Below the pieces are notes generated by a model, which was given only the letters and a program-made list of their open reading frames with translations, ran no database searches and was not told where the DNA came from. From Candidatus Zipacnadum vermilionense (GTDB lineage Bacteria > Armatimonadota > Zipacnadia > Zipacnadales > Zipacnadaceae): a DNA stretch of 53,504 bases. The stretch covers positions 1 through 53,504 of the forward strand of contig JALGSV010000023.1 in assembly GCA_029821755.1 (NCBI GenBank), written 5' to 3'. The first letter of the stretch is position 1. The number at the start of each line of letters is the position of its first letter. Positions 1 through 53,504 of the stretch are shown here, in pieces. Position numbers and translations under genes: made by a program.

Positions 1-100
1 GATCCAGCCGGTAGCGATGGAGGAGGGCCTGCGGTTCGCCATCCGCGAGGGCGGCCACACCGTAGGAGCCGGCGTGGTGACGAAGATACTCGAGGAGTAG
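1..100 (+). CDS. tuf: Elongation factor Tu, C-terminal end (partial)
   Basis: The last 32 codons of an EF-Tu gene, cut by the window start. The visible residues ([20 protein letters not shown], then VTKILEE) are the conserved end of EF-Tu domain 3, where the GTPase delivers aminoacyl-tRNA to the ribosome. It ends in TAG, followed by a 139-nt gap to rpsJ. Its position before rpsJ indicates that the str operon (rpsL, rpsG, fusA, tuf) precedes the window. A canonical EF-G is therefore probably upstream, which matters for the second EF-G-like gene at 6327. Confidence 0.96.
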
Positions 101-239
101 GGAGCCTCCCCCCCGGCGCAGGCAGCCGTGCGTTGTCTCCTCCCGCAACGGGTAGGGACGGGGAGGGGCGCAAGCCGCAGGCGGCAAGGACGTATTGCTC
201 AGAGGGACAGATCCTGTAGTAGCGGGAGCGCGAAAGAAC

Positions 240-566
240 ATGGCGGCAGGGAGCAACATCCGCATCAAAATGAAGGCGTTCGACCACGAGTTGCTGGACC
301 AGTCGTGCCAGCGGATCGTGGAGACGGCGGAGAAGACGGGCGCGCGCATCAGCGGCCCCATCCCGCTGCCGACGCGCAAGTATGTACACGCCATCGTCAA
401 GCCGACGGCCCTGGGGCGCAGCAGCCGCACCATGGAGCACTACGAAATTCGCGTGCATAAGCGGCTGATCGATATCCTGGAGTCCAGCGGGCGGACCGTA
501 GATGCCCTGATAAAGCTGGACCTGCCGGGCGGCGTGGATATTGCGATCAAGACGTCGCGGGGGTAG
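240..566 (+). CDS. rpsJ: 30S ribosomal protein S10
   Basis: 108 residues, normal family length. S10 sits in the 30S head and also takes part in Nus antitermination. The sequence shows the family core [16 protein letters not shown], then [14 protein letters not shown] and the C-terminal [15 protein letters not shown] 240 gives the normal N-terminus ([10 protein letters not shown]); an upstream in-frame start at 195 would add 15 unrelated residues. It is the first gene of the S10 operon. A 213-nt palindrome-rich gap separates it from rplC, unusually long for this operon. Confidence 0.97.
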
Positions 567-633
567 GGAAGCCTCATCCCCCCGCCCCCATCTCTCTCTG
601 CGCACGCGGGCGTGCGCAAGCAGGAGATGGGGG
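567..633 (+). repeat. Post-stop GCCTCA element with nested cruciform
   Basis: Starts right after the rpsJ TAG with GCCTCATCCCCC. A two-tier palindrome follows: outer stem CCCCCATCTC (585-594) with GAGATGGGGG (624-633), and inner stem TGCGCACG (599-606) with CGTGCGCA (611-618). The two-level design resembles the palindromes flanking the transposase at 52 kb. Confidence 0.75.
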
Positions 634-730
634 AAGACGCGAGACGCAGACGGGGTGGAGGGGGACCGCGGGCCCTCAGCGTCACAAGTCACATCCCGCG
701 CACCGGGGAGTTGTTGGTGCTACCGGAGAG

Positions 731-752
731 CGACGGGCGGGGACGCCCGTCG
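731..752 (-). repeat. Intergenic hairpin CGACGGGCG/CGCCCGTCG
   Basis: A perfect 9-bp stem with a GGGA loop, 27 nt before the rplC start. A near copy (GGACGGGCG/CGCCCGTCC) lies at 11293-11314 and a broken one near 11790. The foot on the minus strand reads GTAC, close to the GTAG of other elements. Confidence 0.6.
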
Positions 753-779
753 TACTGCGCAGAGAGTAGTGGTGAAACG

Positions 780-1421
780 ATGCCAGTAGGACTGCTAGGC
801 AAGAAACTGGGGATGACCCGGATCTTCTCGCCGGAAGGCGAGGCGGTTTCGGTGACGGTTATTGAGGCCGGGCCGTGCGTGGTCGTGCAGCGCAAGACAC
901 AGGAGCGCGACGGCTACGAGGCGGTGCAGATCGGCTATGGAGAGCGGTCGCGAGCCCGTACCAACCAGCCGGAGACCGGGCACTTCGAGCGGCACGGGCT
1001 CTCCCCCAAGAAGCACCTCAAGGAATGGCGGCTGGTGGAGGGCGAGGACTATGAGGAGCGGCAGGAACTGAACGTGGCCATCTTCAGCGAGGGGCAGATC
1101 GTGGACGTCATCGGCACCTCCAAGGGCCGGGGCTTCGCGGGCGTCATCAAGCGCTATGGATTCAAGGGCGGACCGGCCCAGCATGGCTCCAAGGTGCACC
1201 GCTCGCCGATGTCCGGCGGCTCCACCGACGCAGCCCGGGTCTTCCCGGGCAAGCGGGGGCCCGGGCACATGGGGGCCAAGCAGGTCACAGTGCGGGGGCT
1301 GGACGTGGTGAAGGTCGATCCGGAGCGCAACCTGCTGGTAGTACGCGGCTCGGTTCCGGGGGCCAACGGTGGCCTCGTCGCGGTGCGGCCGAGCAAGAAG
1401 ACCGTGAAGGGAAAGGGTTGA
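780..1421 (+). CDS. rplC: 50S ribosomal protein L3
   Basis: 213 residues, typical bacterial length. L3 binds 23S rRNA and reaches the peptidyl-transferase centre. The N-terminus GLLGKKLGMTRIF and the long central loop signature (KGRGFAGVIKRYGFKGG, HRSPMSGGST, GKRGPGHMGA) are diagnostic. ATG 780 is the expected start; an extension back to 612 would read through intergenic repeats. The TGA stop overlaps a possible TTG start of rplD, so the two genes are tightly coupled. Confidence 0.97.
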   Translation: MPVGLLGKKLGMTRIFSPEGEAVSVTVIEAGPCVVVQRKTQERDGYEAVQIGYGERSRARTNQPETGHFERHGLSPKKHLKEWRLVEGEDYEERQELNVAIFSEGQIVDVIGTSKGRGFAGVIKRYGFKGGPAQHGSKVHRSPMSGGSTDAARVFPGKRGPGHMGAKQVTVRGLDVVKVDPERNLLVVRGSVPGANGGLVAVRPSKKTVKGKG

Positions 1422-1426
1422 GCGGT

Positions 1427-2086
1427 ATGCCGCAGGCCGCGGTCATGAATATGGCGGGAGAGGAAGTGACGCAGGTCGAACTCGACTCCCGGCTGTTCGA
1501 TGTCGAGCCTAATATCGACCTGATGCACCAGGCCGTCCTCTACGTGGATAACCGGCGCGCACAACTGCGCGGATATGCGAAGTCGCGGAGCGAGGTGGTC
1601 ATGTCGGGGGCCAAGGTGTACCGGCAGAAGGGCCTGGGGCGAGCGCGGCACGGAGACCGAGCGGCCGCAACTTTCGTTGGCGGTGGCCGAGCTCACTCCC
1701 CCAAGCGGGCCCGGGCACGGCTGCGGATGCCCCAGAAGATGCGGCGCAAGGCCCTGGCCTGCGCGCTGACCGCGCAACTGCGCAAGGGGCTGGTCCGCTT
1801 CGTGGACGATCTTCGCCCGGAGACGCTGGGCACCAAGGGGATGCGGTCGGGCCTGGAGGCCCTCCGCTGCAGCCGCGGCAAGACTATCGCCGTAGTGGGG
1901 CCGGAGGAATACTACGACGACGTGCTGGATAAGTCCTGCCGCAATCTCCCCAAGTTCATCCTGCGGCTGGCCCCGCACATCAACGTGCGCGACGTGCTGA
2001 ACGCCGATCATATCATCATGTCGCAGGGCGCGCTGGCCCAGTTGGCTTGCGGGGAAGCGACCGGAGGTGAGATGGATGCTGACTAG
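1427..2086 (+). CDS. rplD: 50S ribosomal protein L4
   Basis: About 219 residues. L4 binds 23S rRNA and lines the exit tunnel with its extended loop; in some bacteria it also represses its own operon. The loop region (KVYRQKGLGRARHGDR then FVGGGRAHSPK) and the following MPQKMRRKALACAL match the family. ATG 1427 has a purine-rich GAAGGGAAAGGG about 9 nt upstream; a TTG at 1418 overlapping the rplC stop is possible. The 3' end overlaps rplW by 11 nt. Confidence 0.95.
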   Translation: MPQAAVMNMAGEEVTQVELDSRLFDVEPNIDLMHQAVLYVDNRRAQLRGYAKSRSEVVMSGAKVYRQKGLGRARHGDRAAATFVGGGRAHSPKRARARLRMPQKMRRKALACALTAQLRKGLVRFVDDLRPETLGTKGMRSGLEALRCSRGKTIAVVGPEEYYDDVLDKSCRNLPKFILRLAPHINVRDVLNADHIIMSQGALAQLACGEATGGEMDAD

Positions 2087-2390
2087 CGACCAACTCAACT
2101 ACTATCGCAGCATCCTGATCCAGCCGGTGATCAGTGAGAAGTCGATGGCGGCCAGCGAGGCGGAGCGCAAGTATCATTTCAAGGTGCACCCCAAGGCCAA
2201 CAAGGTGGAGATTCGGCGCGCGGTGGAGGCCATCTTCAACGTGCGAGTCGAGTCGGTCAACACGCTGAACGTGCGGGGGAAGGCGCGGCGGCGGAGCTAC
2301 CGGCATCGGATGGGGCGGACCGCGAATTGGAAGAAGGCCATCGTGATGCTGGCGCCAGGGGACCGGATTGATGTGATGACGGGGCAGTAG
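2076..2390 (+). CDS. rplW: 50S ribosomal protein L23
   Basis: 104 residues. L23 lies at the tunnel exit and is the docking site for trigger factor and SRP. Family motifs seen: LIQPVISEKSM, KYHFKVHPKANKVEIRRAVEAIFNV and the C-terminal VMLAPGDRID. ATG 2076 is preceded by a strong Shine-Dalgarno GGAGGTGA at 2063-2070; a GTG at 2067 lies inside that site and is rejected. It overlaps the end of rplD, so translation is probably coupled. Confidence 0.96.
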   Translation: MLTSDQLNYYRSILIQPVISEKSMAASEAERKYHFKVHPKANKVEIRRAVEAIFNVRVESVNTLNVRGKARRRSYRHRMGRTANWKKAIVMLAPGDRIDVMTGQ

Positions 2391-2430
2391 GTAGCCTCAT
2401 CCCCTGTCCTCTCTACTTGCAGGAGAGGGG
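2391..2430 (+). repeat. Post-stop GCCTCA element (rplW-rplB gap)
   Basis: Follows the rplW TAG directly: GTAGCCTCATCCCC, then stem CCTCTC (2408-2413) with GAGAGG (2423-2428). Close relatives lie at 9844 and 11715, sharing TTGCAGGAGAGG. Confidence 0.7.
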
Positions 2431-2440
2431 AAGTCGGACG

Positions 2441-2462
2441 CAGGCTTGAGAGCCTGTGCTAC
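2441..2462 (-). repeat. REP-like hairpin, GTAG foot
   Basis: On the minus strand it reads GTAG-CACAGGCT-CTCA-AGCCTG. The stem is CAGGCT (2441-2446) with AGCCTG (2451-2456), and the foot CTAC is at 2459-2462. It ends 14 nt before the rplB start codon. Relatives lie at 3838 and 31198. Confidence 0.75.
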
Positions 2463-2475
2463 CCGGAGAAGAATT

Positions 2476-3315
2476 ATGGCAACCAGACAGCACAAGCCGA
2501 CCTCGCCCGGGGAGCGCTTTCATCAGTCGCTCGACCGGCGGGAGCTGGATAAGAAGGAACCGGAGAAGAGACTCCTACTGCCGACCAAGTCCAAGGCGGG
2601 GCGCAATAACCAGGGCCGGATCACCACCCGGCACCAGGGCGGTGGCCACAAGCAGCGGCTGCGCATCGTGGACTTCAAGCGCAGTAAGGACGGCATTCCG
2701 GCCAAGGTGGCGGCGCTCGAGTACGATCCAGGGCGCTCGGCCTTCCTGGCCCTGCTGTTCTACGCCGATGGCGAGAAGCGGTATATCCTGGCGCCGCAGG
2801 GCGTGAAGAAGGGTGACGTGCTGCTCTCGGGCGAGGCGGTGCAGCCGCGGGTGGGTAACTGCCTGCCGCTGGGGCGCATCCCTGTCGGTACCCTGGTGCA
2901 CAACGTCGAGCTGACCCCAGGTCGGGGTGGCCAGATGGTGCGGGGGGCCGGGTCGGCGGCGCAAATTGTGGCGCGCGAGGGCAACTACGTCACGTTACGG
3001 CTGCCCTCCGGCGAGATGCGGATGGTCGCCGGCAAGGGGCGGGCAACCATCGGTCGCGTGGGTAACCTCGACCACCAGAACATCCAGGACGGCAAGGCCG
3101 GCCGCAAGCGTTGGCGGGGCGTACGCCCGGCGGTGCGGGGTGTCGCCATGAACCCGGTGGACCATCCGCACGGCGGCGGAGAGGGCAAAGCCCCCATCGG
3201 CATGCCCTCGCCGGTCAGCCCCTGGGGTTGGAAGACACTGGGGCGCAAGACGCGGAAGAAGAACAACCCGTCCAACAAGTGGATCGTGCGGGGGAGGAAG
3301 TCGGAGCGCGGCTAG
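2476..3315 (+). CDS. rplB: 50S ribosomal protein L2
   Basis: 279 residues, normal length. L2 is a primary 23S rRNA binder needed for subunit association and peptidyl transfer. Seen: [19 protein letters not shown], the SH3-like central domain ([24 protein letters not shown]) and the C-terminal signature [20 protein letters not shown], whose His residues lie near the active centre. ATG 2476 gives the expected [12 protein letters not shown] start. The gene sits between two repeat-filled spacers. Confidence 0.97.
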
Positions 3316-3447
3316 GGAGGCCTTTCCCTCGGTCCCCTCCCAGCGCCCCTGGCGGTGCCGGGGGCTAGGGAGAGCGGGAGCTGTGGGAGCGCGCGCCCCG
3401 GGGTAGTTCAGTTTAGCGGATAGTCGCTTAGTAAGGGGAACCAGTAC
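3316..3447 (+). repeat. rplB-rpsS spacer with G/C palindrome
   Basis: 132 nt without a gene. After the rplB TAG it reads GGAGGCCTTTCCC, then an imperfect palindrome near 3341-3374 (CTCCCAGCGCCCC against GGGGGCTAGGGAG). A GGGGTAGTTCAG stretch near 3400 looks like a tRNA D-arm, but there is no tRNA. The last 20 nt carry the rpsS ribosome binding site (AAGGGGAA). Confidence 0.5.
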
Positions 3448-3744
3448 ATGGCCAGATCAATGAAGAAGGGGCCGTACGCTGAGGAGAAGCTGCTCCTCAA
3501 GGTAGAGAAGGCGCAGGCGAGCGGCGACGAGCGGATCATCAAGACGTGGTCCCGGCGGTCGACGATCTTCCCGGAAATGGTGGGTCTGACCATCGCCGTC
3601 CATGACGGCCGGCGGCACGTGCCCATCTACATCACCGAGAATATGGTGGGCCACAAACTGGGCGAGTTCAGCCCGACACGGACGTATCGCGGGATGCGGC
3701 CGGGCAGGCGAGAGCGGTCAACAGGCGGCGCCCCACGGAGGTAG
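3448..3744 (+). CDS. rpsS: 30S ribosomal protein S19
   Basis: 98 residues. S19 is in the 30S head, next to S13 and the A-site finger contact. Seen: [36 protein letters not shown] and [23 protein letters not shown], which make the family assignment certain. The C-terminal tail is basic. ATG 3448 is preceded by AAGGGGAAC. The TAG stop is followed by 139 nt of repeats before rplV, where most bacteria have only a few bases. Confidence 0.97.
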
Positions 3745-3764
3745 ACTGACGCTCTGCCCCCCCT

Positions 3765-3782
3765 GCGCACGGGGATGTGCGC
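3765..3782. repeat. GCGCAC/GTGCGC hairpin
   Basis: Stem GCGCAC (3765-3770) with GTGCGC (3777-3782), loop GGGGAT. The same stem recurs at 599-618, 13910-13926 and 18841-18857. It also forms the inner hairpin of the left transposase flank at 52017-52041. Confidence 0.6.
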
Positions 3783-3837
3783 TGAGCAGGAGAGGTGGAG
3801 ACGAGGACGCGAGCGGGGAAATCGGCGCCACGTGGAG

Positions 3838-3869
3838 ACAGGCTGAGCAGCCTGAGCAGCCTGTGCTAC
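3838..3869 (-). repeat. REP-like hairpin, GTAG foot
   Basis: Stem ACAGGCT (3838-3844) with AGCCTGT (3858-3864); foot CTAC at 3866-3869 (GTAG on the minus strand). The loop carries an internal copy of AGCAGCCTG, so it looks like a locally duplicated version of the 2441 element. It ends 14 nt before rplV. Confidence 0.7.
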
Positions 3870-3883
3870 CGGGAGAGAGAATC

Positions 3884-4225
3884 ATGGACGTCAAAGCGAC
3901 ATCAAAGTGGATACGAACGGGGCCGCGGAAGCTACGGCGGTATGCGGACCTGGTGCGGAATGAGCCGCTGGACCGGGCGCGGGGCCTATTGCATGTGGCC
4001 GCTTCGCCGGCGGCCCAGACACTGCTCAAGTGCCTGGATTCGGCGGTGGCCAACGCGGAGAACAACCACGGGCTGGATGCCGAGGATCTGCGGATCAAGG
4101 CTATGCAGATTGACGGCGCGATGAAGATTCCTCGGCTGCGCCCGCGGGCGCGCGGACGGGCCGACCGTTACTATCACCGGACCTGCCACGTCACCGTGGT
4201 AGTGACCGACGAGGAGGCCGCCTAG
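3884..4225 (+). CDS. rplV: 50S ribosomal protein L22
   Basis: 113 residues. L22 lines the exit tunnel next to L4, and its beta-hairpin carries macrolide-resistance sites in other species. Seen: WIRTGPRKLRRYADLVRNEP, LKCLDSAVANAENNHGLD and the hairpin end RLRPRARGRADRYYHRTCHVTVVV. ATG 3884 has GGGAGAGAGA upstream. An open frame continues back to 3602 but runs through rpsS and repeats, so it is not used. Confidence 0.96.
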   Translation: MDVKATSKWIRTGPRKLRRYADLVRNEPLDRARGLLHVAASPAAQTLLKCLDSAVANAENNHGLDAEDLRIKAMQIDGAMKIPRLRPRARGRADRYYHRTCHVTVVVTDEEAA

Positions 4226-4237
4226 GCCTCGCAGGGA

Positions 4238-4280
4238 GCACGATGAACCGTGCCCCCACACAGCCGGCACTGTAGCCGGC
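4238..4280. repeat. Two small hairpins in the rplV-rpsC gap
   Basis: GCACG (4238-4242) with CGTGC (4249-4253), then GCCGGC (4263-4268) with GCCGGC (4275-4280). A GTAG lies in the second loop. Both lie within the 69-nt gap and end 15 nt before rpsC. A weak members-of-family case. Confidence 0.4.
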
Positions 4281-4294
4281 GGGGAGTGAACTGA

Positions 4295-5311
4295 ATGGGT
4301 CAGAAAGTACATCCCTACGGTTTTCGCCTGGGCATCATCCGCAAGGCACGGAGCCGCTGGTTTGCCGAGGGGCGGAAGTACCGCGATCAACTGCTTGCCG
4401 ACGTGTCTATCCGCAAGTTCATCACGGATACCCACCGCAACGCCGGGATCTCCGACGTGATCATCGAGCGCAGTGCGGAGAACACCAGTGTAACTGTGCA
4501 GACGGCGAAGCCCGGGATCATCATCGGTCGGGGCGGGCGCGATGTGGACCTACTACGCCAGACGATCGAGAAGAACATAGGCGGCCGAGTGCGGCTGAAT
4601 GTGGAAGAGACTCCCGACCCGGACACCAACGCGCAATTGGTGGCGGAGAACATCGCCTCGCAAATCGAGCGGCGCGTCTCGCACCGGCGGGCCATGCGGC
4701 AGGCAGTGGAGCGTGGCATGCGCGCCGGGGCTCAGGGGATGCGTGCGATCATCTCGGGCCGGCTGTCGGGCGCGGAAATCGCGCGCTCGGAGAGCGTGGG
4801 GCCCATGGGGCGGGTGCCGCTGCATACGCTGCGAGCGGATGTGCAGTACGGTATCGCCGCCGCGCGAACTGCCTACGGGCCGATCGGCGTGAAGGTCTGG
4901 GTGTACAAGGGCGAGATTCTGCCCCCGCGCAAGGGTGAGCGTCGGGTTACGACAGGCGAAGAGGGCGTAACGGCGGAGGATTGGGAGCGCGTGGCCGCGG
5001 CCCAGCGGGGGCGGGGCCAGCAGTCGGAGGAGGCAGCCGGCGGGCCCGCCCCGGAGGCAGCCGTGCCCGCGGAGCCGGTGGCCGAGCCGGCCGTGGCAGC
5101 AGCCCCGGCGGAGGAAGCTGCGGTGGCGGAGGCCCCCAAGGAGGTCGCGCCGGAGGCGGCAGCAGCCCCGGCGGAGGAAGCTGCGGCGGCGGAGGCCCCC
5201 GCGGTGGCCGAGCCGGCCGTGGCAGTAGCCCCGGCGGAGGAAGCTGCGGCGGCGGAGGCCCCCAAGGAGGCCGCGCCGGAGGCGGAGGCGGCTGCGCAGG
5301 AGGAGAAGTAG
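4295..5311 (+). CDS. rpsC: 30S ribosomal protein S3 with long Ala/Pro/Glu tail
   Basis: 338 residues against about 210-240 for ordinary S3. Residues 1-215 are normal: [15 protein letters not shown], the KH domain with [16 protein letters not shown], then the C-domain with [11 protein letters not shown] and [14 protein letters not shown]. From about residue 225 the protein turns into an acidic, low-complexity A/P/E tail. It contains three 21-residue repeats starting APAEEAA and ends AAAQEEK. S3 forms part of the mRNA entry tunnel and helicase; the tail would project from the solvent side. It is one base from rplP. Confidence 0.96.
5102..5290 (+). repeat. Three tandem 63-bp repeats inside rpsC
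   Basis: The phrase GCCCCGGCGGAGGAAGCTGC recurs at 5102, 5165 and 5228 with an exact 63-bp spacing, in frame (21 codons). Units one and three continue GGCGGAGGCCCCCAAGGAGG; unit two diverges to a GCGGTGGCC version. This is consistent with recent slippage or unequal crossover within the S3 tail. Confidence 0.85.
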
Positions 5312-5312
5312 T

Positions 5313-5723
5313 ATGTTGATGCCGAAGCGTTTGAAATATCGCAAGCACCACCGTGGGCGCATGGTTGGCAAGGCCAAGGGCGGCAGCAGCCTCAACCAGG
5401 GCGAGTTCGGTCTGCAGGCGCTGGACTGCTGCTGGATGACCGCGCGGCAGATCGAGGCGGCTCGCGTAGCTATGACCCGGCACGCGCAGCGTGGCGGCAA
5501 GATCTGGATTCGCGTTTTCCCTGACAAGCCGGTGACCGCCAAGCCGCTGGAGACCCGCCAGGGCAAGGGCAAGGGCGCCGTGGACCACTATGTGGCCGTG
5601 GTTAAGCCGGGCCGGATCATGTTCGAGATGGCGGGGGTATCGGAGGACGTCGCGCGCGAAGCCATGCACCTGGCCGCCCGGAAGCTGCCCATCCCTACCC
5701 GATTCGTCACGCGGGAGGAGTAA
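5313..5723 (+). CDS. rplP: 50S ribosomal protein L16
   Basis: 136 residues. L16 organises the A-site side of the 50S and contacts tRNA. Seen: [56 protein letters not shown] and MFEMAGV. ATG 5313 is preceded by GGAGGAGAAG from the rpsC 3' end; ATG 5319 is the only alternative. It runs into rpmC with a 2-nt gap, one of the few places where the operon keeps normal tight spacing. Confidence 0.97.
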
Positions 5724-5725
5724 TC

Positions 5726-5956
5726 ATGCCGGATAACGCGACCAGCACTCGAGATTTCATGGAACAGATCAAGCAGGCACCGGAGGCGGAACTGGTGGCG
5801 CGCAAGCGACAGATCAGCGAGAGCCTGTTCAACTTGCGCTTCCGCCTGGCCTCCGGGCAGGTCGAGGACCCCAAGCGCCTGCGGAAGTATAAGAAGGCCA
5901 TCGCCCGGATCAACACGGTCCTGCGGGCGCACGAGCTAGCCGGGAGAGGGGAGTAG
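5726..5956 (+). CDS. rpmC: 50S ribosomal protein L29
   Basis: 76 residues, helical hairpin protein near the tunnel exit. Seen: PEAELVARKRQISESLFNLRFRLASGQVEDPKRLRKYKKAIARINTVL, the family pattern (L..LR.Q...GQ..NP..IR..RK.IAR..T). The first 15 residues (MPDNATSTRDFMEQI) are a little longer than usual. It is spaced 2 nt from both neighbours, so it is clearly cotranscribed. Confidence 0.96.
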   Translation: MPDNATSTRDFMEQIKQAPEAELVARKRQISESLFNLRFRLASGQVEDPKRLRKYKKAIARINTVLRAHELAGRGE

Positions 5957-5958
5957 CC

Positions 5959-6219
5959 ATGAGCCAAGAGCGCAACACGCGGCGCACGCTGCAGGGCGTG
6001 GCAGTCAGCGATAAGATGGACAAGACCGCCGTGATCAGGATCGAGCGCCTGACTCGCCACCCCCTGTACGGGAAGGTGACCAAGCGGGCCCGGACCTTCA
6101 AGGCGCATGACGAGAAGAACGAGTGCCGGGTGGGCGACCTGGTTACCATCGTCGAATGCCGGCCGATCAGCAAGGGCAAGTCGTGGCGGGTAGTGGAGAT
6201 TGTGGCCCGGGAGAAGTAG
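5959..6219 (+). CDS. rpsQ: 30S ribosomal protein S17
   Basis: 86 residues, OB-fold primary 16S rRNA binder. Seen: RTLQGVAVSDKMDKTAVIRIERLTRHPLYGKVTKR, then FKAHDEKNECRVGDLVTIVECRPISKGKSWRVVEIV. The length and motifs are standard. In most bacteria rplN follows within about 30 nt; here a full-length EF-G-like gene intervenes. Confidence 0.97.
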   Translation: MSQERNTRRTLQGVAVSDKMDKTAVIRIERLTRHPLYGKVTKRARTFKAHDEKNECRVGDLVTIVECRPISKGKSWRVVEIVAREK

Positions 6220-6326
6220 CGGCGGAGGCTGAGCGGCCGCTCAACGGCGGCTCCGAGCGTGGGCATCGGGCTCGCGCCGCGCGGAACGGAAGATGAGAGC
6301 CTATCTGTGGACCGGAGGCTTTGACA

Positions 6327-8402
6327 GTGCCGGAATTCGCAAGCGACAAGATCAGGAACCTCGCGGTGACGGGCCACCGGGGCTGTGGGAAGACGACGCT
6401 GGTGGAGGCTTTGCTCTTTGCCACCGGCGCCCTCGAGCGGCGCGGAAGCGTGGAGGACGGCACCGCTACCACCGACTTCGAGCCGGAAGAGAAGGAGGGC
6501 GGGCTGTCCATCAACCCGGCCCTGGCCAACTGCCGGTACGAAGGCGTCAAACTCAACCTGGTGGATACCCCGGGTTACGCCGAGTTCGTGGGCCAGGCGG
6601 TGCCCTGCCTGTGGGTGACCGAGACGGTGCTCCTGGTCGTGGATGGGGTGGCCGGTGTTGAGGTGCATACGCGCCGCATGTATACGATGGCTCGAGAGAT
6701 GGGGCTGTCGGTGATGGCGATGGTAAGCAAGCTGGACAAGGAACGGTCCGACTTCGCCGCGGCCGTGTCCGGGATGAAAGAAGCCCTGCCCGGCGCGGAG
6801 TTCGTGCCAGTGCAGATGCCGTTGGGGGAGGAGAGCTCCTTCCAGGGCGTGGCGGACCTGCTGGCGATGAAGGCTTATCTGGGCGACAGCATGTCGCCGG
6901 TGGAGATTCCGGGTGAATTCGCCGAAGAGGCGGCCGAGGCGCGCTTGTCCCTGGTGGATGCGGTGGCCGCTACCGACGATGACCTGACCATGACCTACCT
7001 GGAGAACGACACGCTCTCCGATGAGGAACTAACCCAGGGCCTGCAGACGGCTGTTCGCGAGGGAAAGCTGGTGCCGGTCCTGGCCTGCTCGGCGGAAGGC
7101 GGCCTGGGCGTAAGCGCGGCCCTGCAGGCGCTGACCCACCTGGCTCCCAGCCCGGTCACCCGCCAGCCGTGGCCCGCTACTGACGCTAAGACCGGCCAGG
7201 AGGTCACCGTCAAGGCCGACGAGGCCTTCGCGGCCGTGGTCTTCAAGACAATGAGCGACCCCTACGTGGGGCGGATCAGTCTGCTGCGCGTGGTCGCGGG
7301 GACGGCCCAGGCCGACGCGACCGTGACCAACGCCAACACCGGCGGGCGGGAGCGCCTGGCCGGCCTGGCGACGATGGAGGGGCAAGAGACCTCCTCCGCC
7401 GGGACGCTGGCTACCGGGGACCTGGGCTGCGTGAGCAAGCTAGAAGACACGGTCACCGGCCACACCCTTTGCGATCCCAAGCGCGTGGTGGCTGTCCCCA
7501 TGCCGCCGATCCCCGAGGGGATGCACGGCGTGGCCTTGGTGGCGGCGACGCGAGCCGATCAGGACAAGCTCTCGCAGGCGCTGGGCCGGGTGGCAGAGGA
7601 GGACGTAGGCTTCACCTACAAGCGCGATCACGAGACCGGAGACCTGGTGGCCCACGGTATGGGGCCGCTGCACGTGGACCTGTCTATCAAGCGCCTGAAG
7701 CGCAAGTTTGACGTAGCGGTAGACCAGAAGCCGCCGCGCATCCCGTACCGCGAGACCATCAGGAAGAGGGTCGAGGTGCAGGGGCGTCACAAGAAGCAGA
7801 CCGGCGGGCGCGGGCAGTTTGGCGACGTCAAACTCTACGTCGAGCCGCAGGAGCGCAGCGCGGGGTTCGAGTACGTGGACCAGGTCGTCGGCGGCTCCGT
7901 GCCGCGTAACTTCATCCCGGCGGTGGAGAAGGGCGTCCTGGACGTAATGGAGCGGGGCATCGTCGCCGGTTACCCGGTGGTGGATATCAAGGTCACCATC
8001 TACGACGGCTCGACCCACCCAGTGGACTCTTCCGAGCAAGCCTTCCGTATGGCCGGGCAGATTGGGATGCGCAAGGCGCTGGAGGAAGCCGGCTCGATTC
8101 TACTGGAGCCCATCGCCATCGTGGAAGTCACCACACCGGAGACCATCACTGGCGACATCATGAGCGATCTGAACAGCAAGCGCGGACAGATTCTGGGGAT
8201 GGACAGCATCGGCGGCGGGATGCAGACAGTGAAGGCGCGGCTCCCGGTGGCCGAGTTGGCTTCCTACGCGGGCGACCTGCGGTCGATCTCGCAGGGACGG
8301 GCCAGCTACACCGTGGAGTTCTCGCACTACCAGGAAGTGCCGCGCGAGTTGGCCGAACGGGTCACGGCGGAGGCCAAGAAGGCGCAGGAGGAGAGGGGAT
8401 AG
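6327..8402 (+). CDS. EF-G-like translational GTPase (second, divergent EF-G)
   Basis: 691 residues with the full EF-G domain plan: G domain, domain II, and domains III-V ([45 protein letters not shown]). The nucleotide motifs differ from housekeeping EF-G: P-loop GHRGCGKTT (residues 16-24) for GHIDAGKTT, switch II DTPGY (80-84) where the catalytic His of DTPGH is Tyr, and SKLD (134-137) for NKMD. These mark the EF-G-2/FusA2-like group, whose role in translocation is doubtful or slow; ribosome rescue or regulation is possible. GTG 6327 has GGAGG 8 nt upstream; TTG 6321 is too close. It sits between rpsQ and rplN. Confidence 0.9.
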
Positions 8403-8439
8403 CCTCCCCGCGCCATGCGGACAGAAGAGGAAGCAGACC

Positions 8440-8808
8440 ATGATTCAGACCGAGAGCAGATTAAAGGTTACCGATAACTCCGGGGTACAAGAAATCATGT
8501 GCATCCGAGTCATGGGCGTCGGGCGGAAGCGGTGGGGCAGCTTGGGGGACGAGATCGTCGCTACCTCCAAGCAGGTCACGCCGCAGAGCCCCATCGCCAA
8601 GGGGACGGTGCTGCGAGCGGTGATCGTGCGCTGCCGGCAGGCGGTGCGACGCTCGGATGGAAGCGAGATTCGCTTCGACGACAACGCCGCGGTCATTATT
8701 GATACTGCGGGCAACCCGCAGGCCACCCGCGTGTTCGGGCCGGTCGCCCGGGAGCTGCGCGACAAGGCGTATATGAAGATCATCTCTCTGGCCCCCGAGG
8801 TCGTGTAA
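8440..8808 (+). CDS. rplN: 50S ribosomal protein L14
   Basis: 122 residues, exactly the usual length. Seen: [71 protein letters not shown] and [13 protein letters not shown]-like text. L14 lies at the subunit interface and contacts 16S h14. It normally opens the spc operon after S17; here it follows the EF-G-like gene by 37 nt, with AGAAGAGGAAG as the likely ribosome binding site. Confidence 0.97.
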
Positions 8809-8835
8809 TCGCGGGCGCGCGGAAGTGAAACGAAC

Positions 8836-9192
8836 ATGGCCAATAAGTACGAGCACAATCATCCGCTGGATATCAAGAAGGGCGACGAGGTCTTGGTCCT
8901 GGTGGGCAAGGACGCCTCCTACAAAGGGCACCAGAAGCGCGGTAAGGTCATCGGGGCCCTGCCGCGGGAGGGCCGCCTGCTGGTGGATGGGGTCAATCTC
9001 ATCAAGCGCGCCGTGCGCCAGACCCAGCGCGCGCGCCAGGGCGGGATCATCACCAGCCCGGGGAACATCGACCGCTCCAACGTCATGCTCATCTGCCCGC
9101 AGTGTGACAAGCCTACCCGGGTGAACCACCGGATCAATGAGCGGAGTGAACGGGTGCGGGTGTGCAAGAAGTGTAAAAAGGACGTGGATTAG
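8836..9192 (+). CDS. rplX: 50S ribosomal protein L24 with zinc-finger C-terminus
   Basis: 118 residues. The KOW motif is seen as IKKGDEVLVLVGKDASYKGHQKRGKVIGALPREGRLLVDGVN. The C-terminus adds a four-cysteine knuckle (CPQC then CKKC), the zinc-binding form common in Gram-positive-like lineages. L24 is an assembly initiator protein of the 50S. It is spaced 27 nt from rplN; the following gap to rplE has no convincing repeat. Confidence 0.96.
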   Translation: MANKYEHNHPLDIKKGDEVLVLVGKDASYKGHQKRGKVIGALPREGRLLVDGVNLIKRAVRQTQRARQGGIITSPGNIDRSNVMLICPQCDKPTRVNHRINERSERVRVCKKCKKDVD

Positions 9193-9277
9193 CCCGCCCC
9201 ACGCGGAGGAAGCCGAGCCGCAGGGCGGCGGAAAGCGCCGACCTTGAAGGCGGCTAGTGAAAGCGAAGGCAAGGGAC

Positions 9278-9838
9278 ATGGAAACGCCGTATAGGCCGCG
9301 ACTGAAAGAAAAGTATGAGCAGGAAGTACGCCCGGCGCTGATGGAAACGTTGGGGTACAAGAACGTCCACCAGGCGCCGATGCCGACCAAGGTCTGCATC
9401 AGCATGGGCGTCAGTGAGGCCGGCACCAATCTCGACACGCTGGAGAAGGCGCTCAAGGAAGTAGCCCGCGTCATCGGCCAGCAGCCCTGCATCACCCGGG
9501 CCAAGCGCTCGGTCGCCAACTTCGGGGTGCGCCAGGACCAGGCGGTGGGCCTGCGGGCCACGCTGCGTCATGACCGGATGTGGGAGTTCCTGGATCGCCT
9601 GTTCTCTATCGCCATCCCGCGTATCCGCGACTTCCGGGGCCTGCCCCGGGAGTCCATGGACGGGCGCGGCTCGTACAGTATGGGCATCACCGACCTGCTC
9701 ATCTTCCCCGAGTTGAACTATGACGACGTGGAGAAGACGCGGGGTCTGCACATAACGATCACGACCTCGGCCAAGACCGACGAGGAGGGCCGGGAGTTGC
9801 TGGAGCGGCTGGGATTGCCGCTGAAGCGGGTGGAGTAG
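9278..9838 (+). CDS. rplE: 50S ribosomal protein L5
   Basis: 186 residues. L5 binds 5S rRNA and the P-site tRNA elbow. Seen: RLKEKYEQEVRPALMETLGYKNVHQAPMPTKVCISMGVSEA, QQPCITRAKRSVANFGVRQ, GLRATLRHDRMWEFLDRL and RDFRGLP. ATG 9278 (METPYRPRLKEKY) matches the usual start better than GTG 9257, which adds seven residues but has a GAAGG site; the choice is not certain. The post-stop repeat at 9844 separates it from rpsZ. Confidence 0.95.
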   Translation: METPYRPRLKEKYEQEVRPALMETLGYKNVHQAPMPTKVCISMGVSEAGTNLDTLEKALKEVARVIGQQPCITRAKRSVANFGVRQDQAVGLRATLRHDRMWEFLDRLFSIAIPRIRDFRGLPRESMDGRGSYSMGITDLLIFPELNYDDVEKTRGLHITITTSAKTDEEGRELLERLGLPLKRVE

Positions 9839-9843
9839 AGGAG

Positions 9844-9880
9844 GCCTCATCCCCCTGCCCTTCTCTCCTTGCAGGAGAGG
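9844..9880 (+). repeat. Post-stop GCCTCA element (rplE-rpsZ gap)
   Basis: GCCTCATCCCCCTGCCC followed by stem CTCTCC (9863-9868) with GGAGAG (9874-9879). It begins 6 nt after the rplE stop. It shares TTGCAGGAGAGG with the elements at 2391 and 11715. Confidence 0.7.
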
Positions 9881-9940
9881 GTTGCGTAGAGTGGAGGGGC
9901 ACCATCGTAGCGACAGACAGTTGCCAGGAGGCAAAGGTAA

Positions 9941-10126
9941 GTGGCCAAGAAATCGCTGATAGCCAAGCAGAAGCGCGAGCCCAAGTTTTCCAGCCGCCGG
10001 TATAGCCGCTGCCACATCTGTGGTCGGTCGAAGGCGTACATGCGGGCCTTCGGGATGTGTCGCATCTGCTTCCGGGAGAATGCCCAGGCAGGCAACATCC
10101 CGGGTCTGACCAAGTCCAGTTGGTAG
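9941..10126 (+). CDS. rpsZ: 30S ribosomal protein S14, zinc type
   Basis: 61 residues, the short C+ form of S14. Four cysteines, C24/C27 (CHIC) and C40/C43 (CRIC), form the zinc site, followed by [18 protein letters not shown]. The gene starts with GTG 9941, with AGGAGG at 9926-9931. The short zinc form is typical of Gram-positive and related phyla and supports that broad placement of the organism. Gap to rpsH is 49 nt. Confidence 0.97.
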
Positions 10127-10175
10127 GGAGCAGAGGCGAGGCTGCTTCTATACTTCTAGGTGAGGTGTCGAGGGA

Positions 10176-10634
10176 ATGGCACAACGCAGCAGTAAGAGAC
10201 CGAAGCCGGCAGTGCGGCGCAAGACGGTACGGACCAAAGCCCCGGCCGTGACCGATCCCATCGCCGATATGCTCACGCGCATCCGCAACGCCGCTATGGC
10301 CCAGCACGTGGACGTTAACGTGCCCGTGTCGAAGATGAAGATGGAAATCGCTTCCATCCTGCATCGCGAGGGGTATATCCGCGGATTCCAGCTGGTGGAT
10401 CGCGGGCGTATGCTGCGCATCCGGCTCAAATACGATGCCAACCGCCGTCCGGTCATCAACGGACTCAAGCGGGTGAGCACGCCGGGTCGCCGCGTGTACG
10501 CTGGGCGGGAGAACCTCCCGCGCGTGCTGGGCGGCATGGGCGTAGCCATCGTTTCGACCAGCAGGGGTATTATCACTGGCCGGGAGGCCCAGCATGAGGG
10601 CGTAGGCGGCGAGGTTGTGGGGATTGTGTGGTAG
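10176..10634 (+). CDS. rpsH: 30S ribosomal protein S8 with basic N-terminal extension
   Basis: 152 residues; ordinary S8 is about 130. The normal protein begins at TDPIADMLTRIRNA (residue 26 on) and ends with RGIITGREAQHEGVGGEVVGIVW. The preceding 25 residues (MAQRSSKRPKPAVRRKTVRT and a few more) are strongly basic and not part of the family core. S8 binds 16S h21 and in some bacteria represses the spc operon. No good start lies closer to the core: the nearest is a GTG before TDPIAD without a clear ribosome binding site. Confidence 0.93.
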   Translation: MAQRSSKRPKPAVRRKTVRTKAPAVTDPIADMLTRIRNAAMAQHVDVNVPVSKMKMEIASILHREGYIRGFQLVDRGRMLRIRLKYDANRRPVINGLKRVSTPGRRVYAGRENLPRVLGGMGVAIVSTSRGIITGREAQHEGVGGEVVGIVW

Positions 10635-10636
10635 GG

Positions 10637-10681
10637 AGGCCTCGGCCCCCTGCTCCCCTGCCCCAGATGGGGAAGGGGGAG
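10637..10681 (+). repeat. Post-stop GCCTC element (rpsH-rplF gap)
   Basis: Immediately after the rpsH TAG: GGAGGCCTCGGCCCC, then a nested palindrome with CTCCCC (10653-10658) to GGGGAG (10676-10681) and CCCC (10661-10664) to GGGG (10669-10672). Confidence 0.65.
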
Positions 10682-10700
10682 CTGAGAAGGAGCGGTTGCG

Positions 10701-11249
10701 ATGTCCCGGATAGGCAAGAAACCGATACCGCTGCCTGACAAGGTCAGCGTACAAGTGGAATCTGATAACCACGTGAAGGTCACCGGCCCGCGCGGAGAAC
10801 TGTCGGCCGTGTTCTCGCCGGATATGAAGATTGAGGTTAGCGAAACCGAGGCCCTCGTGTCTCGGCCCACCGACAGCAGTCAGCATCGGGCGATGCACGG
10901 TCTGGTGCGATCGCTGCTGGCCAACATGGTCACCGGTGTGAGCAAGGGCTTCGAGAAGAAGCTGCAGATCGTGGGCGTCGGCTACCGCGCGGAGTTGGAC
11001 GGCACACGGCTGCGAGTGCGCGTGGGCTACTCCCACGACGTGATAGTGGAGCCCCCGCCGGGTCTGGAACTGGCCATCGAGGGCAATGCCACCATCGTGG
11101 TGCGAGGCAACGACAAGGCGGCCGTCGGGCAACTCGCGGCCAACATCCGGGCCATCCGCAAGGTAGAGCCTTACAAGGGCAAGGGCATCAGGTATGAGGG
11201 CGAGAGGGTGCGCCGCAAGGCCGGTAAGCAGGCCAAGATCGGCGCATAG
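10701..11249 (+). CDS. rplF: 50S ribosomal protein L6
   Basis: 182 residues, standard. L6 lies beside the factor-binding centre (sarcin-ricin loop). Seen: [59 protein letters not shown], the second domain ending [21 protein letters not shown] with a basic tail. ATG 10701 has AGAAGGAG upstream. Followed by a 95-nt gap containing a GGACGGGCG hairpin. Confidence 0.97.
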
Positions 11250-11292
11250 CGCAGAGCTGGGGTACGGCAGGCGTCATCCGCGCCGAGGGACA

Positions 11293-11314
11293 GGACGGGC
11301 GAGGACGCCCGTCC
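11293..11314. repeat. Intergenic hairpin GGACGGGCG/CGCCCGTCC
   Basis: A 9-bp stem with an AGGA loop in the rplF-rplR gap, differing from the hairpin at 731-752 by a compensated outer pair. No clear GTRG foot. Confidence 0.6.
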
Positions 11315-11344
11315 CAGCGGGAAGAGACAGCGAGGTGCTTGACA

Positions 11345-11713
11345 GTGAGCGTTGAACGAGATAGAAGGGTGGCCCGGACGCGGCGACACCTGCGGGTGCG
11401 GCGGAAGGTCGTAGGCAGCGCCGAACGGCCGCGCCTGTGCGTGTACAAGAGCGTGCGGCATGTCTACGCGCAGCTTATCGACGATACGGCGGGCAAGACA
11501 GTAGCGACGGCCTCTACGTGCGAGAAGGCCCTGGCGGAGGGGCTGAGCAGCACCAAGGACACCGCGGCCGCGGCGGCCGTAGGTAAAGCCGTCGCCGAGC
11601 GGGCCCTGGCGGCGGGGCTCAAGCAGGTGGTATTCGATCGGGCCGGATGGCCCTTTCATGGGCGGATCAAGGCCCTGGCGGACGCGGCGCGGGAGGCGGG
11701 GCTGGAACTCTAG
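11345..11713 (+). CDS. rplR: 50S ribosomal protein L18
   Basis: 122 residues. L18 bridges 5S rRNA and the 50S body. Seen: [35 protein letters not shown] and the C-terminal [31 protein letters not shown] 11345 has GAGGTG 7 nt upstream; TTG 11339 is too close to that site. In almost all bacteria rpsE (S5) follows immediately. Here the next gene, 125 nt on, is rpmD. Confidence 0.96.
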
Positions 11714-11750
11714 GAGGCCTCACCCCCTGTCCTCTCCGTTGCAGGAGAGG
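11714..11750 (+). repeat. Post-stop GCCTCA element at the missing-rpsE junction
   Basis: Starts 2 nt after the rplR TAG: GGCCTCACCCCCTG, then a 7-bp stem CCTCTCC (11731-11737) with GGAGAGG (11744-11750). It occupies the position where rpsE would begin. Confidence 0.7.
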
Positions 11751-11758
11751 GCGAGATG

Positions 11759-11781
11759 GTAGGAGGGGCGTCCTCGCCCCT
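11759..11781 (+). repeat. REP-like hairpin, GTAG foot
   Basis: GTAG (11759-11762), then stem AGGGGCG (11764-11770) with CGCCCCT (11775-11781), loop TCCT. A partial GACGGGCG hairpin follows. Together with the element at 11714 it fills the gap between rplR and rpmD. Confidence 0.7.
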
Positions 11782-11838
11782 TCCTCCGGAGCGACGGGCG
11801 AGGACGTGGCTCGCACCGGTCGGCGCAGGAGATAAGTA

Positions 11839-12021
11839 ATGGCAAAGTCACTCTTAGTAAAGCAGACATCTGGCACCATCGGCGCGCAGACCCAGCACAA
11901 GCGCACTATCAAGGCGCTGGGCTTAGGGCGCATCGGCAAGACCCGGCAGTTGCCGGATAACCCGTCGGTGCGAGGGATGTTGCACCATGTGCGGCATCTG
12001 GTGGAGGTTACCGAGGAGTAG
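11839..12021 (+). CDS. rpmD: 50S ribosomal protein L30
   Basis: 60 residues, normal for the short bacterial form. Seen: LLVKQTSGTIGAQTQHKRTIKALGLGRIGKT and VRGMLHHVRHLVEVTEE. ATG 11839 follows AGGAGATAAGTA. Its usual left neighbour rpsE is absent, but the right neighbour rplO is in place, so only one gene is missing from the series. Confidence 0.95.
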   Translation: MAKSLLVKQTSGTIGAQTQHKRTIKALGLGRIGKTRQLPDNPSVRGMLHHVRHLVEVTEE

Positions 12022-12081
12022 GAGCGCATTGGTGGCGCCCGAGCGACGGACCAGCATACCCGTCGTACCGAGGAACAGAAG

Positions 12082-12543
12082 ATGAAACTCACTGATCTCA
12101 GACCCAACAAGGCGCGGACCGGCAGCCCCAAGCGGATAGGGCGGGGACATTCCGCCGGCCAGGGCAAGACCTGTGGCCGGGGGCAGAAGGGGCAGAAGTC
12201 CCACACCAACATCAAGCCCGGCTTCGAGGGCGGTCAGACCCCGCTGTTCCAGCGCATCCCCTCGTTGCGCGGCCAGAGCAACAAGGCCCACAACATCGGC
12301 ATGTTCCGCAAGGAAATCGCCGTGGTCAACGTGGAGAGCCTCAACCGCTTTGAGGCCGGCACGGTGGTGGATGTGGACCTGCTCCTGGCCACGCGCGTGG
12401 TGCGCAAGCGGGAGGACGGCATCAAGATTCTGGGCGGGGGCAAGCTTGATCGTGCGCTGACCGTGCAAGCGCATGCCTTTAGCGCCTCGGCGCGGGCGGC
12501 TATTGAGCAGGCGGGCGGCACCGCCGAGGTGATCGGGCAATGA
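12082..12543 (+). CDS. rplO: 50S ribosomal protein L15
   Basis: 153 residues. L15 is a late-binding 50S protein with an extended N-terminus. Seen: MKLTDLRPNKARTGSPKRIGRGHSAGQGKTCGRGQKGQ, FEGGQTPLFQRIPSLRG, and VKILGGGKL-like IKILGGGKLDRALTVQAHAFSASAR. The TGA stop overlaps the ATG of secY (ATGA at 12540), so secY translation is coupled to it. Confidence 0.96.
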   Translation: MKLTDLRPNKARTGSPKRIGRGHSAGQGKTCGRGQKGQKSHTNIKPGFEGGQTPLFQRIPSLRGQSNKAHNIGMFRKEIAVVNVESLNRFEAGTVVDVDLLLATRVVRKREDGIKILGGGKLDRALTVQAHAFSASARAAIEQAGGTAEVIGQ

Positions 12544-13883
12544 AAGAGCGCCTGGCGGCGCTGGCACAGGCTCTGAAGCTGCCGGATGTGCGCAAGCGCA
12601 TCCTGTACGTCTTCATGATGTTCGCGGTCTATGTGGCTTGCGCGCACGTCCCCCTGCCCGGCATCGACCACAAGGCCCTGGCCGATTTTTTCGGGAAGGG
12701 CGGGCCGCTCGGCGGCCTAGGGGATCTGATGAATGCCTTCAGTGGCGGCTCGCTGAAGCGGTTCTCGCTGCTGGCCCTGGGCATCATGCCCTACATCAAC
12801 GCCTCCATTATCTTCCAGCTTCTGGTCATGGCGATCCCTTCGCTGGAGGCGCTGCAGAAGGAAGGCGAGTGGGGCCGGCGCAAGATCACCAAATGGACGA
12901 AATATTTGACCGTGGCCCTGGCCCTCCTGCAAGGGGCAGGCATGATCACCATGTTCCGGCAGGCCAACGCCTTCCCCGGCGGCACCAGGGACATGGTGTT
13001 CAGCGTCCTGATGATGACCGCGGGCACCGCCTTCCTAATGTTCATCGGCGACAAGATCACCGAGAACGGTATCGGGCAGGGCGTAAGTCTGATCATCTTC
13101 GCTGGCATCATGACCAGCATGCCGACCGACCTGGTCCGCACTGCCGCCATCTGGAGGGCCGGGCAGATCACCATCGCCAACCTGTTGCTGCTGGCGGCCA
13201 TCTTCTTGGGCACCATCTACGTGATCGTGCTATTCCAGCAGGCGCAGCGCAAGATTCCCGTGCAGTACGCTAAACGCATCCGCGGGAACCGTACCTACGG
13301 CGGGCACACCAGTTACCTGCCGCTGAAGGTCAACCAGGCGGGGGTCATCCCCATCATCTTCGCCATCGCTGTGGCCATGTTCCCGGGGACGTTGGCGCAG
13401 GTGTTCCAGATTCAGAGCGTGAAGGACTTCTTGACGAACGTCCTGCACCTGTCCCAGGACACCGTCGGCGGCGCGGTATCGACGCTGCTTCAGTGGACGC
13501 AACCGGGACAGTCGGTGGCGGCCAGCTTATTCTACTTTGCGCTGGTGGTCATCTTCACGTACTTCTATACCGCGGTTACCTTCAACCCGGAGCAGATTGC
13601 GGAGAATCTGCAGAAGAGCGGCGGAACGATCCCGGGCGTACGGCCGGGAGCCAAGACGCGGGACTACCTGGACCGCATCCTGTACCGGATCACCCTGGCC
13701 GGCGCGGTGTTCCTGGGCTGCATCGCACTGATGCAGTATTATGTCGGCAGCATCACTGGGGTTACCACCTTCAACCTGGTGGGCGGCACCTCCCTGCTGA
13801 TCGTCGTCGGCGTGGCGCTGGACACCATGCAGCAGATCGAGGCGCAGTTGTTGATGAGGCACTATCGGGGGTTCCTTTCGTAG
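12540..13883 (+). CDS. secY: Preprotein translocase subunit SecY
   Basis: 447 residues, polytopic membrane channel for Sec secretion and membrane insertion. About ten hydrophobic segments can be traced. Family signatures seen: VPLPGIDH, FSGGSLKRFSLLALGIMPYINASIIFQLL, GQGVSLIIFAGI, RKIPVQYAKR and the C-terminal GTSLLIVVGVALDTMQQIEAQLLMRHYRGFL. The plug and pore regions look complete. Start overlaps rplO by 4 nt. The post-stop element at 13886 separates it from adk. Confidence 0.97.
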   Translation: MKERLAALAQALKLPDVRKRILYVFMMFAVYVACAHVPLPGIDHKALADFFGKGGPLGGLGDLMNAFSGGSLKRFSLLALGIMPYINASIIFQLLVMAIPSLEALQKEGEWGRRKITKWTKYLTVALALLQGAGMITMFRQANAFPGGTRDMVFSVLMMTAGTAFLMFIGDKITENGIGQGVSLIIFAGIMTSMPTDLVRTAAIWRAGQITIANLLLLAAIFLGTIYVIVLFQQAQRKIPVQYAKRIRGNRTYGGHTSYLPLKVNQAGVIPIIFAIAVAMFPGTLAQVFQIQSVKDFLTNVLHLSQDTVGGAVSTLLQWTQPGQSVAASLFYFALVVIFTYFYTAVTFNPEQIAENLQKSGGTIPGVRPGAKTRDYLDRILYRITLAGAVFLGCIALMQYYVGSITGVTTFNLVGGTSLLIVVGVALDTMQQIEAQLLMRHYRGFLS

Positions 13884-13885
13884 GA

Positions 13886-13926
13886 AGCCTCACCCTTCGG
13901 CCCCCATCTGCGCACATTCCGTGCGC
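13886..13926 (+). repeat. Post-stop GCCTCA element with GCGCAC hairpin
   Basis: GCCTCACCC directly after the secY TAG, then the stem GCGCAC (13910-13915) with GTGCGC (13921-13926), loop ATTCC. Looks like a shortened relative of the 567-633 element. Confidence 0.65.
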
Positions 13927-13961
13927 CTTACGAGAAAGGGGCAGCGGAAACGGAGCGCAGC

Positions 13962-14624
13962 GTGGACAAGTACAACATTATCCTACTGGGGCCGCCGGGG
14001 GCGGGTAAGGGGACGCACGCTGAGGCGTTGAAACGCGAATTCGGCGTGGAGCACATCTCCACCGGCGACATGCTGCGGGCGGCCGTGGCCGAGGGGACCG
14101 AACTGGGGCGGCAGGCCAAGCAGTATATGGACGCCGGGAAGCTGGTGCCGGATGAGGTCGTCATCGGCATCGTCCGGGAACGGCTGAGCGCCAACCGGCT
14201 GGACCGGGCGCTGTTTGACGGCTTCCCGCGGACCCCGGCCCAGGCTGAAGCGCTGGAGGAGGTAGCCGTGGAGGTGCTGCTGCCTGCGGCTGTCGTCATC
14301 TACCTGCAGGTCAGCGACGAGGAGGTCGTCTTGCGGCTCAGTGGGCGGTTGCAGTGCCGCAAGTGCGGGGCCATCTACAACACGCGCTACGACCAACTGG
14401 AGTCCGGGAGCCAGTGCCCCTCTTGCCAGGGGGAGATCTACCAGCGCGACGACGATCAGGCCGAGGCGATTCTCCAGCGGCTGCGGGTCTATCGCGAGCA
14501 GACGGCGCCGTTGATTGACTACTACCGGAAGCGAGGACAACTGGTCGAGGTGCAAGCGGAGGGCAGCACTATCGAGGCCATCTCGGCCGAAGTGGCGGCC
14601 GCCGTTCGTGGCGCCGCCGGCTAA
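13962..14624 (+). CDS. adk: Adenylate kinase, zinc-lid form
   Basis: 220 residues. Converts AMP plus ATP to two ADP in the cytoplasm. Seen: P-loop GPPGAGKGTHA, AMP-site motif HISTGDMLRAAV and DGFPRTPAQAEAL, and a LID domain with four cysteines (CRKC and CPSC), the zinc form common in Gram-positives. GTG 13962 gives MDKYNIILLGPPG. Its place between secY and map is the usual one for Terrabacteria. Confidence 0.97.
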   Translation: MDKYNIILLGPPGAGKGTHAEALKREFGVEHISTGDMLRAAVAEGTELGRQAKQYMDAGKLVPDEVVIGIVRERLSANRLDRALFDGFPRTPAQAEALEEVAVEVLLPAAVVIYLQVSDEEVVLRLSGRLQCRKCGAIYNTRYDQLESGSQCPSCQGEIYQRDDDQAEAILQRLRVYREQTAPLIDYYRKRGQLVEVQAEGSTIEAISAEVAAAVRGAAG

Positions 14625-14629
14625 TCACC

Positions 14630-15409
14630 ATGCGATCACGAGGCAACCTCCGGGTGATCCGCAAGACGCCCGGCGAGATAGAGACGATGCGGGAGGCGGG
14701 GCGGATTCTCGCCCGGGTGCTCCAGGAAATCGTGGCCGCCGCCCAGCCGGGCGTGGCGACGGAGGAACTGGACAAGATAGCGCGGGCGCGCCTGAGGGAA
14801 GCAGGGGCGGAGCCCTCCTTCCTGGGCTACCGGGGCTACCCGGCGGCGATTTGTGTGGAGATGGAGGACATCGTCGTCCACGGCATTCCGGGCAAGACGA
14901 AACTGGAGGCCGGGACCATCCTGGGGATGGACATGGGAGCGGTGTACCAGGGGTTCCAGGCGGACATGGCGGTGAGCATCCCGCTGGGCGCGGTGGATGC
15001 GGAGCGGCGGCGGCTGCTGGAGGTGACCGAACGAGCCCTGCAGGCGGGAATGCAGCAAGCGCGGGCGGGGCGGCGGCTGCGGGAGCTCAGCGCGGCAGTG
15101 CAGCAAGTGGCCGAGGCGGCCGGGTTCAGCGTGGTCCGGGACCTGGTCGGGCACGGGATTGGGCGGCAGATGCACGAGCCGCCACAGGTGCCCAACTTCG
15201 TGACCGAAGGGGCCTTCGCGGAGTACGATTTGCTGCTGCGGCCGGGGATGACCCTGGCTATCGAGCCGATGATCAACGCAGGCGAGCCGGCGGTGCGGGT
15301 GGACGGGGACGGCTGGACGGTGCGCACCGTGGACGGCAAGCCTTCGGCGCATTTTGAGCATACCGTGGCGGTGGGCCGCGAGGGGTCACAAATACTGACC
15401 TTGCCGTAA
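14630..15409 (+). CDS. map: Methionine aminopeptidase, type I
   Basis: 259 residues, pita-bread fold enzyme removing N-terminal Met from nascent proteins. Metal ligands are visible: the two Asp in GMDMGAVYQGFQADMAVSIP, His in GHGIGRQMHEPPQVPNF, Glu in AIEPMI, and Glu in HFEHTVAV. The substrate loop reads MEDIVVHGIPG, a variant of NEVVVHGIP. The start at ATG 14630 lies 5 nt after adk; the N-terminal RVIRKTPGEIETMREAGRI is normal. Confidence 0.96.
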   Translation: MRSRGNLRVIRKTPGEIETMREAGRILARVLQEIVAAAQPGVATEELDKIARARLREAGAEPSFLGYRGYPAAICVEMEDIVVHGIPGKTKLEAGTILGMDMGAVYQGFQADMAVSIPLGAVDAERRRLLEVTERALQAGMQQARAGRRLRELSAAVQQVAEAAGFSVVRDLVGHGIGRQMHEPPQVPNFVTEGAFAEYDLLLRPGMTLAIEPMINAGEPAVRVDGDGWTVRTVDGKPSAHFEHTVAVGREGSQILTLP

Positions 15410-15424
15410 ACGGCAGGAGGTTGT

Positions 15425-15658
15425 ATGGCACGAGATAGCAGTAACAAGGAAGAGAAGCCGCGCGTCATCGGGGTCGTGAAGGAAAAACTCCCGAACGCGG
15501 CCTTCCGGGTGGAGCTGGAGAACGGGCACCTGGTGCTGGCGACTATCTCCGGGAAGATGCGCAAGCATTTCATCCGCATCATGGCCGGGGATAGGGTGGA
15601 GGTGGAGCTATCTCCGTATGACATTACGCGGGGACGCATAGTGTGGTTGCACCGGTAA
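15425..15658 (+). CDS. infA: Translation initiation factor IF-1
   Basis: 77 residues, OB-fold factor occupying the ribosomal A site during initiation. Seen: [53 protein letters not shown], then GRIVWLHR. The first 12 residues ([12 protein letters not shown]) are slightly longer than usual. ATG 15425 has GGCAGGAGG upstream. A 168-nt repeat-bearing gap follows before rpmJ, where many bacteria have 10-30 nt. Confidence 0.96.
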
Positions 15659-15678
15659 GCAGGCGGCACGCCTGCAAC
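15659..15678 (-). repeat. Hairpin GCAGGCG/CGCCTGC after infA
   Basis: Perfect 7-bp stem, loop GCA. On the minus strand the foot reads GTTG, one base off GTAG/GTGG. A second hairpin, CAGGCT (15765-15770) with AGCCTG (15775-15780), lies in the same gap and lacks a clear foot. Confidence 0.55.
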
Positions 15679-15826
15679 CCACCCGCTGGCGCAGACGCCG
15701 GCAGCCCCTTGTGCTAGGCAGGACAGGGAGGCAGGCTTGGGTTCTCCGAGTGACCCGGTATGGACAGGCTGGAAAGCCTGGTCTCTTGAGTAGTACGCCC
15801 CACCGGGGGCCAGGAAGGCGATAGAG

Positions 15827-15940
15827 ATGAAAGTGCAAGCCTCAGTCAAGAAGCGGTGCGATAAGTGCAAGGTGGTCAAGCGCCGAGGCGTAGTTCGGAT
15901 CATCTGTGAGAACCCGCGGCATAAGCAGCGGCAGGGGTAA
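15827..15940 (+). CDS. rpmJ: 50S ribosomal protein L36
   Basis: 37 residues, too short for most gene callers but unmistakable: [20 protein letters not shown], then the zinc ligands C11, C14, C27 and H32 ([12 protein letters not shown]). This is the zinc form of L36. ATG 15827 has CAGGAAGGCG upstream. It keeps its normal place between infA and rpsM. Confidence 0.97.
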
Positions 15941-15942
15941 GA

Positions 15943-15980
15943 GCCTCACCCCCCCCCCTGCCCCTCGCGGGGGAGGGGGA
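15943..15980 (+). repeat. Post-stop GCCTCA element (rpmJ-rpsM gap)
   Basis: GCCTCACCCCC two bases after the rpmJ TAA, followed by a C-run/G-run palindrome (CCCCTGCCCC against GGGGGAGGGGG). Confidence 0.6.
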
Positions 15981-16045
15981 GAGAGCGCAGCGGCGTGCGG
16001 TGTGCCATGAGTAGCTTACCGGCACAGCCAAGGAGGAGATGGGAC

Positions 16046-16423
16046 GTGCCTAGAATTGCAGGGATAGACTTGCCCCGGGACAAGCGGGTGGAGATCGCCC
16101 TCACCTATATCTACGGGGTTGGCCGCAGCCGTGCTGTGGCGATTCTCCAGAAAACGGGCATCAACCCGGACACCCGGATGCGTGATATCACCGAGGAAGA
16201 GGCCGCGCGCCTGCGCGAGGTCATCGAGGCGGACTACACCATCGAGGGTGACCTGCGCCGTGAAGTGCAGGGCAACATCCAGCGGCTGATGGAGATTGGC
16301 GCCTACCGGGGCCTGCGGCATCGCCGGGGCTTGCCGGTGCGCGGGCAGCGGACGCGCACCAACGCGCGCACGCGGAAGGGCAAGCGCAAGACCGTGGCTG
16401 GCCGCAAGCGGGCGGCGATCTAG
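16046..16423 (+). CDS. rpsM: 30S ribosomal protein S13
   Basis: 125 residues. S13 is in the 30S head and contacts tRNA and the 50S bridge B1. Seen: [76 protein letters not shown] in the usual order. GTG 16046 gives the standard MPRIAG start with AGGAGGAGA at 16031-16039; the longer frame to 15995 is not needed. First gene of the alpha operon. Confidence 0.96.
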
Positions 16424-16579
16424 GCCATCCCACCCCGCCGCGCGGCGATGCCTTCGGCATCGCGCGCCGGGGACCCTCCCTAAGGGGAAGGCGGGGAGTG
16501 CCGGAGGCCATCATCCAGAAGTGCGCGCAGGGGCGACCTACCCACTAGAGGGGGCTCGTGGTCGCCCGCCGGGGAGTAT

Positions 16580-16599
16580 CGGCGAGACGCCGGTGCCAC
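16580..16599 (-). repeat. REP-like hairpin, GTGG foot
   Basis: Minus strand reads GTGGCACCGGCGTCTCGCCG: foot CCAC at 16596-16599, stem CGGCG (16580-16584) with CGCCG (16588-16592). A near-identical element lies at 29476-29498. Confidence 0.75.
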
Positions 16600-16639
16600 C
16601 GGGAGAGCGGGGTGCATAGAGCCCTCGCCCTACAGGGGA

Positions 16640-16662
16640 ACAGGCGAGAAAGCCTGTCCTCC
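16640..16662 (-). repeat. REP-like hairpin, GGAG foot
   Basis: Minus strand: GGAG, G, then ACAGGC (pairing 16652-16657 with 16640-16645). The same element in the other orientation is at 26389-26411. It ends 19 nt before the rpsK start. Confidence 0.7.
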
Positions 16663-16680
16663 AGACAGCGGAGGTATAGG

Positions 16681-17076
16681 ATGCGAAAACCGAAGCAAGG
16701 GGTTGCGCGGCGGTCGAAAGCCAAGCGCCAGGTGCCGCAGGGCCGGGTCTACATTAGGTCGACCTACAACAACACCATCGTCACCATCACCGACCCGGCA
16801 GGCAATGCCTTGTGCTGGGCCAGCGGGGGGACCAACGACTTCTCCGGAAGCCGCAAGGGCACACCGTTTGCCGCACAGCTCGCGGCCCAGTCGGCGGCGC
16901 GGCGGGCGATGGACTACGGGATGCGGCGCGTGGACGTCTTCGTCAAAGGGCCGGGGAGCGGCCGCGAGACGGCCATCCGGGCGCTGCAGGCCGCGGGCCT
17001 GGAGGTGCGGCAGGTGAAAGACCGCACTCCCATTCCGCACAACGGCTGCCGCCCCAAGAAACGGCGCCGGGTGTAA
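16681..17076 (+). CDS. rpsK: 30S ribosomal protein S11
   Basis: 131 residues. S11 forms part of the platform near the E-site mRNA. Seen: [72 protein letters not shown] and the invariant end [21 protein letters not shown] 16681 follows GGAGGTATAGG. Standard length and motifs. Confidence 0.97.
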
Positions 17077-17124
17077 GAGAGAGGCCGACTGTGTTCGTGA
17101 GATTCACAAAGGTGAGTGATATAC

Positions 17125-17757
17125 ATGGCGCGCTATAAGGGGCCGGTATGCCGGCTGTGCCGCCGAGCCGGACAGAAATTGCATCTCAAGGGTGCCCGCT
17201 GCATGGGACCCAAGTGCGCGATCGAGACGCACAACTCCCCACCCGGGACGAGGCGCGGGTCCATGCCGCAGCGTCGGCCTAGCGACTATGCGCTGCAGCT
17301 TCGGGAGAAGCAGCAGCTCAAGCAGTCCTATGGGATGCTGGAGAAGCCCTTCCGCCGGTACGTCCGGCGCGCGGCGCGCACCATCGGCGTCTCGGGTGAG
17401 GTGCTCCTGCAACTGCTGGAGCAGCGCCTGGACAACGTCGTCTACCGGGCGGGCCTGGCCACCAGCCGGCCGCAAGCTCGGCAGTGGGTTCGGCACCGGC
17501 ATTTCGCCGTCAACGGCCGGACCGTGGATGTGCCCTCCTACCAGGTGCGCCCCGGTGAAGTGGTGGAAGTACGAGAGAAGTTCCGCACCTCCAGTCACCT
17601 GGTGGCCGCCAAGGAGTCCGGCGCCGCCGGCGGAAGCCTGTCGTGGCTGCGGGTGGAGCCGGAGCAGTTCAAGGTAGAGATCGTCAGCGTTCCGCTCCGG
17701 CAGGAGATCGAAGCGCCGGTGGATGAGACGGTGGTAATGGAGTTCTATTCGAGGTAA
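17125..17757 (+). CDS. rpsD: 30S ribosomal protein S4, zinc type
   Basis: 210 residues. S4 nucleates the 30S body and in some bacteria represses the alpha operon. Four N-terminal cysteines (C9, C12, C26, C31) form the zinc knuckle of C+ S4. Then the family motifs REKQQLKQSYGMLEK and the S4 RNA-binding domain LEQRLDNVVYRAGLATSRPQARQWVRHRHFAVNG. ATG 17125 has AAGGTGA about 10 nt upstream; GTG 17116 would be too close. Confidence 0.97.
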   Translation: MARYKGPVCRLCRRAGQKLHLKGARCMGPKCAIETHNSPPGTRRGSMPQRRPSDYALQLREKQQLKQSYGMLEKPFRRYVRRAARTIGVSGEVLLQLLEQRLDNVVYRAGLATSRPQARQWVRHRHFAVNGRTVDVPSYQVRPGEVVEVREKFRTSSHLVAAKESGAAGGSLSWLRVEPEQFKVEIVSVPLRQEIEAPVDETVVMEFYSR

Positions 17758-17856
17758 GGGGACGGCCCCTGGGAAGCCTCTTCATCAGCGTACGGGCGGC
17801 TGTCGGGCCACAAACGGCCCCAGAGCCACCCCTACAGACGGCAAGGAGCATAGAAC

Positions 17857-18825
17857 ATGCTGGAAGAGCTGGAACCGAAGATAACCGCCTTGCATCTGGA
17901 GCCCAAATACGGGAAGTTTGCGGTGGAGCCGCTGGAACGGGGTTTCGGGCACACCTTGGGGAATGCTTTCCGCCGGGTGCTGCTGGCGCACCTGCCCGGC
18001 GTGGCGATCACCGAGGTGCGGATTGAGGGTGTGGTGCAGGAGTTCACGACCCTCCCTGGCGTGATGGAAGACAGCACCGAGATCCTGCTCAACCTCAAAG
18101 AGATGGCCATCCAGGTGGACCTCGACGTGCCCGAAGATCGCGAGCTCGTCTGCCGGGTGGAGGCCTCGGGCGAGGGCGAGGTCACCGCGGCCGACGTGCA
18201 GTGCCCGCCGGAAGTGACCATCACCAACGGGGAGCACCACCTAGCGCTCCTGACCGACGCTCAGGCCAAGCTGAGCCTGGAGATGTGGATCGGGCGAGGC
18301 GTGGGGTACGTCCCCTCCGAGCAACAGGATCGCGCCCAGGACGGGCTGGACCTCATCCCGCTTGACGCGCTCTTCTCTCCGGTGCCGCGGGCGACCTATA
18401 GCGTGGAACCGACCCGTAAGGGTAGCCGCACCGACCTGGACCGACTCATCCTGGAGGTCTGGACCGACGGGACCCTCGAGCCACAGCAGGCGCTGCGCAA
18501 GGTGGGGACCATCTTGCACGAGTACCTGAATATCTTTGCCGCCATGCCGGAGCGGGCGGAAGCGGCGGCCGAGGAGCCCACGGAGGCACTGCCCGATGGC
18601 TATGACGCCACGCTGGATCGGCCTATCGAGGAGTTGGACTTCTCGGTGCGTACCTTCAACTGCTTGAAGAAAGAAGGTATCAATGCGCTGCGCATGCTCA
18701 TCCAGCGCACGCCGGAGGACCTGCTGGAGATCCGCAACTTCGGCAAGCGGTCGCTGGATGAGGTGACCGAGAAGCTGGCCGGGCTGGAGCTGGAGCTGGC
18801 CGGCGGCGAGGCCAAGGCGGAGTAG
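17857..18825 (+). CDS. rpoA: RNA polymerase alpha subunit
   Basis: 322 residues. N-terminal assembly domain: KYGKFAVEPLERGFGHTLGNAFRRVLLAHLPGVAITEVRI and RPRTYSV-like RATYSVEPTRKGSRTDLDRLILEVWTDGT. A short linker precedes the C-terminal domain (about 245-315: ELDFSVRTFNCLKKEGINALRMLIQRTPEDLLEIRNFGKRSLDEV) that binds UP elements and activators. It follows rpsD after a 99-nt gap and precedes rplQ, the standard alpha-operon order. Confidence 0.97.
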   Translation: MLEELEPKITALHLEPKYGKFAVEPLERGFGHTLGNAFRRVLLAHLPGVAITEVRIEGVVQEFTTLPGVMEDSTEILLNLKEMAIQVDLDVPEDRELVCRVEASGEGEVTAADVQCPPEVTITNGEHHLALLTDAQAKLSLEMWIGRGVGYVPSEQQDRAQDGLDLIPLDALFSPVPRATYSVEPTRKGSRTDLDRLILEVWTDGTLEPQQALRKVGTILHEYLNIFAAMPERAEAAAEEPTEALPDGYDATLDRPIEELDFSVRTFNCLKKEGINALRMLIQRTPEDLLEIRNFGKRSLDEVTEKLAGLELELAGGEAKAE

Positions 18826-18840
18826 GAGACGCCCACCCGG

Positions 18841-18857
18841 GCGCACGCTCTGTGCGC
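18841..18857. repeat. GCGCAC/GTGCGC hairpin (rpoA-rplQ gap)
   Basis: Stem GCGCAC (18841-18846) with GTGCGC (18852-18857), loop GCTCT. Same stem as at 3765 and 13910. Confidence 0.55.
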
Positions 18858-18879
18858 TTAACGGGAGGGGACGGAGCTA

Positions 18880-18901
18880 CGGGCTGAGAAGCCCGGGCCA
18901 C
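18880..18901 (-). repeat. REP-like hairpin, GTGG foot
   Basis: Foot CCAC at 18898-18901; stem CGGGCT (18880-18885) with AGCCCG (18890-18895), loop GAGA. Same family as 19309, 29394 and 29442. Confidence 0.75.
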
Positions 18902-18921
18902 GCGGACAGAAGGATCAGACT

Positions 18922-19275
18922 ATGCGACACCTGAAGAACCATCGCAGACTAGGCCGGGCTACAGACCAGCGCATCGCGCTGCTGCGCAGCCAGATGGACA
19001 GCCTGTTCCGGCACAACCGGATAAAGACGACCCTGGAGAAGGCTAAGGAGACCTCGCGGATAGCGGAGAAGATGATCACGCTGGCCAAGCGGGGAGACCT
19101 GGCGGCTCGCCGGCTGGTGCTGCGGGACATCCACGATCCGGACCTGGTCGGGCACATCTTCACTGAGATCGCGCCGCGCTACAAAGCGCGCGAGGGCGGC
19201 TACACGCGAATCGTCCACGCCGGGCAGCGGCGGGGCGATGCGGCCCAGATGGCAATCTTGGAGCTGATAGAGTAG
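18922..19275 (+). CDS. rplQ: 50S ribosomal protein L17
   Basis: 117 residues. L17 lies near the tunnel exit. Seen: MRHLKNHRRLGRATDQRIALLRSQMDSLFRHNRIKTTLEKAKE, then EIAPRYKAREGGYTRIVHAGQRRGDAAQMAILELIE. The family signature (R.L.R...HR.A...N) is clear. ATG 18922 with AGAAGGA upstream. The TAG stop is the last part of a GTAG at 19272, the foot of the REP-like hairpin that follows. Confidence 0.97.
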   Translation: MRHLKNHRRLGRATDQRIALLRSQMDSLFRHNRIKTTLEKAKETSRIAEKMITLAKRGDLAARRLVLRDIHDPDLVGHIFTEIAPRYKAREGGYTRIVHAGQRRGDAAQMAILELIE

Positions 19276-19302
19276 GCCTGGGGCGGGCCTCCCAGCCCGC
19301 CC
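19272..19302 (+). repeat. REP-like hairpin, GTAG foot at rplQ stop
   Basis: GTAG at 19272-19275 includes the rplQ stop codon. After five bases comes the stem GGGCGGGC (19281-19288) with GCCCGCCC (19295-19302). Paired in inverted orientation with the element at 19309. Confidence 0.65.
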
Positions 19303-19308
19303 AGGGAA

Positions 19309-19333
19309 GCGCGGGACGTGAAGCCCGCGCCAC
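19309..19333 (-). repeat. REP-like hairpin, GTGG foot
   Basis: Stem GCGCGGG (19309-19315) with CCCGCGC (19324-19330), foot CCAC at 19330-19333. With 19272-19302 it makes a BIME-like inverted pair between rplQ and truA. Confidence 0.7.
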
Positions 19334-19349
19334 GCGGAGCAGAATCGCT

Positions 19350-20087
19350 GTGCGCAGGATAATGTTGGCGGTGCAATACGACGGTACCGACTACGCCGGC
19401 TGGCAGCGACAGACGGAGCAGATGACCGTTCAAGAGGAACTGGAAACGGCGCTGGGCAAGGTGCTGGGGCGCGAGATGCGGGTGACCGCGGCCAGCCGGA
19501 CCGACGCCGGGGTACACGCCCTGGGACAGGTTGTGACCCTGGAGACCGACGTCCAGATTCCCGTTGACAACTTGGTCCGGGCGTTGAATGATCATCTGCC
19601 GCAGCCAGTGCACGTCTTCGAGGGCGGGGAAGTGCCGGAGGTTTTCCATCCGCGCTACGCGGCTTCGGGGAAGCTATACTCGTACCGGATTCTCAACCGT
19701 AAGGCGGGGTCGCCGTTTGTCACGCGCTACGCCTGGCACATACCGACGCCGGTGTTGGACCGGGAGCGGATGCAAAGAGCCGCGAAGCTGCTGCTGGGGC
19801 GGCATGATTTCGCCGCCTTCCGCTCCGCGGGCAGTTGCGTCAAGACCAGTGTGCGGCGGCTATACCGCTTCGACCTGGAGCGCCAGGGGGACTTGATCGA
19901 GGCCTCGCTGGAGGCGGACGGATTCCTCTACCAGATGGCGCGGAATCTGATGGGGATCGTGGTGGAGGTAGGCAGAGGCCGGCGGGAGCCGGAGGAAGTC
20001 ACCGCCCTGCTGGGGAGCCGGGATCGGACCAAGGTGGGACCCCCGGCCCCACCGCAGGGGCTTTGTCTGGTGAGGGTGTTCTATTGA
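19350..20087 (+). CDS. truA: tRNA pseudouridine synthase A
   Basis: 245 residues. Makes pseudouridine at positions 38-40 of the tRNA anticodon stem. Seen: AVQYDGTDYAGWQRQ, the catalytic Asp in RTDAGVHALGQ, the KLYSYRI strand, HDFAAFRSAG and FLYQMARNLMGIVVEVGRGR. GTG 19350 is preceded by a modest GGAG. Position between rplQ and rplM is the common Gram-positive arrangement. Confidence 0.96.
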   Translation: MRRIMLAVQYDGTDYAGWQRQTEQMTVQEELETALGKVLGREMRVTAASRTDAGVHALGQVVTLETDVQIPVDNLVRALNDHLPQPVHVFEGGEVPEVFHPRYAASGKLYSYRILNRKAGSPFVTRYAWHIPTPVLDRERMQRAAKLLLGRHDFAAFRSAGSCVKTSVRRLYRFDLERQGDLIEASLEADGFLYQMARNLMGIVVEVGRGRREPEEVTALLGSRDRTKVGPPAPPQGLCLVRVFY

Positions 20088-20090
20088 GCT

Positions 20091-20117
20091 GTAGAGGCGC
20101 GCTTTACGTGGCGCGCC
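20091..20117 (+). repeat. REP-like hairpin, GTAG foot
   Basis: GTAG (20091-20094), then stem GGCGCGC (20096-20102) with GCGCGCC (20111-20117). First half of an inverted pair with 20127-20153; the pair is closely related to 32157-32222. Confidence 0.75.
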
Positions 20118-20126
20118 GTTCGGAGC

Positions 20127-20153
20127 GGCGGAGGGACGTAGCCCCCGCCCTCC
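20127..20153 (-). repeat. REP-like hairpin, GGAG foot
   Basis: Stem GGCGGAGGG (20127-20135) with GCCCCCGCC (20141-20149), loop ACGTA; foot CTCC at 20150-20153 (GGAG on the minus strand). Shares GGGACGTAGCCCCCGCCCT with the copy at 32197. Confidence 0.7.
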
Positions 20154-20173
20154 ATCAGGAGAAGTGTAAGCAG

Positions 20174-20611
20174 ATGCCACAGGTAAAGACTGAGACCATT
20201 CAAGAGAAGGCGGAGGACATCCGCTGGTTCGAGGTGAGCGCCGCGGGGCTAACGCTGGGGCGACTGGCCAGCCGCATCGCCATCGTGCTGCGGGGTAAGC
20301 ACAAGCCCACCTTCTCGCCCAATACCGACAATGGCGACTTTGTCATCGTCACCGACGCGGAGAAGGTCGTGCTGACCGGCAACAAGTGGCGGGACAAGAT
20401 CTACTACCACCACTCCGGCTACCCGCACGGGTTGAAAGAGGAGAGCGCTCGGCACCTGCGTGAGCGCCGGCCGGAGCTGCTCATCCAGCGCGCCGTGGAA
20501 GGCATGCTGCCCCACAACGCGCTGGGCCGTAAGATGGCCAGGAAGCTAAAGGTAATCGTGGGCTCCGACCATCGCTACGACGCGCAGAAGCCGGAACCGC
20601 TGAAGATGTAG
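20174..20611 (+). CDS. rplM: 50S ribosomal protein L13
   Basis: 145 residues. L13 is one of the earliest 50S assembly proteins. Seen: WFEVSAAGLTLGRLASRIAIVLRGKHKPTFSPNTDNGDFVIVTDAEKV, YYHHSGYPHGLKEES and AVEGMLPHNALGRKMARKLKV. ATG 20174 has AGGAGAAG upstream. The first 15 residues (MPQVKTETIQEKAED) are a common short extension. Pairs with rpsI. Confidence 0.97.
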   Translation: MPQVKTETIQEKAEDIRWFEVSAAGLTLGRLASRIAIVLRGKHKPTFSPNTDNGDFVIVTDAEKVVLTGNKWRDKIYYHHSGYPHGLKEESARHLRERRPELLIQRAVEGMLPHNALGRKMARKLKVIVGSDHRYDAQKPEPLKM

Positions 20612-20619
20612 AGGTGTTT

Positions 20620-20647
20620 GTAGGGGCAGGCCAGAAGGGTCTGCCCC
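20620..20647 (+). repeat. REP-like hairpin, GTAG foot
   Basis: GTAG (20620-20623) with stem GGGGCAG (20623-20629) and CTGCCCC (20641-20647). A degenerate CACAGGCT element (20660-20685, foot CGAG instead of GTAG) follows in opposite orientation. Confidence 0.65.
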
Positions 20648-20710
20648 CCGCTGGGGCAGCCTAGGCTCCCAAGCCTGTGCTCGCCCCGGCAGTCGAAGGA
20701 GGCAACCGTT

Positions 20711-21106
20711 TTGGCCGCACCGACCCGACCTTATGGAACTGGGAAACGCAAGGACGCCCTAGCCCGCGTCTGGCTGCAACCTGGTACAGGGAAAATCGTC
20801 ATCAACGGCAAGGACGCCGCTGAGTACCTGCACCGGACCAAGCTGGTCAATATGGTGGAGGAGCCGCTGCTCATCACCGAGACCCGCGAGACGCTGGACG
20901 TGGTCGCGGACGCCTCCGGCGGAGGTATCGCCGGGCAGGCGGGCGCCGTGCGGCACGGCATCGCCAAGGCCTTGGTGGATATGGACGTGGAGTACCGCGG
21001 CAAGCTGGGGCCCTCGGGCCTGCTCACTCGCGACCCGCGGGTCAAGGAGCGCAAGCACGCCGGGCGGCGTCGGGCTCGCCGGGGCAAGCAGTTCTCCAAG
21101 CGCTAG
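20711..21106 (+). CDS. rpsI: 30S ribosomal protein S9
   Basis: 131 residues. S9 reaches the P-site tRNA with its C-terminal tail. Seen: YGTGKRKDALARVWLQPGTGKIVINGKDAAEYL, GGGIAGQAGAVRHGIAKALVDMDVEYRGKL, LTRDPRVKERKHAGRRRARRGKQFSKR, ending in the invariant KR. Starts with TTG 20711 with AAGGAGG 7 nt upstream. Last gene of the translation cluster; a terminator follows. Confidence 0.97.
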   Translation: MAAPTRPYGTGKRKDALARVWLQPGTGKIVINGKDAAEYLHRTKLVNMVEEPLLITETRETLDVVADASGGGIAGQAGAVRHGIAKALVDMDVEYRGKLGPSGLLTRDPRVKERKHAGRRRARRGKQFSKR

Positions 21107-21138
21107 TCCGGTGCCGGGGGACCCAGACAGACCAGTAC

Positions 21139-21173
21139 AAGGCCGCCGGGCACCGCGCCGGCGGCCTTCTTGT
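21139..21173 (+). terminator. Rho-independent terminator after rpsI
   Basis: Perfect stem AAGGCCGCCGG (21139-21149) with CCGGCGGCCTT (21158-21168), 8-nt loop, followed by CTTGTT. It lies 33 nt after the rpsI stop. It is the only convincing intrinsic terminator seen in the first 23 kb. Confidence 0.85.
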
Positions 21174-21325
21174 TGGGGAAGGTTGGAAGTGGAACGGCGC
21201 GGACGTGAGTACGCATCGTGGGGGCGGATGTTGTCGGCCAGGTACGCCCGCCAACCTCTGCCGCTACGGCCCGTGCGCCACTCTTTGCACACCCTCGGAG
21301 AGAGGGTGGCAGCCGGAGGTCGAGC

Positions 21326-23257
21326 ATGAGCAAGATGCGACGAATGGTGCTGGCGGCGACAGCCCTGGGCTTGCTGAGCGGCGCTTGGGCCTGGGGGGCG
21401 ACGCCACAAGAGGCGCGGGATAGGATCGCCGCGGCGAGCGTCGAGTACGCCGTTACGCTATACTCTGGCCCCTACGGCCTGGTGATCGACGAGACTCTGC
21501 GGCCCGACTACGTCCGTTTCAGCGCCGGCTATGTGGTAGCCGCTCTCCGCGACGGTGCCGCTGGGGAGCGGGCTATCGGCGTCCTGAAAGCCATCCTCGC
21601 CGCCCAGGACCTCACCCCGCGCTCGCCCACGTACGGACTGTTCCCCCAGGACGTCTACGCTACAGCCCCCAGCCTGGAGGCCACCAGTCACCTGCTGCCC
21701 CTGCTGGCCTGGATAGACCGCCACGCGCAGGCGCTGCCCGTGGACTTGCAGGAGAAGGTGAAGCAGGCGCTGGAGGCGGCCTACGGGGCGGTGGAGAAGA
21801 CCAAGGCGTCGCCGGAGCATCCCTACCTGCTGCTCCTGCGGGCGGCGGCCCTGGCCACGGCGGGGGAGGCACTGGGGCATCCCCAGGGCCTCAGCACCGC
21901 GCAGGCTCACGTCAGTCTGTGGCTCAAGCAGCAACTGAGCGCCGGATGCTGGGAGGGACATGGGGCCAGTGCAGAGACGCTGCGCCTGGGGGCGCTGGCT
22001 TGGATCGCGCAGGCGGCGGGCGGCCAGGCTTCCCCAGATCTGCATAGAGCGCTACGGCTGGGGTATGCGGACTTGGTGCAGCGGATTCAGCCCGGCAGTG
22101 GGGCCGTGGCCGGCGCGATGGCTTTCGTGCAGTCAGTGGATTATGTCCAGGGGGGAGACCTGAACCGGTGCCTGATGTACCTGTGGGGCCAGGGCGAGGA
22201 GCCGCCCCTGCTGCGCCCCTCGGCGATGTACCTGGCGGCGTGTGACTGGGTTCCGCCGGCGGTGCTACTCGACGCGGCCCCGGCGGCATTGCCGCGGACG
22301 GTGACCACCGTCGCTCGGGAGGGCGCGCCGGTGGCCCGGACCGACACTTACCTGACCGACCTGTTCTCCCTGGGCACCATGACCGGGGTGGTGGGGTCGC
22401 GGGCGGTGCCGCTGATCGTTACCCTCGCCGCGGGCGGCACCCGGCCCACGGCGTACCTCTTCGCCCAGCCCACGCCGGCGGCGGTGTCGGCGGTGCAGCA
22501 ACAGGGGCGGGCCGTGATAGCGGTGACCTTCAACCAGATCGGCGCGCCGGGCCGGGAGCAGGCGCTCCTGCACGGGGTGCTGGGACCGCGCGTGGACGTG
22601 ACCAAGGTGCTGATCAACGGCGAGCCCTGGAAGGGAGAGGCGGCGGCACTGGGAATGGGCGCGGTCGTAACGTGGCAGCGGGGCGAAGTGTACCTGGGGA
22701 TACGGCTGGGCCTGTGCGGGCCGGCCCAAGTCTCGCAGCGCACCGAGCGGGTCAAACCGGGCGCCCTGCAGTGGCAGGGGGACGACCCCACCTCGGAGTT
22801 GGAATTGCTCCTCTACGGGCGCAAGCAAGTGTATGGCCTCTCCCCGGCGCTGGACAACGTAGTGGTTGGGGTGGCGGTGCAGGTGGCGGCGCAGGCGGAC
22901 TTCCCCGACCTGGAGGCCTTCTCCCAGCAGATGATGGCCCAGCGGCTGGTGCAGAACGTCACTGTCTCCCGGGAGAAGATCTCTCCTGAAGAGGATCCGC
23001 TAACCGCCTTCCTGAACGAGAACAAGCCACATACCCGGACGCAGTACCGCTACATCAACCACCTGCTGCTGGATTCGCTGCTGAAGAAGGGCGACGAGCC
23101 GCTGCTGCACCAGCAGGTAGACCTGGCCACCGGGCGAGTGCTGGTGACAGAGGTCGCGGGGATGGCCGTGACGGCGACCGGGCCCTGGACGTCGCCCTTG
23201 CTCAGCCTGCCCTGGGACCAGACGGCGGCGCGGGACCTGCTGGGAGCAGGGAAGTAG
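21326..23257 (+). CDS. Secreted protein of unknown function
   Basis: 643 residues. ATG 21326 has GGAGG 6 nt upstream and opens a clear signal peptide (MSKMRRM, then hydrophobic VLAATALGLLSGAWA, cleavage near AWA/WGA). Residues 25-290 are Ala/Leu-rich helices with repeated spacing (SHLLPLLAWIDRHAQALP, YLLLLRAAALATAGEALG, LRLGALAWIAQAAGG), resembling an alpha/alpha toroid. The second half looks beta-rich. This suggests a polysaccharide lyase or heparinase-like fold, but no catalytic motif was recognised. It stands alone between the rpsI terminator and the promoter at 23293. Confidence 0.85.
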   Translation: MSKMRRMVLAATALGLLSGAWAWGATPQEARDRIAAASVEYAVTLYSGPYGLVIDETLRPDYVRFSAGYVVAALRDGAAGERAIGVLKAILAAQDLTPRSPTYGLFPQDVYATAPSLEATSHLLPLLAWIDRHAQALPVDLQEKVKQALEAAYGAVEKTKASPEHPYLLLLRAAALATAGEALGHPQGLSTAQAHVSLWLKQQLSAGCWEGHGASAETLRLGALAWIAQAAGGQASPDLHRALRLGYADLVQRIQPGSGAVAGAMAFVQSVDYVQGGDLNRCLMYLWGQGEEPPLLRPSAMYLAACDWVPPAVLLDAAPAALPRTVTTVAREGAPVARTDTYLTDLFSLGTMTGVVGSRAVPLIVTLAAGGTRPTAYLFAQPTPAAVSAVQQQGRAVIAVTFNQIGAPGREQALLHGVLGPRVDVTKVLINGEPWKGEAAALGMGAVVTWQRGEVYLGIRLGLCGPAQVSQRTERVKPGALQWQGDDPTSELELLLYGRKQVYGLSPALDNVVVGVAVQVAAQADFPDLEAFSQQMMAQRLVQNVTVSREKISPEEDPLTAFLNENKPHTRTQYRYINHLLLDSLLKKGDEPLLHQQVDLATGRVLVTEVAGMAVTATGPWTSPLLSLPWDQTAARDLLGAGK

Positions 23258-23292
23258 GGGCCGGGCCGGTCCCTCCCGCCGCGGGTCTCACC

Positions 23293-23321
23293 TTGACAGT
23301 GACAGGGGGATACCGTATACT
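23293..23321 (+). promoter_or_regulatory. Consensus sigma-70-type promoter
   Basis: TTGACA (23293-23298), 17-nt spacer, TATACT (23316-23321). The best promoter match noticed in the window. Transcription would start near 23328 and read yceD-rpmF-plsX-fabH. Confidence 0.85.
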
Positions 23322-23346
23322 TTTGCCTAGTCCAGGGGTGGTGAGA

Positions 23347-23368
23347 AACGCGGCCATTGTGCCGCGTT
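23347..23368 (+). promoter_or_regulatory. Leader hairpin before yceD
   Basis: 8-bp stem AACGCGGC (23347-23354) with GCCGCGTT (23361-23368), loop CATTGT, ending 7 nt before the ATG. It covers the region where a Shine-Dalgarno should be and would fold in the short 5' leader. Confidence 0.55.
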
Positions 23369-23375
23369 AGGCGTT

Positions 23376-23882
23376 ATGCAGTACCGCTTACTGGGACAAC
23401 TGAAGGGGCCGCGCGGCTATGCTTTTTGCGAGATAAATGCGCCAGTGCCCGCCGGTACCGGGCAGGAGTGGGCCGGTCCGGCCCGGGGCATAATCGAGCT
23501 GGAGAAGAGCGAAGAAGTCTACACGGCGCACGGCTGGCTCGAGTCCACGGTGGTCATGCCCTGCAGCCGCTGCCTCTTGCCCCACCAGGTTCCCCTCCAT
23601 GTGGAGGTGGACGAGAGAGTTGTCTTGGAGCAGATTGACGAGCCGGCCTCCTTCCGGGAAGGAGAGGCGGACGAGCCGATCCCCATCCTGAACAGCGATG
23701 CCCTTGACCTAAGCGAGCTGGTGAGGCAGGTCGTGATCCTGGCCGTGCCGACGCGTAGTCTATGCCAGCCTGAGTGCCGGGGACTGTGCCCCCACTGCGG
23801 TGTTGACCTGAACCGACGAACCTGCGCGTGCGCGGAGCAGCAGGTGGATCCGCGCTTAGAAGTTCTGCGCAAACTGCTGTAA
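23376..23882 (+). CDS. yceD: DUF177 / YceD family protein
   Basis: 168 residues. The DUF177 family, found next to rpmF, is linked to 23S rRNA accumulation and ribosome assembly. Seen: GWLESTVVMPCSRCLLPHQVPLHVEVDERVVLEQ, the acidic segment, and the cysteine-rich end CQPECRGLCPHCGVDLNRRTCAC. ATG 23376 starts MQYRLLGQLKG. First gene after the promoter at 23293; the rpmF-plsX-fabH order behind it is the classic arrangement. Confidence 0.92.
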   Translation: MQYRLLGQLKGPRGYAFCEINAPVPAGTGQEWAGPARGIIELEKSEEVYTAHGWLESTVVMPCSRCLLPHQVPLHVEVDERVVLEQIDEPASFREGEADEPIPILNSDALDLSELVRQVVILAVPTRSLCQPECRGLCPHCGVDLNRRTCACAEQQVDPRLEVLRKLL

Positions 23883-23903
23883 TTCGGCTGCCGGGAGAGG
23901 CGG

Positions 23904-23968
23904 GAAGACTGCGTGCGAGTCTTCTCTCGGAGTCTCCTCTGGGGAGAACACTTTGAGAGGATACTCTC
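23904..23968 (+). promoter_or_regulatory. Two hairpins in the yceD-rpmF spacer
   Basis: GAAGACT (23904-23910) with AGTCTTC (23918-23924), and GAGAG (23955-23959) with CTCTC (23964-23968), followed shortly by TTTTT. Could be a weak attenuator in front of rpmF; no peptide leader was identified. Confidence 0.4.
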
Positions 23969-24005
23969 AGGCAGTTTTTGCTGATAACTGGAGGAACGAT
24001 CTGCG

Positions 24006-24212
24006 ATGGCCCTACCCAAACGACGACATTCGAACCAGCGGACGCGTAAGCGCCGGACCCACCAGGGCGTAACCGCGTCGGCGCTGGCTCGTTGCCCCCA
24101 CTGCAAGGCCTATACCCGACCCCACAACGCTTGCGCCAAGTGCGGCTATTACCAGGGCGAGAAGGTCGACCACACCATCAAAGAGGAGAAGGCCAAGCGG
24201 GAGCATAAGTAA
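24006..24212 (+). CDS. rpmF: 50S ribosomal protein L32
   Basis: 68 residues, zinc form. Seen: MALPKRRHSNQRTRKRRTHQ and the four-cysteine site CPHC and CAKCGYYQGEKV. ATG 24006 follows GGAGGAACGATCTGCG. L32 sits near the exit tunnel. Coupling to yceD upstream and plsX downstream is as in E. coli and many other bacteria. Confidence 0.96.
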   Translation: MALPKRRHSNQRTRKRRTHQGVTASALARCPHCKAYTRPHNACAKCGYYQGEKVDHTIKEEKAKREHK

Positions 24213-24236
24213 CGAGGGGTTCCCGTCTGCCCGCCG

Positions 24237-24260
24237 GTGGCGCCGGTCTCCAGATTGGTG
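24237..24260 (+). repeat. REP-like hairpin, GTGG foot
   Basis: GTGG (24237-24240), stem CGCCGGTCT (24241-24249) with AGATTGGTG (24252-24260), which pair through G-U wobbles. The 3' arm looks decayed by C-to-T changes. Inverted pair with 24271-24294. Confidence 0.65.
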
Positions 24261-24270
24261 TCCGCCTCCG

Positions 24271-24294
24271 CACAGGAGTGCAGTCCTGTGCCAC
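24271..24294 (-). repeat. REP-like hairpin, GTGG foot
   Basis: Stem CACAGG (24271-24276) with CCTGTG (24285-24290), 8-nt loop, foot CCAC at 24291-24294. Faces 24237-24260 in a BIME-like arrangement between rpmF and plsX. Confidence 0.75.
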
Positions 24295-24335
24295 TAGGCC
24301 CCGCTCCAGAGGTGTGGCGCCCAGGAATACTCGGT

Positions 24336-25370
24336 ATGGTAATCGCAGTTGATGCTATGGGAGGTGACCGGGGTCCGGAGGCGATCGTCGCCGGAGCCCT
24401 GGCGGCTGCCCCGCAGGTGGCGGGTGAGGTGATCCTGGTGGGACCGGCGGAACGGATCCCCGCGCTCCTGCCCACCGGCCGGGCGCTGCCCGGAAACCTG
24501 CGTGTGGTGGATGCCCCTCAGGTCATCGGCATGGGCGAGGACCCTGGGCGCGCGGTCCGCTCCAAACCCGATTCCTCGCTGGCGGTCTGCGTCAACCTGG
24601 TGCGCGATGGGGAGGCCGACGCGGCCGTTTCCGCGGGCAACTCCGGCGCTTTCATGTTTCTGGCGCAACTGCGCCTGCGCAAGGTCTCCGGCCTGCAACG
24701 CTCCGCCATCGCCGCGCCTTTCCCCGGCCTGGGTGGACAACGCATCCTCATCGACGCCGGCGCCAACATGGATTGCCGGCCCCTACACCTGGCGCAGTTT
24801 GGGCTGATGGGCAGCGTCTACGCAGAGCATGCTCTGGGTCGGCAGGACCCGCGGGTCGGTCTGCTTAACATCGGCGAGGAATCGAGCAAAGGCGACGAGC
24901 TGACCCGCACTGCCCACAAGCTGCTCAAGGCGGCGCCCGTCAATTTCATCGGCAACATCGAAGGTAACCACGTATTTGATGAGGGTGTGGACGTGATCGT
25001 GGCGGACGGCTTTGCCGGCAACGTGGTACTGAAGATAGCGGAGGGGATGGGGCAGTTCATCTTCTCCATGGTGCGCCAGGAATTCAAGCGCGACTGGCGC
25101 GCCCGGTTGGGCGGGATATTGGTCCGAGCGGGCTTGCGCCGCGTGCGGGCGCTGGGTGACTACGAGGCCTACGGCGGCGCCCTGCTGCTGGGGGTCAATG
25201 GCATCTGTGTCGTTTGCCACGGGCGGTCGAGCGCGCGCGCGTTGGAGAATGCGGTGTTGGTGGCCCAGCAGGCAGTGGCAGGACAGGTGCTGGACCATCT
25301 TGCCGAGGGTCTGGAGCGACTGGCCGCCGCGGTGGGCAGCGAGGAAGCTGTCATCGCCACGTCGGCGTAA
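24336..25370 (+). CDS. plsX: Phosphate acyltransferase PlsX
   Basis: 344 residues. Makes acyl-phosphate from acyl-ACP for phospholipid synthesis, at the membrane surface. Seen: IAVDAMGGDRGPEAIVAGAL, VSAGNSGAFMFLAQLRLRKVSG, ANMDCRPLHLAQFGLMGS, NIGEESSKGDELTRTA, FIGNIEGNHVFDEGVDVIVADGFAGNVVLK and GGALLLGVNG. ATG 24336 with AGGAA is the true start; the frame extends upstream through REP elements without homology. Confidence 0.96.
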   Translation: MVIAVDAMGGDRGPEAIVAGALAAAPQVAGEVILVGPAERIPALLPTGRALPGNLRVVDAPQVIGMGEDPGRAVRSKPDSSLAVCVNLVRDGEADAAVSAGNSGAFMFLAQLRLRKVSGLQRSAIAAPFPGLGGQRILIDAGANMDCRPLHLAQFGLMGSVYAEHALGRQDPRVGLLNIGEESSKGDELTRTAHKLLKAAPVNFIGNIEGNHVFDEGVDVIVADGFAGNVVLKIAEGMGQFIFSMVRQEFKRDWRARLGGILVRAGLRRVRALGDYEAYGGALLLGVNGICVVCHGRSSARALENAVLVAQQAVAGQVLDHLAEGLERLAAAVGSEEAVIATSA

Positions 25371-25383
25371 GAGAAAGACATCA

Positions 25384-26385
25384 ATGCACGGCGCAATCCT
25401 CACCGGCCTGGGCTCCTATGTCCCCGAGGCCACTATCACTAACCGCGATCTGGAACGGGTCGTTGACACTACCGACGAGTGGATCGTCTCCCACACAGGG
25501 ATGAGAGAGCGGCGGGTGGCCTCGCAGGAGCAGGCTACCTCCGATCTGGCCACCGCCGCGGCGCGCCGCGCCCTGGCCGATGCCGGACTCACCCCTGACG
25601 ATTTGGACCTCGTCATCTGCGCGACCATTACCGCCGACACCATGTTCCCGGGCGCCTCCAACCTCGTCCAGGCCAACTTGGGAGCCACCAAGTGCGCTGC
25701 CTTCGACCTGGTGAGCGGCTGTACCGGCTTCGTCTACGGCCTGGGGATGGCCTCGGCCTGTGTGCGCAGCGGCGACCACCGCAACGTGTTGGTCATCGCC
25801 GCCGACTGTCTTACCCGCATCACCAACTGGACCGACCGCGCCACCTGCGTTCTGTTCGGCGATGGGGCGGGGGCGGCAATCGTCTCCCCCGGCGAGGCGG
25901 ACAGCGGCATACTAGCGTACGAGCTGACCTCCATGGGTGAGGTCGGAGATTTGCTCACTATAGTGGGCGGCGGTTCCCGGCGCCCGCTGACGGCGGAGAT
26001 GCTGGCCCGCTATCAGGATCGCATTATCATGAACGGTACCGAGCTGTACAAACTAGCGGTGCGCCTGGTGCCGGAAGTGGCCGAGCGGGTGACGAAGAAG
26101 GCCGGCCTGACGTTGCACGACATCGACTTTGTTATCATGCACCAGGCCAACCAGCGCATCCTAGATGCGGCCGCCAAGCGGATGGACATCCCGGACGAGC
26201 GCGTGATCAGCATCCTGGAGAACTACGGCAACACCTCCGGCGCCTCCATACCCATGGCGCTGGACGTGGTTTACCGCCAGGGCCGCCTGGAACCGGGGCA
26301 CAACCTCTTGCTGGTGGGTTTCGGGGCCGGGTTCACGGTAGGCGGCACGGTAGTGCGATGGGCGAAGCCGCCGTATAAGGCCTAG
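25384..26385 (+). CDS. fabH: 3-oxoacyl-ACP synthase III (KAS III)
   Basis: 333 residues. Condenses acetyl-CoA (or branched acyl-CoA) with malonyl-ACP to start fatty acid synthesis. Catalytic triad visible: Cys113 in LVSGCTGFVYGL, His in IMHQANQRI, Asn in ENYGNTSGAS. The N-terminal motif TTDEWIVSHTGMRERR is typical. ATG 25384, 13 nt after plsX. The fab series is then interrupted by the acd-etf block before fabD. Confidence 0.97.
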   Translation: MHGAILTGLGSYVPEATITNRDLERVVDTTDEWIVSHTGMRERRVASQEQATSDLATAAARRALADAGLTPDDLDLVICATITADTMFPGASNLVQANLGATKCAAFDLVSGCTGFVYGLGMASACVRSGDHRNVLVIAADCLTRITNWTDRATCVLFGDGAGAAIVSPGEADSGILAYELTSMGEVGDLLTIVGGGSRRPLTAEMLARYQDRIIMNGTELYKLAVRLVPEVAERVTKKAGLTLHDIDFVIMHQANQRILDAAAKRMDIPDERVISILENYGNTSGASIPMALDVVYRQGRLEPGHNLLLVGFGAGFTVGGTVVRWAKPPYKA

Positions 26386-26388
26386 GCA

Positions 26389-26411
26389 GGAGGACAGGCT
26401 TTCCCGCCTGT
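26389..26411 (+). repeat. REP-like hairpin, GGAG foot
   Basis: GGAG (26389-26392), then ACAGGC (26394-26399) with GCCTGT (26406-26411). Opposite-orientation copy of 16640-16662. A further hairpin, GCATAGGCC against GGCCCATGC, lies at 26435-26456. Confidence 0.7.
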
Positions 26412-26466
26412 CCGTTCTTGTGACTCACGGGAACGCATAGGCCGGAAGGCCCATGCGCCGGTGGAG

Positions 26467-26491
26467 CGGGGCGGGCCTCGCCCCGCCCTAC
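26467..26491 (-). repeat. REP-like hairpin, GTAG foot
   Basis: C/G-rich stem GGGGCGGGC against GCCCCGCCC, foot CTAC at 26488-26491 (GTAG on the minus strand). Ends 10 nt before the GGAGG of the next gene. Confidence 0.65.
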
Positions 26492-26512
26492 AGACCACAC
26501 GGAGGAAACACC

Positions 26513-27664
26513 ATGGAATTCGCCTTCACCGAGGAACAGCAAGACATCTTTGCCGCGGTCGACGAGATCTGTGCGGAGGTGTTGGCGCCCCGGGCGGAGG
26601 AGGTAGACAAGGCGCAGGAGTGGCCGCAAGAGAACGTGGACCTCATGGCCCAGAGCGACCTGATGGGCCTGCCGGTGCCGGAGGAGTACGGCGGGATGGG
26701 CCTGGGCTTCCTGGATTGGGGTGTCATCGGGGAGAAGCTGTCGGGCGCCTGTACCACCACTGGGGCCATTTTCGGCGCGCACATGCTGGCCATCTACCCC
26801 CTGATGCTCTTCGGGACCGAGGAGCAGAAGCAGAAGTACCTCACCCCCCTGGCCCGCGGCGAGCAGGTCGGCGCTTTCGGTCTGACCGAGCCGAACGCGG
26901 GCTCGGATGCGGGCAACGTCCAGACCCGCGCGGTCCGCAAGGGTGACGAGTACCTCCTCAACGGCAGCAAGATCTTCATCACCAACGCCGGCCCGGCGGA
27001 GACCTACATCATCATCGCCAACCTCAACCCCGACACCGGCATGCGCGGCCTGACCGCCTTCATCGTGGAGAAGGGCTTCGAGGGCTTCGAGTTCGGCAAG
27101 AACGAGAAGAAGATGGCCTACAAGTCGCTGCCCAACCGCGAATTGATCTTCAATGACTGCCGGGTGCCCGCAGAGAACGTGCTGCACCGGGAGAGGGGCG
27201 GCTTCCGCGTAGCCATGCAGACGTTGGACGTGGGCCGCATCGGCATGGCCATCGGCGCGGTGGGCCTGGCTCAGGTGGCTTTCGACAAGGCGGTGGCCTA
27301 CTCCCAGACCCGCGTGCAGTTCAAGCGACCCATCTGCGAGTTCCAGATGGTACAGAAGATGATCGCGGACATGGCCGTGGACATTGCCGCCGGGCGCTGG
27401 CTGACCTACAACGCTGCTTGGCGCAAGGACCAGGGCCTGGACTTCGAGCAAGAAGCGGCTATGGCCAAGCTGTACACCTCCGAGATGGTGGGGCGGGTGA
27501 CCGACCACGCGGTGCAGATCCACGGCGGGTACGGTTACTGCGAGGAATACGGCGTCGAGCGCCTGTTCCGCGAGGCCAAGCTGTTCGAGATCGTGGAGGG
27601 GACGTCGGAGATTCAGCGGCTGGTCATCGCCAATAAGGTGCTGAAGAACGCGAGGAAGAAGTAG
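26513..27664 (+). CDS. Acyl-CoA dehydrogenase
   Basis: 383 residues, full-length ACAD fold. N-terminal helices (FTEEQQDIFAAVDEICAEV), FAD-binding strand GAFGLTEPNAGSD, ITNAGPAETYIIIANL, the C-terminal helical domain with QTRVQFKRPICEFQMVQKMIADMA and QIHGGYGYCEEYGVERLFREAK. The catalytic base is present as Glu362 in VEGTSEIQR. Electrons would pass to the Etf encoded downstream (etfB, etfA). ATG 26513 has GGAGGAAA. Its seat inside a fatty acid synthesis cluster leaves the direction of the reaction open. Confidence 0.94.
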   Translation: MEFAFTEEQQDIFAAVDEICAEVLAPRAEEVDKAQEWPQENVDLMAQSDLMGLPVPEEYGGMGLGFLDWGVIGEKLSGACTTTGAIFGAHMLAIYPLMLFGTEEQKQKYLTPLARGEQVGAFGLTEPNAGSDAGNVQTRAVRKGDEYLLNGSKIFITNAGPAETYIIIANLNPDTGMRGLTAFIVEKGFEGFEFGKNEKKMAYKSLPNRELIFNDCRVPAENVLHRERGGFRVAMQTLDVGRIGMAIGAVGLAQVAFDKAVAYSQTRVQFKRPICEFQMVQKMIADMAVDIAAGRWLTYNAAWRKDQGLDFEQEAAMAKLYTSEMVGRVTDHAVQIHGGYGYCEEYGVERLFREAKLFEIVEGTSEIQRLVIANKVLKNARKK

Positions 27665-27678
27665 AAGGGGGCGACAGG

Positions 27679-28608
27679 ATGCGCCAATTGGGGGAGATCC
27701 ACAAGGTGAAGGCCAGGGACATCTGGCCCGACGAGGAGAGCGACTTCACTCCCTGGCTTCACGACAATTTGCCCGAGCTTTCGGAGAAAATCGGCCTACA
27801 GCTTGACCCCGTGGGGCGCGAGGTCACCGTGGGTCGTTTCTCGGCGGACCTGGTCGCCAACGACCGTATTTCCGGGCGGCAGGTCATCATCGAAAACCAG
27901 TACGGCGAGAGCAACCACGATCATCTGGGGAAGGTCCTGACCTATGCGGCCGACCAGGACGCCGGGGTCATGATCTGGATTGCCGAGGAGTTCTGCGAAG
28001 AGCATCTTCAGGCGTTGGACTGGCTGAACCAGCGTACGGTTGGCGGGCTGGCGTTCTTCGCCATTCAGGTCGAGGTGTTTCAGATCGACGGGTCCGCTCC
28101 GGCCCCCCACTTCCAGGTCGTCGTGAAGCCGCGGGGGTGGCGCGGGGCCGAGGCGCCCCTGAGCGACAGGGAGAGGATGTACCAGACATTCTTCTCTCTC
28201 CTGCTGGAGGAGCTGAAGAGGGACCCGCCCGGATTCACGACGGCGGTCAAGCCCGGTGGCGCCAACTCGTTCTCGATCCCCGCAGGCAAGAAGGGCCTCT
28301 ATTGGCAGGCCTGGTTCAGCAAGGGGCAGGGGTTCGCCGTGCTGCTGCTCATCGATACTCTCGACGAGGACAAGAACAAGGCGATCTACGACACCTTGTA
28401 CGCCCAGCGGGAATCCATTGAGCAGAAACTGGAGGGTCTGGATGTCAAGTGGGAGAGGCGCGACGACGTGCAGTACTCCCTCGTCGCCGTCTACCGCAGC
28501 GGAGCCATCGACGATGGCCCCGAGGAACTGGCCGCCTTGCGGGACTGGGCCGTGGCAACCATGATCCGCTTCCGCGATGCCTTCTCCGACAGCATCTCAC
28601 AGCTATGA
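27679..28608 (+). CDS. DUF4268 protein with PD-(D/E)XK nuclease-like N-terminus
   Basis: 309 residues. Residues 1-140 resemble a PD-(D/E)XK nuclease core: FSADLVANDRISGRQVIIENQ (D then E-x-Q spacing) followed by HDHLGKVLTYAA. The C-terminal part (RERMYQTFFSLLLEELKRD, SIPAGKKGLYWQAWF, RESIEQKLEGLDVKWER) matches DUF4268, a domain often found in defence-linked or orphan restriction-like proteins. It starts 14 nt after acd and its TGA overlaps the etfB ATG (ATGA at 28605), so it is translated inside the acd-etf transcript. Its function here is unknown. Confidence 0.85.
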   Translation: MRQLGEIHKVKARDIWPDEESDFTPWLHDNLPELSEKIGLQLDPVGREVTVGRFSADLVANDRISGRQVIIENQYGESNHDHLGKVLTYAADQDAGVMIWIAEEFCEEHLQALDWLNQRTVGGLAFFAIQVEVFQIDGSAPAPHFQVVVKPRGWRGAEAPLSDRERMYQTFFSLLLEELKRDPPGFTTAVKPGGANSFSIPAGKKGLYWQAWFSKGQGFAVLLLIDTLDEDKNKAIYDTLYAQRESIEQKLEGLDVKWERRDDVQYSLVAVYRSGAIDDGPEELAALRDWAVATMIRFRDAFSDSISQL

Positions 28609-29387
28609 ACATCATCGTCTCCATCAAGCAAGTACCCGACACCACCGAGGTCCGCATCGACCCGGAGACGGGGACGCTGGTGCGGGAGGGCGTGCCGAGC
28701 ATCATCAACCCCTTCGACGAGAACGCCATCGAGGCGGCCCTTCAGCTTGTCGAGAAGCACGGCGGGAAGGTGACGGTGCTCACCATGGGCCCGCCGCAGG
28801 CCGAGCAGGCCCTGCGCGAGGCGATTGCCATGGGCGCGGATGAGGGGATTCTCGTCTGCGACCGCGCCTTCGCCGGCTCTGATACCCTGGCCACCTCCTA
28901 CACTTTGGCTCGGGCCGTGCGCAAGATCGGCGACTTCGACCTGATCCTGTGCGGCAAGCAGGCCTTCGACGGGGATACGGCCCAGGTGGGGCCGGGGCTG
29001 GCCGAGCACCTGGGCCTCCCGCAGGTCACCTATGCCATCGGCCTGGAGGTCGAGGGCAAGAAGCTGCAGGCCAAGCGCCTGCTCGAGGACCGCTACGAGA
29101 TGGTGGAGGCGCGCCTGCCGGCGCTGGTGACGGTGGTCAAGCAGATTAACGAGCCGCGCCATGCCGGACTGCGCGGGGTGATGAAGGCACGCAAGGCCGA
29201 GATCGTCAAGTGGACCGCCGCAGACCTGGAGGCGGACGTGACCCGCTGCGGCCTGAACGGCTCCCCCACCAATGTGCTGCGGGTCTTTGCCCCCTCCCGC
29301 CATACCAAGGGCGAGCGGATCGAGGGCGAGGCGTCGGAGGCTGCGGTGGAGTTGTACGAAAAGCTGCGGACGGCGCAGGTACTGTAG
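28605..29387 (+). CDS. etfB: Electron transfer flavoprotein beta subunit
   Basis: 260 residues. Partner of EtfA; carries AMP or, in bifurcating forms, FAD. Seen: IIVSIKQVPDTTEVRIDPETGTLVREGVPSIINPFDENAIEAAL, LTMGPPQAEQALREAIAMGADEGILV, CGKQAFDGDTAQVGPGLAEHLGLPQ and the recognition loop MKARKAEIVKW. ATG 28605 overlaps the stop of the DUF4268 gene. Three REP-like hairpins separate it from etfA. Confidence 0.96.
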   Translation: MNIIVSIKQVPDTTEVRIDPETGTLVREGVPSIINPFDENAIEAALQLVEKHGGKVTVLTMGPPQAEQALREAIAMGADEGILVCDRAFAGSDTLATSYTLARAVRKIGDFDLILCGKQAFDGDTAQVGPGLAEHLGLPQVTYAIGLEVEGKKLQAKRLLEDRYEMVEARLPALVTVVKQINEPRHAGLRGVMKARKAEIVKWTAADLEADVTRCGLNGSPTNVLRVFAPSRHTKGERIEGEASEAAVELYEKLRTAQVL

Positions 29388-29393
29388 GGCAGC

Positions 29394-29417
29394 GTGGGGC
29401 GGGCTTTCTAGCCCGCC
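29394..29417 (+). repeat. REP-like hairpin, GTGG foot
   Basis: GTGG (29394-29397), perfect 8-bp stem GGCGGGCT (29398-29405) with AGCCCGCC (29410-29417), loop TTCT. First of three elements in the etfB-etfA gap. Confidence 0.85.
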
Positions 29418-29441
29418 CTCCCATGGACATGCGGCTGTCCA

Positions 29442-29465
29442 GGCGGGCTAGAAAGCCCGCGCCAC
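29442..29465 (-). repeat. REP-like hairpin, GTGG foot, inverted copy
   Basis: Stem GGCGGGCT (29442-29449) with AGCCCGC (29454-29460), foot CCAC at 29462-29465. The same element as 29394-29417 in the other orientation, 24 nt apart: a BIME-like pair. Confidence 0.85.
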
Positions 29466-29475
29466 GCGGAGAGAG

Positions 29476-29498
29476 CACCGGCGAGACGCCGGTGCCAC
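29476..29498 (-). repeat. REP-like hairpin, GTGG foot
   Basis: Stem ACCGGCG (29477-29483) with CGCCGGT (29487-29493), loop AGA, foot CCAC at 29495-29498. Near-identical to 16580-16599. Confidence 0.8.
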
Positions 29499-29518
29499 CG
29501 TAGGAGGACGGTTTTCGG

Positions 29519-30727
29519 ATGAGCATATCGCTGGACAGAAATACATGCACCGGCTGCAAGTTGTGCCTAACTTCCTGCCCCTATGGGGCGATCGTGATGG
29601 TCGAGGGCAAGGCCCAGATCACCGAGGACTGCGTGCTGTGCGGAGCCTGCGTCGCCTCCTGCCCGGTCAGCGCCATCGTCATTGAGGTCATCCCCAAGGA
29701 GCACGTGGACCGCAGCCAATACCACGGCGTCTGGGTGGTTGGGGAGGTACAAGACGGGCACTTAGCCGGGGTGTCGCTGGAACTGCTCGGCAAGGGCCGG
29801 GAACTGGCCGACACCCTGGAGGTGCCGCTGAGCCTCGTACTCCTGGGCGAGTCGGTGGAGGGGCTGGCAACGATCGCCGGGGAGTACGGCGCGGACCGGG
29901 TCTACCTGGTGCAGCATCCGGTGCTGGCACACTACCGTACCGCTCCCTTCACTGACGTCATCTGCGGGGTTGTCAACCGCTACAAGCCGGAGATCGTTCT
30001 GTTCGGGGCCACGGCGATGGGGCGGGACCTGGCCTCGCGGATTGCGGCGCGGATTCAGGCGGGGCTGACCGCGGACTGTACCGGGCTCGACATCGACCCG
30101 GCGGAGCGCCTGTTGCTTCAGACCCGCCCGGCCTTCGGCGGCAACGTCATGGCCACCATCGTCTGCCGCCACGCTCGGCCGCAGATGTCGACCGTGCGGC
30201 CCAAGGTCATGACCAAGGCCGAGCCCCAGCCGGGACGGACCGCGGAGATCATCCCGGTGAGCGTGGATCTGGAGGAACGGCGGGCGCTGACCAAGATCCT
30301 GGAGGTTATCCGCGAGGAGACCGGGGCCCATGTGAACCTGGCCGAGGCCGACATCATCGTCTCGGGCGGGCGGGGCCTGGGCAAGCCCGAGAACTTCGCG
30401 CTGCTGCAAGAGCTGGCCGACGCCCTGGGCGGGGCGGTAGGCGCCTCCCGCGCGACCGTCGACGCCGGCTGGATTCCGGCCTACCACCAGGTGGGCCAGA
30501 CCGGCAAGACGGTCCACCCCAAGCTGTACCTCGCCTGCGGGATCTCCGGCGCCGTCCAGCACCTGGCGGGGATGTCCTCCTCCGACTGCATCGTGGCCAT
30601 CAACAAGGACCCCCATGCACCCATCTTCGACCTGGCGCACTTCGGCATCGTGGGCGACCTGTTCGAAGTCGTCCCGGCGCTGATCAAGACGATCAAACAG
30701 GCCTCCGGGCAGGATGACGGCGAATAA
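29519..30727 (+). CDS. etfA: Electron transfer flavoprotein alpha subunit with N-terminal ferredoxin domain
   Basis: 402 residues. Residues 1-55 are a two-[4Fe-4S] ferredoxin: C10, C13, C16, C20 and C38, C41, C44, C48. Then the EtfA N-domain and the FAD domain ending [28 protein letters not shown]. Fe-S-bearing EtfA subunits are known from clostridial enoyl/caffeyl-CoA reductase complexes and related bifurcating Etf. The extra clusters could pass electrons to or from ferredoxin. ATG 29519 follows AGGAGGACGG. Confidence 0.95.
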
Positions 30728-30729
30728 CC

Positions 30730-31146
30730 ATGGGCGTTACCTTGCGAGCGGGTCAAGAGTCGGATCTTCCGGTAATCGAGGCCGTAGCGCAGCGCGAGCA
30801 GTTGGACAACCGCGAGGCGCGGCCGGAGGAGTACGTGGTGGCCGAGGCCGACGGCGTGCTGATCGGCTTCGGGCGGCTCCTGGAGCACCCCGATGCTTGG
30901 GAGATCGCTTGCATGTACGTGGAGCCGGGCAAGCGGCGCAGGCGGATCGGTACGCAGATCGTGGAGGCGCTTCTGGCGCTCACTGACGCGGAGAGGCCGG
31001 TCTACGCGGTAGCTGGCGTGCCCGATTTCTTTACCGCCCTGGGCTTCGCTCCGGCAGAGGATATGCCGGCCTCGATCAAGACCAAGGCGGATTACTGCCG
31101 GCGAAGCTTCGATGACGTGTGTGTAGTGATGAGGCTGGAGGGGTAG
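30730..31146 (+). CDS. GNAT-family N-acetyltransferase
   Basis: 138 residues. The GNAT fold is seen as [15 protein letters not shown], the acetyl-CoA loop [22 protein letters not shown] (R/Q-x-x-G-x-G/A variant) and [12 protein letters not shown]. It resembles the short N-acetylglutamate-synthase-like acetyltransferases, but the substrate cannot be told. It is 2 nt after etfA and so cotranscribed. Confidence 0.88.
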
Positions 31147-31197
31147 CCCCGCGGGGATAGCGCAAGCCTCCAAGCCTGCGTTCCCCCAACGACCGGA

Positions 31198-31221
31198 CAC
31201 AGGCCTGGAAGCTTGTGCTAC
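31198..31221 (-). repeat. REP-like hairpin, GTAG foot
   Basis: Stem CACAGGC (31198-31204) with GCTTGTG (31211-31217), foot CTAC at 31218-31221. Related to the 2441 element. A second CGCAAGC/GCCTGCG hairpin lies at about 31162-31181. Ends 9 nt before fabD. Confidence 0.75.
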
Positions 31222-31230
31222 CCAGACGAC

Positions 31231-32160
31231 ATGAACATTGCCTTCCTCTTTCCCGGACAGGGGTCGCAATTTGTGGGGATGGCCGCGGACCTGGCGGAGG
31301 TCTATCCACGGGTGGCCGAGACGCTGGCGCAGGCCGATGAGATGCTGGGCCTGGGGTTGTCGGCGCTGATGCGGGAGGGGCCGGCGGAGGCGCTGACTGC
31401 CACCGAGGTCGCCCAGCCGGCGCTGCTGGTGCACAGCCTCGGAATCAGCCGCGTCCTGGGCCAGGCCGGAGTGGCGCCGATGATGGTGGCTGGGCACTCG
31501 CTGGGCGAGTATTCCGCGCTGGTGGCGGCGGGGGTGGTGGGTTTTCCCGCGGCGCTACGGCTGGTGCGCGAGCGGGGCCTGACCATGGCCGCAGCGGGTG
31601 CCGAAACCGGCGGGACCATGTCGGCAATCCTCGGCCTGGACGACGCCGCGGTGGAGCAAACGGTGACCGAGGCGGCGCAGGTAGGAACTGTCGTGGTGGC
31701 GAACTATAACAGCCCCGGCCAAGTGGTCATCTCTGGGGAGGTCCCGGCGGTACGGCGAGCCGAGGAGCTGGCCAAGGCCGCCGGTGCGCGGGGGGCCCTG
31801 CCGCTCAAGGTTAGCGGCGCCTTCCACTCTCCGCTCATGGCGCCGGTCGCCGAGCGTCTGCAGGCGGCCCTGGAACAGGTGCCTCTAGAGCAGGCGTCTG
31901 TGCCGCTGGTCAGCAACATAGACGCCCAGCCGCGCACAGGCGCCGACGAGATTCGGGCGGCCCTGATGTGCCAGATCACCGGTAGCGTCCGCTGGGCCGA
32001 CAGCATCCGGCGGATGGTGGCGGAGGGCGTTGAGCTCTTTGTCGAGGTCGGGCCCGGCGAGGTTCTGACCAAGCTGATGAAGCGCATTGCGCCGGAGGCG
32101 GAGGCGATCAGTACCTCTACGGTGGAGGGCGTGCAGCAGGCGCTGAAGCGGCTGCTGTAG
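31231..32160 (+). CDS. fabD: Malonyl-CoA:ACP transacylase
   Basis: 309 residues. Loads malonate onto ACP. Seen: [13 protein letters not shown], the nucleophile Ser90 in [15 protein letters not shown], the Arg region [10 protein letters not shown], the catalytic His in SGAFHSPLM, and [19 protein letters not shown] 31231 follows a REP-like element. The TAG stop is part of a GTAG that forms the foot of the next REP-like hairpin. Confidence 0.97.
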
Positions 32161-32182
32161 GGCGGGCCCTATGTGGCCCGCC
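32157..32182 (+). repeat. REP-like hairpin, GTAG foot at fabD stop
   Basis: GTAG (32157-32160, containing the fabD stop), then the perfect stem GGCGGGCC (32161-32168) with GGCCCGCC (32175-32182). Forms an inverted pair with 32197-32222. Confidence 0.8.
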
Positions 32183-32196
32183 GTCTCCGGCGAGCG

Positions 32197-32222
32197 GCGG
32201 GGGGACGTAGCCCCCGCCCTAC
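32197..32222 (-). repeat. REP-like hairpin, GTAG foot
   Basis: Stem GGCGGGGGG with GCCCCCGCC around loop ACGTA; foot CTAC at 32219-32222. Shares the core with 20127-20153, where the foot is GGAG. Confidence 0.75.
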
Positions 32223-32243
32223 ACGGGATAGGGAGGACCCAAC

Positions 32244-32984
32244 TTGCCCCTTACCGATCAAGTTGCCCTGGTTACCGGCTCCGGCCGGGGGATTGGCCAA
32301 GCTATTGCCCTGGCTCTCGCCGCGCAGGGGGCGAACCTCGTCATCAACGACGTGGACGCTGCCTCCGCGCAGGTGACCGCCGGGGACATCGAGGCTCGGG
32401 GCCGGCAGGCGCTGGTCTCGGGCGCCAACGTGGTGGACGAGGCCCAGGTGGAGGCTATGGTCGAAGCGGTCATGGAGCGCTTCGGGCGCTTGGATATCCT
32501 GGTCAACAACGCCGGCCTGACCCGCGACGGCTTACTCATCCGCATGAAGGAGGACCAGTGGGACTTGGTCCTGGATGTGAACCTCAAGGGCGCTTTCGTG
32601 TGCACTAAGTCCGCGGCGCGGCCCATGATGAAGGCGCGCCATGGGCGGATCGTCAACATCGCCTCGGTGGCGGGGATCACCGGCAACCCCGGGCAGGCCA
32701 ACTACTCGGCCTCCAAGGGCGGGCTGATCGCCCTGACCAAGACTACGGCCCTGGAGTTGGCCCCGCGCGGGATCACCTGCAACGCGGTGGCGCCGGGGTT
32801 CATCGAGACGGCGATGACGCAGCAGCTCGCGGAGGAAGTCCGCGAGGGCTGGATGAAGCGCATCCCGCTGGCTCGCGCCGGTACAGCGGAAGACGTTGCC
32901 GCGGCGGTATGCTTTCTGGCGGGGCCCGCGTCCACCTATGTCACCGGGCAGGTGCTGGTGGTGGATGGCGGGATGGTGATGTAG
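32244..32984 (+). CDS. fabG: 3-oxoacyl-ACP reductase
   Basis: 246 residues, SDR fold. Seen: NADPH motif VTGSGRGIGQAIAL, NNAGLTRDGLLIRMK, catalytic Ser in ASVAGITGNPGQ and Tyr/Lys in NYSASKGG, end GQVLVVDGGMVM. TTG 32244 start with GGGAGG 8 nt upstream. Reduces 3-oxoacyl-ACP in each elongation cycle. Followed directly by the AT-rich inverted repeat at 32985. Confidence 0.97.
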   Translation: MPLTDQVALVTGSGRGIGQAIALALAAQGANLVINDVDAASAQVTAGDIEARGRQALVSGANVVDEAQVEAMVEAVMERFGRLDILVNNAGLTRDGLLIRMKEDQWDLVLDVNLKGAFVCTKSAARPMMKARHGRIVNIASVAGITGNPGQANYSASKGGLIALTKTTALELAPRGITCNAVAPGFIETAMTQQLAEEVREGWMKRIPLARAGTAEDVAAAVCFLAGPASTYVTGQVLVVDGGMVM

Positions 32985-33095
32985 GGAAATGATAAGTGAT
33001 AAACGATAAACGATAAATGGGGAGGAACGGCGCACGCAGTCACCGAGAGCTCCGCTCCGCCATTTATCATTTATCACTTGTCGTTTATCAATTCC
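32985..33095. repeat. AT-rich 36-bp inverted repeat (GATAAA units)
   Basis: Left arm 32985-33020 and right arm 33060-33095 pair over 36 positions with 7 mismatches, mostly transitions; the loop is 39 nt. The arms consist of repeated GATAAA/ACGATAAA words, in sharp contrast to the GC-rich surroundings. Starts right after the fabG stop. A relative is at 43677-43791. Confidence 0.85.
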
Positions 33096-33119
33096 GATAA
33101 TACCCGGAGGTGAAGTTGC

Positions 33120-33359
33120 ATGGCTCTGTTCGAAAAAGTCCGTGACGTAATCGTCCGTGAATTGTCCGTTCCCGAGAGCAAAGTGACCGAGGAGGCCACG
33201 TTCGACGGCGATCTCAGCGCCGATTCGCTGGACGTGGTGGAGCTGGTCATGGCCCTTGAGGACGAGTTCGACGTAGAGATACCTGAAGATGATGCCGAGA
33301 AGATTCGCAGTGTCGGCGATGCCGTTCGTTATTTGGAGGCCAAGGGCATCGGTGGCTAA
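33120..33359 (+). CDS. acpP: Acyl carrier protein
   Basis: 79 residues, acidic helical protein. The 4'-phosphopantetheine site is Ser36 in [21 protein letters not shown] 33120 with GGAGGTGAA upstream. Sits between fabG and fabF as in most bacteria. Confidence 0.97.
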
Positions 33360-33395
33360 CCGCGACCCGGGATTTCTCGCGGCGGAGACCAGTAC

Positions 33396-34628
33396 ATGAG
33401 AACACGCGTCGTCATGACCGGCGTGGGAGTGATAACCCCGGTTGGCACCAGTCTTGATCAGCTCTGGCAGGCGTGCCTGCGGGGGCAGAGCGGAGTCGGC
33501 CCGGTGACCCTTTTCGACGTCTCCGACTATCCCACTCGGATAGCCGCGGAGGTCCGTGGCTTTGACCCGGCCGCGCACCTGGACCCGAAGCTGGCCAAGC
33601 GGCTGGACCGCTTTGCCCAGCTCGGGGCCACGGCCGCGCTGCAGGCCTTGGCCGACTCCGGGCTGGAGATCACCGAGGCCAACCACCATCGGGTGGGGGT
33701 GCTGCTGTCCAGCGGCATCGGCGGCATGGGGACGTGGGAGGAGCAACACAAGCGGCTGCTCAACGGCGGCCCCGGCCGGGTTTCCCCCTTCCTGGTCCCC
33801 ATGATGATCATCAACATCCTCTCGGGCGTCGTCTCCATGCTCACCGACGCCCGCGGGCCCAACCTCACCGTGGTCACCGCCTGCGCCACCTCCACTCATG
33901 GCCTGGGGCTGGCCACTGACCTGATCCGTCTGGGCCGGGCGGACGCCTTCATCGCCGGCGGGGCCGAGGCTACGGTCAGCCCCACCGGCTTCGCCGGTTT
34001 CTGCTCGGCCAGGGCCATGTCCCGCCACAACGAGGAGCCCCTGCGCGCCTGCCGGCCCTTCGACCGGGACCGGGACGGCTTTGTCATGGGCGAGGGAGGG
34101 GCGGCGATTATCCTGGAAAGCCTGGAGCACGCCCGGGCGCGAGGCGCCAAGATCTACGGTGAGATCCTGGGCTACGGCATGAGCAGCGACGCCTACCACT
34201 TCACGACGCCGCGTCCCAACGGCGGCGGGGCCGCCGAGGCGATGGAAGCAGCGTTACAAGACGCCGGCGTCTCGCCGCGACAAGTGGGCTACCTCAACGC
34301 CCACGCGCCGGGAACGATCGAGGGTGACGCCACCGAGGCCCCGGCTATCCAGCGGGTGCTGGGTGCGGAGACGCCGGTCTCCTCGACCAAGCCGATCCAC
34401 GGGCACCTGCTGGGGGCGGCCGGCGCCACCGAGGCGCTGATCTGCGTTAAGGCGATACGCGAGGGCCTCATCCCGCACACCCTAAACCTCGACAACCCGG
34501 ACGAGGGCATCGAGCTCAACCTGGTCCGGGGCGAGCCGCTCCGGGCACCGGTTGAAGTTGCCATGTCGAATTCATTCGGCTTTGGAGGACACAATGCGGT
34601 TCTGGTGGTGGGGCCGCCACCGGAGTGA
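33396..34628 (+). CDS. fabF: 3-oxoacyl-ACP synthase II (KAS II)
   Basis: 410 residues. Elongating condensing enzyme. Active Cys in VTACATSTHGLGLA, first His in LNAHAPGTIEGDATE (the usual NAHGTST reads NAHAPGT), second in STKPIHGHLLGAAGATEA, and SNSFGFGGHNAVLV at the end. ATG 33396 starts MRTRVVMTGVGVITPVG. The start of rnc may lie within its 3' end. Confidence 0.96.
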   Translation: MRTRVVMTGVGVITPVGTSLDQLWQACLRGQSGVGPVTLFDVSDYPTRIAAEVRGFDPAAHLDPKLAKRLDRFAQLGATAALQALADSGLEITEANHHRVGVLLSSGIGGMGTWEEQHKRLLNGGPGRVSPFLVPMMIINILSGVVSMLTDARGPNLTVVTACATSTHGLGLATDLIRLGRADAFIAGGAEATVSPTGFAGFCSARAMSRHNEEPLRACRPFDRDRDGFVMGEGGAAIILESLEHARARGAKIYGEILGYGMSSDAYHFTTPRPNGGGAAEAMEAALQDAGVSPRQVGYLNAHAPGTIEGDATEAPAIQRVLGAETPVSSTKPIHGHLLGAAGATEALICVKAIREGLIPHTLNLDNPDEGIELNLVRGEPLRAPVEVAMSNSFGFGGHNAVLVVGPPPE

Positions 34629-34647
34629 CGGCGGTCCAGCTCGGATC

Positions 34648-35397
34648 ATGACGTCTCCCGACAAGTGGCATCAGTTCATGAAAGACAACGGCCTGCCTCG
34701 CATGGCGGATGCGCTCCTGCGGCAGGCCTTCTCGCATCCCTCGTACGTGCGGGAACTCCAGCAGCCGGCCGCCTCCTCTAATCAGCGCTTGGAGCTGCTG
34801 GGCGATGCGGTACTCGACCTGGTCATGGCCGAGCACCTGTACCATCAGTACCCCGAGGAGATGGAGGGGGAGCTGACGCGTCGTAAGGCGGCCATGGTCC
34901 GCCGCACGGCCCTCGCCCAGATTGCCCAGTCTCTGGGGCTAGGGGACTTGCTCTTGCTGGGCCACGGCGAGGACGAGACCGGTGGACGCCAGAAAGCCTC
35001 CCTACTCGCCGACGCCCTGGAGGCCCTCATCGGCGCCATCTACCTCGCCAGCGGCTGGACGGCCGCGCAAGACTTCATCCTTAACAACTTCGAGCCTCTC
35101 CTGTCTCAAGGCGCCCACGCCGACGACTTCGACTACAAGAGCCAACTGCAGCAATTCGTGCAGTCGCGGGCCAAGTCGCTGCCTAGCTATGAGACGGTGC
35201 GGGTGAGCGGGCCGCCGCACGAGCGCGTGTTCGAGGCGGAGGTGCGGTTCCGCGCGCGTTCACTGGGGCAAGGACAGGGCGGCAGCAAGCGACTGGCCGA
35301 GCAGCGGGCCGCGCAGGAGGCGCTCGAGCACCGGGCGGAATGGATGCCGCACCTGCGCGGCGAGGAGGCAACCGCGGGTGAGGACCAGGAGCAATAG
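34648..35397 (+). CDS. rnc: Ribonuclease III
   Basis: 249 residues. Cleaves double-stranded RNA in rRNA and mRNA processing. Signature NQRLELLGDAVLDLVMAEHLY (residue Q for the usual E at the start), ADALEALIGAIYL, and a C-terminal dsRNA-binding domain (DYKSQLQQFVQSR, then FEAEVRFRARSLGQGQGGSKRLAEQRAAQEAL). ATG 34648 is chosen. ATG 34594 has a better GGAGG, but that site is the conserved fabF FGFGGHNA codons and the added residues are Trp-rich and unlike RNase III. Confidence 0.93.
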   Translation: MTSPDKWHQFMKDNGLPRMADALLRQAFSHPSYVRELQQPAASSNQRLELLGDAVLDLVMAEHLYHQYPEEMEGELTRRKAAMVRRTALAQIAQSLGLGDLLLLGHGEDETGGRQKASLLADALEALIGAIYLASGWTAAQDFILNNFEPLLSQGAHADDFDYKSQLQQFVQSRAKSLPSYETVRVSGPPHERVFEAEVRFRARSLGQGQGGSKRLAEQRAAQEALEHRAEWMPHLRGEEATAGEDQEQ

Positions 35398-37981
35398 CCC
35401 AGGGCCGGGGCAGCGCCGAGGCCGACCGGAGGCTACCGTTCCGCCTGGCGGGGGCTTGTCGGCCCGCGCTGAGTTGCCCCCGGTTGTCGAAAGGCGGGTT
35501 GGAGAGCCCTCCCCCCGCGTCGGTCCCGGTTCCTGCGCGTTGTACCTGCTGGTCCTGCTGCTCCTCGCCACCTGTTCCGCCTCCTCCTCTGATACCCCCC
35601 TGCGCGACCGGCAGTTCACGTGGATGTACGGCTTGCAGGGACTCGCCGGCCTGGACGCCGCGCAACGACTGGGCCTCAACACCCTCTTTCTCCGCACTTC
35701 TACGCTGGTGGACTCCGTCGAAGAGAACCGTCGTACCGCGCAGGCCGCCGCCCGGGCGGGCCTGCAAGTCATCATCGGCCTCCCCACCCTCTCCGATCAG
35801 CGTGTCGCCGACCCCGACGATCCCGAGTACGTCCAGGAGGCGGGGGCGCGCATCCGCACTGTCGTCCGCCAATTCGCCCCGGAGCCGGCCGTCACCGCCT
35901 GGGCCATGGCGGACTACCCCGAGCAGTCGCTCCACTACACCCCGCAGGGCCTGCAGGCCTTCCTGCAGAAGCGCTACGGCAACCTGGCGGCGGTCAATGC
36001 CGCCTGGGGCAGCAACTTCCCTACCTGGGCGTCGATCACCCTGACCGCGGCGCGGGAAGTGGACGCGGCCCAGCCCTATCAGGTCGGACGCGCTTCGGTG
36101 GACGTGGCCGACTACCAGGCCGACGCCCTCCAGCGTCTCCTCGCCCTGTGGGCGCGGGAGGTGCGGGGGGTGGATGCGCGCCCCCTGATCACCGGGCGCC
36201 TGTCCCTGTACCGCTCGCTAGTGTCGGTACCGGAGGATTACGCTTTCGTCGTCCCGGCGGCCTCGGTGGACGTGCTGGAGCCGGACGTTGTCGCGCAGAA
36301 CGTACACGCTGTGGATATCGCGCGGCAGGGCGGGGCGGTGGAGGTTATCGCCAGCCTGCGGCTCCCGGTGCCGCCGGACCCGAACTACGGCTCCGGGGCG
36401 ACCCTCGGGCGTTGGCTGCGGGAGGCGGCCCTGCACGGAGCGCGGGGTGTCGCCCTGGACGGAGCGGAGCGCCTGGCGCAGAGCGGCAACCCCGGCCACG
36501 TCTTCGCCAAGCTGGCCGAGCAGATGAAAATGCTGGCGGGGGCCTTCCGCGCGCGGCCGCAGAGCAGCTTGGCCGTGCTGTACGAGCCCTATGCCGAGGG
36601 GCTTAAGGCGGCTGGCGTGCCCGCTTACGGCTATTTGCCCGATCTGGCTCCTGGGGAGCCGAGCCTGTTGATGTACGCCTTGCGCTTGGGGACGCGCTAC
36701 GGGACGGTGGACTACCTCAGCCCGGAGCGGCTGGTGCGGGCGGAGCTGGACGGCTACTCGGCGATCCTGGCGCCCACGGCGCTGCGCCTCCCGGTGGAGG
36801 TGCAGGGCAAGCTGCGGGCGTACGTGGAGCGCGGGGGGCGGCTGGTCTGCGACCTGGGCGCGGGGATGTACGAGGCGGGCTCGTGGCAGAGCCTGCCGCC
36901 GGAGATGGCGCGGCTGTGCGGGGTGACCGGCTACGGGGTGCTGCAGACGAAAACGGCGGACCTGACCCTCTGTCCGCCGACGGTGCTACTGCCCTCGCTG
37001 CGTCCGCCCCTGAAAAGCCGCGGCCTGCCCCAGGCGAAGCCACCGCCTCCGCTGGGAACCATCGAACGCACCACCTACACTGGCACGCCGCAGGAGAGCA
37101 AGGGCTGGACCATCCAGGGCCTGGTGGGCTACGTAACCATCACCGCGGACGCGGAGCCAATCGCGCTGGTGGACGCGCAAGCGCCAGATATCAAGCTGCC
37201 GCCGGGGCGGATGAGCGCGGTGGCCGCGGCGGCCCGGCGGCGGGAGTTACGGGCGGGTACCAAGTTCGCGGGAATCGTTGGTCAGCCCTACGGCCTGGGG
37301 TGGGCCGTGTACTGCACTGCGACCCTGTGGAGCCACTGGGACCCGAGCGATCCTTTCTTCCAGGGCTTCCACGCCGACCTGTGGGCGCCGCGCGCCCGGT
37401 GGGTCCTGCGACGGCCGGCGGCCGGAGTGGAGATAGCAGCGCAGGAGCAAGCGCTGCACCTGTTCAACACCGGCCCCCAGCCGGCGCTAGCCGAGGTGGG
37501 GGCTGTGACCACGGACAATCGCCTCTACGTGGGCACCTTCGACCAGGTCCTCCCCCCCCCCGCCCGGGGGGCGCCGCCGGCGACGATGGTCGTGTCCGCG
37601 GAGCTGGCCCCAGGGGAGTTGCGGACGCTGGCGCGGGTGCCGGTGGCGGTGCGGCCCTACGCTGGGAAGGCGCTGGCTTACCTGAGCAAGTACGGGCCGG
37701 CGGGCCTGTCGCTGGAGATCGCCGGACCGGGTGCCACACTGACCTATGACATGGACAAGCGCCGCACCTTCACGCGGGGCGCGCCGATGACGGCCCGGGT
37801 GGTCATCGAGAACGGAGCGTACCCGGTGGCCCCCGGCTCCGAGCACCGTGTCGCCATCAATAACCCCTTCGGTCAAGACACGACGGCGATGGTCAAGGCC
37901 GACGAGCGGGGCAGGCTCATCTTGGAGGTAAGCGGGGGCCGAGTCCGGATTGAAGTAGCGCCGCCGCCGGCCGCGCCCTGA
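35378..37981 (+). CDS. GH42-like secreted lipoprotein with beta-galactosidase trimerisation-type domain
   Basis: 867 residues. GTG 35378 with GAGGAGG upstream; overlaps rnc by 20 nt. A basic N-terminus is followed by a hydrophobic stretch and LLATC (Cys66), a near-lipobox. Residues 80-440 resemble a GH42 TIM barrel, with the family motif FLQKRYGNLAAVNAAWGSNF at 195-214. The acid/base position, normally a W..DNE motif, reads AWAMADYPEQ (174-183), so the usual Asn-Glu is absent. Then a GATase-like trimer domain (YGTVDYLSPERLVRAELDGYSAILAPT) and a beta-rich C-terminus. Possibly a non-catalytic or altered sugar-binding protein. Confidence 0.8.
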   Translation: MRTRSNSPGPGQRRGRPEATVPPGGGLSARAELPPVVERRVGEPSPRVGPGSCALYLLVLLLLATCSASSSDTPLRDRQFTWMYGLQGLAGLDAAQRLGLNTLFLRTSTLVDSVEENRRTAQAAARAGLQVIIGLPTLSDQRVADPDDPEYVQEAGARIRTVVRQFAPEPAVTAWAMADYPEQSLHYTPQGLQAFLQKRYGNLAAVNAAWGSNFPTWASITLTAAREVDAAQPYQVGRASVDVADYQADALQRLLALWAREVRGVDARPLITGRLSLYRSLVSVPEDYAFVVPAASVDVLEPDVVAQNVHAVDIARQGGAVEVIASLRLPVPPDPNYGSGATLGRWLREAALHGARGVALDGAERLAQSGNPGHVFAKLAEQMKMLAGAFRARPQSSLAVLYEPYAEGLKAAGVPAYGYLPDLAPGEPSLLMYALRLGTRYGTVDYLSPERLVRAELDGYSAILAPTALRLPVEVQGKLRAYVERGGRLVCDLGAGMYEAGSWQSLPPEMARLCGVTGYGVLQTKTADLTLCPPTVLLPSLRPPLKSRGLPQAKPPPPLGTIERTTYTGTPQESKGWTIQGLVGYVTITADAEPIALVDAQAPDIKLPPGRMSAVAAAARRRELRAGTKFAGIVGQPYGLGWAVYCTATLWSHWDPSDPFFQGFHADLWAPRARWVLRRPAAGVEIAAQEQALHLFNTGPQPALAEVGAVTTDNRLYVGTFDQVLPPPARGAPPATMVVSAELAPGELRTLARVPVAVRPYAGKALAYLSKYGPAGLSLEIAGPGATLTYDMDKRRTFTRGAPMTARVVIENGAYPVAPGSEHRVAINNPFGQDTTAMVKADERGRLILEVSGGRVRIEVAPPPAAP

Positions 37982-37983
37982 CC

Positions 37984-38013
37984 TTGTCGCCGGCGGGTAG
38001 TTGGTGCTACAAT
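37984..38013 (+). promoter_or_regulatory. Possible sigma-70-type promoter for the SPOR gene
   Basis: TTGTCG (37984-37989), 18-nt spacer, TACAAT (38008-38013), 42 nt before the start codon at 38056. Good -10, weaker -35. Confidence 0.6.
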
Positions 38014-38055
38014 CCCGACATAATCCTGTGATCGCGGCCTTGGGAGGCAGCAACT

Positions 38056-38688
38056 GTGGCATCGCGCGGGTTCATCAGAGGGGGACGAGAGGTATTCGGC
38101 TTCTGGGTCATCACTCTGGGGCTCTGCGTTCTGGCGGGAGTTCTCAGCTATGGTCTGGGGCGCGACTGGGTTGGGCGGACGCTGGGCGAGGCCATCTCCA
38201 GCGAGAACGTTCAGATCAAGCCGCAAACGCAGTCGGCCCAGGCTCCCGCAGCGACGGAGGAGCAGACGGGACCTCCTCCGGCGCAGGTCCGCGTCGAACT
38301 GGAGTCGCGCGAGCCGACCGAAGGGGAGAAGCAGGACCTGACCGCACAGAAGCTGGCCGAATCCGCCGAGAACGGCGAGTCAACGGGGGCGGGGTCGGAA
38401 CCCACGCCCTCCCCAGCCAGCACCTCCCCCGAGAGCGCTGCGGTGGCCGCGACCTCCAGCGACAGCTATCAGGTCACCGCGGGCTCCTTCACGGTGGTGG
38501 CCAATGCCGAGCGGGTCAAGCGCGACTTGCAGAAGCTCGGCTATAAACCCCGCCTCATGGAAATCAAGCGCCGAGGTACCACCTACAACCGCGTGGTAGT
38601 GGGCGACTACGACGACAAGCAGAAAGCGGAAGCGGTCAAGCAGGACTTGGAGGCCGCGGGGTTCGTCGCGGGGATAACCCGGGGATAG
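38056..38688 (+). CDS. SPOR-domain membrane protein
   Basis: 210 residues. One transmembrane segment near residues 14-34 (FGFWVITLGLCVLAGVLSYG), a Pro/Glu/Ala-rich linker (about 50-135), and a C-terminal SPOR domain (SYQVTAGSFTVVANAERVKRDLQKLGYKP, YNRVVVGDYDDKQKAEAVKQDL). SPOR domains bind denuded glycan strands at division septa. GTG 38056 with GGGAGG. A likely envelope or division protein with its own promoter. Confidence 0.9.
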   Translation: MASRGFIRGGREVFGFWVITLGLCVLAGVLSYGLGRDWVGRTLGEAISSENVQIKPQTQSAQAPAATEEQTGPPPAQVRVELESREPTEGEKQDLTAQKLAESAENGESTGAGSEPTPSPASTSPESAAVAATSSDSYQVTAGSFTVVANAERVKRDLQKLGYKPRLMEIKRRGTTYNRVVVGDYDDKQKAEAVKQDLEAAGFVAGITRG

Positions 38689-38722
38689 CCTCACTCCCCG
38701 TTGCCGGACGTCGAAGCCTGGG

Positions 38723-38744
38723 GGCGGGGCCTGGTGGCCCCGCC
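38723..38744. repeat. Hairpin GGCGGGGCC/GGCCCCGCC
   Basis: Perfect 9-bp stem, loop TGGT, in the 175-nt gap after the SPOR gene. The gap begins TAGCCTCACTCCCC, like the post-stop GCCTCA elements. Confidence 0.6.
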
Positions 38745-38863
38745 TTGCCCGTGCCAGGGGCCCTGTCCCCAGCTCCGTGGCCGCAGCACCACCAGCGTTG
38801 GGAACAGCTGCCTTTGAGCTGCCGTGCAGCCGCCGTTGAGCCTTTTCCAAAGGAGAGACCCCC

Positions 38864-40201
38864 TTGTCTGACCTCATCGATCTTGCCGAGGCGGCGGTGG
38901 CCGCAGCGCGCCGAGCCGGCGCCGAGTGGACCGACACGGTCTGCGCCAACTACCGGGACATCGCCGTCGGCGTGGAGAAGAGCAGCCTGCGGGAGTGCGA
39001 GACCGCGCGCGAGATGGGCCTGGGGGTGCGCGCCTATTTCCGCGGCGGGCGGGGTACCGCCAGTTGCCTCAGTCCCACCCTAGCCGAGGCGCGCCGCTGC
39101 GGCCGCGAGGCGGCGGCCATGGCCCGCGCCACCCACGGCGATCCCGATTTTATTGCCCTCCCCGATCCCGCACCGGTGCCCACGGTCCCCGACTTGTTCG
39201 ACGAGAAAGTGGCCGGACTCTCCGCCGCGCAGGCCGTGGACTGGTGCCGCGGGGCCCTCGCGGAAGCCAGGAGCGTCGCGCCCGAGGCCGTGCTCAGCGG
39301 CGGTGTGCATATGACCTGGGGCCGGCGGGCCCTGGCCAGCTCCACCGGGATGCGCGTGCTGACGGAGTGGTCGCGGCTGGGCCTGAGCTTCTTCGCCGTA
39401 GTCCGGCGGGGGGAGGAAGTCGGCGCTTTCCACGATTTCGACACAGCCCGCCGCCTGGAGGATTTCGTCCCGGAGGGCGTGGCGGAGAAGGCCACCCGCG
39501 CGGCCATCGGCTTCCTGGGGGCCAGGCCCCTGCCGACGGGCAAGATGCCGGTGGTACTTGGGCCCCTCGCCGCCGACTCGCTGGTGATGACACTGCTAGG
39601 CGCCGCCAACGCCGAAAGCATCCAGCGTAACCGCTCCTTCCTGGTGGGCAAGGAGGGTCAGACCATCGCCTCCCAGCATCTGACGGTGCGGGAGGAACCC
39701 TTCATTCCCGCCGGGGTTAGCAGCATGCCCGCCGACGGCGAGGGCGTCCCCAAGACGCCGCGCACGCTCCTCGACCGGGGCGTGCTCACCACCTACCTGC
39801 ACAACTCTTACACCGCAAACAAGGCGGGAGTGCCTAATACCGCCCATGCCATGCGCAGCGGCTACGGCGCCGGGCTGGGTATTGGCCCCTCGAACATCCT
39901 GACGCAGCCCGGGGACCGGACCGAGGAGGAATTGATCGCCGAGATCGAGGAGGGTCTGTACATCAAGGACGCCAGCCTCAGCGCCGACGGCATCAGCGGG
40001 GACCTATCGGCAACGGTGGACTTCGGGTACAAGATCGAGAAGGGCAAGCTGACGCATCCGGTGGAAGCGACCATGATCGGGGGTAACGTCCTGGATCTGG
40101 CCGCGCGCCTCGACGCGGTCTCCTCCGACTACCGCGCCGAGCCGGGACGGATCATGCCCAGCGTACGCCTGAGCATGGTACAGGTCTCGAGCGGAGGTTA
40201 G
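38864..40201 (+). CDS. TldE/PmbA-family protein
   Basis: 445 residues. TldE fold without the HExxxH motif of TldD. Seen: GVEKSSLRECETAREMGLGVRAYFRGGRGTAS, VLGPLAADSLVMTLLGAANAESIQRNRSFLVGK, the DNG-like VLTTYLHNSYTANKAG, and LSADGISGDLSATVDFGYKIEKG. TldE partners TldD in unfolding-dependent proteolysis (antitoxin and microcin processing in E. coli). TTG 38864 start with AAAGGAGAG. This copy is separate from the tldE-tldD pair at 49-52 kb. Confidence 0.9.
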   Translation: MSDLIDLAEAAVAAARRAGAEWTDTVCANYRDIAVGVEKSSLRECETAREMGLGVRAYFRGGRGTASCLSPTLAEARRCGREAAAMARATHGDPDFIALPDPAPVPTVPDLFDEKVAGLSAAQAVDWCRGALAEARSVAPEAVLSGGVHMTWGRRALASSTGMRVLTEWSRLGLSFFAVVRRGEEVGAFHDFDTARRLEDFVPEGVAEKATRAAIGFLGARPLPTGKMPVVLGPLAADSLVMTLLGAANAESIQRNRSFLVGKEGQTIASQHLTVREEPFIPAGVSSMPADGEGVPKTPRTLLDRGVLTTYLHNSYTANKAGVPNTAHAMRSGYGAGLGIGPSNILTQPGDRTEEELIAEIEEGLYIKDASLSADGISGDLSATVDFGYKIEKGKLTHPVEATMIGGNVLDLAARLDAVSSDYRAEPGRIMPSVRLSMVQVSSGG

Positions 40202-40363
40202 AGGGGAAGCCCCCAAATGCCTCCCATTACGGGACGGGAGTTTGCCCGGTGAGTGATGACCGTTCGCCCGGTCGGCCTTAATGCCCACCCCCCGCGGGTG
40301 ACGCCGGAGCAAGCGACGTGGGCGCTTGGGATGTCCAGTCAGCAGTGACTTGGGAGGAAGACC
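40202..40363. other. 162-nt spacer before the UroD-family gene
   Basis: No gene seen. Holds CAAGCG (40310-40315) with CGCTTG (40323-40328) and a GGGAGGAAG ribosome binding site. No recognisable promoter or REP foot. Confidence 0.4.
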
Positions 40364-41617
40364 ATGACTTCGCGCGAACGAGTGCTAGCCACACTGAACC
40401 ACGAGGAACCCGACCGCGTACCCGTTGATCTGGGTGGCTCGGTGGTCACTGGGATCCATGCGTCGGCGCTGGCTCGCCTGCGCGAGGCGCTGGGCCTGGA
40501 ACGGTGCACCGTCAAGGTATATGAGCCGATGATGATGCTGGGGCTCGTGGAAGATGACGTGCGGCAGGCCCTGGGCGCGGATGTGGTGGGACTGAATGCC
40601 CCCTCGACTCTGCTGGGGTATCGGAACGAGAACTGGCAGCCCTGGCGGCTACCCGACGGTACTGATGTGCTGATGGGTGGGGGCTTTGCGGTGAGCTATG
40701 GTCCAGATGGCACCGCCTATGCCTATCCGCAGGGGAATACCGCCGCGCCGCCTAGCGCCCGCATGGCGCCCACCGGGGGTCTGTATTTCGACAACATCAT
40801 CCGGCAGGATGATCTGACGCATCACGCCTTCAAGGCGCGCGCTGACTACGCAGACCAGTATGGCCTCTTCACCGAAGAGGACTGCCAGTACTACGAGGCA
40901 ACCGCCAAGGCTCTCTACGAGGGAACTGACTACGCAGTCTTCGGCAACTTCTTCCTGGGCGGAGTGGGGGACATCTTCCACATCCCGGGGGCCTGGTTGG
41001 AGCACCCACGCGGGATTCGGGATCTGGAAGATTGGATTATGGCCCACTACGACCATCCCGAGTATGTCAAAGAGTTCTTTGACATGCAGGCGGAGATCCA
41101 GTTGCAGAACCTGGAGCTATACCGCCAAGCCGTCGGTGAGCGCCTGGTCGCCATTGCCGTCAGCGGGACAGATTTTGGGGCGCAACAGGGCCCGTTTATC
41201 TCTCCTCAGTGCTATCGCGAGTTCTACAAGCCCTACCACAAGCTGTTCAATGACTGGGTACACGCCCACACGAACTGGAAGGTCTTCTTCCACACCTGCG
41301 GCAGTATCGCGGACCTGCTGGAGGACTTCGTGGAGGCTGGCGTGGATGTCATCAATCCGGTGCAACTCACTGCGGCCGGGATGGATCCGGCGATCCTGAA
41401 GGAAAGATACGGCGACCGCCTGGTCTTCTGGGGCGGGGGAGTCAACCCGCAGCATGCCCTGCCCTTTGGGACCCCGCAAGAGGTGGCCCAAGAAACCAAG
41501 CACAACGTGCGCCTCCTCGCACAGGGAGGAGGCTATGTGGCGGCGGCTGTGCACAATATCCAGGGCCCCACACCTGTAGAGAACATTCTCGCCTTCTTCC
41601 GGGCGATCAATGACTGA
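40364..41617 (+). CDS. Uroporphyrinogen decarboxylase / MtaA-type methyltransferase family protein
   Basis: 417 residues, URO-D superfamily barrel. Seen: MTSRERVLATLNHEEPDRVPVDLGG (typical of the methyltransferase branch), the HTCGS motif in KVFFHTCGSIADLLEDFVEAGVDVINPVQLTAAGMD, and FWGGGVNPQHALPFGTP. HxC could bind zinc as in corrinoid:CoM-type methyltransferases, but the third ligand is not clear and no corrinoid protein gene is adjacent. It is not the heme-pathway HemE by sequence. Codon choice is slightly less GC-biased than that of its neighbours. Confidence 0.88.
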   Translation: MTSRERVLATLNHEEPDRVPVDLGGSVVTGIHASALARLREALGLERCTVKVYEPMMMLGLVEDDVRQALGADVVGLNAPSTLLGYRNENWQPWRLPDGTDVLMGGGFAVSYGPDGTAYAYPQGNTAAPPSARMAPTGGLYFDNIIRQDDLTHHAFKARADYADQYGLFTEEDCQYYEATAKALYEGTDYAVFGNFFLGGVGDIFHIPGAWLEHPRGIRDLEDWIMAHYDHPEYVKEFFDMQAEIQLQNLELYRQAVGERLVAIAVSGTDFGAQQGPFISPQCYREFYKPYHKLFNDWVHAHTNWKVFFHTCGSIADLLEDFVEAGVDVINPVQLTAAGMDPAILKERYGDRLVFWGGGVNPQHALPFGTPQEVAQETKHNVRLLAQGGGYVAAAVHNIQGPTPVENILAFFRAIND

Positions 41618-41750
41618 TATGCGCGTCGGCGACAGCTTGTTGGGCAAGGGAGGTCCTGCGTAACACGCCGTTCCAGACTACGCCGCTTGACTTGCCTGGT
41701 CCTGCTGATGGTCTCCTCCCGTCGGGCCCGGCAGATGGGGAGGTCTGCAC

Positions 41751-41912
41751 GTGAGCTATCCCTCCCTGAGGGACAGTGCCACCGCGCTCGCCACCCAACT
41801 CGAGCAACAACAGCAGGGCGGACCGCGCAACGACGCCTTCTTCAGCTACGAGTTTCTGCAGGAGGAGCAGATCCGGGGAATGGCCTCCTATCGTGTTGCT
41901 GTGAACGCGTGA
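41751..41912 (+). CDS. Small hypothetical protein (53 aa), possibly a gene fragment
   Basis: GTG 41751 with GGGGAGG 8 nt upstream. The product is SYPSLRDSATALATQLEQQQ, a short linker, then DAFFSYEFLQEEQIRGMASY and RVAVNA before TGA. The codon pattern looks coding. Downstream (41927-42061) two other frames stay open for 24-36 codons with plausible protein text (AEERPVQTPIPGMQG; MQVLGDAGPALPVPLDLVT). This may be the 5' part of a frameshifted gene. Confidence 0.45.
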   Translation: MSYPSLRDSATALATQLEQQQQGGPRNDAFFSYEFLQEEQIRGMASYRVAVNA

Positions 41913-42110
41913 GGGATAGCATGCACCATGCAGGCTGAGGAGAGGCCGGTGCAGACACCGATTCCCGGCATGCAGGGGGCACCGATATGCAGGTGCTCGG
42001 TGACGCCGGCCCTGCACTGCCCGTTCCGCTCGATCTGGTGACCATTCTCTCACCCGCGTAAGCGCGCGCAGTCTGCTGCGCAGGAGAGCACTCGCTGCGC
42101 GGGGGAGAGC
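41913..42110 (+). pseudogene. Possible frameshifted remnant downstream of the small ORF
   Basis: 198 nt with no intact gene. Short open segments at about 41927-42034 and 41987-42061 read as ordinary protein in different frames, as expected if a longer gene starting at 41751 has been broken. No homologue was recognised. Confidence 0.3.
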
Positions 42111-42824
42111 ATGGAGTCCTTGGGTGCTGTCATGTCGTCCGTCCACACCATGCCCCCTCCCTTCCTCAAAATCTGCGGTCTGCGCCGGCTTGACGACCTC
42201 TTCCGCGCCCTAGAACTGGGCGCGCGGTATGCTGGGCTGATCGTGGAGGTCCCCGGGTCGCGCCGTTCGCTGTCGCTGGACGAAGCCGCGCGGCTGGCCT
42301 CCTACACGCCCGGGCGCATTGTCATCGTGGTGCGGGACCTGGCTGAGGCACGGCTGCGGGAGGTGGTGGAGACGGTGCAACCGGCAGTGGTCCAGTTACA
42401 CGGGCATGAGCCGCCCGAGGTGGTGACGACCTTGCGGGTGGTCTTCCCGGAGGTGGAAGTGTGGCGAGCGTTGGGGGTGCCGCCGCAGGCCGCGGACCCC
42501 GAGCGTGAGCTGGAGTACCTGCAGGGAGAGGCGGGGCTGTACCGCGAGGCCGGGGCGGCCGCAACAATGCTGGACACGCGCCTACCCGCGGGCTCAGGCG
42601 GCACCGGAGCCTGCTGCGACTGGCAAGTGGCGGCGAAGCTGGTGCGAAACCTGCGGGGACCAGTCATCCTCGCGGGAGGCCTGCGTCCGGAGAACGTGTC
42701 CGCCGCCGTGCGGGAGGTGGCGCCCGCCGGTCTGGACGTCTCCAGCGGGATCGAGACCGAGCCGGGGGTCAAGTCCAGCGAGCTGATGCAGCGGCTGTTC
42801 CGGGAGTGGCGGTCTATACTGTAG
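42111..42824 (+). CDS. trpF: Phosphoribosylanthranilate isomerase
   Basis: 237 residues, TIM barrel of tryptophan synthesis. Catalytic Cys in LKICGLRRLDDL and Asp in ATMLDTRLPAGSGGTG; phosphate site ILAGGLRPENV and VSSGIETEPGVKSSELM. ATG 42111 with GGGGGAGAGC; ATG 42132 or 42150 are possible. No other trp gene is in the window, so it is an isolated pathway gene. Ends in GTAG, the foot of the next hairpin. Confidence 0.94.
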   Translation: MESLGAVMSSVHTMPPPFLKICGLRRLDDLFRALELGARYAGLIVEVPGSRRSLSLDEAARLASYTPGRIVIVVRDLAEARLREVVETVQPAVVQLHGHEPPEVVTTLRVVFPEVEVWRALGVPPQAADPERELEYLQGEAGLYREAGAAATMLDTRLPAGSGGTGACCDWQVAAKLVRNLRGPVILAGGLRPENVSAAVREVAPAGLDVSSGIETEPGVKSSELMQRLFREWRSIL

Positions 42825-42847
42825 GGGCGGATATCGTCCCCCGCCCC
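42821..42847 (+). repeat. REP-like hairpin, GTAG foot, between convergent genes
   Basis: GTAG (42821-42824, the trpF stop) with stem GGGGCGG (42824-42830) and CCGCCCC (42841-42847). Lies between the convergent trpF and dgkA genes, where it might also limit read-through. Confidence 0.65.
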
Positions 42848-42857
42848 GCCGAACGGA

Positions 42858-43643
42858 TCACGGGATGAGATACCCTTGGGGCCACAGGAAGAGCAGTACG
42901 GCGACGATGATCCCCATCAGCGCCCCCAAGATAATCTCGTAAGGGGAATGGATGCGCGCTTGCAGGCGGCTCTGGGAGATGAGCATCGCCAGGGCCACCC
43001 CCAGCAGCGTCACCGCCAGGTCGCGCGTCAGGATGGCGATGCTGGTGGCAATCAGGAACCCCAGCGCGGTATGCCCCGAGACGATGCCCCCCCGCCAGAA
43101 GGCCCCCCGGCGCGTCCGGTACTTCAGGTAGCCGATGAACAACCCCAACGCGATAACGCCCAGCACCACCAGCACCATCGCCCCCACTCGGTCGGGCCGC
43201 TCCGGGTAGGGGATGCTGCGCAGGATCTGCTGCAAGCGCTCGTTGTTGAAGAAGACCACGCCCGCCACCGCCATCGCATAGACCGAGGCCACCAGTACCG
43301 CGCCGGCGGCGATGTCCTTGATGGTCTTCGCGTGGGGGTTGTACGAGTCCTCGATCATGTCCACGACCATCTCCAGGGCCGTGTTGATCATCTCCGCGAT
43401 CAGTACCAGGCTCATGGCGACCAGCAGTTGCAGCAGGTCGCGGGAGGCCACTCCCAGTCCCCAGGCACCCAGCAGCACCAGGGCGATGACCGCCGCATGG
43501 GTGCGCATATGGCTCTGGGTCACGAAGACAAATAGCACACCATCCCAGGCGTAGCGGAAGGAGCGCAAGACGCTCTTGCGCTCATAACGCCAGTGCAAGT
43601 TTTCGGAAGGTGCACCTTCCGGTCCTTCCTTGGGTTCAGGCAT
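42858..43643 (-). CDS. DgkA-type diacylglycerol/undecaprenol kinase fused to PAP2 phosphatase
   Basis: 261 residues, integral membrane. The N-terminal half is a DgkA kinase (RSFRYAWDGVLFVFVTQSHMRTHAA, EMINTALEMVVDMIEDSYNPHAKTIKDIAAGAVLVAS). The C-terminal half is a PAP2 phosphatase with SGHTALGF and SRLQARIHSPYE (the SRxxxxxHxxxD motif with Glu for Asp). One chain could both phosphorylate undecaprenol or diacylglycerol and dephosphorylate the lipid. ATG 43643 with GAGGT upstream. In the phoH-HD-ybeY-dgkA operon. Confidence 0.9.
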   Translation of the reverse strand: MPEPKEGPEGAPSENLHWRYERKSVLRSFRYAWDGVLFVFVTQSHMRTHAAVIALVLLGAWGLGVASRDLLQLLVAMSLVLIAEMINTALEMVVDMIEDSYNPHAKTIKDIAAGAVLVASVYAMAVAGVVFFNNERLQQILRSIPYPERPDRVGAMVLVVLGVIALGLFIGYLKYRTRRGAFWRGGIVSGHTALGFLIATSIAILTRDLAVTLLGVALAMLISQSRLQARIHSPYEIILGALMGIIVAVLLFLWPQGYLIP

Positions 43644-43676
43644 CAATGGTACCTCAGTGATACGTCCGCGGACGGC

Positions 43677-43791
43677 GAAAATGATAAACGATAGGTGAGA
43701 AATGGTAAAGGGGGGGGGAGAACCGACCTCGCGTGCGGGACCTCCCCCCCCTTTATCGTCTATCCTTCATCGCTCATCATTTATCATCTCC
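43677..43791. repeat. AT-rich inverted repeat (second copy) overlapping the ybeY 3' end
   Basis: Left arm about 43677-43720 (AATGATAAACGATAGGTGAG, then a G-run) and right arm about 43742-43791 (C-run, then TTTATCGTC and CATCATTTATCATC). The loop holds the GC-rich CGCGTGCGGG. Same GATAAA words as 32985-33095. The right arm runs into ybeY and encodes its last codons (MINDER) and stop. Confidence 0.8.
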
Positions 43792-44219
43792 GCCGACTGC
43801 TCCTGCAGCCGTTCCATCTCCGCCCGGCCCTCGTCAGTGTCGTCTCGGTAGCCGAGTGTGTGCAGCGTACCGTGGGCCGTCAGGATAGCGAATTCCCGGG
43901 CCAAGGAGTGCCCCCGCTCCGCGGCCTGCTCCTGGGCCACCGGGAGGCAGATGATGACCTCCCCGCAGCGGCCCTCCTCGCTCTCCTCGGCAGGGAAGGA
44001 GATCACATCCGTTGGCCCCTCGTGGCCCAGATACGCTAGGTTCAGCCGGGCGATGCGCTCGGCGTCCACCAGCGCCACGCTCAGGCAGTCCAGCGTTTGT
44101 CCCGCCAGGGCCAGAGCCTGCCCGGCCGCCGCGGGGATGACCTCCAGCGGCGCCGGCGCAGTCTGCAGATTGCGGATCTCCACGCGCAGTCCCCTCGCCT
44201 CCTCATCCGCCCTGCTCAT
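43767..44219 (-). CDS. ybeY: rRNA maturation endoribonuclease YbeY with altered metal site
   Basis: 150 residues. YbeY acts in 16S rRNA 3'-end maturation and ribosome quality control. Seen: LVDAERIARLNLAYLGHEGPTDVISFPAEE and the zinc motif AHGTLHTLGYRDDTDEGRAEM. H116 and H120 are kept, but the third ligand, normally His in GYDH, is Asp126 (GYRD). The last residues EMINDER are encoded by an AT-rich repeat. It overlaps the 3' end of the 7TM-HD gene by 17 nt. Confidence 0.93.
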   Translation of the reverse strand: MSRADEEARGLRVEIRNLQTAPAPLEVIPAAAGQALALAGQTLDCLSVALVDAERIARLNLAYLGHEGPTDVISFPAEESEEGRCGEVIICLPVAQEQAAERGHSLAREFAILTAHGTLHTLGYRDDTDEGRAEMERLQEQSAEMINDER

Positions 44220-46413
44220 CTTGCTCCAGGGCCGCGCCCTCTATCGCCACCCCCACCACTCCCTCCCGCTGCTCCGGGGGTAGTTTCTCCGCGAGGCGCT
44301 GCGCCTCCTTGGGGATCTGCTCGGGGTACTTGATGCGGTGATGGAAGGCCGAGTTCAGGCTCGCTATCAACGTATCCCGCACTGTTCGCAATTCCGCGAA
44401 AGTGAGCGGGCAGTCGTCCAGTTGGCCGTCCTGTACCCGCGCTTGCACCAACCGGTCCACCATCTTCTCCACCGCGACCGGGGTGGGCTGGTCCAGCGTC
44501 CGCACCGCCGCCTCCATCGTATCGGCCAGCATGATGACCGCCGCCTCCCGGGTCTGCGGCTTGGGGCCGGGATAGCGGAAGCTGGCCTCCGGTACCCCGG
44601 TGCCCGCCGGCGCCTCCTCGAGGGCCTTCTCGTAGAAGTAGTGGATCAGGTCGGTCCCCTGGTGCTGCTCGATAACGGCGGCAATGCGCGGGGACAGGCC
44701 GGCCTCCCGCGCCATATCCACCCCGTCGCGCGGGTGGGAGCTGATGATCATTGCCGAGATGTACGGCGAGAGCTTTTCGTGCGGGTTCTCCCCGCCAAAC
44801 TGGTTCTCCACGAAGAAATACGGCCGCTTGAGCTTGCCGAGATCATGATACAACGCCGCGGTGCGCACGAACAACCCGCTTAGGCCGATGGCCTCGGCGG
44901 CCTGCTCGGCCAGATTCCCCACCATCACGGACGACTGGTAAGTCCCCGGCGCCTCGCGCACCAGGCGCTGGAGCAGCGGTTGGTGTGGGCTGGCCAACTC
45001 CACCAGGCGCAGATCGGTGAGCAGGTCCAGGGGCCGGTCCAGCGCGATCATGATGGCGATAGCCGAGATGGCCGCCACCGCCCCGCCCGCGGCCGTCGCC
45101 CCGACCACCTCCCAGGCCTGTTGCTGCCCGAAGGCTTCGGTGCTCAGCACCAACGCAAAGGCGTTGAAGGCCGCGATTTCGATGGCGGTCAGCACGAAGG
45201 CGCCGGTGCGGGTACTGGCCAGGCTGACCAGATACGCCGCTACCCCGCCACATAGGAAGACGGTGACCACCGGCTTGACGTTCGCGTCGGGGATGATCAG
45301 CGCAAAGAGCACCGCTGCTATGCCCGACACCACCAGTCCGAGGTCTGCGCAAGCGATCAGCGACACCAGCATCGCCCCGGCGGTGATGCTAGTCAGGGAG
45401 ATCGCCTCCAGGTACGGCGAGGCCTGCCCCAACCGGAAGATGAGCGCCACCGCTGCCACCACGGCGGTGATCACCACCAGGCGGCTGAACTCGCGGTAGG
45501 CCTGCGGGCAGGCCCGGCGGGTGAAGTAGAACAGACAAAAGACCAGTAGCGACAGCAGCACCACGATGGCTAGCGCCTGCGAGTACTGCAGCACGGGGTT
45601 CATCAACCCCAGAGCCAGCAGCGTGTCCAGGTGCTTCTGGGTGACCGTCTCCCCCCCGCTGATGACCACGTCGCCGGCCCGGACCGTCTGCTGCACCGGC
45701 TTGACCGTCGCCGCTGCCCGGTCGCGCTCAGCCTTGGTGGCGGCGGGGTCGGCAATGAGATTGGGCACGAGCACATACCCGGCCAGCTCTCCGGCCATGG
45801 CGCTATACGTGGGGGTGAAGCCCAGGGTGTCCGCGGACTTGATCACCGCCTCACGGGCCGACTCCAGGTCGTCCGTCCCCGTGCGGATAGTGTAGGACGC
45901 CTCCCCCTTCTCTGCCAGCCGCGCCGCCCCTTGCTTTACCCGCTGCAGCGTCCCCAGGGGGGTAGTGATCGCCAGCCGCAAGACGTTATCACTCAAACGG
46001 TAGGGTAGGGCTGCCTGCACCGCCTCCATGCGCGCCGCTACCGTTGTCAGGTTGGCGTCTTGTTGCACCGCGCTCACGCGTGCGAAGAAGTCGTCCAGCG
46101 TCTGCAGGGCGGCGGCCGTCGCTCCGGGATCCGACTTGAACGCCTCGGGGACCGCTTGCCTCCCCAGATCCCTGAGTCGAGCGGTGCCCTCGGTATCCTC
46201 GTAGGTCCGGGTGGTTGTCGCGATGATGGTTCGGTCGGCCTGCGTCCCCACCGACAGCGACACTGCCGGCGGCATGATCCTCCCCCACAGGTCCAGGAAC
46301 AGTACCGCTAGTAAGAGCAGCGCTAGGAGCATGTTGGGCCGATGCAGGCGCTGGAGCAGCCTGTCGAGGGCGCCGGAGGGGGCTTTGCGCGAGGAGGGAG
46401 TGGAGGCGCGCAT
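44203..46413 (-). CDS. pgpH: 7TM-HD phosphohydrolase (PgpH-type c-di-AMP phosphodiesterase)
   Basis: 736 residues. One N-terminal membrane segment, an extracytoplasmic 7TMR-HDED domain (about 40-270), seven membrane segments (about 280-480), and a cytoplasmic HD domain with YHDLGKLKRPYFFVENQ and IISSHPRDGVDMAREAGLS. PgpH degrades cyclic di-AMP. ATG 46413 with GGAG 8 nt upstream is preferred over a start at 46461. The gene begins 4 nt after phoH, and ybeY follows with overlap: the conserved phoH-pgpH-ybeY-dgkA order. Confidence 0.94.
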   Translation of the reverse strand: MRASTPSSRKAPSGALDRLLQRLHRPNMLLALLLLAVLFLDLWGRIMPPAVSLSVGTQADRTIIATTTRTYEDTEGTARLRDLGRQAVPEAFKSDPGATAAALQTLDDFFARVSAVQQDANLTTVAARMEAVQAALPYRLSDNVLRLAITTPLGTLQRVKQGAARLAEKGEASYTIRTGTDDLESAREAVIKSADTLGFTPTYSAMAGELAGYVLVPNLIADPAATKAERDRAAATVKPVQQTVRAGDVVISGGETVTQKHLDTLLALGLMNPVLQYSQALAIVVLLSLLVFCLFYFTRRACPQAYREFSRLVVITAVVAAVALIFRLGQASPYLEAISLTSITAGAMLVSLIACADLGLVVSGIAAVLFALIIPDANVKPVVTVFLCGGVAAYLVSLASTRTGAFVLTAIEIAAFNAFALVLSTEAFGQQQAWEVVGATAAGGAVAAISAIAIMIALDRPLDLLTDLRLVELASPHQPLLQRLVREAPGTYQSSVMVGNLAEQAAEAIGLSGLFVRTAALYHDLGKLKRPYFFVENQFGGENPHEKLSPYISAMIISSHPRDGVDMAREAGLSPRIAAVIEQHQGTDLIHYFYEKALEEAPAGTGVPEASFRYPGPKPQTREAAVIMLADTMEAAVRTLDQPTPVAVEKMVDRLVQARVQDGQLDDCPLTFAELRTVRDTLIASLNSAFHHRIKYPEQIPKEAQRLAEKLPPEQREGVVGVAIEGAALEQDEQGG

Positions 46414-46417
46414 AAGA

Positions 46418-47428
46418 TTACTCCTGGAGCGGGTCGGCCTCGCGCACCGCCCGCTCCGCATTGTCGTAAGCCTGCACGATGCGCTGCACCAGGTCGTGCC
46501 GCACGATATCCTCGCGCCCCAGCCGCACCACGGCCAGGCCCGGCAGGCCGCTGAGTACCTCTATCGCATGCACCAGTCCGCTCTTGATGGCCGGGGGCAG
46601 GTCGGTCTGCGTGGTGTCGCCAGTGACGATCATCTTGGAGCCGAAGCCCATCCGGGTCAACGCCATCTTCATCTGCCCGGGGGTGGTGTTCTGCGCCTCG
46701 TCCAGCACGATGAAGGCGTCGTTGAGTGTGCGCCCTCGCATGTACGCCAGCGGCACCACCTCAATCGTGCCTCGCGCCAAGTAACGCTGGAACTGGTCGG
46801 CGCCCATCACATCGTGCAGCGCATCGTGCAGGGGCCGTAGGTAGGGATCGACCTTCTCCATGATGTCACCGGGGAGGAAGCCCAATTCCTCGCCGGCCTC
46901 CACTATGGGCCGGGTGAGGATTACGCGGCTGGTCTCGCCCTGACGCAGGGCGGCCGCGGCCATCGCCATGGCCAGGTAGGTCTTGCCCGTCCCCGCCGGT
47001 CCGGCGCAAAAGACCATATCATGGGTTCGCACCGCGCGGGCGTACTCAACCTGCCCCCGCGTCTTGGCCCGCACTTGCCGCCCCCGGTGGGTGACGATCA
47101 GCGGTCCCTCGGGGGCCTCGGTCTCCTCGGCAGTGGGCAGGTTCGCGTCGCGAGCCTGGCGCAGAGCTAAGTGGACCTCTTCCAGCGTCGGCGCCTGCCC
47201 GCGCTCGATGCCCGTTAGCAGATGCGCCAATACCGCCTCCGCCTGGTCGGCCGCCTCAGTCTCGCCGGTGATCTCCACGCACTGCTCGCGCGGCTGAATA
47301 TGCACGGAGAGGGCGTCCTCGATGACCCGGAGGTTCTGATCGTGGGGTCCGACCAGCGTCGGCAGATGCTCGGCGCTACAAGTTACCCGCGTAGGGGAGG
47401 GGGTGTCTGGATTAGGCGTAGAGATCAC
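46418..47428 (-). CDS. phoH: PhoH-family ATPase
   Basis: 336 residues. N-terminal KH-like part, then the PhoH ATPase: Walker A GPAGTGKTYLAMAMA, LTRPIVEAGEELGFLPGDI, Walker B FIVLDEAQNTTPGQMKMALTRMGFGSKMIVTGD and RHDLVQRIVQAYD. Probably RNA-linked, consistent with its ybeY partner. GTG 47428 start without a strong Shine-Dalgarno. A GTAG hairpin lies just upstream at 47440. Confidence 0.95.
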   Translation of the reverse strand: MISTPNPDTPSPTRVTCSAEHLPTLVGPHDQNLRVIEDALSVHIQPREQCVEITGETEAADQAEAVLAHLLTGIERGQAPTLEEVHLALRQARDANLPTAEETEAPEGPLIVTHRGRQVRAKTRGQVEYARAVRTHDMVFCAGPAGTGKTYLAMAMAAAALRQGETSRVILTRPIVEAGEELGFLPGDIMEKVDPYLRPLHDALHDVMGADQFQRYLARGTIEVVPLAYMRGRTLNDAFIVLDEAQNTTPGQMKMALTRMGFGSKMIVTGDTTQTDLPPAIKSGLVHAIEVLSGLPGLAVVRLGREDIVRHDLVQRIVQAYDNAERAVREADPLQE

Positions 47429-47439
47429 TTGTCTATCAT

Positions 47440-47463
47440 GTAGGGGCGTGATTCATCACGCCC
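47440..47463 (+). repeat. REP-like hairpin, GTAG foot
   Basis: GTAG (47440-47443), perfect 8-bp stem GGGCGTGA (47444-47451) with TCACGCCC (47456-47463), loop TTCA. A second hairpin, GGGCACA (47474-47480) with TGTGCCC (47487-47493), abuts the HIT stop codon. Confidence 0.85.
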
Positions 47464-47494
47464 GGTCCCGGACGGGCACAGTTGATTGTGCCCC

Positions 47495-47839
47495 TCACCC
47501 CGGCGGCCAGACCATATGCCGCCCACCGAGCAGGTGGAAGTGCAAGTGGTTGACGCTCTCGCCGGCATCGGGGCCGACGTTGGCCACCAGGCGGTACCCG
47601 GATTCGGCGATCCGGTCCCGTCGCGCCAGCTCGGCGGCGACGGTGCAGATATGCCCGAGGAGGGCCTCATCCTCGGTGACCGCGGCGTCCAGATTGGCCA
47701 GATGCTGGCGCGGGATGATCAGCACATGCACCGGTGCCTGGGGCTGGATATCTCGGAAGGCCACTACCTGGTCGTCCTCGTAAATGACGTCGGCCGGGAG
47801 GTCTTGGTTGATGATGCGGCAGAAAAGACAGTCGGACAT
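47495..47839 (-). CDS. HIT-family nucleotide hydrolase (HinT-like)
   Basis: 114 residues. Seen: CLFCRIINQDLPADVIYEDDQVVAFRDIQPQAPVHVLIIPRQH and the histidine triad NHLHFHLLGGRHMVWPPG. HinT proteins hydrolyse purine nucleoside phosphoramidates. ATG 47839. The two Cys (CLFC) with the N-terminal His form the optional zinc site seen in many members. Confidence 0.95.
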   Translation of the reverse strand: MSDCLFCRIINQDLPADVIYEDDQVVAFRDIQPQAPVHVLIIPRQHLANLDAAVTEDEALLGHICTVAAELARRDRIAESGYRLVANVGPDAGESVNHLHFHLLGGRHMVWPPG

Positions 47840-47863
47840 TTCGCGTCTCCCTCCCCAGCGGGA

Positions 47864-48892
47864 CTACTGTACCGCTGCCCCAAAGGCTTTCCCGCCCAGA
47901 GCCAGGGCCGGCAGGTCCCGCATAGCCGCCTCCAGGCCCAGGATGGTGCAGGAAACCGGGTCGGTGGCTACCCCCACCGGCAGGTGCAGGGTGTTGCGCA
48001 CCAGCTCCTCCACCCCCTGCAACAGCGCCCCTCCTCCAGTAAGGACGACCCCGCCTTGCGTCAGTTCATGCTGTACGTTGCGCGGGAAGGTCTCCACTGT
48101 CCACAGCAGTTCGTTGAGCAGGGGATCGAAGGCCTCAGCCAGCAGGCGCGGCACCTTGGCGGCGTCCAGGTCGTGCGGGGAGGGTGCCTCGGTGGTCTCC
48201 TCCTTGCTGGCCGTGACTGACAGTGAGGGCGCTCCCGTCCAGCCGTTGACCGAGCCGATCTGTTCCTTGATCTGTTCCGCCTGGGCCTCGCTAATACGCA
48301 GGCTGCTCTCACGGCGCACCGCGCGGAGCAGCGCCCCATCCAGCGTCTCCCCACCGAAGGGGATGGTCTTGGCCGCAGTCACCAGCCCCGCGGAGAAGAT
48401 GCCGACCTCCGTGGAGCCGCCGCCGATATCTACGATCAGAATGGTCTCCTCGTTACTGGCGGTCAGGCCGGCGCCCAGCGCGGCGGCCAGGGGCTTGAGC
48501 ATGGTGACAACATGCCCGCCGCCGCCGGCGCGGAGGCTGTCCTGCAGTGCTCGCAATTCGACCGGGCTGATCTCCGAGGGACAGGAGGCCACGATCTGGG
48601 GCGGGAACAGCGGCCGGCGACCCAACGCGCGCTGGACGAGCTGCCGCAGCAGAGCGACCGCGGCGTCAAAATCGGCCACCACGCCGTCGCGCACGGGATG
48701 GACGATCTGGACGTCGGTAACGCCGCGCTCCCACAGGCGCCGGGCCTCGCGGCCCACCGCCACGGGCTTGCGCCTCCCTGGCGCGAAGGCGGCGATAGTC
48801 GGCTCCCGCACCACCACTCCCTCGCCCGGCACGGCGATATGCGTCAGGCTCGTGCCTAGGTCTATGGCAATGGTTGTAGCCCAGGGTAACAG
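47864..48892 (-). CDS. mreB: MreB-like actin-family protein, probable CTG start
   Basis: About 342 residues. Actin/Hsp70 fold: phosphate-1 loop IAIDLGTSLTHIAVPGEG, VVREPTIAAFAPGRRKPVAVG, connect-1 PSEISPVE, phosphate-2 ILIVDIGGGSTEVGIFSAG, adenosine motif VVLTGGGALLQGVEELV. MreB organises wall synthesis. CTG 48892 has AGGAGGT 6 nt upstream and gives the usual short N-terminus (MLPWATTIAIDLG). GTG or ATG starts further up add 24-38 residues without family resemblance. It is divergent, so probably a paralogue. Confidence 0.85.
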   Translation of the reverse strand: MLPWATTIAIDLGTSLTHIAVPGEGVVVREPTIAAFAPGRRKPVAVGREARRLWERGVTDVQIVHPVRDGVVADFDAAVALLRQLVQRALGRRPLFPPQIVASCPSEISPVELRALQDSLRAGGGGHVVTMLKPLAAALGAGLTASNEETILIVDIGGGSTEVGIFSAGLVTAAKTIPFGGETLDGALLRAVRRESSLRISEAQAEQIKEQIGSVNGWTGAPSLSVTASKEETTEAPSPHDLDAAKVPRLLAEAFDPLLNELLWTVETFPRNVQHELTQGGVVLTGGGALLQGVEELVRNTLHLPVGVATDPVSCTILGLEAAMRDLPALALGGKAFGAAVQ

Positions 48893-49060
48893 GGAGAGAC
48901 CTCCTGCGAGCGGCCAAGCAAGAATCGTCGGGCCGGGCCCGTCTTCCCTCACACACGCGGGCAAAAGTCTACCATAAGCAGGGGGAAAAGGCAACGCAGA
49001 GTGCAACGGATGTTGCAGATAGGAGGCCCGACGGGAGACGCGGCTCGGGCCCTACAGCGC
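48893..49060. other. 168-nt spacer between tldE and the MreB-like gene
   Basis: No gene seen. Contains the AGGAGGT of the MreB-like gene, the hairpin TGCAAC (49002-49007) with GTTGCA (49012-49017), and the REP-like element at 49025. Confidence 0.5.
49025..49055 (-). repeat. REP-like hairpin, GTAG foot
   Basis: Stem GGCCCGA (49025-49031) with TCGGGCC (49045-49051), foot CTAC at 49052-49055 (GTAG on the minus strand). Six nt downstream of the tldE stop. Confidence 0.75.
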
Positions 49061-50392
49061 TTACTCTCCCGACACTCCCGTGAAGCTGAACCCCTCCACC
49101 AGCAGTGGTGGGCACCAAGCGTATTCGCACTGCACGCCCTCGCTGCCCACCATCTTCACGTTCCCCAGCGCCTCGAGGATGGACTGGGTGAAGCGCAGGT
49201 TATGCACTCCGGCCACGATCTCCCCCTCCTCGATCAGGAAGGTCCCGTCCCGGGTCATGCCGGTGAAGACGGTGTTAATGGGGTGGATGATGTTGGTGTA
49301 ATGGAAGCGCGTGACCAGCAGGCCCCGGTCCACCGAGCGGAGCATGTCCGCCACCGTCGCCTCGCCGGGGCGCAGGAACATGTTAGTCGGCACGGGGCCC
49401 CAGGGGTTGGGGGCGGGAAGCGCGTGGCCGGTAGAGGTCACCGGCGGGTCGGCGTGGGCAGCAGTGCGCGAGTCGTGCACCATCCCCATCGCGACCCCCT
49501 TGCTGATCAGTTCCACCGGCTGCTTGGGCACCCCCTCAAAGTCGAAAGTCATGGGTAGCCCCCGCGGGTCCAAGCCGTCATCCCCCAGGCTGATCTTCTC
49601 CGACGCGATCTTCTGGCCCAGTTTCTCGCACAGGAAGGACCGCTTATCCTGGTAGGCGAGGGCGTTGCAGCCGTACAGCCCCAGCCAGAAAATCATGTCG
49701 GCTACGGCCAGCGGCTCGAGCACGACGGTGTAGCGCCCCGGCTCCAACGATCGCGGGTCCCGCGAGGCCAGGGCCTTACCCGCCGCAATGGTGGCCAACG
49801 CCCGGGCGTCAATGGCCGACACATCCGCGGCGTGCGCTTCGGCCCGCCCCGCGCTGTCCTCCGTCTCCATGACCGCGCTCATGCTCGACCGGGTGAACTC
49901 GCCGTAAGCGAAGGCGCCTTCGCTGTTAGCGACCGCCAGGTGCGTGTAGGTGGTCTCCAGGGCGCCAGAGGCCGTCAGGCTGTCGCCTGCGGCCACCTCC
50001 AGCACCTCCCGCACGGCCTTGCCGCGCTCCTCCGGGGTGGAGTTGATTGTCGCTGCGACCGGGTCCGGCCCCGGCTGGGGCCGAGGCGCGCTGGGCAGGC
50101 CCGGGAACTCCGGATTTTCCGGGGCAATCGCCGCCAGCTCCGTCGCCTTGGCTAGAGCCGCCCGCAGCGCCTCCGGGCGCGGGTCGTTGGTGGAGCAGAC
50201 GCCGAGGCGCTGGCCCTGCACCGCGCGGATGGAGATGGCGCTGCCCGTCTCCGCCACGTTCTGGTGGATACGGTTGTCGGCGTACCGGGTCAGCGCCGAC
50301 TCCCCGGCGTTCACCAGCACCTCTACCTGGTCCGTGGTGGCTTCCTCCAGCACCAGATGGCAGATGGCCTCAACTTGAGCTCGGTCGAGCAT
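49061..50392 (-). CDS. tldE: TldE/PmbA-type subunit of the TldD/E protease
   Basis: 443 residues. Seen: VNAGESALTRYADNRIHQNVAETGSAISIRAVQGQRLGV, VVLEPLAVADMIFWLGLYG, LPMTFDFEGVPKQPVELISKGV, and the end GNVKMVGSEGVQCEYAWCPPLLVEGFSFTG. No HExxxH, so it is the TldE (non-metal) type. ATG 50392 with AAGGAAGTG. Directly downstream of tldD on the same strand, so they probably form the heterodimer. Confidence 0.93.
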   Translation of the reverse strand: MLDRAQVEAICHLVLEEATTDQVEVLVNAGESALTRYADNRIHQNVAETGSAISIRAVQGQRLGVCSTNDPRPEALRAALAKATELAAIAPENPEFPGLPSAPRPQPGPDPVAATINSTPEERGKAVREVLEVAAGDSLTASGALETTYTHLAVANSEGAFAYGEFTRSSMSAVMETEDSAGRAEAHAADVSAIDARALATIAAGKALASRDPRSLEPGRYTVVLEPLAVADMIFWLGLYGCNALAYQDKRSFLCEKLGQKIASEKISLGDDGLDPRGLPMTFDFEGVPKQPVELISKGVAMGMVHDSRTAAHADPPVTSTGHALPAPNPWGPVPTNMFLRPGEATVADMLRSVDRGLLVTRFHYTNIIHPINTVFTGMTRDGTFLIEEGEIVAGVHNLRFTQSILEALGNVKMVGSEGVQCEYAWCPPLLVEGFSFTGVSGE

Positions 50393-50515
50393 GTGCTTCA
50401 CTTCCTTGCCGTTCGCGTGGGGCGAGCTTCCCGGTGACACCGGCCTCCCGCCGGCATCCTCGCAGGCCGCGAGCGAATGCTCCGCGCCCGCCTCGTATGT
50501 ACGCAGTGCCCGCCC

Positions 50516-51985
50516 CTACTCTCCGTCTTCTTCCTCCTGCGTAACCCCCACCCGCACATCCCTAAACCGCGCCGGGGGCACTCCATGGCCCACCCGCGCC
50601 GTCTGCATCGGCTCGCCCTTCCCGCAGTTGGGCACGCCCCATAGCTGCCATTCGTCGGCGCTGCACACCGCGTCGCACGAGCCCCAGAAATCCGGCGTGT
50701 TGCCGGTGTAGGTGGCGTTGCGCAACATTTCCCCCAGGTCGCCGTCCTCGATCCGGTAGGCCACCTCGGTGCCGAACTGGAAATTCAGGCGCTTGTCGTC
50801 GATGCTCCAGGAGGTGTTGGTGCACAGGTACATGCCGCGCTTGGTCTCGGAGATCAGCTCGTCCAGCGTCCAGTCGCTCGGCTCCAGGTTGATGTTGGTC
50901 ATGCGGATCAGGGGGATGCGGTTGTAGCCGTCGGCGCGCATCGCCCCGCTGCTGCTGGTCTGCCCGATCGCCGGCGCGGTCTCTCGGGAGGACAGATAAC
51001 CGGTGAACATGCCCTCCCGCACGATCTGGGTGCGCTGGCCGGGAACGCCCTCGTCGTCGTAGGCAAACGACCCCAGGCCACCGGGGAGGGTGGCGTCGGC
51101 GTTGATGTTGACCTGCTCTGACCCATAGCGGAAGCTGCCCAGCTTGTCGGGGGTGAGAAAGCTGGTGCCGGCAAAGCTGGCCTCGGTGCCCAGCACACGG
51201 TCCAGTTCGATGGGATGGCCGCACGACTCGTGCAGTTGTAGCGCCAGTTGGCTGCTTTCGAGGATCACGTCGGTTACCGTAGCCGGGCAGGCGGGAGCGG
51301 TGAGCAGTGCCTCGGCTTCGCAGGCGATCTGCTCGGCGTGGCTGGGCATGTCCAGCTCCCGCACCAACTCCCAGCCGCGCTGAGCGGTTTGCCCACCGTG
51401 GGAGGAGGGGTAGGACCGCGTCTGGGTCTCCGAGCCGTCCGGCGCCACCGCCGTGCACTCGATTCCCGCGCCGGTCTCCACCCCTTCCTGGTAGATCTGC
51501 GCGCCCTCGCTGCTCTCGAAGTATTTCTTCTCGTGGGTAACCTCCAGGAACCCCTCCCGCAGCGCGACGTTAGCGGCCTCGGCCATCAACTTGTCGCAGT
51601 CCAGCAGCAGTTCCACCCGCTCCGCCAGCGGCACGTCGAAGGGATTCTCGGTGAAGACGGCGGGGAAGCGCCCCGAGGCGGGCTCGACGGGGGTCAGCGC
51701 CACTGGCGTCTTCTGGGTAGAGGCGCTGGCCCGGGCGATGCGCACCGCCAGGCCAGCGGCCTCCTCGACTGCCGCGAGGGTCAGGGTGGAGGTCGCAGCA
51801 AAGCCCCACGCCCCCTCCGCCAGCACCCGCACGCCCACGCCCTGGGCGGAGGAGGACCGCAGGCTCTCCACCGCGCCGTTCTTGACGCGGACCTCCTCGT
51901 CCTCGTGGCTGGTGAAACGCGCGTCGGCGTAGGAGGCCCCCGCCTCCAGCGCCGCCGCCACGGCTCGTGCAATCAGTTCTTCCAT
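50516..51985 (-). CDS. tldD: TldD metalloprotease subunit
   Basis: 489 residues. The zinc motif HESCGH (H252, E253, H257) is in LQLHESCGHPIELDRVLG, and the downstream Cys ligand in WGVPNCGKGEPMQTARVGHG. TldD/E removes N-terminal stretches from unfolded peptides. ATG 51985 with GGGAGG. The transposase element begins only 15 nt upstream of this start, so the native promoter region has been replaced or interrupted. Confidence 0.95.
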   Translation of the reverse strand: MEELIARAVAAALEAGASYADARFTSHEDEEVRVKNGAVESLRSSSAQGVGVRVLAEGAWGFAATSTLTLAAVEEAAGLAVRIARASASTQKTPVALTPVEPASGRFPAVFTENPFDVPLAERVELLLDCDKLMAEAANVALREGFLEVTHEKKYFESSEGAQIYQEGVETGAGIECTAVAPDGSETQTRSYPSSHGGQTAQRGWELVRELDMPSHAEQIACEAEALLTAPACPATVTDVILESSQLALQLHESCGHPIELDRVLGTEASFAGTSFLTPDKLGSFRYGSEQVNINADATLPGGLGSFAYDDEGVPGQRTQIVREGMFTGYLSSRETAPAIGQTSSSGAMRADGYNRIPLIRMTNINLEPSDWTLDELISETKRGMYLCTNTSWSIDDKRLNFQFGTEVAYRIEDGDLGEMLRNATYTGNTPDFWGSCDAVCSADEWQLWGVPNCGKGEPMQTARVGHGVPPARFRDVRVGVTQEEEDGE

Positions 51986-52000
51986 GATACCCTCCCTGGA

Positions 52001-52060
52001 GGGGCCGCATGGGTGGCTCGCGCACGTTGTTTGTGCGCGAGACGGGTCCCATCCGGCCCC
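52001..52060 (+). repeat. Left terminal palindrome of the RAYT element
   Basis: Outer stem GGGGCCG-C-ATGGG (52001-52013) with CCCAT-C-CGGCCCC (52048-52060). Foot GTGG at 52013-52016. Inner stem CTCGCGCAC (52017-52025) with GTGCGCGAG (52033-52041), loop GTTGTTT. Inverted partner at 52573-52630. Confidence 0.9.
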
Positions 52061-52073
52061 CGGCTGTCAAGGA

Positions 52074-52559
52074 CTACTCTCCCGGTATCGGATGCCACTG
52101 CGACCAGCAATAGGGCCAGTCCGGCCATCTCTCGCATAACTGGTGACGGACCGGGTTACAGAGCGTGTAGAGAGCGTACCCTTCCACGTCAGTATAGTCC
52201 TTCGCGCTCGCGTCCCAATAGCTCCGTTGCCACTTGCCACCTCGCAGGAGCTTCGCGCTCTCCCGTTTGGCGTAGCGAATCCATTTCTGGAAATCACCGC
52301 CGACGTCCGTGAGCGAGACAACGAGGTGAACGTGATCGGGCATAACGCAGTAGCAGTTGACCTCGATCTTCCAGCGACGCCCAATATCGCACAGCACCTT
52401 GACCATACGGGGCGCGATCTCCGGAGTTGCGAGGTCGGCTCCGCTCTGGGCGCGAAAAGAGACGAAATAGACCTGGTCTCGGATCCGATACTCCTCCGGC
52501 GTAAGCCGGTGGGGGTGCTTGCGGTTGGGTTCCTGGTGCTCGGGCGGATTCCCGGTCAT
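52074..52559 (-). CDS. REP-associated tyrosine transposase (RAYT, Y1_Tnp)
   Basis: 161 residues. HUH single-strand endonuclease of the IS200/IS605-like Y1 family: HUH motif MPDHVHLVV (H76, H78) and the RAYT-type region KWQRSYWD followed by YALYTLCNPVRHQL, where Y128 or Y131 is the likely nucleophile. E. coli TnpA-REP recognises REP hairpins with a GTAG foot. ATG 52559; longer frames upstream enter the right palindrome. The gene looks intact. It lies between tldD and a methyltransferase gene, on the same strand as both. Confidence 0.92.
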   Translation of the reverse strand: MTGNPPEHQEPNRKHPHRLTPEEYRIRDQVYFVSFRAQSGADLATPEIAPRMVKVLCDIGRRWKIEVNCYCVMPDHVHLVVSLTDVGGDFQKWIRYAKRESAKLLRGGKWQRSYWDASAKDYTDVEGYALYTLCNPVRHQLCERWPDWPYCWSQWHPIPGE

Positions 52560-52572
52560 GTTCGTGGCAGCC

Positions 52573-52630
52573 GGGGCCGGATGGGGCCTGTCTGCCCGCA
52601 AACGACGCGGGCAGCCACCCATGCGGCCCC
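52573..52630 (-). repeat. Right terminal palindrome of the RAYT element
   Basis: Inner stem CTGCCCGC (52592-52599) with GCGGGCAG (52607-52614), loop AAACGAC; foot CCAC at 52615-52618 (GTGG on the minus strand); outer stem GGGGCCGGATGGG (52573-52585) with CCCATGCGGCCCC (52618-52630). Inverted copy of 52001-52060. Confidence 0.9.
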
Positions 52631-52666
52631 TCCGGTTGCGGTTCGTCCCCGTCTCGCCCGGCCCTC

Positions 52667-52722
52667 TCCCCCCTCTCCTGCCCAGGGCGTCCGCGCCCAG
52701 AGAGGGGGCAGGGGGTGAGACT
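52667..52722 (-). repeat. C/G-rich element related to the post-stop GCCTCA class
   Basis: CCCTCTCC and CCTGCCC against GAGAGGGGGCAGGGGGTGAG, with a nested GGGCGTCCGCGCCC hairpin in the middle. Read on the minus strand it follows the methyltransferase stop, the same position as the other members. Confidence 0.6.
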
Positions 52723-52729
52723 CCTCTCC

Positions 52730-53504
52730 CTACCCTAAAACCCCGCTCATCTCCTCCTGCAGCCCACCGGGTGGCGCCAGCAGCAGTCCCTGGAAGCGGT
52801 CCAGGACTCGCCCGCAGCGTGGGCACTGGTAGACCTCGCCCGCTTCCAGGAGTACTTCTCCCTCGTCCGCTTGGTGGCAGTCCGGGCAGATCAGCCGCGC
52901 CCAGGGGTCCGGAGCGGGCCCTGCCGGGAGCGTTCCGGCCTTGACCGCGCGGCATTCCACCCGGCCGCCGACCAGCCGGCTTATCGCTTGCGCCAGGCTC
53001 CCGCGCCCGAGGCTCTCTGGCCCGTAGCGCCGCTTGCCTATCGCCGGCGACTGCGCCCACAGCGTGAACTCGTCAAACGACGCGGCCACGGCGCCCAGCC
53101 ACCGCTGCATGGAGAACTCGCCCTCGTTGACCCCGTACGCCGCCTCCCGCTTGCCCCCCCCGGCCAGCAGGTGCAGCAGCCCGGCCTTGCGCAGCAGCTT
53201 CTGCGTAGGGGTCAGCTTGTGTCCGTGACGGAACAACACAATTCGCGGCCGCTGCAGCGGCTCCTCACCAAACCACAGTACCCCGCCCGGCCGCAGCACC
53301 CGCTGCATCTCCGCTAGGACCGGCGCCGGGTCGGGGAAGTGATGCAGCGTCTGGTAGGTAAAGACCAGCGAGAAGGTCTCCGCGGCGAAGGGCAGCGTAT
53401 AGGCGTCGCAGCAAATCCGCTCGGCGGGAGCCGCGAATCCCAGCGGCTCAGCCAAGCGCTCCGCTGCCAGCAGGCTGTGCGGGGAGATGTCTATCGCCAC
53501 CCCC
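52730..53504 (-). CDS. Class I SAM methyltransferase with C-terminal zinc ribbon (partial)
   Basis: At least 257 codons; the N-terminus, with the glycine-rich SAM loop, lies beyond the window. Visible: AIDISPHSLLAAERL (motif I end), CCDAYTLPFAAETFSLVFTYQTLHHFPDP (motif II/post) and EMQRVLRPGGVLWFGEEP. A linker is followed by CPDC and CPRC, a zinc ribbon near the C-terminus. The substrate is unknown; the ribbon suggests a protein- or RNA-binding role. The GTG at 53500 is internal, not the start. Confidence 0.85.
   Translation of the reverse strand, partial: GVAIDISPHSLLAAERLAEPLGFAAPAERICCDAYTLPFAAETFSLVFTYQTLHHFPDPAPVLAEMQRVLRPGGVLWFGEEPLQRPRIVLFRHGHKLTPTQKLLRKAGLLHLLAGGGKREAAYGVNEGEFSMQRWLGAVAASFDEFTLWAQSPAIGKRRYGPESLGRGSLAQAISRLVGGRVECRAVKAGTLPAGPAPDPWARLICPDCHQADEGEVLLEAGEVYQCPRCGRVLDRFQGLLLAPPGGLQEEMSGVLG

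Follow-up and report, generated by a model that had tools for sequence, protein, structure and literature searches.

A RAYT gene between inverted GGAG-footed hairpins: a probable REPtron in Candidatus Zipacnadum vermilionense

In gammaproteobacteria, a gene for a REP-associated tyrosine transposase (RAYT) lying between two inverted REPs, with compensatory pairing in the hairpins and cognate REPs scattered over the genome, was described in 2010 (PMC2817692). Published accounts portray RAYTs as vertically transmitted genes that occur in a single copy (PMC8049555) and state that a REPtron does not move as a unit (PMC6006769). Most REP feet are described as GTAG, but subclass 2.6 and class 3 contain exceptions (PMC6006769), so that GT[AG]G is typical of REPtrons without being obligatory.

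The locus described here lies in a window of 53,504 nucleotides, the whole stretch of DNA that was analysed, which is contig G000:C75 in its entirety, part of a draft genome of 4.39 Mb whose relatives are Armatimonadota of Candidatus Zipacnadia/WS1. We consider it very probable (about 0.85) that the unit at positions 51998 to 52633 is a REPtron, that is, a RAYT (TnpAREP) gene bracketed by its own REP hairpins with their feet pointing outwards. This reading is based on the matches of the protein to RAYTs, the dispersed intergenic REPs, the inverted doublets and the covariation of the inner stems, as well as on the GGAG foot of all callable clade members, the association between RAYTs and REP number, and three copies that extend into sequence resembling the 5' end of the gene.

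The unit is a new occurrence of the known RAYT-REP system. As in the gammaproteobacterial REPtrons, for example those of E. coli and Stenotrophomonas (PMC2817692, PMC8266576), the RAYT gene lies between inverted REPs, cognate REPs are dispersed, mostly in intergenic DNA, and include doublets, complementary changes preserve pairing, and the protein carries HUH and Y---NP motifs, with 4er8 as its best structural match. In contrast, the foot is GGAG instead of the known GT[AG]G, the hairpin is long (60 nt) and two-tiered with a free inner stem, the copies number tens and not hundreds, and the host belongs to the phylum Armatimonadota. No GGAG foot was found in the main texts of the RAYT-REP literature covered, and the GGAG-footed lineage looks like the new part, a variant of the system.

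Three other families were compared with the unit. TIRYTs and their TIRtrons (PMC3733652) also combine a RAYT-like gene with inverted repeats that have no GTAG tag, some of which are self-complementary and repeated in the genome. They were ruled out, as the ends of the present unit are foot-tagged hairpins with dispersed copies, the foot being common to a whole clade; GGAGGGGCCG does not fit the main-text TIR motif, GGGGWSAS. Class 3 TnpAY1 proteins (foot CnGA; PMC6006769) are likewise RAYT-like and have non-GTAG hairpins, and many REPs of the clade show CGGA before G. However, the base preceding GGAG varies in the window genome, and the class was ruled out by its Y----Q motif, whereas P0001, the protein encoded by the unit, and 28 of the 29 clade members have Y---NP. 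The IS200/IS605 family (IS608, ISDra2) shares the HUH single-tyrosine fold, but the unit has one gene copy and ends that are dispersed REPs. P0001 scores 23.6 bits with the NCBIfam IS200 model, far below the cut-off of 55, which rules out this transposase family.

The unit and its transposase

The unit measures 636 bp. The original prediction had placed it at 52001 to 52630; the notion of a unit with shared ends stood, whereas its limits had to be moved, given that the GGAG/CTCC bounds yield 51998 to 52633. The ends form a perfect 21-bp inverted repeat (51998-52018 and 52613-52633), as expected from the common outer stem that had been predicted, and the hairpin tails are each 14 bp from the RAYT ORF, on one side from its stop codon and on the other from its start codon. 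On the minus strand, the gene order is a methyltransferase-like ORF (52730-53503), the RAYT gene (52074-52559) and a tldD-like gene (50516-51985), the outer two labels coming from inspection of the translations by eye only. The left hairpin is located upstream of the tldD-like gene, whose start codon is 12 bp from the left foot. Just beyond the right end lies a separate C-rich inverted repeat (52662-52715; 16-nt arms, 88% complementary), which is unrelated to the REP family. Positions 53391-53503 share 113 identical bases with G000:C63:49525-49637, both at contig ends, and contigs C75 and C63 are probably chromosomal neighbours.

P0001 is a protein of 161 aa whose proposed identity as a RAYT was borne out at the level of both sequence and structure. 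It matches Pfam PF01797 (Y1_Tnp) and the sequence of the E. coli TnpAREP structure PDB 4er8 (E 8.6e-10), and it only just passes the NCBIfam RAYT equivalog NF047646 (82 bits, cut-off 80), a narrow margin that weighs against the REPtron reading. When the AlphaFold model of P0001 (mean pLDDT 85.6) was submitted to Foldseek, 4er8 was the best match in the PDB (TM 0.68), followed by IS608 and ISDra2. The HUH motif corresponds to H76-V-H78, and Y131, within Y---NP, is the catalytic tyrosine by motif.

A genome search returned a single full-length match, and the gene is therefore present once. Other RAYTs are 30-36% identical to P0001. The same genome contains divergent RAYTs at C71:182746-183165, C63:39084-39506, C22:147-521 and C22:2049-2456 (L060, L061, L062 and L064), together with a broken remnant with two in-frame stops at C1:40299-40577 (L065). 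Several of the divergent RAYTs are accompanied by palindromes of their own, footed with GTAG or GTGG; the repeat of L061, GGTAGCGCAGGCGTCTCGCCTG, occurs 16 times with at most two mismatches, mostly clustered around its RAYT. These GTAG/GTGG-footed RAYTs constitute internal controls for the GGAG lineage.

Hairpins and their dispersed copies

The left REP hairpin occupies positions 51998 to 52059 of the plus strand (79.5 bits with the covariance model), and the right one, in opposite orientation, positions 52574 to 52633 of the minus strand (84 bits). Both follow the same plan: GGAG, a lower stem, a mismatch, ATGGG paired with CCCAT, an unequal internal part (TGG opposite ACGGGT or ACAGGC) and an inner stem. 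In the left hairpin, the foot (51998-52001) is followed by the lower stem GGGCCG/CGGCCC in the region 52002-52007/52054-52059, the mismatch opposite an invariant C (52053), ATGGG/CCCAT, the internal TGG/ACGGGT and the inner stem CTCGCGCAC/GTGCGCGAG (52017-52025/52033-52041), which encloses a loop at 52026-52032. In the right hairpin, the foot runs from 52633 to 52630 on the minus strand, the inner stem CTGCCCGC/GCGGGCAG lies at 52592-52599/52607-52614, and the tail CGGCCC at 52579-52574. Folded as single-stranded DNA, both ends gave z-scores of -3.6 to -5.1, and none of 200 shuffles was as good. The lower stem GGGCCGNAT/ATCCGGCCC (52002-52010, 52051-52059) resembles those of enterobacterial REPs, such as GTAGGCCGGATAA...ATCCGGC (PMC2817692), a likeness that may reflect common recognition, common origin or chance. 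A correspondence between its unpaired C and E. coli K82 is no more than suggestive, as the alignments place K82 opposite either K98 or R99.

With regard to the inner stems, the claim that they differ in sequence and yet pair holds exactly at both ends and extends to the whole family. In an alignment of 20 REP copies from the same genome, the sequence and length of this stem are free, and 5.4 of the first 6 pairs per copy are Watson-Crick, as against a mean of 3.2 and a maximum of 4.55 when the 3' arms were re-dealt (10,000 re-pairings). Double changes (G-C to A-T) are also observed in the outer stem. The mismatch of the lower stem is filled by G in five copies and is thus not strictly required. 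The conserved stretch runs from GGAG through CGGCCC, and the flanks outside it vary, apart from a weak C at position -3 from GGAG.

A search for the end sequence across the genome, which had been recommended as a check, revealed about 25 further loci scoring at least 35 bits with the covariance model in the 4.39 Mb, or about 27 including the two unit ends, opposite-strand matches at one place being counted once. Palindromes of this family had also been claimed elsewhere in the window, but no copy was detected there by the model apart from the two unit ends. Nearly all scored copies (26/28) are intergenic, a raw count obtained with a simple codon-score gene caller and without a random-position baseline. 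Inverted doublets with feet outwards, at C113, C32 and C53, have the layout of the RAYT unit minus its gene. The copies at C17, C16 and C46 run past the hairpin tail into sequence resembling the RAYT 5' end, and the first of these crosses the start codon. As good a likeness was obtained in 0, 2 and 5 of 2000 shuffles, respectively, and only C17 is firm, given that about 25 copies were tested. This constitutes modest evidence that the right end of the unit may have seeded some copies.

Genomes containing a RAYT of the clade hold more REPs (Mann-Whitney p 0.001; 45 other genomes, uncorrected for kinship). A clear exception is G016, from the same order, which has 83 REP-model matches and in which no GGAG-clade RAYT was found; its REPs seem to have survived or lost their RAYT, unless the gene falls into a gap of the assembly. 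This exception weighs against the REPtron reading. The association between RAYTs and REP number and the three copies of the 5' end favour in part the predicted role of the unit as a source element, whereas for movement of the unit itself a clean empty site was sought and not found, and in relatives RAYT units have stayed put, decayed or are missing.

The GGAG foot and its clade

A foot of the GT[AG]G type was sought 5' of the window hairpins and was absent, GGAG being found instead. In an unbiased count of the tetranucleotides directly 5' of the stem in both flanks, GGAG came first in the motif group of P0001 (9 of 18 RAYTs, next best 2), while GTAG led among 111 other RAYTs with 24, GGAG reaching 7 (Fisher p about 2e-5). 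In a tree of 136 RAYTs, P0001 falls within a 29-member clade (SH-aLRT 97). All 20 callable feet of this clade are GGAG (13 two-sided and 7 one-sided, with nine members uncalled) and none is GTAG or GTGG, feet that predominate outside the clade. L030, which is the window RAYT, and L032 were labelled by inspection, because the scan missed long outer stems or took the inner GTGG. The sister units L031-L036 have an identical lower stem after GGAG, and REP-model matches across the class have the same core, though the model itself includes GGAG. GGAG-footed simple hairpins also accompany three acidobacterial RAYTs (L191, L193 and L208) outside the Armatimonadota clade; GGAG may therefore have arisen several times or predate the clade.

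The original prediction had taken GTGG (52013-52016, plus strand) as the foot, in which case the outer stem would be an added layer around the inner hairpin. In most close copies, as at the two ends, this tetranucleotide immediately precedes the inner stem, and GTGG feet are known from REPs (PMC2817692, PMC6006769). It is nevertheless internal, with the outer stem on one side and the inner stem on the other, and is not conserved in the family: copies L012b, L021, L023 and L008b have another sequence in its place, whereas GGAG at the outer foot is kept at 95-100% per position, and in sister units such as L033 and L046-L048 the hairpin begins immediately after GGAG, without GTGG. An internal foot is thus very improbable, and GGAG replaces GTGG as the true foot.

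Mobility and reading of the foot

The unit could also be a small autonomous IS-like transposon, in which the RAYT moves the 636-bp segment and solo palindromes are shortened copies. The symmetry of the ends and their closeness to the ORF would fit such an element, as would the doublets that resemble a unit without its gene, the three copies extending into the RAYT 5' end, and the L033/L036 units, whose surroundings differ and whose homology begins at a REP. However, the gene is single-copy, units hold their position across species or genera (L037/L038, L047/L068 and L044/L070, with surroundings common within each pair), and the published view of REPtrons (PMC6006769) speaks against movement as a unit. 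At the L047 site, the full gene is present in G033 and G037, a RAYT remnant in G040, and none in G018 and G038; the G040 fragment (L280, contig C150), between flanks matching L047, resembles the beginning of a clade RAYT and looks like decay in place. We consider the transposon unlikely, and the RAYT gene is probably not an active transposon but a gene passed on, for the most part, at a fixed site. A still weaker case can be made for terminators or leader structures of the methyltransferase-RAYT-tldD string, with the RAYT there by accident. The genes are indeed co-directional and the left hairpin adjoins the tldD-like start codon, but the RAYT is bracketed by two inverted copies, and the same hairpins adjoin unrelated genes as well as the ends of other RAYTs. 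A search for a terminator or a known RNA gave nothing, the hairpins having no terminator-like T run and matching no Rfam family; this last explanation is the least credible of all.

The RAYT is also absent from the L038 site in G006, G009 and, judging from hit spacing, G013, the intergenic DNA being too diverged for placing the ends. For the window unit, no precise empty site was found among same-genus genomes, and gene order around the tldD-like gene is not conserved; G001 and G002 have unrelated sequence and no RAYT upstream of this gene. A relative carrying the gene in place without such ends, which would have contradicted the original prediction, was not seen, same-genus genomes having no RAYT there.

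Under the REPtron reading, binding, cleavage, strand transfer and the cleavage site would most likely resemble those of TnpAREP, on whose biochemistry this part of the model is founded. The RAYT would bind a single-stranded REP through its 5' foot and its lower stem with the unpaired base, and Y131 would nick beside the hairpin, forming a 5'-phosphotyrosine, and then rejoin the DNA. In the long run, this would copy or move REPs, singly or as inverted pairs, into intergenic DNA, and the inner (upper) stem would drift with compensation, because pairing alone is required.

In E. coli, the residues tied to GTAG reading include W94, Q95, E100, H101 and R104 (PMC6006769, PMC8266576). The clade retains W, Q, D and R at the foot-reading positions, but at position 101 R is found in 76% of its members, as against H in 40 of 53 GTAG/GTGG RAYTs, and position 99 is W in 93% of the clade versus 8% of GTAG/GTGG RAYTs. 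P0001 deviates from the R of the clade at both position 101 (A) and position 104 (K); the link between residue and foot is therefore not strict, and this weighs against the REPtron reading. H101 is sometimes R also in subclasses with GTAG feet (PMC6006769). The pattern is a correlation, and a single clade would represent a single event. According to a proposal from 2021, selection of the CT cleavage site is directed by subsets of GTAG (PMC8266576). As GGAG retains AG, CT cleavage would still be predicted; a fixed CT was looked for beside the REP copies and none was found, which also weighs against the REPtron reading. We tentatively suggest, with somewhat more doubt than confidence, that a RAYT lineage within the Armatimonadota (Ca. 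Zipacnadia/WS1) may have switched its REP guide from GTAG to GGAG, a change accommodated at the foot-reading site (H101 to R, and neighbours).

Within the literature covered, this locus extends the described RAYT-REP systems to the Armatimonadota. These systems use the foot tetranucleotide as a main tag of specificity, and a lineage with a different foot, together with GTAG/GTGG RAYTs in the same genome, provides a natural set for finding the residues that read the foot bases, which could also show whether the foot sets the cleavage site. If the guide switch is true, it would be a natural reprogramming of the guide of a HUH nuclease that preserved AG, the half thought to select the CT site.
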